This document shows positions 1 to 33,615 of a stretch of 33,615 nt of DNA, one piece after another. This stretch comes from Bacilli bacterium (GTDB taxonomy: Bacteria > Bacillota_I > Bacilli_A > RF39 > UBA660). The DNA lies in contig JAFOMI010000039.1 of the NCBI GenBank assembly GCA_017418945.1, forward strand, positions 1 to 33,615. Direction: 5' to 3'. The notes beneath the pieces are model-generated. The model had not been told where the DNA came from. It was given only the letters and a program-made list of their open reading frames with translations, and searched no databases. Positions within the stretch are counted from its first letter, which is position 1. Every line of letters starts with the position of its first letter. A program made the position numbers and the translations under genes.

Positions 1-58
1 AGTAAAGATGATGGCTTTGAACGATAATTTTTATGATAAAATAATATTGGAATTTGAA

Positions 59-80
59 TTGGTCAGTTACAACTGACCAA
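59..80. terminator. Perfect inverted repeat, possible terminator of an upstream gene
   Basis: Ten-base arms (TTGGTCAGTT and AACTGACCAA) are separated by AC. Only three T follow, so as an intrinsic terminator it is weak. It probably ends a gene lying left of the window; no reading frame in bases 1-75 can be assigned with confidence. Bases 81-130 hold nothing I recognise. Confidence 0.45.
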
Positions 81-130
81 TTTAGAAATGAACAAATTAA
101 AAATAATATGAAGTTAGAATATTATTTAGA

Positions 131-166
131 TTTTTTACTACGATAATTTATAATAACAAGTGCAAC
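131..166. repeat. IS30 left terminal inverted repeat
   Basis: Pairs with 1240-1275 (30 of 36 identical after reverse complementing). It begins with a six-T run followed by ACTACGATAATTT and ends AAGTGCAAC. Confidence 0.8.
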
Positions 167-207
167 ACATGATAATTTCAAATAAAAAAAGTCCATATTT
201 ATACTCA

Positions 208-216
208 TGATATAAT
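208..216 (+). promoter_or_regulatory. Extended -10 promoter of the IS30 transposase
   Basis: TG-A-TATAAT lies 36 bases before the transposase ATG, with no good -35 hexamer. A ribosome binding site (AAGGAG at 238-243) follows. Confidence 0.7.
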
Positions 217-251
217 GTTGGTGTCTAATCAAACATTAAGGAGTAATAAAT

Positions 252-1250
252 ATGAACTATATACATCTTACCATAGAAGAACGTGCTTGTATAAGTAAAT
301 TTAAAGAAATGAAAATGAGTTTAAGAGAAATGGCCAGAATTTTAAATAGAAATGTTTCTACAATTTCTAGAGAATTAAAAAGAAATTCTTATAAAACGTC
401 AATCAATTATTCAGTAACACGATATTCACCAACTGTTGCTAATAATAAATATTTAGAAAGAAGAATTAATTGTCATAGGCCTATAAAAGCGACTGATACA
501 TCATTAGAATATATAAAAAATAAAATAGAATTACATTGGTCTCCAGATCAAATAATAAATAGAAATGATGAAAATAAACCTAATAATTTTCCTTCATTAT
601 CCACCATTTATAGATGGATTCATCTTGGCTATGTTCCTAAAACAAGTATTGAACATCTAAGAAGAAAAGGAAACTTTAAAAGACCGGCAGAAACAAGAGG
701 AAGATTTAATTTAGGAAAAACAATCAAGAAAAGACCTAAAGAAGTATATAAAAGAAATACATTTGGTCATTGGGAAGCTGATACTGTGGTTTCAGGCAAA
801 TTAGATAATTATACTTTAAAAAGTAAATATTGTTTTGTATCATTAGCTGAAAGAAAAACAAGATTATATTTAGTTAAATGGATTCCAGATAGAAAAGAAG
901 AAACAGTTACTAATGCAATAATAGAATTATTAAAAGATTTTCCAAAAGAAGCGGTTAAAACAATAACATGTGATCGTGGAAAAGAATTTGCTGGATGGAA
1001 AAGAATTGAAGAAGAATTACAAACTAATATGTATTTTGCTGATCCGTATTGTGCATGGCAAAAAGGAACAAATGAAAATTCAAATGGACTATTAAGAGAG
1101 TTTTATCCAAAACATATGGATTTATCTAAAACAAATGAAAAAGAAGTTCAAGAGGTGCTTAAACTTCTAAATAATAGACCAAGAAAATGTATTAATTATA
1201 AAACGCCACAAGAATTATTTAATGAGTATTTAATCGAATGTTGCACTTAA
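252..1250 (+). CDS. IS30-family transposase
   Basis: A DDE transposase of 332 residues, the normal length for IS30. The N-terminus carries the IS30 helix-turn-helix (roughly residues 6-45, with EERACISKFK and STISRELKRNS). The catalytic core follows the IS30 pattern: D177 in FGHWEADTVV, D241 in TITCDRGKEFAGW and E275 in QKGTNENSNGLLREF, then the NNRPRKCINYKTPQELF tail typical of the family. The frame is intact and all three acidic residues are present, so the enzyme may be active. AAGGAGTAATAAAT before the ATG supports the start. The last bases overlap the right terminal repeat, so transposase end and IS end evolve together. Confidence 0.95.
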   Translation: MNYIHLTIEERACISKFKEMKMSLREMARILNRNVSTISRELKRNSYKTSINYSVTRYSPTVANNKYLERRINCHRPIKATDTSLEYIKNKIELHWSPDQIINRNDENKPNNFPSLSTIYRWIHLGYVPKTSIEHLRRKGNFKRPAETRGRFNLGKTIKKRPKEVYKRNTFGHWEADTVVSGKLDNYTLKSKYCFVSLAERKTRLYLVKWIPDRKEETVTNAIIELLKDFPKEAVKTITCDRGKEFAGWKRIEEELQTNMYFADPYCAWQKGTNENSNGLLREFYPKHMDLSKTNEKEVQEVLKLLNNRPRKCINYKTPQELFNEYLIECCT

Positions 1251-1275
1251 TTTGACAAATTATCGTAATAAAAAA
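1240..1275. repeat. IS30 right terminal inverted repeat
   Basis: Reverse complement of the left repeat at 131-166. It covers the last codons of the transposase and ends in the A-run that also serves as the U-tract of the terminator of the minus-strand gene. Confidence 0.8.
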
Positions 1276-1294
1276 AGTGAATTGCTTCACTTTT
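1270..1294 (-). terminator. Terminator of the FemABX gene
   Basis: Read on the minus strand: AAAAGTGAA, loop GCAA, TTCACTTTT and further T. The stem overlaps the stop codon at 1293-1295. The T-tract coincides with the right end of the IS30 element. Confidence 0.8.
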
Positions 1295-2555
1295 ATAATA
1301 CAGGTGTATTTAACCATTCAAATATAGGATTTAATTTATTATAAACATTAGTTTTATGTTTATTAATAACTAGAGTAAATTCTCCAATATATTCTTCTAT
1401 ATGTGTACCAAAACCTAATTTGAATTTTGTTAATCCATATAAGCTATTAAACTTATTAAAATCACCAGATATACCATTTAAATTAAATTTATTATATCCT
1501 TCTCTATGATACTTTTCCATTAATTGATAAATCATATAATGCATTGGACAATATGATTTATAATTAGGATCATAACCATAAATTAAGAAAAATATTTCTT
1601 TATTATATTTAATAACTGCGCATGAACCAATTAATTTACCTGTAGGATATTCCTTAAATAAATTAGTTGCGTTAATCATATTTTGTTTATAATTATTAAG
1701 CATCATATCAGAATGCATTTTTCTTTTAATTATATTAGTTGTATTATTACTATTTATGTTATATTCTAATTCTTCATTTATCTCATTATTTTTAATTTCT
1801 TCTTGTTCGTATAAAATTTTACTTTTTTCTACGAATTTAGAAGTATTTAAATTTGCAAAATATAAATCAAACATATCATCTTTTCCAAATATTTCATACA
1901 TATCTAGATAATAATTAAGCTTTCTATGATATTTCTTTTCTATAAAATCATAGAAGGTTCTGATATCTTCAGGAGAACCTTTTATTATTTCTATACCTAA
2001 TCTATCAGCTTTTCTTATCTTATTTCTTTTTTCTTTAGAAAATTTTTGAAATATATTATCATAACTATCAAATATTGCGACTGCATTCCATCTTGGTTTT
2101 AAATTTTCAAAGTTTAAATTAAATCCACCATGTTCATAGCCTAAACTAATTAAATTATCAAAAATAATTTGATTATTTATATCTTCTGTTACTTCACCTT
2201 TATTATTTCTAGATTTATTAATAATAAGTGGATCTAGTTTTATAAACATAAAATTTCTTTTCGCTAAAAATTGTTTTAATAAATCAGTAAATGTTTTTAC
2301 AAGTTCTTTATTATTAAAATCAATTAAATATCCTCTTGGACAATAACCCCATTTATATCCTATAAAAACTTTACTAACTAGTATGAGTGTAGCTGCGACA
2401 ATATTATCATTATCATCTTTCAATCCTAAATAGTAATCATCAAATTGATGTCTGTCCATTAACATACCATATTCACTAGTTTGATAGAAATTTCTATATG
2501 GAAAATTTTCAATAAATTTGTTAAAATCATCAGGTTGAATTTCTACTATTCTCAT
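1293..2555 (-). CDS. FemABX-family peptidoglycan bridge aminoacyltransferase
   Basis: Members of this family add amino acids from aminoacyl-tRNA to the stem-peptide lysine of lipid II on the cytoplasmic side, building the peptidoglycan cross-bridge. The 420 residues have the family form: an N-terminal GNAT-like half (FYQTSEYGMLM near residues 23-33, WGYCPRGYLID near 69-79, FIKLDP at 104-109), a helical arm about 242-300, and a second GNAT half ending with NLNGISGDF and LYGLTKFKLGFG. Length fits FemA better than the shorter FemX, but the residue added (Gly, Ala, Ser) cannot be read from sequence. The arm is Asn/Glu-rich (NNEINEELEYNINSNN). The start follows GGAGTGAGGAT. It is a monocistron, transcribed opposite to the IS and to enolase. 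Confidence 0.88.
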   Translation of the reverse strand: MRIVEIQPDDFNKFIENFPYRNFYQTSEYGMLMDRHQFDDYYLGLKDDNDNIVAATLILVSKVFIGYKWGYCPRGYLIDFNNKELVKTFTDLLKQFLAKRNFMFIKLDPLIINKSRNNKGEVTEDINNQIIFDNLISLGYEHGGFNLNFENLKPRWNAVAIFDSYDNIFQKFSKEKRNKIRKADRLGIEIIKGSPEDIRTFYDFIEKKYHRKLNYYLDMYEIFGKDDMFDLYFANLNTSKFVEKSKILYEQEEIKNNEINEELEYNINSNNTTNIIKRKMHSDMMLNNYKQNMINATNLFKEYPTGKLIGSCAVIKYNKEIFFLIYGYDPNYKSYCPMHYMIYQLMEKYHREGYNKFNLNGISGDFNKFNSLYGLTKFKLGFGTHIEEYIGEFTLVINKHKTNVYNKLNPIFEWLNTPVL

Positions 2556-2576
2556 ATCCTCACTCCAATTACCTTT

Positions 2577-2585
2577 ATTATATCA
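2577..2585 (-). promoter_or_regulatory. Extended -10 promoter of the FemABX gene
   Basis: On the minus strand TG-A-TATAAT stands about 21 bases before the ATG and is followed by the GGAG ribosome site. No clear -35. Confidence 0.7.
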
Positions 2586-2647
2586 TAATAACTATAAAAA
2601 TAATGTAAAAAAGATAAATTATTTAATTCTAGATGTAAAAAAAATAG

Positions 2648-2653
2648 TATAAT
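2648..2653 (+). promoter_or_regulatory. -10 box of eno
   Basis: TATAAT 18 bases before the enolase start codon; the ribosome site GGAGG follows at 2660-2664, which would place it right at the RNA 5' end. No good -35 is visible and the TG extension is absent. Confidence 0.55.
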
Positions 2654-2671
2654 ATTATTGGAGGTAATATT

Positions 2672-3913
2672 ATGGCAAAAATAAAAGATATCAAAGGAAG
2701 AGAAATATTAGATTCAAGAGGTAATCCTACTGTAGAAGTAGATGTAATACTAGATAATGGAATTGTTGGAAGAGCTGCAGTTCCATCAGGAGCATCAACT
2801 GGAGAAAGAGAAGCATTAGAATTAAGAGATAATGATAAATCAAGATTCTTAGGTAAAGGTGTTTTAAAAGCAGTAAATAATGTTAATACTGATTTAAGAG
2901 ATGCATTAATTGGTTTTGAAACTGGAAAACAAAAAGAATTAGATTATAAAATGATTGAATTAGATGGAACTGAAACTAAATCTAAATATGGAGCAAATGC
3001 TATTTTAGGTATTTCAATGGCTTATTTAAAAGCTTGTGCACTTGAAGAAGGAAAAACATTACATGAATATGTTTGCGATACATTTGGTGATGGAAATATG
3101 AGTGAACCAAGACCAATGATGAATATTATTAATGGTGGAGCACATGCTGATAATAAATTAGATTTCCAAGAATATATGATTATACCAATTAGAGATACTA
3201 TTAAAGAAAGAGTTAGAGTTGGTGCTGAAGTATTCCATAACTTAAAGAGTGTTTTAAAAGAAAAAGGATTAGTTACTTCAGTTGGTGATGAAGGTGGTTT
3301 TGCACCAGATTTAAATTCAAATGCTGAAGGTTTTGAATTAATTATGGAAGCTATTAAAAGAGCTGGTTATGAACCAGGAAAAGATGTATGCATGGGAATA
3401 GATGTTGCAGCATCTGAATTCTATGAAAATGGTAAATATAACTTAGTTGGTGAAGGTAGAAGTTTAACTACTGAAGAATTAATTGAATACTATGAAGAAT
3501 TAGTAAATAAATATCCAATTATATCTATTGAAGATCCAGTTGATGAAAATGATTGGGAAGGATTTAGATTAGTTACTGAAAGAATAGGAGATAGAGTTCA
3601 ACTTGTTGGTGATGATTTATTTGTTACTAATAAAAAATGTCTTCAAATGGGTATAGATAATAAAGCGGGTAATGCAATTTTATTAAAAGTTAATCAAATT
3701 GGTACAATTACTGAAACTCTAGAAACTATTGAACTTGCTAGAGCAAATAATTATAATACTGTTATTTCTCATAGAAGTGGTGAAACAGAAGATACAACAA
3801 TTGCTTCACTAGCAGTAGGTTTAAATTTAGGACAAATTAAAACTGGTTCTATGTCTAGAACTGATAGAATTTGTAAATATAATGAATTAATCAGAATAGA
3901 AGAAGAATTATAA
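2672..3913 (+). CDS. eno: Enolase (phosphopyruvate hydratase)
   Basis: Converts 2-phosphoglycerate to phosphoenolpyruvate in glycolysis; a cytoplasmic Mg-dependent enzyme. The family motifs are all present: [16 protein letters not shown] at the N-terminus, [15 protein letters not shown] for the catalytic loop, [28 protein letters not shown], metal ligands in [20 protein letters not shown] and VGDDLFVT, the catalytic lysine in LLKVNQIGT, and the signature [11 protein letters not shown]. At 413 residues it is slightly shorter than the usual ~430, with no missing motif. GGAGG lies 7 bases before the ATG. No terminator separates it from the exchanger gene 46 bases downstream, so some co-transcription is likely. 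Confidence 0.98.
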
Positions 3914-3959
3914 GAATAATATTCCATATCATAAATATACTTTAATAAAGGTGATATTT

Positions 3960-4892
3960 ATGGATGGAATATTTTTTTTAGTGCTTTCATTTTTAGTAAT
4001 GTTTTCAAGTATAAAGTTATCTTATTATGGAGATGCATTAAGTAATGAAACAAAACTAGGAAAAGAATTTGTTGGTGGATTATTAATTGCATCAATTACA
4101 TCACTTCCTGAACTTGTAACATCTATATCTGCTGTATTATTAAATAATCCTAGATTATCATTTGGAGATATTCTTGGAAGTAATATGTTTAATATATTTG
4201 TACTTTCGGTATTTAATATATTTTTCTTTAAAAAGATGATGTTTAAAAATATAGATATAAGATATAAAATTGAGTCTTTGATATTAATTCTTGAATATTT
4301 ATGTATATATATAAGTAGTAAAATAAAATCATTTGATTTAACTACTTTTTTAATGATTATTCTTTATTTAGTATATATTTTTAGAGTTATAAAAATAGGT
4401 AAAGAAGAAGAATCCTCTAATTCAAAAAGAATAAATAATCCTGGTTTAAAATTCTTTTTAACGGCCATAATATTAATAATTCTAAGTATATTATTAACTG
4501 GAGAAGCTGATAAAATATCACATATTTATCCTAATATATCATCTTCTACCATAGGAGCAATATTACTTGGAATAACAACGTCTCTTCCAGAAGTAGTATC
4601 AACATATACTTTAATTAAAATAGATAATATAGATATGGCAATTTCTAATATGCTAGGAAGTAATATATTTAATTTTTTTATATTATCTATATCAGATTTC
4701 TTTGTTAAAAATGATCATATATATAATTATAATGATATTTATTCTTATCTATATTTAGTAGGAGGATTTATAATAACAAACCTACTTCTAATATCAATTA
4801 CTAAAAAGAATAAAAATAATAGGTTTTATGTTCTTATTTCTTTACTTATGTCCTTTATTTATTTAATAGTTTGGTATTTTCAATTTAAATAA
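3960..4892 (+). CDS. CaCA-family cation exchanger (YrbG-like Na+/Ca2+ antiporter)
   Basis: An integral membrane antiporter of 310 residues. The two inverted alpha repeats that form the ion site are clear: one near residues 36-77 (GGLLIASITSLPELVTSIS, then GDILGSNMFNIFV) and one near 195-240 (GAILLGITTSLPEVVSTY, then AISNMLGSNIFNFFI). Both keep the acidic residue in SLPE and the GSN(M/I)FN helix. About ten hydrophobic segments are visible, with a short charged loop between the halves. I take the ATG at 3960 as start because AAAGGTGAT ends just before it; a GTG nine bases upstream overlaps that ribosome site. Ion specificity is inferred from the family. It probably shares the enolase transcript. 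Confidence 0.9.
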   Translation: MDGIFFLVLSFLVMFSSIKLSYYGDALSNETKLGKEFVGGLLIASITSLPELVTSISAVLLNNPRLSFGDILGSNMFNIFVLSVFNIFFFKKMMFKNIDIRYKIESLILILEYLCIYISSKIKSFDLTTFLMIILYLVYIFRVIKIGKEEESSNSKRINNPGLKFFLTAIILIILSILLTGEADKISHIYPNISSSTIGAILLGITTSLPEVVSTYTLIKIDNIDMAISNMLGSNIFNFFILSISDFFVKNDHIYNYNDIYSYLYLVGGFIITNLLLISITKKNKNNRFYVLISLLMSFIYLIVWYFQFK

Positions 4893-4896
4893 AATG

Positions 4897-4905
4897 TGGT
4901 AAAAT
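4897..4905 (+). promoter_or_regulatory. Extended -10 promoter of secG
   Basis: TG-G-TAAAAT just after the exchanger stop codon and 26 bases before the secG ATG; GGAGG follows at 4919-4923. Confidence 0.65.
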
Positions 4906-4931
4906 ACTATTATTGACTGGAGGAAAAGTTT

Positions 4932-5147
4932 ATGGACGTAGTATTAATGGTTATTTCAGTTTTATTGATTTTAGTAGTATTATTACAAAGTGATAAATCA
5001 GAATCAACATCAAATATATTATTAGGTGCGAACCAAGAATTATTCGCAGAAAGAAAAGAAAGAGGCTTTGAATTATTTATTAGTCGTTTTACTTTAACTT
5101 TAGGAATATTATTCTTTGTAATTTGTTTTGTTATGTCACTATTATAA
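4932..5147 (+). CDS. secG: Preprotein translocase subunit SecG
   Basis: A small membrane subunit of the SecYEG channel, 71 residues, normal for the family. Two hydrophobic helices (residues 2-18 and about 52-70) flank a polar loop carrying the usual LLQSDKSES and ANQELFAERKERGFE pattern. The family is short and weakly conserved, but the gene order secG-rnr-smpB is a widespread Firmicutes arrangement and strongly supports the call. It has its own promoter and a strong terminator, so it is separated from rnr here. Confidence 0.9.
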   Translation: MDVVLMVISVLLILVVLLQSDKSESTSNILLGANQELFAERKERGFELFISRFTLTLGILFFVICFVMSLL

Positions 5148-5173
5148 AAATCTACTATTTGTAGATTTTTTTT
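5146..5173 (+). terminator. Terminator after secG
   Basis: Stem AAAAATCTAC / GTAGATTTTT with loop TATTT and a T-run, overlapping the secG stop codon. Confidence 0.9.
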
Positions 5174-5181
5174 GTTTTAAA

Positions 5182-5190
5182 TGATAAAAT
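5182..5190 (+). promoter_or_regulatory. Extended -10 promoter of rnr-smpB-mtnN
   Basis: TG-A-TAAAAT about 20 bases before the chosen rnr start. It contains the in-frame ATG at 5181, which therefore cannot be the translation start. Confidence 0.65.
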
Positions 5191-5210
5191 TAAATCATAC
5201 GGAGGCTTAT

Positions 5211-7367
5211 ATGAGAGATGCAGTTTTAGAATTATTAAAAAAATATGATAAGGCATTAGATTCGATGGAAGTTGCGAATGAACTTAATTTAAAAACAGTT
5301 GAGGAAGTAACTTCATTAATGGAAGTAATTAAAGAATTAGAAGATGAAATGCTTATTTATAGAACAAGAAAAGGTAAATTTATGCTATTTAATAATAGTC
5401 ATTTATTAAAGGGTAAAATACATGTTAATAAAAGAGGATATGGATTTGTTACTGTTGAAGGAATAAGTGAAGATTATTATATAGATGAAAAGAATATGAA
5501 TGGTGCTTTAAATAATGATATAGTAGTTATTGAACCAATTAAAGGTACTGGAAAAAGAACTGAAGCTAGAATTGTTAAAGTATTAAAACAAGAAAACAAT
5601 CTAGTAGTAGGAGAATATAAAATTGTTAAAGGAAAACCTAAGTTCATATTAGATGATGAAAAATTAAAGATGAATATTATAATAGATAAATCTGATTTAA
5701 AGAATTTAGTTGATGGACATAAACTTCAATTATCTATTGTAAAGGATTTAGGTAATCATACATATTTAGGTAAAGTAAATAAAATAATTGGTCATAAGAA
5801 TGATCCAGGAGTAGATATATTATCAATAATGTATAATTATGGAATTAACGATGTTTTTAGTGATGAAGTAATTAAAGAAGTTAATGATATGCCATCAGAA
5901 GTTTTAGAAAAAGATTTAAAGGGTAGAAGAGATCTTAGAGATAAAGTTATATTTACTATAGATGGTGATGATACAAAAGATATAGATGATGCTGTTATGA
6001 TTGAAAAAAAAGGTGATAATTACGTATTAGGTGTTCATATCGCTGATGTATCATATTATGTTAAAGAAGGAATGGAAGTATATAAAGAAGCTAAAGAAAG
6101 AGGTACTTCAGTTTATTTAGCAGATAGAGTTGTTCCTATGCTTCCACATAAATTAAGTAATGGTATTTGTTCACTTAATCCAAATGAAGATAGACTTGCA
6201 ATATCATGTGTTATGGAAATAGATAAAGATGGTAATGTTGTTGATTTTGATATATTTGAAAGTGTTATTAAATCAAGAATACAAATGACTTATAAAAAAG
6301 TTAATAAGATTTTAAATAATGAAGAAGTGCCAGAAGGCTATGAAAACTATGTTAAAGAGCTTAAACAGATGGAAGAGTTATCTAATATTCTTAGAAATAA
6401 TAAACTAAAAAGAGGATATCTAGATTTTGATTCAAAAGAAGCTAAAATTATAGTAGATGATAATGGAAAAGCAATTGATGTTGTTTTAAGAGAACAAGGC
6501 AAGAGTGAAAATATTATTGAAGACTTTATGATAGTTGCAAATGAAACTGTTGCGTCTTTATTATATTATTTAAATTATCCATCTTTATATAGAGTTCATG
6601 AAATACCAGATGATGATAAGATTAAAGAATTCTTAAATCAAATATCTATGCTTGGAATAAAAATAAATGGTAAAAGAGATTTCTCTAATCCAAGAGCTTT
6701 AAAGAAGATATTAGATCAATTAAGAAATACTAATGAGTTTGATATATTATCAAATATGTTATTAAGATGTATGAAAAAAGCAGAATATAGAGATGAAAAT
6801 TTGGGTCACTATGGACTTGCGTCTAAATGTTATACACATTTCACTTCTCCAATAAGAAGATTCCCAGATACTAAAATACATAATTTATTAAGACAATATA
6901 TCTTTAATAAACCAGATCCAGAAGAATTAAATAAACTTATAGATTATAATAAAAATATTTTAGGTGAAATTGCTATGCATTCTTCAGAAAAAGAAAGAGA
7001 TTCTATAAACTGTGAAAGAGACGTTGAAGATATGAAGATGGCTGAATATATGGAAGATCATATAGGAGAAGAATTTGAAGGAACTATTGATTCAATTATG
7101 AATTTTGGTATGTTTATATGTTTACCGAATATGATTGAAGGTTTAGTAAGATATGAGACTATAAAAGGTGATTACTATGATGTTAATGAAGAATTAAATA
7201 TGGTAGTAGGTAGAAGAACTGGTAAAACATTTAAACTAGGTCAAAAAATAAAAGTAAAATGTACTGCTGCATCTAAAGAAAATAGTACTATAGATTTTGA
7301 AATTATAGAGGGTGAAAAATATGGAAATACTAAACAAAAAAGCAAAGTTCGATTACTTAATTTATGA
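5211..7367 (+). CDS. rnr: Ribonuclease R
   Basis: A processive 3'-5' exoribonuclease that degrades structured RNA and the defective messages handled by trans-translation. In its 718 residues one sees a winged-helix N-terminus, two cold-shock-type OB domains (KGKIHVNKRGYGFVTVEG is the first), the RNB catalytic domain with the aspartate cluster in FTIDGDDTKDIDDAVMIEKK and then GVHIADVSYYV, the ADRVVPMLPHKLSNGICSLNP stretch and SPIRRFPD, and a C-terminal S1 domain (GTIDSIMNFGMFI). The usual Lys-rich tail is short. I start at the ATG after ACGGAGGC; an ATG 30 bases upstream sits inside the -10 box. The 3' end overlaps smpB by 47 bases, implying coupled translation. Confidence 0.96.
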   Translation: MRDAVLELLKKYDKALDSMEVANELNLKTVEEVTSLMEVIKELEDEMLIYRTRKGKFMLFNNSHLLKGKIHVNKRGYGFVTVEGISEDYYIDEKNMNGALNNDIVVIEPIKGTGKRTEARIVKVLKQENNLVVGEYKIVKGKPKFILDDEKLKMNIIIDKSDLKNLVDGHKLQLSIVKDLGNHTYLGKVNKIIGHKNDPGVDILSIMYNYGINDVFSDEVIKEVNDMPSEVLEKDLKGRRDLRDKVIFTIDGDDTKDIDDAVMIEKKGDNYVLGVHIADVSYYVKEGMEVYKEAKERGTSVYLADRVVPMLPHKLSNGICSLNPNEDRLAISCVMEIDKDGNVVDFDIFESVIKSRIQMTYKKVNKILNNEEVPEGYENYVKELKQMEELSNILRNNKLKRGYLDFDSKEAKIIVDDNGKAIDVVLREQGKSENIIEDFMIVANETVASLLYYLNYPSLYRVHEIPDDDKIKEFLNQISMLGIKINGKRDFSNPRALKKILDQLRNTNEFDILSNMLLRCMKKAEYRDENLGHYGLASKCYTHFTSPIRRFPDTKIHNLLRQYIFNKPDPEELNKLIDYNKNILGEIAMHSSEKERDSINCERDVEDMKMAEYMEDHIGEEFEGTIDSIMNFGMFICLPNMIEGLVRYETIKGDYYDVNEELNMVVGRRTGKTFKLGQKIKVKCTAASKENSTIDFEIIEGEKYGNTKQKSKVRLLNL

Positions 7368-7761
7368 TACTTTAGAAGCAGGTATTGTTTTAACAGGAAC
7401 AGAAATTAAATCAATTAGAAATGGTTCATGTAATTTAAAAGATAGTTATATTTTAATAAAGAATAATGAAGCATTTATATTAAATATGCATATATCTAAT
7501 TATGATAAAGGAAGTATATTTAATACTGAAGAAACTAGAATTAGAAAGTTATTATTACATAAGAATGAAATACTTAAATTAAAAGATAAGATTTCTATTA
7601 AAGGATTTGCTATTGTTCCATTAAAATTATATTTTAAAGATGGAATTGCAAAAATAGAAATTGGTGTTGCTAAAGGTAAACATACTTATGATAAAAAAGA
7701 ATCTATTAAAGAAAGAGACATCAAAAGAGAAACAGATAAGATGTTAAAGAATAGGTATTAG
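7321..7761 (+). CDS. smpB: SsrA-binding protein SmpB
   Basis: Binds tmRNA and carries it into stalled ribosomes. The 146 residues match the family from end to end: NKKAKFDYLIYDTLEAGIVLTGTEIKSIRNG, LKDSYILIKNNEAFILNMHIS, LLLHKNEI, KGFAIVPLKLYFKDGIAKIEIGVAKGKHTYDKKESIKERD, with the basic C-terminal tail that reaches into the decoding site. The ATG at 7321 is preferred over a GTG nine bases upstream because GAGGGTG forms the ribosome site. It starts inside the end of rnr, and mtnN begins one base after its stop, so rnr-smpB-mtnN form one operon. Its RNA partner ssrA lies 1.8 kb downstream. Confidence 0.97.
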   Translation: MEILNKKAKFDYLIYDTLEAGIVLTGTEIKSIRNGSCNLKDSYILIKNNEAFILNMHISNYDKGSIFNTEETRIRKLLLHKNEILKLKDKISIKGFAIVPLKLYFKDGIAKIEIGVAKGKHTYDKKESIKERDIKRETDKMLKNRY

Positions 7762-7762
7762 T

Positions 7763-8443
7763 ATGAAAATAGGTATTATATTTGCAATGAAAGAAGAGCT
7801 AGATGCTTTATTAAAAGTACTAACTCTTGTTAAAGAATATAAAATATTTGATTTAACATTTTATGAATGTGAATTAAATAATAAACAAATAGTTTTAGTA
7901 GAATCAGGAATTGGTAAAGTAAATTCTGCTAGAACAACACAAATATTAATTGATAATATGAAAGTAGATTATATATTTAATATAGGTGTTGCAGGTGGAA
8001 TAGATGAAAAAGTATCTGTATGTGATATAGTAATAGGTAAAAAATTAGTACAACATGATTTTGATATTACTCCATTTGATCATGAGAAAGGTTATATTCC
8101 AAATGTAGGAGTATATTTAAATTCAGATGAATATTTAATTAATTTAGCAAAAGATATTAAAACAGATTCAAATGTTTATGTAGGGACAATTGCATCAGGT
8201 GATATATTTGTTAATGATAGTAAAATGAGTAATAAGATTAATACTAAATTTAATGCATTATGTTGTGAAATGGAAGGTGCTTCAATTGCACAAGTATGTT
8301 ATTTATCACATATACCATTTTTAGTAATAAGATCAATATCAGATTCTGTAAATGGAAATAATGAATTAACATATAATGATTTCTTATTATTAAGTTCAAA
8401 AATGGTTGCTAAATTTATGATTGATTTATTAAATAGAATTTAA
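7763..8443 (+). CDS. mtnN: 5'-methylthioadenosine/S-adenosylhomocysteine nucleosidase
   Basis: Hydrolyses MTA and SAH to adenine plus the thioribose, recycling methylation and polyamine by-products. The 226 residues show the Pfs/MTAN fold: GIIFAMKEELDAL at the N-terminus with the catalytic Glu pair region, ESGIGKVNSARTTQ, NIGVAGGID, QHDFDITPFDHEKG, GTIASGDIFVND, the purine-site CCEMEGASIAQVC and the catalytic Asp in IRSISDSVN. The start follows the smpB stop by one base, and the ribosome site lies within smpB (AATAGGTA is weak), so translation probably depends on coupling. The unit ends with a strong terminator. Confidence 0.96.
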   Translation: MKIGIIFAMKEELDALLKVLTLVKEYKIFDLTFYECELNNKQIVLVESGIGKVNSARTTQILIDNMKVDYIFNIGVAGGIDEKVSVCDIVIGKKLVQHDFDITPFDHEKGYIPNVGVYLNSDEYLINLAKDIKTDSNVYVGTIASGDIFVNDSKMSNKINTKFNALCCEMEGASIAQVCYLSHIPFLVIRSISDSVNGNNELTYNDFLLLSSKMVAKFMIDLLNRI

Positions 8444-8468
8444 AAAGATGGGATAACCCATCTTTTTT
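8442..8468. terminator. Bidirectional terminator between mtnN and the convergent surface-protein gene
   Basis: Stem AAAAAGATGGG / CCCATCTTTTT with loop ATAA; A-run on one side and T-run on the other, so it can serve both convergent genes. Confidence 0.92.
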
Positions 8469-9447
8469 ATCTCATTGGTGGTTCGTTTGGTCCACCCATC
8501 ATCATAGAATTTTTAATACTATTTGTTTCAACACCATTTTCTATAATAGTACCACCATTATAAGTAGCTTCACCATCATAATCCCATGTTGAATTACCTT
8601 TTAAATTAATAGTACCACCATTTACAATTATATTACCATTAGAATCTATACAATCAGTATCTCCTTCAGCAACAGATACAGTTATAGTACCACCATTTAT
8701 TTCAAGTAATATTTCATAATCATCAGATTTATGAGATGCATTAATTCCATCATCACTTGCATTAATATTAATAGTACCATCATTAATCTTAATATATGTC
8801 GCTTCTAAACCTTCTTCAGCATCTATTTCATAAGTACCATTATTAATAACAAGCATTCCATCTGCGTGAATTCCATCACCTTTAGTTGTTAAATTATATG
8901 TACCGTTTTCCACAGTAATGTTCTTTTTAGATTTAATAGAAGTATCATCACTATTAATATTGAATGTACCATTTTTAATTATAATGTCTTCTTTTGATAA
9001 TATTCCACCATAATTAGATTCAATATATAAAGTTCCATTACCATTTATTTCTAATTTAGAGATTGAATAGATAGATGCATCTAAATCTTCAGTTGTATTA
9101 GATTTTAATTTGTTTTCTCCTACTAGATTAATTGTAGTTTTTTTAGAACTTATTATATTTATCGCTGGTCCACTTGTATTTTCAATTGATACACCATCAA
9201 GAGTTATACTAACTTCTTCGTCTGTGTCTATAGTAATATTTCCATCTTTAATCGATCCGGTAAAAGTATATTCACCACCTTTTTTAATACTATAACTTTT
9301 TGTTAATTCTATTTTATCATTAGTTGTTTCTTCATTATTAGTGTTATTATCTTTAGGATTATAGTGTTTATATAATACATAACCTCCTCCTAATAATAAT
9401 ATAATGCAAATTATTATTACTAAGGTAATAACTAATTTCTTTTTCAT
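8467..9447 (-). CDS. Membrane-anchored beta-helix protein, Cthe_2159 (carbohydrate-binding) family
   Basis: A 326-residue protein with an N-terminal hydrophobic segment (about residues 4-25, after MKKK) that acts as signal or anchor, a short Asn/Thr-rich spacer, then a long run of right-handed beta-helix turns built on repeats such as DGNITIDTDEEVSITLDG, LEINGNGTLYIES, IIIKNGTFNINS, ITVENGTYNLTT, LVINNGTYEIDA, IKINDGTININA and LEINGGTITVSV. The order and the GDGIHADG and DGINAS turns resemble Cthe_2159, a calcium-dependent polysaccharide-binding protein. It is likely displayed outside the cell; the ligand is unknown. The tail is Met/Gly/Pro-rich. The ATG at 9447 is preferred because AAAGGAG precedes it; an upstream ATG at 9468 has no such site. 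It splits smpB from ssrA. Confidence 0.8.
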   Translation of the reverse strand: MKKKLVITLVIIICIILLLGGGYVLYKHYNPKDNNTNNEETTNDKIELTKSYSIKKGGEYTFTGSIKDGNITIDTDEEVSITLDGVSIENTSGPAINIISSKKTTINLVGENKLKSNTTEDLDASIYSISKLEINGNGTLYIESNYGGILSKEDIIIKNGTFNINSDDTSIKSKKNITVENGTYNLTTKGDGIHADGMLVINNGTYEIDAEEGLEATYIKINDGTININASDDGINASHKSDDYEILLEINGGTITVSVAEGDTDCIDSNGNIIVNGGTINLKGNSTWDYDGEATYNGGTIIENGVETNSIKNSMMMGGPNEPPMR

Positions 9448-9525
9448 AAAATCTCCTTTCTTAATCATAGTTTATAATATGATTATTAAAAAAAACAAGT
9501 AAAATTATTAAGAATTATTAATGAT

Positions 9526-9553
9526 TTGACATTTGTTGTCTTTTGCATATAAT
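9526..9553 (+). promoter_or_regulatory. Promoter of ssrA
   Basis: Consensus TTGACA (9526-9531), 16-base spacer, TATAAT (9548-9553); the mature tmRNA 5' end is 10 bases further. One of the few full two-hexamer promoters in the window, as expected for an abundant stable RNA. Confidence 0.9.
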
Positions 9554-9562
9554 TTTATACAT

Positions 9563-9944
9563 GGGGCTGTATTTGGCTTCGACAGGAATATAAGGTATTT
9601 AACTGCAAGTCGGAGGAACACGTTACGAACAAAAAGCAATAAATGCTAACAAAGTTAAAAACGTATTTGCATCACTATTCAGAAGTACTAGTGCTGCTTT
9701 AGCCTAATTATTTAAGGTAAATACACTTTCTATTTATTATTTTCTACGTAATTTATAGAGGGTTCGATTTTAGTAGAATATATTATTACTGATGTCTATA
9801 AGTAATAATGAATATTATAGACTTACTAAGTATTTAGGTTGTTAATTACTTTAGTATTTAGGAAATTTAATTAATTAACTAAACTTGTAGATGTTACTTA
9901 TTACGTATTTTTGGACAGGGGTTCAACTCCCCTCAGCTCCACCA
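9563..9944 (+). ncRNA. ssrA: Transfer-messenger RNA (tmRNA)
   Basis: A 382-base tmRNA. The 5' end GGGGCTGTATTTGGCTTCGAC and the 3' end GGTTCAACTCCCCTCAGCTCCACCA are diagnostic: GGGGCTG pairs with CAGCTCC to make the acceptor stem, the T arm is present, and CCA is encoded. The tag frame most likely resumes at the GCT at 9645-9647 and ends at TAA 9705-9707, giving 20 codons that begin ANKVKNVF and end SAALA. A GCA in the same frame nine bases earlier is an alternative resume codon. Rescued ribosomes add this peptide, which marks proteins for proteolysis. A strong promoter and a terminator make it an independent unit downstream of smpB and rnr. Confidence 0.97.
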
Positions 9945-9958
9945 AATGTAAACGAGGC

Positions 9959-9995
9959 GAACCCTGCCATATATTATGGTATAAGGTTCTTTTTT
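9959..9995 (+). terminator. Terminator after ssrA
   Basis: GAACC pairs with GGTTC, with an inner GCCATA / TGGTAT stem, followed by a run of T with one A. Confidence 0.85.
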
Positions 9996-10033
9996 ATTGT
10001 GAAAGATTTGCCTTTTTTTTGATAATATGGTAG

Positions 10034-10039
10034 TATAAT
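10034..10039 (+). promoter_or_regulatory. -10 box before the JAMM-like gene
   Basis: TATAAT 25 bases before the ATG at 10065. A second candidate, TG-A-TAATAT, lies at 10020-10028. No well-spaced -35 is visible. Confidence 0.5.
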
Positions 10040-10064
10040 CACTATTAAAAAAAGGGGTGTATTT

Positions 10065-10826
10065 ATGACGAAACAAGGAAAATTTGAAATGGCCCAAATA
10101 CTAGCTAGGTTAGATACTAGTATAGTAGATAATAATTTGCTTAAAGGAACTAGCATTAATCAAAGAACTGATTTTCAAAAAATAAATACAAAAATAGTTT
10201 TTAGTGAAAAAGCATCAAAGAAATTATTAAGTTTGGTGAAAAATGTGATTAGTACAGATTCTAGAGAATATGGTGTATACTTTTTTGGAAATATATATGA
10301 TGGTATTGTATATTTTGATGATTTTGGAAGTGACTTTGAATTGGCAGATGGTGTTTATGAAAATGGTGCGGTAGAAGTTACTCCACAAAACCTTAAGGAA
10401 TTAGATCAAAAAACTGAAAAAGAATTTACTGATAAACCTTGTAATACAGTAATGCATTTTCATACTCATCCTGATACAATGTATGAAAATGGTGAACCAG
10501 TTGTAATTCACCCATTAGTAATGTCGCAAAATGATTTATATAGTTATGGTTTTCACCAAAAGTATTTGCAACCAAATTCAGGTAATAAAGTAGTATATCT
10601 TGGTGGAATGCTTTCAAAAAATCATAATAAACCAGAATTTAGTATTGTTACTTTTGATACTATAGAAGAAGATTTTTATTATATGAATAATATATTCTTG
10701 TTTATGAATGATGAATTAGTAAGAGTAGATGTTAATAATTTTTTAAATACAAGTTTTATTCCTTTAAATCTAAATGAAGAAAAAAAGGCGAAAATATTAG
10801 AACTAATAAATAAAAAAAATGATTGA
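10065..10826 (+). CDS. JAMM/MPN-like metalloprotease-fold protein
   Basis: 253 residues with the metal-binding pattern of the JAB/MPN+ family: E68 in SREYGVYFFG, H133 and H135 in HFHTHP, then S154 and D157 in MSQNDLYS. This fits E...HxH...SxxD, the zinc site of deubiquitinase-like and DNA-repair-like JAMM proteins. The gap between HTHP and SxxD (18 residues) is longer than usual, and the N-terminal 45 residues and the C-terminal 90 are not familiar. No signal peptide is seen, so it is cytoplasmic. AAGGGGTGT precedes the ATG. No E1, E2 or ubiquitin-like gene is nearby, so the substrate cannot be guessed. It lies between ssrA and another unrecognised gene with its own promoter. Confidence 0.72.
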   Translation: MTKQGKFEMAQILARLDTSIVDNNLLKGTSINQRTDFQKINTKIVFSEKASKKLLSLVKNVISTDSREYGVYFFGNIYDGIVYFDDFGSDFELADGVYENGAVEVTPQNLKELDQKTEKEFTDKPCNTVMHFHTHPDTMYENGEPVVIHPLVMSQNDLYSYGFHQKYLQPNSGNKVVYLGGMLSKNHNKPEFSIVTFDTIEEDFYYMNNIFLFMNDELVRVDVNNFLNTSFIPLNLNEEKKAKILELINKKND

Positions 10827-10837
10827 TATAGGAAAAA

Positions 10838-10869
10838 TTGACAAAAATATATTTTTTTGTTAGTATAAC
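10838..10869 (+). promoter_or_regulatory. Promoter of the 181-residue unknown gene
   Basis: TTGACA at 10838-10843, then TAGTAT at 10861-10866 (17-base spacer), or TATAAC at 10864-10869 with a longer spacer. Confidence 0.65.
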
Positions 10870-10893
10870 AATCTATACAAAGGGGAAAAACAA

Positions 10894-11439
10894 ATGAAAC
10901 ATCAAACAATTGAAGAAGTTCAAAATAGAATAAGTTATTTAGAGAATGTTTATACAGATGCAAGGAATGCTACACTATTAAAGAAACCACTAGATGATGA
11001 AACAGAGTATTATTGTTTAAAACCAACAGAAGTTGCTTATAAGATATTAGGAAGAGCATATATTAGAAATGAAATACATAATTTAAAAGAAAAAGATCTA
11101 TCTGTTGGAGCCTGTGCAATTTTCTTTGATAAATCTAAGCTTTTTGATAAAATGTATTTAGATTATGCTTTTATTTCAAAAGAACAATATAAAAGAAAAT
11201 TAATAGATGCAATTAATCTATATCCTGAATTATATAATGATGAGGATATAGAATTAAAAGAAAAATATTTAGATTTGATTAATAAAGATATTAATTCTTT
11301 TATTTTAGAAGAAAAGGTTTGCTTTGAATTAATTAAATTAGAAAATGAAGAATTAAGGGAAGAATTAATTAAGAAACTTGATAAATATTTTAAAGATGAA
11401 GCAGAAAATAGTAAAAAGAGAAAAAAATTATTATTTTAA
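10894..11439 (+). CDS. Unrecognised cytoplasmic protein, 181 residues
   Basis: I do not recognise this protein. It is highly charged and predicted to be mostly helical, with no signal peptide or membrane segment. The first 30 residues (KHQTIEEVQNRISYLENVY) look like an amphipathic helix; a central part (PTEVAYKILGRAYIRNEIHNL, VGACAIFFD) may form a small fold; the C-terminal 60 residues are Glu/Lys-rich helices ending in a basic stretch (KKRKKLLF). The ribosome site AAAGGGG precedes the ATG by nine bases. It has its own promoter and terminator. The ribosome site and spacing resemble those of the JAMM-like gene just upstream, but this does not prove a shared function. Confidence 0.7.
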   Translation: MKHQTIEEVQNRISYLENVYTDARNATLLKKPLDDETEYYCLKPTEVAYKILGRAYIRNEIHNLKEKDLSVGACAIFFDKSKLFDKMYLDYAFISKEQYKRKLIDAINLYPELYNDEDIELKEKYLDLINKDINSFILEEKVCFELIKLENEELREELIKKLDKYFKDEAENSKKRKKLLF

Positions 11440-11448
11440 AATAGAATC

Positions 11449-11470
11449 ACTAGCATTGCTAGTTTTTTTA
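11449..11470 (+). terminator. Terminator after the 181-residue gene
   Basis: ACTAGC, loop ATT, GCTAGT and a T-run. Confidence 0.88.
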
Positions 11471-11488
11471 TTTTTTTTAAATTTTTGC

Positions 11489-11517
11489 TTACGAAAAAAT
11501 TTATTTTGTGATATTAT
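11489..11517 (+). promoter_or_regulatory. Promoter of the MATE-kinase fusion gene
   Basis: Extended -10 TG-A-TATTAT at 11509-11517, with a weak -35 (TTACGA at 11489-11494) 17 bases upstream. Confidence 0.6.
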
Positions 11518-11547
11518 CTTTAATGCTGTAAAAAAGGAGATGTTTTT

Positions 11548-13509
11548 ATGAATAAAATTGATTTGGGAAAAACTAAAATAAATAAATTATTATTAACATT
11601 CTCAATACCTTGTGTTATTAGTATGTTAATTAATTCTATTTATAATATAGTAGACCAAATATTTATAGGAAAAGGTGTTGGTACTTTAGGTAATGCTGCT
11701 ACCAATGTTATATTTCCATTAGTAATTATTTTTAATGCTTTTGCAGGTTTAATTGGAAATGGAGCAGCTGCTAATCTATCTCTTAAACTTGGTGAAGATA
11801 ATAAAAAAGAAGCATCTAAAGGTATAGGGCAAGCCCTTGTAGTAACTGTATTTGTTTCATTATTTTTAGGAATTATTTCTTATGTATTTTTACCAAAGTT
11901 AATTTTAATGTTTGGATGCACTAAAAATGTATATAATTATGCACTTGATTATGGAAGAATAATATGTATTGGTACTCCATTTATGATTATTTATTCATCT
12001 TTATCTAATATTATTAGAGCAGATGGAAATCCTAAGTATTCAATGATAATGCTTGTAGTAGGAGCGATTATCAATATAATTCTTGACCCAATATTTATTT
12101 TTAAATTTAATTTAGGAGTAAAAGGCGGTGCTATTGCAACTATAATAGGACAATTTATTTCATTTATAATTGCGATATTATATTTAAATAAATTTAAGTC
12201 TATAAAAGTTACAAAAGAAAGCTTAAAATTAGATAAAGATGTATTTAGAGTTTTAGGACTTGGTTTATCTTCATTTATTACTCAAGGAACTGTACTTGTA
12301 TTATTTGTATTTATGAATAACGTTATGACTAAACTTGGTGCGTTATCTAAATTTGGACCTGATATTCCATTATCAGTATATGGAGTTATATCTAAAATAA
12401 ATAGTATATATATTTCTATAGTTCTTGGTGTATCTATAGGAGCACAACCTATTATTGGATTTAATTATGGTGCAGGTAATAAAGAAAGAGTTAGAGAAAC
12501 TATTAAGAAAGTTTTAATGATTAATGTTATATTTGGTATTATGTTTAATTTAGTATTCTTTATTTTTCCAAAAGAATTAGCAGGAATATTTATTACTAAA
12601 GATGATCCAAGTTATGATTTGTTTATGGAATTTGCAGTTTTAATGTGTAAAACTTTCTTTATGGTAATATGCTTAAATGCTGTTGAAATGACTGGAAGTA
12701 TTACTATTCAGTCATTAGGTAAAGTAAAAAAAGCAACTGCATTATCATTTATTAGACAAATTATTCTATTTATACCAATTGCATTATTATTATCTTTAGT
12801 ATTTAAAAAAGGAATCTATGGTATTTTATATGCAGGTTTTATTTCAGATAGTTTATGTTTTGTAGTTGCGTTATTCATTATTGGTTCAGAATATAAATTA
12901 TTAGGAAAAAAAGATTATAACAATGAAGAACATATTTATAATAATAATTCTACTTATAATGGTAAACATATTGTTGTTACAATTTCAAGAGAATATGCTT
13001 CTGGTGGTAGATATGTTGGTAAGATACTCGCAGATTTATTAGGTGTTAATTTTTATGATAAAGAACTTATTTATTTAGCGTCTAAAGAATCTGGGTTATC
13101 AGATAAATATATTAATGAAATAGATGAAAATAAAAGACAAACAGAAAATGATGATAGAATATTTATCGCTGAAAGTAAAGTAATTAAAAATATTGCGAAA
13201 AAAGAATCTTGTGTTATTGTAGGAAGATGCGCAGATTATATATTAAAAGATAATAAAGATACTGTTAAAGTATTCTTATATTCAGATGATAATAATAAAG
13301 TAAAAAGAGCCATTAAATATTATGGATTAAATGAAAAGAATGCTTTAAAAGAAATTAATAAAATAAATAAAGATAGAGAAAAACATTATAAGTTCTATAC
13401 AAATAGAAATTGGAAAGACTTTAAAAATTATGATTTAATAATTAATGTTGATAAACAAGGCACAGATAAGACTGCAGAAATTATTAAAAGTTATATTTTA
13501 AATAATTAA
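11548..13509 (+). CDS. MATE-family transporter fused to a cytidylate-kinase-like domain
   Basis: A 653-residue two-part protein. Residues 1 to about 452 are a MATE efflux transporter: LLLTFSIPCVISMLINSIYNIVDQIFIGKGVG at the N-terminus, repeated TM segments, FIIYSSLSNIIRADGNPKYSM and GAQPIIGFNYGAGN at the start of the second half. A polar Asn/Tyr-rich linker follows. Residues 472-653 are a cytidylate-kinase-like P-loop domain of the Cytidylate_kin2 type: VVTISREYASGGRYVGKILADLLG, FYDKELIYLASKESGLS, CVIVGRCADYIL, VFLYSD, and an Arg/Lys-rich lid (DREKHYKFYTNRNW). The frame is continuous, so this is one polypeptide with a cytoplasmic kinase-like tail on an exporter. AAAGGAGATG supports the start. 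Substrates of either half are unknown; a regulatory nucleotide-sensing role is possible but only inferred. Confidence 0.88.
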   Translation: MNKIDLGKTKINKLLLTFSIPCVISMLINSIYNIVDQIFIGKGVGTLGNAATNVIFPLVIIFNAFAGLIGNGAAANLSLKLGEDNKKEASKGIGQALVVTVFVSLFLGIISYVFLPKLILMFGCTKNVYNYALDYGRIICIGTPFMIIYSSLSNIIRADGNPKYSMIMLVVGAIINIILDPIFIFKFNLGVKGGAIATIIGQFISFIIAILYLNKFKSIKVTKESLKLDKDVFRVLGLGLSSFITQGTVLVLFVFMNNVMTKLGALSKFGPDIPLSVYGVISKINSIYISIVLGVSIGAQPIIGFNYGAGNKERVRETIKKVLMINVIFGIMFNLVFFIFPKELAGIFITKDDPSYDLFMEFAVLMCKTFFMVICLNAVEMTGSITIQSLGKVKKATALSFIRQIILFIPIALLLSLVFKKGIYGILYAGFISDSLCFVVALFIIGSEYKLLGKKDYNNEEHIYNNNSTYNGKHIVVTISREYASGGRYVGKILADLLGVNFYDKELIYLASKESGLSDKYINEIDENKRQTENDDRIFIAESKVIKNIAKKESCVIVGRCADYILKDNKDTVKVFLYSDDNNKVKRAIKYYGLNEKNALKEINKINKDREKHYKFYTNRNWKDFKNYDLIINVDKQGTDKTAEIIKSYILNN

Positions 13510-13536
13510 GAAGAAACTTTTTGTTTCTTCTTTTTT
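13508..13536 (+). terminator. Terminator after the MATE-kinase gene
   Basis: AAGAAGAAAC, loop TTTTT, GTTTCTTCTT and T-run, overlapping the stop codon. Confidence 0.9.
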
Positions 13537-13550
13537 AATGAAATTATTTG

Positions 13551-13559
13551 TGCTAGAAT
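13551..13559 (+). promoter_or_regulatory. Extended -10 promoter of the DD-carboxypeptidase gene
   Basis: TG-C-TAGAAT, 23 bases before the ATG at 13583, right after the preceding terminator. It overlaps an upstream in-frame extension of the gene and so argues against the earlier ATG at 13538. Confidence 0.6.
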
Positions 13560-13582
13560 ATATTAGAGAATATGGAGGGCAC

Positions 13583-14773
13583 ATGAAAAAATATTTAAGT
13601 ATACTATTTATATTTGTGTTATTATTTCCATTAAGTATTAAAGCAGAATCTATTAATATTAATAGTGAAAATGCAGTAATGATTAATTTAAATAATAATG
13701 AGATAATATATGAAAAAAATAAAGATGAAGTTATAAAAGTTGCTAGTATGCAAAAAGTAATGACTGCTTTAGTAGCTATAGAAAATATAGATAATTTAGA
13801 TGAAAGTTTTGTGTTAGATTACAATATATTTGATGGTTTAGATAGTGAACTTGCAGTCGCTGGATTTAGTGGAGGAGATAGAGTAACATATAATGATTTA
13901 TTATATGCAACTTTATTAAGATCTGGTGCAGATGGTGCTTATGGACTTGCAGTAAAAGTGTCTGGTAGTGAAGCAGAATTTGTTAAATTAATGAATAAAA
14001 AAGCAGAAGAATTAGGTTTAAGGAATACACATTTTACTAATTCAACAGGTTTAGATGATGATGATCAGTTTTCCACAGTATATGATATGGCTATTTTACT
14101 TAAATATGCACTTAATAATAGTAGATTTAAAAAGATTATATCTACTGAAGAATATACTACAACTAATGGTGAAATAACAGTTACTGGTCCTGTTCATAAA
14201 GCTAAGACATTAGGAATGGATTACTTTAATGGTGGAAAAACAGGATATACTGATTTAGCAGGTTTATGTTTAATGTCATATGCTTCATATGATGATGTAG
14301 ATTATTTATTAGTAACAGGAAGAGCACCTGAATCTATGAAGAATCAAAACTTTTTAGATCAAAAAACTTTATATGATTATTTTATGGAGAACTATTCTTT
14401 TCAAACAATTATTAAAAAGAATAAAGTTATTAAAAAGATAAAAACTATGTATGATGATGAAGTTACTTTAAAAACATCTAAAAATGTTTCTATGTATATT
14501 AATAATAATGTATTTCAAAACGAATTAGAGTATATTTATGAAGGAGAAGATGTACTTAAAAGAGGAGTTAAAAAGGGAGATAAAATAGGTAAATATATTG
14601 TTAAAAATAAAGATAAAGTATTATATGAAGAAGATGTTTTATCACCAATTACAGTAAAGTTCAAATTAAAAACTCCATATAAAATAGGATTAATAATTAT
14701 TCTTGTTAGTATGTTTATTCATTTAAGATTAAGAAATTTAAGAAGAAAAAGAAGAAGAAAAAGACGTAGATAA
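13583..14773 (+). CDS. D-alanyl-D-alanine carboxypeptidase (DacA/PBP5-like, S11 family)
   Basis: A low-molecular-weight penicillin-binding protein that trims the terminal D-Ala from peptidoglycan stems outside the membrane. The 396 residues start with a signal peptide (MKKYLSILFIFVLLFPLSIKA). The active-site motifs are S55-M-Q-K58, S114-G-A (in place of the usual SGN) and K219-T-G221 in GGKTGYTDLAG. A PBP5-like beta domain follows, then a C-terminal membrane helix (about residues 370-387) and a very basic tail (RRKRRRKRRR). The start follows GGAGGGC; the longer form beginning at 13538 would overlap the promoter. The Ala in the SGN position occurs in some clostridial relatives, so I still expect activity. 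It is a single-gene unit. Confidence 0.9.
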   Translation: MKKYLSILFIFVLLFPLSIKAESININSENAVMINLNNNEIIYEKNKDEVIKVASMQKVMTALVAIENIDNLDESFVLDYNIFDGLDSELAVAGFSGGDRVTYNDLLYATLLRSGADGAYGLAVKVSGSEAEFVKLMNKKAEELGLRNTHFTNSTGLDDDDQFSTVYDMAILLKYALNNSRFKKIISTEEYTTTNGEITVTGPVHKAKTLGMDYFNGGKTGYTDLAGLCLMSYASYDDVDYLLVTGRAPESMKNQNFLDQKTLYDYFMENYSFQTIIKKNKVIKKIKTMYDDEVTLKTSKNVSMYINNNVFQNELEYIYEGEDVLKRGVKKGDKIGKYIVKNKDKVLYEEDVLSPITVKFKLKTPYKIGLIIILVSMFIHLRLRNLRRKRRRKRRR

Positions 14774-14785
14774 TGTCTTTTTTTT
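14758..14785 (+). terminator. Terminator after the DD-carboxypeptidase gene
   Basis: AAAAAGAC and GTCTTTTT with a nine-base loop that contains the stop codon, plus further T. Confidence 0.8.
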
Positions 14786-14795
14786 AGTTTGTTCG

Positions 14796-14824
14796 TTGAC
14801 TTTTAATTAATACTAAACTACAAT
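14796..14824 (+). promoter_or_regulatory. Promoter of nrdD
   Basis: TTGACT (14796-14801), 17-base spacer, TACAAT (14819-14824). I do not see paired NrdR-box sequences around it. Confidence 0.75.
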
Positions 14825-14849
14825 TAATTAAGAAAATAGAGGTAATTAT

Positions 14850-16985
14850 ATGGTTAAATATGTAATTAAGAAAGATGGTAAAAGGGAAGAATTTGAAACT
14901 AGTAAAATAATTGTGGCAATTAGTAATGCCAATAGAGAAACTGAAGATAAAGTTAGTACTGATGAAATATATAGTATTATTGACGCAGTTTCTAAATTTG
15001 ATAGTGAAGTAATTACAACAAATGAAATTAACAATATAATTGAAGAACAACTTATAAAATTTAATAAACTTGATTTAGTAAAAAAATATATTATTTTTAA
15101 TGAAGATTCTATTATTAAAATTAATACTACAGATAATAGTATATTATCATTAATTAATTGTAAGAATGTTGATACTATGGAAGAAAATAGTAATAAGAAA
15201 GCAACATTAATATCAACTCAAAGAGATTTAATTGCGGGAGAATGTTCAAAAGATATAACAGATAGATTATTATTACCTGAAAAAATAGTTAAGGCTCATA
15301 AAGATGGAATACTTCATTTTCATGATAAAGATTATTTTTTACAACCTATGTTTAATTGTTGCTTAGTTAATTTAGGAGATATGCTTGATAATGGAACAGT
15401 AATTAATGGTAAATTAATTGAAAGTCCAAAGAGCTTTCAAGTTGCATGTATAGTAACTACCCAAATTATTGCATCTATTTCTGGTGGACAATATGGTGGA
15501 CAATCAATAGATATAAAACATTTAGCTAAATATTTAAGAGTGACATATGATAAACATTATAAGAAAAGATATGAAAAGTATTTAGAAAAAGGATATTCAA
15601 AAGAAGCGGCTAGTGAAAAAGCAAATGAAGATGCTCTTGATAGAAGAAGTGAAGAATTAAAATCAGGTATTCAAACTATTCAATATCAATTAAATACTTT
15701 AATGACTACAAATGGTCAAACCCCTTTTGTAACAATATTTATGCATATGGTGGAAAACTATGAATATGAAGAAGAACTTGCCTTAATTATTGAAGAAATA
15801 TTAAAACAAAGAATTGAAGGAATAAAAAATGAAAAAGGTGTTCCAGTAACACCAGCATTTCCTAAATTAGTATATGTTTTAGATGAATGTAATAATTTAT
15901 CTGGTGGAAAATATGATTATTTGACAAAACTTTGTGTTAAATGTTCTGCTAAAAGAATGTATCCAGATTATATATCTGCTAAAAAAATGAGAGAAAATTA
16001 TGAAGGTAATGTATTTAGTCCTATGGGATGTAGAAGTTTTCTTTCATGTTATAAAGATGATAATAATGAATATAAGTTTGAAGGAAGATTTAATCAAGGT
16101 GTAGTTAGTATTAATTTGCCTCAAATAGGAATACTTGCGAATAAAGATATGGATGTATTTTGGAAGTTATTAGATGAAAGATTAGACTTATGCTTTGAAG
16201 CATTAATGTGTAGACATAATGCATTAAAAGGAGTAGTTTCAGATGTTTCTCCAATACATTATCAATATGGTGGAATCGCAAGATTAAATAAGGGTGAAAA
16301 AATAGATAAATTATTAGAAAATGGATATTCAACTATTTCACTTGGATATATTGGACTATATGAATTAACATATTTAATGATAGGTAAAACTCATACATCA
16401 AGGCAAGGAGAAGAGTTCTCTTTAGAAGTTATGAATTACTTAAGAAAAAAAGTAGATGAATGGAAAGAAAAAACTAATATTGGTTTTGGATTATATGGTA
16501 CACCTGCGGAAAGTTTATGCTATAGATTCGCAAGAATAGATAAAGAAAAATTTGGAGTTATAGAAAACGTAACAGATAAAGGATATTATACTAATTCATA
16601 TCATGTTGATGTTAGAGAAAAAATAGATGCATTTAAAAAATTAAAATTTGAAAGTAAATATCAAGTTATTTCAAGTGGAGGAGCAATTTCTTATATTGAA
16701 ATACCTAATATGAATAAAAATTTAAAAGCGTTAGAAGAAGTAGTTAAATATATCTATGATAATATTTTATATGCTGAATTTAATACTAAATCAGATTATT
16801 GCCAAGAATGTGGATTTGATGGAGAAATAATTATAAACGATGATAATGAATGGGAATGCCCTAATTGTCATAATAAGAATCATGAAACAATGAATGTCGT
16901 TAGAAGAACTTGTGGCTATTTAGGAGAAAATTATTGGAATCTTGGTAAGACAAAAGAAATAAAAGCAAGAGTGACACATTTATAA
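14850..16985 (+). CDS. nrdD: Anaerobic ribonucleoside-triphosphate reductase (class III)
   Basis: Reduces ribonucleoside triphosphates to dNTPs with a glycyl radical; oxygen-sensitive, so the host grows anaerobically. The 711 residues contain an N-terminal ATP-cone (VIKKDGKREEFETSKIIVAI), the catalytic barrel (LHFHDKDYFLQPMFNCCLVNL, GGQYGGQS, SPMGCRSFLS, NLPQIG, YGTPAESLCYRFA), a zinc site from C651/C654 and C670/C673, and the radical glycine G689 in RRTCGYLGENYW near the C-terminus. It needs the NrdG activase to make the radical, but no nrdG follows: the next gene is a peptidase across a strong terminator. AGAGGTAATT precedes the ATG. Confidence 0.97.
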   Translation: MVKYVIKKDGKREEFETSKIIVAISNANRETEDKVSTDEIYSIIDAVSKFDSEVITTNEINNIIEEQLIKFNKLDLVKKYIIFNEDSIIKINTTDNSILSLINCKNVDTMEENSNKKATLISTQRDLIAGECSKDITDRLLLPEKIVKAHKDGILHFHDKDYFLQPMFNCCLVNLGDMLDNGTVINGKLIESPKSFQVACIVTTQIIASISGGQYGGQSIDIKHLAKYLRVTYDKHYKKRYEKYLEKGYSKEAASEKANEDALDRRSEELKSGIQTIQYQLNTLMTTNGQTPFVTIFMHMVENYEYEEELALIIEEILKQRIEGIKNEKGVPVTPAFPKLVYVLDECNNLSGGKYDYLTKLCVKCSAKRMYPDYISAKKMRENYEGNVFSPMGCRSFLSCYKDDNNEYKFEGRFNQGVVSINLPQIGILANKDMDVFWKLLDERLDLCFEALMCRHNALKGVVSDVSPIHYQYGGIARLNKGEKIDKLLENGYSTISLGYIGLYELTYLMIGKTHTSRQGEEFSLEVMNYLRKKVDEWKEKTNIGFGLYGTPAESLCYRFARIDKEKFGVIENVTDKGYYTNSYHVDVREKIDAFKKLKFESKYQVISSGGAISYIEIPNMNKNLKALEEVVKYIYDNILYAEFNTKSDYCQECGFDGEIIINDDNEWECPNCHNKNHETMNVVRRTCGYLGENYWNLGKTKEIKARVTHL

Positions 16986-17010
16986 AAAGTTAAGGAAACT
17001 TAACTTTTTT
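16984..17010 (+). terminator. Terminator after nrdD
   Basis: AAAAAGTTAAG, loop GAAA, CTTAACTTTTTT; overlaps the nrdD stop codon. Confidence 0.92.
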
Positions 17011-17019
17011 AATTTTTTA

Positions 17020-17028
17020 TGTTATTAT
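17020..17028 (+). promoter_or_regulatory. Extended -10 promoter of the M3-like peptidase gene
   Basis: TG-T-TATTAT about 25 bases before the ATG at 17053. Confidence 0.65.
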
Positions 17029-17052
17029 ATTTCCTAAAAAAAGAGGTGCTTT

Positions 17053-18579
17053 ATGAAAAAAAATAAGAAATTACTATTAACTTATTTATTTTCTATATAT
17101 GATAAAATAAAAAACAACTATCCATTTCTAGCTCAGCAAATAGATATAAATAGTTTAAAAGATGAAATAATAACTTCTAATAAAGGTACTCATGAGTTAA
17201 AAAGTAAGATAGATGAAATTTATATGGATGAATTATCAAATTATCTAGATAAAAAAAGAGAAGTTGCATTAGTTAATCCATATTTTGAAGAAAAAGAATA
17301 TAAAAAATTTACTTATGATTATGATTTATGTAAATATTTATTAATTCAAACAAATAATAAGATTCAATTATGTGAATATGAAATGCCAAAATTAATAAAT
17401 GAGTTATCAATTGATGATTGTAAGAATATAGTATACGATTTTTTTAAAGAACTATATAAAGATGATGATTATGTAATGGATAATGTTAAAAATATTTTGT
17501 TTAATAATGTTAATATTTTTTATGAAAATATTAGAAGTTATTCTAATAAAGCAACTAAAGAAATATTTATTGAATATAGTAACGATTTAAGTTTTTTATT
17601 AACATTAGTTCATGAATTAGGTCATATGATTTCATCAATAAATGATAATAAATTATCTAGAACTGATGCTAGATTAATAGAAATAGAATCTTCTATAATG
17701 GAAAAATTATTTTTAAAATATTTAAAGAGTAAAGAATTAAAAATATTAAAAGATTCAAACTCTAAAAAAAGATCTTTAAATCAAAATGATTTGGATAATT
17801 ATTTAATTATGAATTATGCTTTTTTATCATTTCTTGCGGATGATATAGTAAGTGAATATAATTTTTATAATGTACTTAAAGATGGAAAGTTTAAAAAAGA
17901 TTCCCTAAAAGAATATATGAGTGAATCTAAAAAGAATTATTTAAAAGCGTTTGGAGATATAAATTATACATTAAATAAATATATACCATTTTCATTAAGA
18001 AATGAAGAAATTAATAAATTAGAATTAACTTCTTTAGACGATGATATTTTAGAAAAAATAGAATTAAATTCAATGTATGTAAATATAAGATATATATCAA
18101 GTTATTTAATTGCGTTTTTCTATGGTGATTTAATTAAAAATGAGGAAGTAGTAGATGTTTTTAAAACATATTTAAAAGATCATTCTAATTATTCATATAA
18201 ATATTTTACTAAAATGTTAACTGTTAATTTAGATGAAGTATTCTCTCTTTCTACTTTATTCATAGAAAAATATAAAAAGATTTTAAAGAAAAAAGGATAT
18301 AAATTAGAAACAAATCTATATTTTGTTGATAAAGATATAAAAGAGGATATTGATATATGCAAAAAAAGAAAAAAATATATATTAGAAAACCCTTGGTATT
18401 TAAAACTATTTAATGATTTATTAAAATTAGGAAATATTACAAATGAAAAAGATATAGAAATAGATGGAGATCCTAATAAAATAATATATCAGATGGATGA
18501 TTGGGAAAAAGATGAATATATAGATACAATGGATAGAGTTAAAAAAATTATGAAATTATATATAAAAGAAAACGAGTAA
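17053..18579 (+). CDS. M3-like zinc metallopeptidase (oligoendopeptidase F relative)
   Basis: 508 residues, almost wholly helical and without a signal peptide. The zinc motif is H187-E-L-G-H191 in FLLTLVHELGHMIS, with a likely third ligand E212 in LIEIESSIMEKLF about 21 residues on. This pattern is that of the gluzincin family M3, whose oligoendopeptidases trim short peptides in the cytoplasm. Canonical PepF is about 600 residues and has a longer N-terminal part, and I do not see its full C-terminal signature, so this is a diverged or shortened member. AAGAGGTG precedes the ATG. It has its own promoter and terminator and no clear functional link to nrdD. Substrate unknown. Confidence 0.72.
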   Translation: MKKNKKLLLTYLFSIYDKIKNNYPFLAQQIDINSLKDEIITSNKGTHELKSKIDEIYMDELSNYLDKKREVALVNPYFEEKEYKKFTYDYDLCKYLLIQTNNKIQLCEYEMPKLINELSIDDCKNIVYDFFKELYKDDDYVMDNVKNILFNNVNIFYENIRSYSNKATKEIFIEYSNDLSFLLTLVHELGHMISSINDNKLSRTDARLIEIESSIMEKLFLKYLKSKELKILKDSNSKKRSLNQNDLDNYLIMNYAFLSFLADDIVSEYNFYNVLKDGKFKKDSLKEYMSESKKNYLKAFGDINYTLNKYIPFSLRNEEINKLELTSLDDDILEKIELNSMYVNIRYISSYLIAFFYGDLIKNEEVVDVFKTYLKDHSNYSYKYFTKMLTVNLDEVFSLSTLFIEKYKKILKKKGYKLETNLYFVDKDIKEDIDICKKRKKYILENPWYLKLFNDLLKLGNITNEKDIEIDGDPNKIIYQMDDWEKDEYIDTMDRVKKIMKLYIKENE

Positions 18580-18597
18580 TTAATACTTGTTTTTTTA
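18571..18597 (+). terminator. Terminator after the M3-like peptidase gene
   Basis: AACGAGTA / TACTTGTT stem (one G-U pair), loop ATTAA, T-run; overlaps the stop codon. Confidence 0.85.
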
Positions 18598-18609
18598 ATA
18601 AAAATTATA

Positions 18610-18638
18610 TTGAAAAATATTTATAATAATGTTAAAAT
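18610..18638 (+). promoter_or_regulatory. Promoter of the acidic membrane protein gene
   Basis: TTGAAA (18610-18615), 17-base spacer, TG-T-TAAAAT (18630-18638). Confidence 0.8.
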
Positions 18639-18668
18639 TACAATAAGGATAAGAAGCGAGGGTTATAT

Positions 18669-19307
18669 ATGAATAAAGTATTAGAATCAGTAATGAATTT
18701 CATTAATGAAAATACAACTTTATTAATTGTTATTTGTATTTTCTTAATTTTTGTTTTAGTAGGATACTTAATTGATAATGCTATTAAGACAAGAAAGATG
18801 GAAAAAAAATTAGAAAGAGAAAAATTATTAAATGAAAAAGTAGTAGTTAATGAAGATATACCTACTACAACAACTATTGAAAAAAAAGATGAAGTTGAAA
18901 TAAAAGAAGAACCAATTTCAATAGAAGAAAAGGAAGAAACAGAAGAGGAAATTCCTGAAGTTATAGTAGAAGATGAACCTACTATTAGAGAATTAACGGT
19001 TTCTCCTAAAATTAATGATTTATTATTAAAAGATTATTCTAATGATGAAATTGAAGAAGTTTCTCTTAATCCTGTTGAGGAACAAAAAATAGAGGAAGTA
19101 GAAGTTAAGAAGAAACCTTCTCCATATAAAAATTCTAAAAAATTATCAGATATTTTAAATAGTAAAAAAGAATCTAACAACGACTACATAAATAGTACTG
19201 CAGATTTTTCAAAAGAGCTTGATAGAATTTTACATAAATTAAATGAAAAAGAATATAATGATGACAGTACATTAGATGAAACAACAGATTTCACTAATAT
19301 GTTTTAA
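18669..19307 (+). CDS. Single-pass membrane protein with a long acidic cytoplasmic tail, function unknown
   Basis: 212 residues that I cannot assign. One membrane helix spans about residues 17-37 (LLIVICIFLIFVLVGYLI), followed by basic residues (KTRKMEKKLEREK), so the remainder should face the cytoplasm. The region 55-130 is very rich in Glu (KEEPISIEEKEETEEEIPE) and likely disordered; the C-terminal 90 residues hold two short hydrophobic motifs (KINDLLLKDYSNDEIEEVSL and FSKELDRILHKLNEKEY) that could be docking segments. This layout recalls membrane-tethered scaffold proteins of cell division, but that is inference from layout only. GAGGGT before the ATG is the ribosome site. Confidence 0.75.
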   Translation: MNKVLESVMNFINENTTLLIVICIFLIFVLVGYLIDNAIKTRKMEKKLEREKLLNEKVVVNEDIPTTTTIEKKDEVEIKEEPISIEEKEETEEEIPEVIVEDEPTIRELTVSPKINDLLLKDYSNDEIEEVSLNPVEEQKIEEVEVKKKPSPYKNSKKLSDILNSKKESNNDYINSTADFSKELDRILHKLNEKEYNDDSTLDETTDFTNMF

Positions 19308-19331
19308 AAAGAATGATTCCATTCTTTTTTT
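19306..19331 (+). terminator. Terminator after the acidic membrane protein gene
   Basis: AAAAAGAATG, loop ATTC, CATTCTTTTT and more T; overlaps the stop codon. Confidence 0.88.
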
Positions 19332-19348
19332 AATTTATAGGAGTATGT

Positions 19349-20152
19349 ATGAAACTAAGCATAAAGAAAAAAGATATAGAGAAATTATATGAGAAAAGAG
19401 ATTTTCATGAGCTCTTTAGACTTTATGCGCTTTGCTCTTCAAATAAGCAAGCAGAAAGATTTAAGAAATTATTATCTAATGAAAAGATTGATTTAAATCA
19501 AGAACAAACTAAGAAATATGTTGTTAGTGAAATGCTAAAAGCATTAAGAGAATATAATTTAAATGAACAATATAATTCATTTAAACCATATGATTTAAAA
19601 AAGTCTATTATAAAAAAAGAAGAGTTAACAAAAGAAGAATTACTGTTTAATAAAATGTATAAAAATGAAATAAAAGATGCTTCTAATAATATAAAAGGTT
19701 ATATTTGTGAAAAAGCATTTTTAAATTTAGAAAAAGCATATGAATTAGAAAAAGAAATGTGTTATACAGGAATAATTTATTCTAGAAGTTTAGTGGAAGA
19801 TGCTTTTATGGATGGAATTAGATTTGAATCTACTAATATTCTTGAAAGATTTAATAGATTTGATAATTTATATATGATGATTGATGAGATATCTAAATCA
19901 CCTATATGTAATAAGAATAATGGTTGTTATATTATTAAGATTCCAAAAGATTATATTGTGGAAAAAAGGGAACCAATTTATTATATTAAAAATAATACTT
20001 TGTATTTAAATCCTATATTTATATTAATGCATGTAAAAGTAAAGAATAAAAGAATTGTCGATACTGAAATTAATAATGATTCTAATAGAGTTCTTTCTAA
20101 TATTTATGAAAATCAAGAACTAGATTTAAAAGCAAAACATAATATATACTGA
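19349..20152 (+). CDS. Unrecognised protein, 267 residues
   Basis: I do not recognise this protein. The N-terminal 80 residues are helical and charged (LYEKRDFHELFRLYALCSSNKQAERFKKLL resembles a helical-repeat hairpin). The middle (NNIKGYICEKAFLNLEKAYELEKEMCYTGIIYSRSLVEDAFM) reads as further helices. The C-terminal third seems to be beta-rich (CYIIKIPKDYIVEKREPIYYIKNNTLYLNPIFILMHVKVKNKRIVDTEI). There is no signal peptide or membrane helix and no metal or nucleotide motif I trust. TAGGAG is the ribosome site. Only 17 bases lie between the preceding terminator hairpin and the ATG, so no separate promoter fits; expression probably relies on read-through. Confidence 0.72.
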   Translation: MKLSIKKKDIEKLYEKRDFHELFRLYALCSSNKQAERFKKLLSNEKIDLNQEQTKKYVVSEMLKALREYNLNEQYNSFKPYDLKKSIIKKEELTKEELLFNKMYKNEIKDASNNIKGYICEKAFLNLEKAYELEKEMCYTGIIYSRSLVEDAFMDGIRFESTNILERFNRFDNLYMMIDEISKSPICNKNNGCYIIKIPKDYIVEKREPIYYIKNNTLYLNPIFILMHVKVKNKRIVDTEINNDSNRVLSNIYENQELDLKAKHNIY

Positions 20153-20233
20153 TTAGGATTTTATTTATATAGTAGTTATGGGGGTTATTAATATATAGCT
20201 CTTTCTTGAATAATATTTAGAAGGAGGAATTTT
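20153..20233 (+). other. Short leader of dapA
   Basis: 81 bases without a gene. It contains AGAAGGAGG as the dapA ribosome site and several AT-rich possible -10 boxes, none convincing. It is too short for a lysine riboswitch or T-box and no terminator-like hairpin is present. Confidence 0.4.
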
Positions 20234-21130
20234 ATGTCTAAATTATTTAAGGGTTCTGGTGTAGCCATAGTTACGCCATTTAGAAAAACTAAAAAAGGAA
20301 ATATTAAAGTTGATTATGAAGCTTTAGAAAGATTAGTGGACTTTCATAAAGATAATAAAACTGATGCGATTATTATTTGTGGAACTACAGGTGAAGCATC
20401 TACTTTAAATGATAAAGAACATTTAATGACTATTAAAAAATGTGTAGAATATGCTAAAGGTAAGATTCCAGTTATCGCAGGTACTGGTTCAAATGATACT
20501 AAACATGCAGTTAGATTTTCTAAGGAAGCTGAATGTTTAGGAGCGGATGGATTACTTTGTGTTACTCCATATTATAATAAAACAAATCAAGATGGTTTAA
20601 AGTTATATTATAAAAGAATAAATGATGCAGTTAATATTCCTATTATTATGTATAATGTACCAAGTAGAACGGGTGTTAATATATTACCTGAAACAGCAAT
20701 TGATATAGCAAATAATAATAAAAATGTTGTTGCAATAAAAGAAGCATCTGGAAAGATTGATCAAGTAAAAGAATTAACAAGTAGTAGATCACTTGATGTA
20801 TATTCTGGTAATGATGATCAAATATATGATGTTATTGATAATGGCGGTATTGGAGTTATTTCAGTATTTGCTAATATATTTCCTAAAGAAACTCATGATA
20901 TTGTTATGGAATATTTAAATGGTAATAAAGAAAAGTCTTTAGAAATGCAAAAAGAAGCATTAGGTGTTATTAAAGCATTATTTAGTGATGTTAATCCTAT
21001 TCCAGTTAAAAGAGCAGTAGAATTAGAAGGATTATGTAATGGATATGTTAGAGAACCATTAATTGAATTAAGTCCTTCAAAGACTTTAATATTAAAACAA
21101 GAAATAGAAGATTACAAAAATAGGGAATAA
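20234..21130 (+). CDS. dapA: 4-hydroxy-tetrahydrodipicolinate synthase
   Basis: Condenses pyruvate and aspartate semialdehyde at the first committed step towards diaminopimelate and lysine, needed here for the cell wall. The 298 residues follow the family: GVAIVTPF, ICGTTGEASTL with the two threonines of the active site, VIAGTGSNDT, GLLCVTPYYNK, the general acid Y140 in MYNVPSRTG, and the Schiff-base K169 in VAIKEASG, then YSGNDDQ and GGIGVISVFANIFP. No missing residue. AGAAGGAGG precedes the ATG. It stands alone: no dapB, asd or lysC adjoins it, and its terminator overlaps the stop codon. Confidence 0.97.
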   Translation: MSKLFKGSGVAIVTPFRKTKKGNIKVDYEALERLVDFHKDNKTDAIIICGTTGEASTLNDKEHLMTIKKCVEYAKGKIPVIAGTGSNDTKHAVRFSKEAECLGADGLLCVTPYYNKTNQDGLKLYYKRINDAVNIPIIMYNVPSRTGVNILPETAIDIANNNKNVVAIKEASGKIDQVKELTSSRSLDVYSGNDDQIYDVIDNGGIGVISVFANIFPKETHDIVMEYLNGNKEKSLEMQKEALGVIKALFSDVNPIPVKRAVELEGLCNGYVREPLIELSPSKTLILKQEIEDYKNRE

Positions 21131-21143
21131 TCCCTATTTTTTT
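21116..21143 (+). terminator. Terminator after dapA
   Basis: AAAAATAGGGA, loop ATAA, TCCCTATTTTT; overlaps the stop codon. Confidence 0.92.
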
Positions 21144-21149
21144 AAAATG

Positions 21150-21158
21150 TGTTATAAT
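21150..21158 (+). promoter_or_regulatory. Extended -10 promoter of the kinase-fold gene
   Basis: TG-T-TATAAT, 24 bases before the ATG at 21183. It lies across an upstream in-frame ATG (21147), which therefore is not the start. Confidence 0.7.
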
Positions 21159-21182
21159 ATATTGCCAAGGGAGATTGGTCGT

Positions 21183-21902
21183 ATGAAAGATACTATTATT
21201 AAGAGTATATTACCTTATTTAAAAGGAGCTAAATATATAGGAAAAGGAAAAACTGCATATTGCTTTTTAATGAGAGATAATAAAGTATTAAAACTATTCT
21301 ATAAAAGTATTGAAACAAAGAATATGTTTGATTATTTTAGAAACCCAATAAATCACTTTTATGAGTTAGAAAAGATAAATAATGATACTTATATCGCACC
21401 ACTTGAATTACTTATTAAAGATAATGAATTAATAGGATATATATATGATTATATAGATGGAAAAACATTAAAAAGAGTGGGTCTAAATTTTAAAATAGAA
21501 GAATTAATAGAGGCATATGATAGATTAGAAGAAGATACAAGAAAAATTAGTGAGAGTAAATTTGCTTTATATGATACACATGATAAGAATATTATTTTTA
21601 ATGGTGGATTTAAAGTAATAGATTTAGATAAAGGTATATTTGTAGATGATGAAGTAGAAAATATTTATAAATACAATATGTCTGAAATAAATCAAACAAT
21701 AATACACAGTATATTTAATGAATCAAGAAATAAAATGTTAGAATTTAGAAATCAAAAATTAAGAAAAGAATATTTAGAAACAGTATATTCTGATCCGTTA
21801 AAAATGAAAGATTTATTAAAAGATATTAGTAATACTTATAATAAAAAATATATGCTTTTATTAAATAAAAATGATATTATAAAAAGTAGAAATAAATATT
21901 AA
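21183..21902 (+). CDS. Protein-kinase-fold protein (APH/Ser-Thr-kinase-like), function unknown
   Basis: A 239-residue protein with a compact kinase fold. A glycine-rich loop (YIGKGKTAYCFL, residues 19-29) is followed by the ATP-binding lysine K37 in KVLKLF. The hinge-like GYIYDYIDGKTL is at about 85-96. The catalytic loop is LYDTHDKNIIF, with D131 and N136 in the D-x4-N pattern, and the metal-binding Asp of the DFG position is D147 in VIDLDKG. It resembles the aminoglycoside phosphotransferase/choline kinase branch more than canonical Ser/Thr kinases. Substrate cannot be read. AAGGGAG eight bases before the ATG supports the start. The following gene begins 28 bases on with its own -10 box. 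Confidence 0.75.
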   Translation: MKDTIIKSILPYLKGAKYIGKGKTAYCFLMRDNKVLKLFYKSIETKNMFDYFRNPINHFYELEKINNDTYIAPLELLIKDNELIGYIYDYIDGKTLKRVGLNFKIEELIEAYDRLEEDTRKISESKFALYDTHDKNIIFNGGFKVIDLDKGIFVDDEVENIYKYNMSEINQTIIHSIFNESRNKMLEFRNQKLRKEYLETVYSDPLKMKDLLKDISNTYNKKYMLLLNKNDIIKSRNKY

Positions 21903-21906
21903 TTAA

Positions 21907-21915
21907 TGTTAAAAT
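21907..21915 (+). promoter_or_regulatory. Extended -10 box before the 198-residue gene
   Basis: TG-T-TAAAAT, 15 bases before the ATG at 21931; the ribosome site AGAGGTG is at 21920-21926. Very close, so the RNA leader would be only a few bases long. Confidence 0.5.
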
Positions 21916-21930
21916 TAAAGAGGTGTTAAT

Positions 21931-22527
21931 ATGACTGATGAAGAAAAAAGAGAAAGAGAAAAAGATTTTGAAATAAGAATGAAATTAATAGATACACTAA
22001 AAAATCATATTAATAAATTAGAATACTTAATTGGAGAAAGATATAAATTATCTAATCCAGCTATTTTATTTAATAATAAGATTATAGAGATATATCATGT
22101 ATATGAAAAATCAGATAAAAATACCATTGATTCTAAGTTATATAGTTTAATATATAATCATTTATTAATAAATGTTTTAGCGTCTATAGATATATTAGAT
22201 GAATTAGAAGATTATATTTATAGTACTTTTTCTCAAAAGAAATCTAAGATTAAAAAGAATGGTTTTGAAATTGCGCTTAAAATAGATGAATATGTAAGAC
22301 ATTATAATTTATTTTGTGATATTATTTTTGAATTTGATATAGAAAAAAATATAGAAGAAGCATTACAAACAGAAGTTATTAGATCTAGTCAAATAGAAAA
22401 AACTGGAAAAAATACTGATTTCTCATTAAATAAAGAAGAATATATTGAAAAATATAATGATGAATTAAAAGAGATTGGAATAAATAAAAAATTAAGTACA
22501 AAACTAACAAATAAACAAGGTTATTAA
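21931..22527 (+). CDS. Unrecognised helical protein, 198 residues
   Basis: I do not recognise this protein. It is charged and apparently all-helical, with no signal peptide or membrane segment. An initial Glu/Lys/Arg-rich helix ([33 protein letters not shown]) leads to a core with regularly spaced Leu/Ile/Tyr ([27 protein letters not shown]), then a Lys-rich stretch and another helical part ([21 protein letters not shown]). The C-terminal 50 residues are polar. It ends at a hairpin with a short T-run, after which uvrB starts, so uvrB may partly depend on read-through from here. Confidence 0.7.
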
Positions 22528-22536
22528 CCTTGTTTT
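22513..22536 (+). terminator. Weak terminator between the 198-residue gene and uvrB
   Basis: AAACAAGGTT, loop ATT, AACCTTGTTT; the T-run is only four bases, so read-through into uvrB is plausible. Overlaps the stop codon. Confidence 0.65.
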
Positions 22537-22558
22537 GATATTAGGAAGGGGAAATAAG

Positions 22559-24511
22559 ATGTTTAAATTAGTTTCTAAATATAAACCTGGTGGAGATCAA
22601 GGTGAAGCAATTAAAAAATTAGTTGATGGAATAGAATCGGGTAAAAAAGAACAAGTATTACTTGGAGCAACAGGAACAGGTAAAACATTTACTATTGCTA
22701 ATGTAATAGAAAAGGTTAATAAACCAACTTTAGTACTTGCACATAATAAAACTTTAGCTGGACAATTATATTCTGAATTAAAAGAATTATTTCCCGAAAA
22801 TAGAGTTGAATACTTTGTTTCTTATTATGATTATTATCAACCAGAAGCATATGTACCATCATCAGATACATACATTGAAAAAGATGCATCTATTAATGAT
22901 GAAATAGATGAATTACGTCATTCTGCTACTTCATCATTAATATCAAGAGATGATGTTATAGTAGTAGCGTCAGTTTCATGCATTTATGGTCTTGGTGAAA
23001 AAGAAGAATATGAAAAAAATTCTTTAACTTTAAGAGTAGGAGAAAATTTAGAAAAGAATGAAATACTAAAAAAATTAGTAGATATGCTTTATGAAAGAAA
23101 TGATATGGATTTAGTACGTGGTACTTTTAGATCTAGAGGAGATTCAATAGAAGTAGTTCCAGCATATTCAAAGACTAAAGGATATAGAATAGATTTGTTT
23201 GGTGATGAGATAGAAGCATTAATTGAATTTGATACTTTAACAGGAAAAGTAATTGAAAAGAAAAAAACAATTACAATATTTGCGGCATCTCACTTTGTTA
23301 CTAGTGAAGATAAATTAAAAATGGCTTGTAAAAGTATTAGAGAAGAATTAAATAATAGATTAATGGAATTAAAAAAAGAGAATAAGCTACTTGAATATCA
23401 AAGGTTAAATGAAAGAACTAATTATGATTTAGAATTACTTGAAGAAACAGGTTTTTGTAAAGGAATTGAGAATTATTCTAGACATATAACATTTAGAAAA
23501 GAAGGAGAAGCACCTCCTACACTTATAGATTTTTTTCCAAAAGATTTTCTTTTGGTGGTAGATGAATCTCATGTAACACTTCCACAAGTTCGTGCAATGT
23601 ATAATGGTGATAGAATGAGAAAATCAGTACTTGTTGAGTATGGATTTAGATTACCAAGTGCTTTAGATAATAGACCACTTAAGTTTGATGAATTTAATGA
23701 AAAAATAAATCAAGCTATTTATGTATCTGCAACTCCTGGTGATTATGAACTTGAAAGAGTTAATAATGAAGTTGTAGAACAAATTATAAGACCAACTGGA
23801 TTACTTGATCCAACTATTGAAGTTAGAAAAACAGAAGGTCAAATAGATGACTTAATATATGAAATAAAAGAAAGAATTAAGAAAAATGAAAGAACTCTTA
23901 TTACTACACTTACAATTCGTATGAGTGAAGAGTTAACTAATTATTTAAAGAGTGCAGATATTAAAGTTGCATATTTACATAATGAAGTTAAAACCTTAGA
24001 AAGACTTGAAATTGTACATGATTTAAGAGCGGGTAAATATGATTGCGTTGTTGGAGTAAACTTACTTAGAGAAGGTATTGATATACCAGAAGTATCTTTA
24101 ATCGCAATATTAGATGCAGATAAGCAAGGATTCTTAAGAAGTACAAGGTCTTTAATACAAACTATAGGAAGAGCAGCTAGAAATGCTAATGGTAGTGTTA
24201 TAATGTATGCAGATACTATATCTGATTCTATGGAAGAAGCAATTAAAGAAACATATAGAAGAAGAGAAATACAAGAAGAATATAATAAAGAACATAATAT
24301 AGTACCTAAAACAATTATTAAACCAATACAAGATATTGTTAAGAATAAAGATAAATCTATTAGTGATAGATCTAATGTAACTATGACTAAAAAAGATAAA
24401 GATAAATTAATAAAAGAATTAGAAAAAGAAATGATGGATGCAGCAAGAGAACTTGATTTTGAAAGAGCAACAGAACTTAGAGATGCATTATTTGAATTAA
24501 GAAGTCAATAG
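22559..24511 (+). CDS. uvrB: Excinuclease ABC subunit B
   Basis: The damage-verifying helicase-like subunit of nucleotide excision repair, loaded on DNA by UvrA and partner of UvrC. The 650 residues include the Walker A motif GATGTGKT (36-43), the beta-hairpin [39 protein letters not shown], the DEAD-type box [33 protein letters not shown] and QTIGRAARN, and a C-terminal UVR domain ([32 protein letters not shown]) that contacts UvrC. I start at the ATG after GGAAGGGG; an ATG 24 bases upstream lacks a ribosome site. uvrA lies 1.5 kb downstream, but a lipoprotein gene sits between. Confidence 0.97.
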
Positions 24512-24514
24512 AAT

Positions 24515-24542
24515 TTGACAAATATAAAAAAAGTGATATTAT
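24515..24542 (+). promoter_or_regulatory. Promoter of the transglutaminase-like lipoprotein gene
   Basis: TTGACA (24515-24520), 16-base spacer, TG-A-TATTAT (24534-24542), starting right after the uvrB stop codon. One of the stronger promoters in the window. Confidence 0.85.
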
Positions 24543-24567
24543 ATCAAGCAACAAAAGAGGGCAATTT

Positions 24568-25923
24568 ATGAAAAGAAATATTAAAAAAAGAGTATTAATA
24601 GGAATATTACCAATTTTTCTATTAACAGGATGCAATAAAAATAATAATAATGAACAAATTAAAATGGATTCAACAAAAGTTACTTCAACAGATGCAAATG
24701 ATGAAGTAATGAAGAATTGTATGAAATTTGATTTTTATAGTTCTATTTATACAGCTAATAATAATGAATATGATGTAAATAAGAAAGATACTGATATTGT
24801 TGAAATACCAGAAGATTATAGACTTAGTGTATTATATTACTTAGGTAAAAATAAAGAAGATAAAGTTACTGTTGGTGATTTAAAAAAAATGACTAGTTTA
24901 TATATAGCAGTTACAGATCAAGATTTATCTTGGTTAAATTATTGTAGTAATTTAAAAGAACTAGAACTTATTTTTGCTTATAAAATAGATTCTGCAAAAA
25001 ATATAGAAGTTTTACCATCGTTAAATCATTTGGTTATCAATAATTTAACACCTAATCCAATAGAATTAAGTAATGAATCATTTGACTTTGTTTATAATGT
25101 TGATAATTTAGAATTAAGTGGAAGTATTATTTATAGCGCTAAAGATTTAGAAAAAAAAGGAGTAAAAAATTTATCAGTTATTGGTAATATTTTTAATACT
25201 GTTAACTATAAGGATTTATGCTTCTTAGATAAATTAGATGTTGATGTTACAGATTATTCACCATATGATACTGCAATATATTTTACTAAAGAAGATCAAG
25301 ATTATTTAATTAAAAATGGTGTAGAAGTAAATGTTGGAAGTAAAGTTCAAGAAATAGATAAGAAATTAGAAGAAATAAATAAATCTATTGATATTAAAGA
25401 AACTGATTCTGATAGAGAAAAATATGAGAAAATAGTAATTTATATTATAAAAAAATTACATTACCCAAAGAATCCTGAAAATCTTTCAGGTTATTATGAA
25501 GGTGGTAATTTATATTCTGCTCTAGAAGGTGATGGAGAAGCAATCTGCGGTAACTATTCTTCACTTGTACAAGCACTTTGCGTTAGAAATAATATAGAAA
25601 CTTATACTGCAATAAGTAAAGATCATGTTTGGAATATTGTTAATATTGATAACGCTTATTATTATTCTGATATAACAAATATGGATTATCAGTTATATTG
25701 CCCTGTTAATGGAACAAAGAATTTGTCATGTGAAGAATATATTAATGGACATGGAATAGATAAAAATGTTAGATATTTCTTATTTAATGAACTTGATTGT
25801 TCTGAACAAACAAGTGTCCCAATATATTTACCAGAAGAATATAAAAAATATGAAGATAAAGAAGCTATTAAATATTTAAAACTAGAAAAAAATACAAATA
25901 CAGATGTAGAAGAAAAAAAATAA
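24568..25923 (+). CDS. Lipoprotein with leucine-rich-repeat-like and transglutaminase-like domains
   Basis: A 451-residue surface lipoprotein. The signal sequence ends in the lipobox LLTGC with C22 as the lipidated cysteine, in keeping with lgt elsewhere in the window. Residues 100-215 have an irregular leucine-rich pattern (LKELELIFAYKI, LNHLVINNL, VDNLELSGS). Residues 285-380 resemble a transglutaminase/cysteine protease core: C327 in GEAICGNYSSLVQALC, H353 in KDHVWNIV and D368 in YYYSDITNMD form a plausible Cys-His-Asp triad. The likely place is the outer face of the membrane; the reaction (cross-linking or peptide cleavage) is not known. Strong own promoter and terminator. Its position between uvrB and uvrA is odd. 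Confidence 0.82.
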   Translation: MKRNIKKRVLIGILPIFLLTGCNKNNNNEQIKMDSTKVTSTDANDEVMKNCMKFDFYSSIYTANNNEYDVNKKDTDIVEIPEDYRLSVLYYLGKNKEDKVTVGDLKKMTSLYIAVTDQDLSWLNYCSNLKELELIFAYKIDSAKNIEVLPSLNHLVINNLTPNPIELSNESFDFVYNVDNLELSGSIIYSAKDLEKKGVKNLSVIGNIFNTVNYKDLCFLDKLDVDVTDYSPYDTAIYFTKEDQDYLIKNGVEVNVGSKVQEIDKKLEEINKSIDIKETDSDREKYEKIVIYIIKKLHYPKNPENLSGYYEGGNLYSALEGDGEAICGNYSSLVQALCVRNNIETYTAISKDHVWNIVNIDNAYYYSDITNMDYQLYCPVNGTKNLSCEEYINGHGIDKNVRYFLFNELDCSEQTSVPIYLPEEYKKYEDKEAIKYLKLEKNTNTDVEEKK

Positions 25924-25949
25924 TATAGCGTGTTCGCTATATTTTTTTT
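25922..25949 (+). terminator. Terminator after the lipoprotein gene
   Basis: ATATAGCG, loop TGTT, CGCTATAT and T-run. Confidence 0.9.
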
Positions 25950-25956
25950 ATAAATT

Positions 25957-25965
25957 TGGTATAAT
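25957..25965 (+). promoter_or_regulatory. Extended -10 promoter of uvrA
   Basis: TG-G-TATAAT, 23 bases before the ATG at 25989. An in-frame ATG at 25971 lies at the expected RNA start and is unlikely to be used. No LexA-type operator is recognised. Confidence 0.7.
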
Positions 25966-25988
25966 AACTAATGTTTGGAAGTGATTTT

Positions 25989-28802
25989 ATGAATGATAAA
26001 ATAATTATTAGAGGAGCAAGAGAAAATAACCTTAAAAATATTAATATTGATTTACCTAAGAATAAGTTAATTGTTATGACTGGAGTATCTGGTTCAGGTA
26101 AATCTTCTTTAGCGTTTGATACTATTTATGCTGAAGGACAAAGAAGATATGTCGAAAGTCTTAGTAGTTATGCAAGACAATTTTTAGGAGTGTCTGAAAA
26201 ACCAGATGTAGATTCTATTGAAGGGCTTAGTCCAGCGATTAGTATTGATCAAAAGACTACTAATAATAATCCAAGATCTACAGTAGGAACAGTTACTGAA
26301 ATCTATGATTATTTAAGATTATTATTCGCAAGAATAGGTGTTCCATATTGTCCTAATCATAATATTCCAATTACTAGTCAAACTATAGAAGAAATGACAA
26401 ATAAAGTTCTTTCTTTAGATGAAGGAACTAAGATTATGATTTTATCTCCAGTAATTCATGGAGAAAAAGGTACCCATCAAGATTTATTTGATAATTTAAG
26501 AAAAGATGGATATATAAGAGTAAAAGTAAATGATGAAATTAAAGATTTATCTGAAGATATAGTTTTAGAAAAAAATAAAAAATCTAATATAGATGTTATT
26601 GTTGATAGATTAGTTATAAAACAAGATATTAGAAGTAGATTATATGAAGCATTAGAAACTGCTACTAAATTATCTGGTGGAAAAGTTGTTATAGATGTAA
26701 TTGGTGGAAATGAAATAGTTTTATCAGAAAACTTCGCATGTCCTTACTGTGATTATTCACTTCCAGAACTTGAACCTAGAATATTTAGTTTTAACGCACC
26801 ATATGGCGCATGTCCATCTTGTAAAGGACTTGGATATAAAGAAAAGATAGATCCAGATTTAATAATTCCAGATAAAGAAAAAAGTTTAAATGAAGGATGT
26901 ATTGTTCCTTATAAAAACATGGATGATGATAATATTATCATTCAAAAATTAGGTATTTTATGTGATAAGTATAAAATAGATATGAATAAACCTTTCTCTA
27001 AGTTAACTAAAAAAGAAAAAGATATTATTCTTAATGGTAATGGCGAAATTATTCATTATAATTTTAAAACTAGAAGTGGTAATACAATGGATAATTTTGA
27101 AGAAAATGTAGGAGTGCTTTCGTATTTAGAAAGAAGATATAAAGAAACTACAAGTGAATTTATAAGAGATTGGTTATCAGGATATATGATTGAATCCACT
27201 TGTGAAGTATGTCATGGTTCTAGACTTCAAGAACATGTATTAAATATATATATTAAAAAGAAAAATATAGATGATTTATGTAAGATGAGTATTAAAGATT
27301 TATATGAATTTATAAATAATTTAAAACTTACTAAAGAGGAAGAAGAAATAAGTAAGTTACTTGTTAAAGACATAAAAGATAGATTAAGTTTCTTAATAAA
27401 TGTTGGTCTTGATTATTTATCTTTAGGAAGATCTGCATCATCACTTTCTGGTGGTGAAAGTCAAAGAATAAGATTAGCAACTCAAATAGGATCTAGACTA
27501 TCTGGTATTCTTTATGTACTTGATGAACCAAGTATAGGTTTACATCAAAGGGATAATGAAAGATTAATTAATTCACTTCTTCAAATGAGAGATTTAGGAA
27601 ATACTTTAATAGTAGTAGAACATGATACTGATACTATGCTTGCGGCTGATTATTTAGTAGATATAGGACCAGAAGCTGGTGTTAATGGTGGTTATGTAAT
27701 GGCAGAAGGAACTCCAAAAGAAGTTATGGATAATCCTAATTCGTTAACGGGTAAATATTTAAAAGGTATAGAAAAAATAGAAACTCCTAAAACTAGAAGA
27801 AAAGGAAATAAATTATATTTAGAAGTTAAAGGAGCATCTGAAAATAACTTAAAGAATATTGATGTTAAATTTCCATTAGGCAAGTTTATATGTGTTACTG
27901 GAGTATCTGGTTCAGGTAAAAGTACTTTAGTTAATGAAATATTATATAAAACTTTAAGAAATAATTTATATAAAGCAAAAGAAAGACCTGGTAAATGTAA
28001 AAAGGTATTAGGAATAGAAAATATAGATAAAGTTATTAATATATCTCAAGATCCAATAGGAAAAAGTCCAAGAAGTAATCCTGCGACTTATGTTGGAGTA
28101 TTTGATGATATTAGAGATGTATTTGCGGGAACTAAAGAAGCTAAAATAAGAGGATATGAAAAAGGAAGATTTTCATTTAATGTTAAGGGTGGAAGATGTG
28201 AAGCTTGTTATGGTGATGGAGTTAAGAAAATTGAAATGCACTTTTTACCAGACGTTTATGTTCCTTGTGAAGCATGTAATGGAACTAGATATAATAGTGA
28301 AACTCTTCAAATTAAATATAAAGGAAAGAATATATCTGAAGTTTTAAATATGACTGTAGATGAAGCATTAGAGTTCTTTGAAAATATACCTAAAGTAAAG
28401 AATAAATTACAAATAATGAAAGATGTAGGTATAGGTTATATTAAACTTGGACAAAGTGCTACTACATTATCTGGTGGAGAAGCTGCTAGAGTAAAACTTG
28501 CAAAAGAATTACAAAAGAAACCTACTGGTAAGAGTTTATTTATATTAGATGAACCAACTACTGGATTACATACTCATGATATTAAAAAATTATTAATTAT
28601 TTTAAATAGAATAGTTGATAATGGTGATACAGTTTTAGTAATTGAACATAATTTAGATGTAATAAAAATGGCTGATCATATCATAGATTTAGGACCAGAA
28701 GGTGGAGATGGTGGAGGAAATATTGTATTTACCGGAACACCAGAAAGCATTATACAAGATAGTGTTAGTTATACTGGTAAATTTTTAAAAGGAATTTTAT
28801 AA
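25989..28802 (+). CDS. uvrA: Excinuclease ABC subunit A
   Basis: The damage-recognition ATPase of nucleotide excision repair, 937 residues, standard length. It has two ABC modules: Walker A GVSGSGKS (32-39) with signature [14 protein letters not shown] and [13 protein letters not shown] in the first; [15 protein letters not shown], signature [12 protein letters not shown] and LDEPTTGLH in the second. Zinc modules are seen in [14 protein letters not shown] with [16 protein letters not shown], and CEACYGDG with [19 protein letters not shown] lies before the chosen ATG. It is a separate unit from uvrB, with its own promoter and terminator, but the two proteins act together. Confidence 0.98.
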
Positions 28803-28816
28803 AAATTCCTTTTTAT
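28787..28816 (+). terminator. Terminator after uvrA
   Basis: GGAATTTT, loop ATA, AAAATTCC and T-run; overlaps the stop codon. Confidence 0.85.
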
Positions 28817-28829
28817 TTTTTTATTTTAA

Positions 28830-28838
28830 TGATATAAT
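28830..28838 (+). promoter_or_regulatory. Extended -10 promoter of the yvlD-lgt-whiA operon
   Basis: TG-A-TATAAT, 21 bases before the ATG at 28860; ribosome site GAAGGAAG follows. Confidence 0.7.
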
Positions 28839-28859
28839 TTCATAGAAGGAAGATAAAAA

Positions 28860-29252
28860 ATGAAGACAAATTTATTTAACAATTTTTTAGATTGGATTAT
28901 TAAAATATCTGGTTATTCATTAACATTATATTTAGTAGATACAATATTTAATGCATTTGAAGTAGACAATATAATTTATTATTTTATTGCTTCTGCATTA
29001 ATATCAATTTTAAATAAAACAATAAAACCTATAGTATTTAAATTAACATTACCAATTACAGGATTAACTTTTGGTTTATTCTATTTTGTAGTTAATTTCT
29101 TGATGCTTGAAATAGTAGATTTTGTCTTAGGAAGACATTTTGATATTTATGGATTATTCTGGGGTATTTTTATAGCGTTTGTTATTAGTGTTATTAATTT
29201 CTTTATTGAAGAAATAATAGTAAATCCACTTATAAGGAGCTGCGAAAAATGA
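28860..29252 (+). CDS. YvlD-like membrane protein (phage holin 4 superfamily)
   Basis: A 130-residue protein with four hydrophobic helices. The family marker is the central LNKTIKPIVFKLTLPITGLTFGLFYFVVNFLMLEIVDFVLG, as in Bacillus YvlD and the Phage_holin_4_2 group. The family name does not imply lysis; the molecular role of chromosomal members is not established. The C-terminal helix ends in a polar tail. Its stop codon overlaps the start of lgt by four bases (ATGA), so translation is coupled. In Bacillus yvlD lies next to hprK and lgt; hprK is absent here, which leaves yvlD and lgt joined. Confidence 0.85.
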   Translation: MKTNLFNNFLDWIIKISGYSLTLYLVDTIFNAFEVDNIIYYFIASALISILNKTIKPIVFKLTLPITGLTFGLFYFVVNFLMLEIVDFVLGRHFDIYGLFWGIFIAFVISVINFFIEEIIVNPLIRSCEK

Positions 29253-30010
29253 TTAATTCTTTTAGTTTAGGTAATATAGTAATTCATTTTTATTCACTAT
29301 GTATATTACTTGGAGTAATGTTTGCGTATTTAGTTATTACTAAAGAAGCAAAAAGAAAGGGTATAAGTGAAGATTTAATATTTAATATAATATTTTATGG
29401 TCTATTAATAGGAATAATAGGCGCAAGACTATATTATGTAATATTTAATTTTAATTATTATAGAAATGATTTACTTGAAATATTTAGAATATGGAATGGT
29501 GGACTTGCTATTCATGGCGGAATAATATTTGGTTTTATATTTGTATATCTTTATACTAAAAAGAAAAATTTAGAATTTATAAAATTAACTGATATTATTG
29601 TTCCAGGAGTTATACTTGCACAAAGTATTGGTAGATGGGGTAATTTCTTTAATCAAGAAGCTTATGGTTCGTTAGTATCAAAAGAATTACTTGAAAAACT
29701 ATTAATTCCTAAATTTATAATTAATGGAATGTATATAAATAATAATTATTATTTACCAACTTTTTATATAGAAAGTATACTTTGTCTTATGGGTTTTATA
29801 ATCATGATGATTATTAGAAAAAAGAATTTAAAAAAAGGTACTATTACAGCATTTTATTTAATTTGGTATGGAATAATTAGATCAATAATAGAAATATTTA
29901 GAACAGATAGTTTAATGTTATTTAATTTAAAAGCAGCAATTATAGTATCAATATTATGTATTGTTATAGGAATAGTAATACTAATTGTTAATAGAAATAA
30001 TAAGGAGTGA
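29249..30010 (+). CDS. lgt: Prolipoprotein diacylglyceryl transferase
   Basis: Transfers a diacylglyceryl group from phosphatidylglycerol to the lipobox cysteine of prolipoproteins, in the cytoplasmic membrane. The 253 residues contain seven or so membrane helices and the family landmarks: IIGARLYYVIF near 57-66, NGGLAIHGGI with H89, and the signature GRWGNFFNQEAYG at 128-140 with the essential Arg and Asn; Y and R residues in WYGIIRSIIEIFRTD follow near the C-terminus. AAGGAGCTG precedes the ATG, which overlaps the yvlD stop. Its likely clients include the lipoprotein between uvrB and uvrA. whiA follows after four bases. Confidence 0.96.
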   Translation: MINSFSLGNIVIHFYSLCILLGVMFAYLVITKEAKRKGISEDLIFNIIFYGLLIGIIGARLYYVIFNFNYYRNDLLEIFRIWNGGLAIHGGIIFGFIFVYLYTKKKNLEFIKLTDIIVPGVILAQSIGRWGNFFNQEAYGSLVSKELLEKLLIPKFIINGMYINNNYYLPTFYIESILCLMGFIIMMIIRKKNLKKGTITAFYLIWYGIIRSIIEIFRTDSLMLFNLKAAIIVSILCIVIGIVILIVNRNNKE

Positions 30011-30014
30011 TAAT

Positions 30015-30956
30015 ATGACATTTTCTGGAAAAATAAAAGAAGAAGTATCTAAAATAGATGTTGATAAAATAGAAGCAATATCAGAATTATCAGGTATCTT
30101 ATGTACTAGTGCGGATATTAAGTTATATTCAATAAAAGTGCAAACTGAAAATTTAAATGCTGCTAATAGAATATTTAATATAGTTAAAAATATATATGAT
30201 GTTACAAGTAATATTACAGTTAAAAAGAATTATAACTTTAAGAAAAATGAAATATATATTATTGAAATAAAAAAGAATGTTCCTGAAATTATTAAAGATA
30301 TTGGTTTAATTGGAGAAACAGGTTTTAGAATAACTGAAATACCTAATGAAGAAATAATCGCAGATGATAATTTAAAGAGTGCGTTTATAAGAGGATGCTT
30401 TTTAATAAGTGGTTCTGTTAATGACCCAAAAACTAGTAGATATCACCTAGAGATAATTATTAATAATTTAAAAGAAGCTGAATTCTTAAATAGTGCTATT
30501 AATAGTTATGGATTAAATTCAAAGATATTAAGAAGAAAAAAGGGTTATATGGTATATATTAAAGAATCTGAAAAAATAAGTGATTTCCTTAAAATGATAA
30601 AAGCATTTAATGGAGTTATGTACTTTGAAGATATTAGAATATATAGAGAAAAAGTTAATATGAATAATAGAATTAATAATTGTGAACAAGCAAATGTTGA
30701 AAAATCATTAGCATCTTCAAATAAACAAATAAAAGATATTGAATATATTAAAGAAAAAGATGCTTATGATTTATTAGATGATAAAATTAAAGAAGTAGCA
30801 AATTATAGAATTAAATATCCAGATAGTTCTTTAATAGAATTAAGTCAAATTATTTCTTTAGAAACAAATAATAAAATTACTAAATCATGTGTTAATCATA
30901 GATTAAGAAAAATAAAAGATTTAGCGGATAAACTAAGAGAAAAAGAAAACGATTAG
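30015..30956 (+). CDS. whiA: DNA-binding regulator WhiA
   Basis: A conserved Gram-positive regulator tied to cell division and chromosome segregation. The 313 residues match WhiA: an N-terminal MTFSGKIKEEVSKI start, the LAGLIDADG-type half with FIRGCFLISGSVNDPKTSRYHLEI, and the C-terminal helix-turn-helix with SLIELSQIISLE and the hallmark KSCVNHRLRKIKDLADKLR. Start chosen at the ATG behind AAGGAGTGAT; an upstream ATG at 29985 lies within lgt and has no ribosome site. The usual neighbours rapZ (yvcJ) and yvcK are not present here; instead it is the last gene of yvlD-lgt-whiA. Confidence 0.96.
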   Translation: MTFSGKIKEEVSKIDVDKIEAISELSGILCTSADIKLYSIKVQTENLNAANRIFNIVKNIYDVTSNITVKKNYNFKKNEIYIIEIKKNVPEIIKDIGLIGETGFRITEIPNEEIIADDNLKSAFIRGCFLISGSVNDPKTSRYHLEIIINNLKEAEFLNSAINSYGLNSKILRRKKGYMVYIKESEKISDFLKMIKAFNGVMYFEDIRIYREKVNMNNRINNCEQANVEKSLASSNKQIKDIEYIKEKDAYDLLDDKIKEVANYRIKYPDSSLIELSQIISLETNNKITKSCVNHRLRKIKDLADKLREKEND

Positions 30957-30973
30957 TTTGTTATATAAATAAT

Positions 30974-30995
30974 AAAGACTTTAAGTCTTTTTTTA
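30974..30995 (+). terminator. Terminator after whiA
   Basis: AAAGAC, loop TTTAA, GTCTTT and T-run. Confidence 0.85.
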
Positions 30996-30999
30996 TTTG

Positions 31000-31008
31000 T
31001 GTTATAAT
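31000..31008 (+). promoter_or_regulatory. Extended -10 promoter of the abi-htrA operon
   Basis: TG-T-TATAAT, 18 bases before the ATG at 31027, directly after the whiA terminator. Confidence 0.7.
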
Positions 31009-31026
31009 TTATTATAGGGTGAATAT

Positions 31027-31953
31027 ATGAATAAAAAGGAATTTAGAACATTAGATGAACAAGTAGAAATATTAAGAAATAAGAATCTTATAATTAATAA
31101 TGAAGAAGAAGTTAAAGACATATTATTAAGAGAGAATTATTTTTTTATAAGTGGTTATAGATACTTATTCTATAATGAAAATAGAAAATTTATTCAGGGA
31201 ACAACTTTTGAAGAATTATACGCAGCATTTTTATTTGATAGAAATTTAAGAAATGTATTGTTTAAAAATTTATTAGTAGTAGAGAATAATATTAAAAGTA
31301 TAATTTCATATCAATTAAGTAAGAAATATGGTTATAAAGAAAAGGATTATTTAGATCCTAAGAATTTCACCCAAGATATAAAAGAGAGTAGAAGAGTTGA
31401 AGATGTATTAAATAAAATGAGAAGGCAGATAAGAATAAATGGTGAAAAACATACTGCGACTTTTCATTATATGACTAAATATAAATATGTTCCTTTATGG
31501 ATATTAGTTAAAGTAATATCATTTGGTTTAATAAATGAATTATTTGGTATATTAAAGGAAGAAGATAAAGAAGAAATAGCAAGATTATATAATATAGATA
31601 AAGATACTTTAAAAGTATATATACAATTATTATCTAATTATAGAAATTTATGCGCACATGAAGATATGGTATATGATCATAGAACTCAAACATTTATTAA
31701 TGATACAATTTATCATGAAAAGCTAAATTTAAAAAAAGATGAATATGATGTATATACTAATGGTAAAAATGATTTATTTGCAATAGTAATAATATTTAAA
31801 CAAATGCTTCAAAAAGAAAGATTTAAAGATTTTATGAAAGAAATAAATGCAGCATTTGATATATTTGATAATAGTGTTGATATTATTACTGTGGAAAAAT
31901 TAAAAGAAAGAATGGGATTTCCAGAGAATTATATGAGTATTATAAATATGTAG
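31027..31953 (+). CDS. Abi_2 (AbiD/AbiF-like) family protein with HEPN motif
   Basis: 308 residues of the Abi_2 family, named for phage abortive infection. Family landmarks: LDEQVEILRNKNLII, LRENYFFISGYRYLFY near residues 34-49, the FLFDRNLRNVLFKNLLVVENNIKSIISY core, YVPLWILVKVISFGLINELF, and the HEPN-type R-x4-H motif as R206-NLCA-H211 in SNYRNLCAHEDMVYD. HEPN proteins with this motif are often RNases, so an RNA-cleaving role in defence or stress is plausible but inferred. It is the first gene of an operon: the htrA gene follows after 13 bases. The ribosome site is weak (ATAGGGTG). No antitoxin-like gene is adjacent. Confidence 0.85.
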   Translation: MNKKEFRTLDEQVEILRNKNLIINNEEEVKDILLRENYFFISGYRYLFYNENRKFIQGTTFEELYAAFLFDRNLRNVLFKNLLVVENNIKSIISYQLSKKYGYKEKDYLDPKNFTQDIKESRRVEDVLNKMRRQIRINGEKHTATFHYMTKYKYVPLWILVKVISFGLINELFGILKEEDKEEIARLYNIDKDTLKVYIQLLSNYRNLCAHEDMVYDHRTQTFINDTIYHEKLNLKKDEYDVYTNGKNDLFAIVIIFKQMLQKERFKDFMKEINAAFDIFDNSVDIITVEKLKERMGFPENYMSIINM

Positions 31954-31966
31954 GAGATGATATAAA

Positions 31967-33034
31967 TTGGATAAAAAAAGAATATTAAAATATTTCTTAT
32001 TTTATGTATTTACAATAATTAGTTCAATAGTAGCGGTTATTCTTTATTTAAAATATTATCCAGTAGAATCTAAAGTAATAACTGAGACTATTAATAAAAG
32101 TGTAGTTAGTGAACAAGGTGTTGAAGAAGCTATTAAAGGAGTTTATGATTCTGTTGTTACTGTACAAAGTTATTATAATGGTGAATTAGTTGGAACAGGG
32201 TCTGGATTTGTATATAAAAAAGATGATAAATATGGTTATGTATTTACAAATAATCATGTTATAGAATCAGCTACTGATTATAAGTTATTATTACAAAATG
32301 GAGAAGAAGTAGAAGCTAAATTACTTGGATCTGATGAGTATTCAGATTTAGCAGTACTTTCTATGGATAAAGATAAAGTAATTAAAGTAGCTAATTTAGG
32401 TGATAGTGACTTAGTAGAAGTTGGTAATACAGTATTTACTGTAGGTTCACCAATGGGAAGTAATTATAGTGGTTCAGTAACAAGAGGTATTATATCAAAT
32501 AAAGATAAAACAATAGAAACAGATAGTGTTGTTACTAAAGTAATACAAACAGATGCTGCTATTAATCCAGGTAACTCAGGTGGACCACTTGTTAACTTAG
32601 CAGGTGATGTAATTGGTATTACATCTATGAAACTAGCTACAGAAGAAGTAGAAGGTATGGGATTTGCTATTCCTATAAATGATGCTAAATTATATGTACA
32701 AAGTTTAGAAAATGGAGAAAAAATAGCAAGACCTATTTTAGGAGTATCTTTAATTAATGTTAATGATAGATATTCATTATATAGAAATAGAATATCAATA
32801 AATAGTGATGTAGAAGAAGGCGTTGTAATAGCAAAATTAGAAGATAATGGTGCTGCTGATAAAGCTGGATTAAAAGTTGGAGATGTAATTACTAAAATAG
32901 ATAATAAGGAAGTAAATAGTATTTCTAAATTAAGATATTATTTATATCAATATAGTATTGGAGATAAAGTAAAAGTAACATATATTAGAAATAATAAAAC
33001 TTTAGAAGCAAATATTAAATTGGAAGGAAATTAA
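31967..33034 (+). CDS. HtrA/DegP-family serine protease with PDZ domain
   Basis: A 355-residue membrane-anchored protease for surface protein quality control. One N-terminal helix (about residues 8-28) is a signal anchor, so the catalytic part is outside. The trypsin-like triad is H97 in FTNNHVIES, D127 in YSDLAVL and S204 in NPGNSGGPLVN. A PDZ domain follows (about 255-350, with GVVIAKLEDNGAADKAGLKVGDVITKID). The start is TTG: TAGGAGATGAT lies just before it and no ATG or GTG at that place gives a full N-terminus. It is translated from the same message as the Abi_2 gene upstream and the small membrane protein two bases downstream. Confidence 0.94.
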   Translation: MDKKRILKYFLFYVFTIISSIVAVILYLKYYPVESKVITETINKSVVSEQGVEEAIKGVYDSVVTVQSYYNGELVGTGSGFVYKKDDKYGYVFTNNHVIESATDYKLLLQNGEEVEAKLLGSDEYSDLAVLSMDKDKVIKVANLGDSDLVEVGNTVFTVGSPMGSNYSGSVTRGIISNKDKTIETDSVVTKVIQTDAAINPGNSGGPLVNLAGDVIGITSMKLATEEVEGMGFAIPINDAKLYVQSLENGEKIARPILGVSLINVNDRYSLYRNRISINSDVEEGVVIAKLEDNGAADKAGLKVGDVITKIDNKEVNSISKLRYYLYQYSIGDKVKVTYIRNNKTLEANIKLEGN

Positions 33035-33036
33035 TT

Positions 33037-33420
33037 ATGAATAAAAAAAAGACATTCGCAATTATAGGAATTATAATTTTATTAATAATATTAATAATTA
33101 TATTATCTATTAATTTTTCAAAAGATGGTAGAGAACAAAGAAAAATGAAAAATTTAGCTAAAACATTTTATTCTTATTATTATGCTGAAAAAGAAAATAA
33201 AGATGATAAAGATGCAATTAAAGTATATATGTCTAATTATGCAGATACAGGATTAACAATTTCTTTAAAAGATTTAAAAGTATATTTAGATTCACATAAA
33301 ATAGAAAACTATTCTGTCTTAAACACATGTGATGAAACTAAAACTAAAGTAACAGTATATCCTGAAGCTCCATATGGGAAAAAAGACTATAAAATAAAAA
33401 CTACACTTATATGCAAATAA
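33037..33420 (+). CDS. Small membrane-anchored protein of unknown function
   Basis: 127 residues. A single hydrophobic helix (about 8-27, FAIIGIIILLIILIIILSI) after four charged residues suggests a signal anchor with the rest outside. The external part has LAKTFYSYYYAEKENKDD, then a sequence with a possible short beta-strand set (TKVTVYPEAPYGKKDYKIKTTLIC) and two cysteines (in LNTCDE and the C-terminal ICK) that might pair. I do not recognise a family. It starts two bases after htrA stops, with GGAAGGAA-like pairing in the htrA end, so it is co-expressed with htrA and may be its partner or substrate; this is inference. No terminator is visible before the IS element that follows 14 bases on. 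Confidence 0.72.
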   Translation: MNKKKTFAIIGIIILLIILIIILSINFSKDGREQRKMKNLAKTFYSYYYAEKENKDDKDAIKVYMSNYADTGLTISLKDLKVYLDSHKIENYSVLNTCDETKTKVTVYPEAPYGKKDYKIKTTLICK

Positions 33421-33442
33421 AAATATCTTCTACGTGATATGA

Positions 33443-33472
33443 ACCCCGTTTCTTGGACAAAATAGAAACGAG
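33443..33472 (+). terminator. Hairpin at the left end of the IS3-like element
   Basis: CCCGTTTC pairs with GAAACGAGG (one mismatch), followed by CTTTT. It may block read-through transcription from htrA and its downstream gene into the transposase. Confidence 0.55.
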
Positions 33473-33480
33473 GCTTTTAT

Positions 33481-33615
33481 ATGTCTAAATTAAGTTATGA
33501 AGATAAGATAAATATATATCAAGAAAGAAAACAAGGAAATACAGTCAAAAACATTTCTAAAAAATATGGTGTTAGAGTTGATGTAATTAAATATTTAGTA
33601 AGATTAATTGATAAG
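33481..33615 (+). CDS. IS3-family transposase OrfA, N-terminal fragment
   Basis: The first 45 codons of a gene that runs off the window. The protein begins MSKLSYEDKINIYQERKQG and continues NTVKNISKKYGVRVDVIKYLV, then RLIDK: a helix-turn-helix of the IS3-family OrfA type (EDKINIYQERKQG followed by ISKKYGV recognition helix). In the complete element OrfA would be joined to the integrase-like OrfB by programmed frameshifting; neither the shift site nor OrfB is visible here. A good ribosome site is not obvious before the ATG, as often in these elements. Confidence 0.8.
   Translation, partial: MSKLSYEDKINIYQERKQGNTVKNISKKYGVRVDVIKYLVRLIDK

Follow-up and report, generated by a model that had tools for sequence, protein, structure and literature searches.

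A single gene in the 33,615-nucleotide stretch of DNA that was analysed (the window) joins a MATE exporter to a Cytidylate_kin2 domain. This fusion is an accessory gene and not an artefact; selection has kept it in dozens of uncultured bacteria, both halves are under purifying selection and maintained, and the union of MATE and kinase arose repeatedly. Our tentative reading, for which we put the chances somewhat short of even, is that the gene encodes a self-contained H+-driven MATE exporter in which a tethered nucleotide-binding domain on the cytoplasmic side regulates transport. The two domains belong to known families and their combination is presumably already listed in domain databases, while a published function for the fusion was not found in the open literature. 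The first-pass annotation was likewise aware of no tested function, and our literature search, with most subscription journals outside its reach, found no paper that describes or tests a MATE-Cytidylate_kin2 fusion.

The fusion gene occupies positions 11548 to 13509 of the forward strand, as do all features described here within and directly around it, and is translated as a single uninterrupted frame of 653 amino acids plus stop. It is preceded by a ribosome-binding site (AAGGAG, 11534 to 11539) 8 nt 5' of the ATG. The MATE transporter domain with its two MatE repeats comprises approximately 450 residues (residues 1 to 448; 11548 to 12891). It is followed by a polar and variable linker of about 25 amino acids (residues about 449 to 474; 12892 to 12969), which coincides with low model confidence over residues 449 to 470, and by the Cytidylate_kin2 (PF13189) domain with a P-loop NMP-kinase fold (residues about 475 to 653; 12970 to 13506). 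Translation, Pfam, TIGR00797 and an AlphaFold model thus bear out the first-pass annotation, which had described one continuous frame composed of a MATE transporter, a polar linker and a Cytidylate_kin2 domain. The base composition shows no break at the MATE/kinase junction. Terminator-like hairpins, recognized by pattern match only, are located upstream of the gene (11449 to 11463) and at its stop codon (13508 to 13532), and because they lie on both sides, the fusion gene is probably a separate transcription unit.

The assignment of the membrane part is based on profiles and on structure prediction. MatE was matched twice by Pfam, with the best stretch covering residues 21 to 182 (E 1.1e-44), and the TIGR00797 MATE model gave 194 bits against a cut-off of 147. 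In the AlphaFold model, which is shallow (four sequences) and of moderate confidence (mean pLDDT 66.9), this part adopts a 12-helix-type MATE fold, with 4LZ6/5C6N as best match (TM 0.88 of target). The 12-helix fold is common to DinF-BH (4LZ6) and PfMATE (3VVN, 4MLB) of the MOP superfamily (TM 0.82 to 0.88 of target), and DinF-BH is 31% identical to the MATE part of the fusion. Both exporters also have the two MatE repeats, the helix-1 Asp and D180 in common with the fusion, but the listed solved MATE matches stop short of the C-terminal domain, by which the fusion is extended by about 180 residues. D36 and D180 are invariant in all 38 fused MATEs of the main clade, and we take them by motif position to be equivalent to the coupling aspartates D41/D184 of PfMATE and D40 of DinF-BH. 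Their conservation makes proton-driven export a reasonable default for the MATE half, and the exported compound would be a small amphiphile or a drug.

The C-terminal half was matched by the full Cytidylate_kin2 profile (residues 476 to 636, profile positions 1 to 176; E 1.2e-47, 162.8 bits against a cut-off of 28 in Pfam). As an alpha/beta domain in the AlphaFold model, it resembles 3HDT and 3FDI (TM 0.84 to 0.91 of target), with which it shares the fold, the kind of variant P-loop and 38% and 32% identity, respectively. Unlike the fusion, these proteins are chains of 201 to 223 residues without a transporter part. Both are structural-genomics entries, titled 'putative kinase' and 'uncharacterized protein', and a literature search for functional papers on them found none. 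The motifs of the family, R-[EQ]-x-G-S-G-G-[RHK], G-R, and the LID Arg and Tyr, are present in the window's domain. They correspond to a variant P-loop, R481-E-Y-A-S-G-G-R488 (12988 to 13011), to G559-R560 as the counterpart of the GRD motif of the CMP kinase Cmk (13222 to 13227), and to a LID region with R587 and R610 (13306 to 13377). Position 484 is Ala instead of the family Gly, as in 40% of the window's subtype.

A profile-profile (HMM-HMM) comparison of the domain with Cmk sequences, one from E. coli and nine from the window's genus (E 7e-9), reveals a homologous core, consisting of the P-loop position, the GR motif and the LID region. The P-loop aligns without gaps (IDGPSGAGKGT in Cmk versus ISREYASGGRY in the window) and places the Walker-A Lys on Gly487, a position that is Gly in 47 of 47 fused and in 48 of 49 separate domains, the remaining one being gapped. 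The alignment has gaps in place of the CMP-recognition segment (SGAIYR in E. coli) and of much of the NMP-binding insert, and the TIGR02173 CMP-kinase model yields only 38 bits, under its cut-off of 102.1. A study of Thermus CMP kinase (PMC7259600) describes the Walker-A Lys as a bridge between donor and acceptor and Arg126 as the residue that holds the acceptor phosphate. We take Arg126 to be the Arg of the GRD motif; its counterpart in the fusion is R560, which is invariant in all fused domains and conserved in 78% of the separate ones; R610 is invariant in every sequence. The designation as a nucleotide kinase, for which conservation of the P-loop and lid residues had been suggested as a check, therefore stands only in part: although no family motif is broken (R481, GG-R488, GR560, R587, R610), Gly takes the place of the Walker-A Lys throughout the PF13189 sample and the CMP-recognition segment is gone. 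For these two reasons CMP-kinase activity should not be assumed, and 'cytidylate kinase' as a name for the PF13189 domain reflects homology only. A housekeeping role in CMP phosphorylation was rejected, because the same genome has its own, ordinary Cmk (contig C23).

Two main groups, A (with the window) and B, can be distinguished among the fused kinase domains. Type-A domains retain every family motif including the LID R587, like the separate copies. In type-B domains, E482, G486, R488 (replaced by K) and R587 are not constant, and among the 22 type-B fused sequences the LID R587 is lost in all but about one. A degenerate pseudokinase in the window is thus unsupported, as drift is limited to the type-B fusions; the window's domain appears as intact as any in the family, with phosphate transfer as a putative activity. 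The type-B fused domains (e.g., L107 to L111) differ from the sampled separate Kin2 domains in a P-loop of the form R-x-H-G-[ST]-x-G-K, in which the His is invariant, and in the loss of the LID arginine, and they may represent a functionally distinct subtype. The degenerate Walker A, together with the drift of the type-B P-loop and the loss of E482, G486 and R587, would suit a non-catalytic, ligand-free scaffold or dimerization module that stabilizes or positions the exporter. We consider this quite improbable, as such a module would not be expected to keep invariant charged active-site residues, and R481, G487, G559, R560, R610 and Y614 are found in 47 of 47 fused sequences.

The architecture is not confined to the window. 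Three independent MAG records from public collections carry the fusion at 65 to 72% identity over nearly the full length, and a kinase-domain query found matches in 46 of the 193 genomes of the window's family. Inspection of the fetched loci showed MATE and kinase in one gene in 41 of these 46 genomes, a number that includes several genes cut by contig ends and four interrupted frames (G059, G060, G098, G145), which represent frameshifts or assembly errors. Beyond this family, fused genes are present in four or more further families of the class (G205, G305, G457, G596/G620). Within the window's own genus the distribution is patchy: of the 11 remaining genomes, a near copy (80% identity) turned up in G009 alone, where it runs off the contig end after residue 401. 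This patchiness, with the sole other near copy truncated, could result from a chimeric assembly or from neutral read-through that merged two unrelated adjacent genes. Such an origin is exceedingly improbable, however, given the three MAG records, the dozens of further genomes and the similar selection on both halves; a chimeric contig is ruled out because the fusion recurs in the three MAGs and about 40 further genomes, and assembly fusion was accordingly rejected. The two parts, which might have turned out to be always separate in relatives, are commonly fused, and separate forms next to a MATE gene pair with it in an operon-like manner. Pairwise dN/dS (NG86, seven computable pairs) was 0.07 to 0.14 for MATE and 0.05 to 0.18 for the kinase half, values that are rough because dS was near or above 1 in some pairs; the closest pair (dS about 0.2) gave 0.076 and 0.093, respectively.

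The fused transporters occupy two distant places in the MATE tree, one being a large clade that includes the window and the other a clade in which L086, L112 and L124 are grouped with the MATEs from the Lachnospira eligens and Roseburia operons. Forcing a single fused MATE clade cost 244 log-likelihood units (p-AU 1.7e-72), and one origin of the fusion was thereby rejected on the MATE side, whereas a single fused clade on the kinase side was not rejected (p 0.545). It follows that different MATEs were joined to the same or closely related kinase lineages.

Kinase and transporter also occur as adjacent separate genes, namely 13 bp apart in L. eligens and Roseburia sp. 831b, 41 bp apart in Phocaeicola massiliensis and overlapping in Prevotella oral taxon 299. 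These four pairs are biased toward adjacency, because the query was the whole fused protein. Less affected by this choice are 41 non-redundant separate Kin2 loci that came from other searches, nearly all of them with only the kinase domain as query. A MATE gene is the immediate same-strand neighbour at five of them (L138, L139, L208, L210, L222), compared with a rough chance expectation of about 0.1 to 0.2, estimated from about five MATE genes per 1,500 to 2,000 genes in a genome. The kinase comes first in some of the five and the MATE in others; across the Kin2-MATE pairs, both gene orders were seen, with gaps of -11 to 41 bp. L210 is a MarR-Kin2-MATE operon.

Partners other than MATE were also found. 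On the reverse strand of L117 (4924 to 7710; G173, contig C42), Kin2 forms the C-terminus of an MMPL/RND-type transporter of 929 amino acids (E 4.6e-50 for MMPL, 5.9e-46 for Kin2), and the G173 genome contains this MMPL-Kin2 fusion in addition to a type-A and a type-B MATE fusion. In L126 (4379 to 5759, reverse strand), the partner of Kin2 is a portion of a DUF6198 membrane protein, and this portion is seemingly split over two frames. In two genomes, separate Kin2 genes follow a pair of large genes by 20 to 21 bp on the reverse strands of L119 (3949 to 8472) and L120 (1890 to 6438); in L119 both large genes encode ABC exporter half-transporters. On the Ruminococcus albus plasmid pRUMAL02 (L230, 1627 to 5821), Kin2 is placed 15 bp after an SLC13 permease gene and just before Trk potassium transporter genes, and a further separate Kin2 is located beside an amino-acid ABC ATPase gene. 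A general transporter link of separate Kin2 genes is suggestive only, as membrane genes made up 10 of 35 close neighbours versus 26 of 156 in the background, which is no significant enrichment (p 0.086). The fused loci showed no conserved flanking genes in some 33 contexts, which argues against a dedicated biosynthetic product and led us to reject the idea that the fusion belongs to a gene cluster for biosynthesis or resistance. PADLOC gave no match that would indicate anti-phage defence, and the fusion was not found in viral contigs, which speaks against viral spread.

Several of these observations would fit enzyme-coupled export, in which the domain transfers phosphate to a drug, a nucleoside analogue or a metabolite, and either the product or the compound in its original form is exported by the MATE. 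None of the family's invariant residues is lost in the window's subtype, neither R560 as the acceptor-phosphate Arg nor the LID arginines, purifying selection is strong, the MarR-Kin2-MATE operon looks like a drug-inducible detoxification unit, and fusions plus operons in both gene orders suit enzyme-transporter pairs. Against this stand the Gly that replaces the donor-acceptor bridging Lys in the family sample, the near-complete loss of the LID arginine from the type-B fusions and the presence of the same domain on an MMPL transporter. Enzyme-coupled export is a serious competing reading, although we consider it less likely than not.

Control of transport by the tethered domain is favoured over both enzyme-coupled export and a scaffold because the partners are unrelated transporters, the catalytic Lys is gone and the phosphate-binding arginines are kept; a single domain shared by unrelated transporters is more readily understood as a control module than as an enzyme with a specific substrate. 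The first-pass annotation had left a choice between phosphorylation of the substrate at the membrane and gating of transport by nucleotides, and the domain's occurrence on an MMPL transporter leans towards the latter. In the proposed mechanism, the Cytidylate_kin2 domain would hang in the cytoplasm from the exporter by a flexible tether and would bind a nucleotide or a similar phosphorylated ligand via the variant P-loop and R481, R488, R560, R587 and R610. It may then open and close in cis, with LID closure as in NMP kinases, and this movement could set exporter activity. CBS and RCK/KTN domains are cytoplasmic nucleotide-sensing domains on transporters and would offer a functional parallel, i.e., a soluble ligand-binding domain on a transporter, although their fold is unrelated to that of Cytidylate_kin2. 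Two findings count against control: the window's subtype keeps every family motif, as an active enzyme would, and separate Kin2 genes lack a significant enrichment of membrane genes beside them. The broader proposal, that Cytidylate_kin2 is a hitherto unrecognized and transferable nucleotide-sensing module which, fused to MATEs of several lineages and to MMPL, ABC and other transporters or encoded next to them, couples their export to a nucleotide signal in the cytoplasm, is rather unlikely at present.

PF13189 is usually annotated as 'cytidylate kinase-like', although genuine CMP kinases have a catalytic lysine and a CMP-recognition segment that are both missing from the domains sampled here, and we found no paper in the literature searched that assigns a function to the family. 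Its repeated association with exporters is a concrete lead on the role of this domain, and MATE exporters, which are otherwise simple secondary transporters, gain a possible cytoplasmic control or substrate-modifying part.

Near the fusion gene, the window contains three predicted proteins (10065 to 10826, 10894 to 11439 and 17053 to 18579) without a Pfam or NCBIfam match at E 0.001. A tmRNA gene at 9563 to 9944 encodes a tag peptide of 20 residues, ANKVKNVFASLFRSTSAALA, which seems long.
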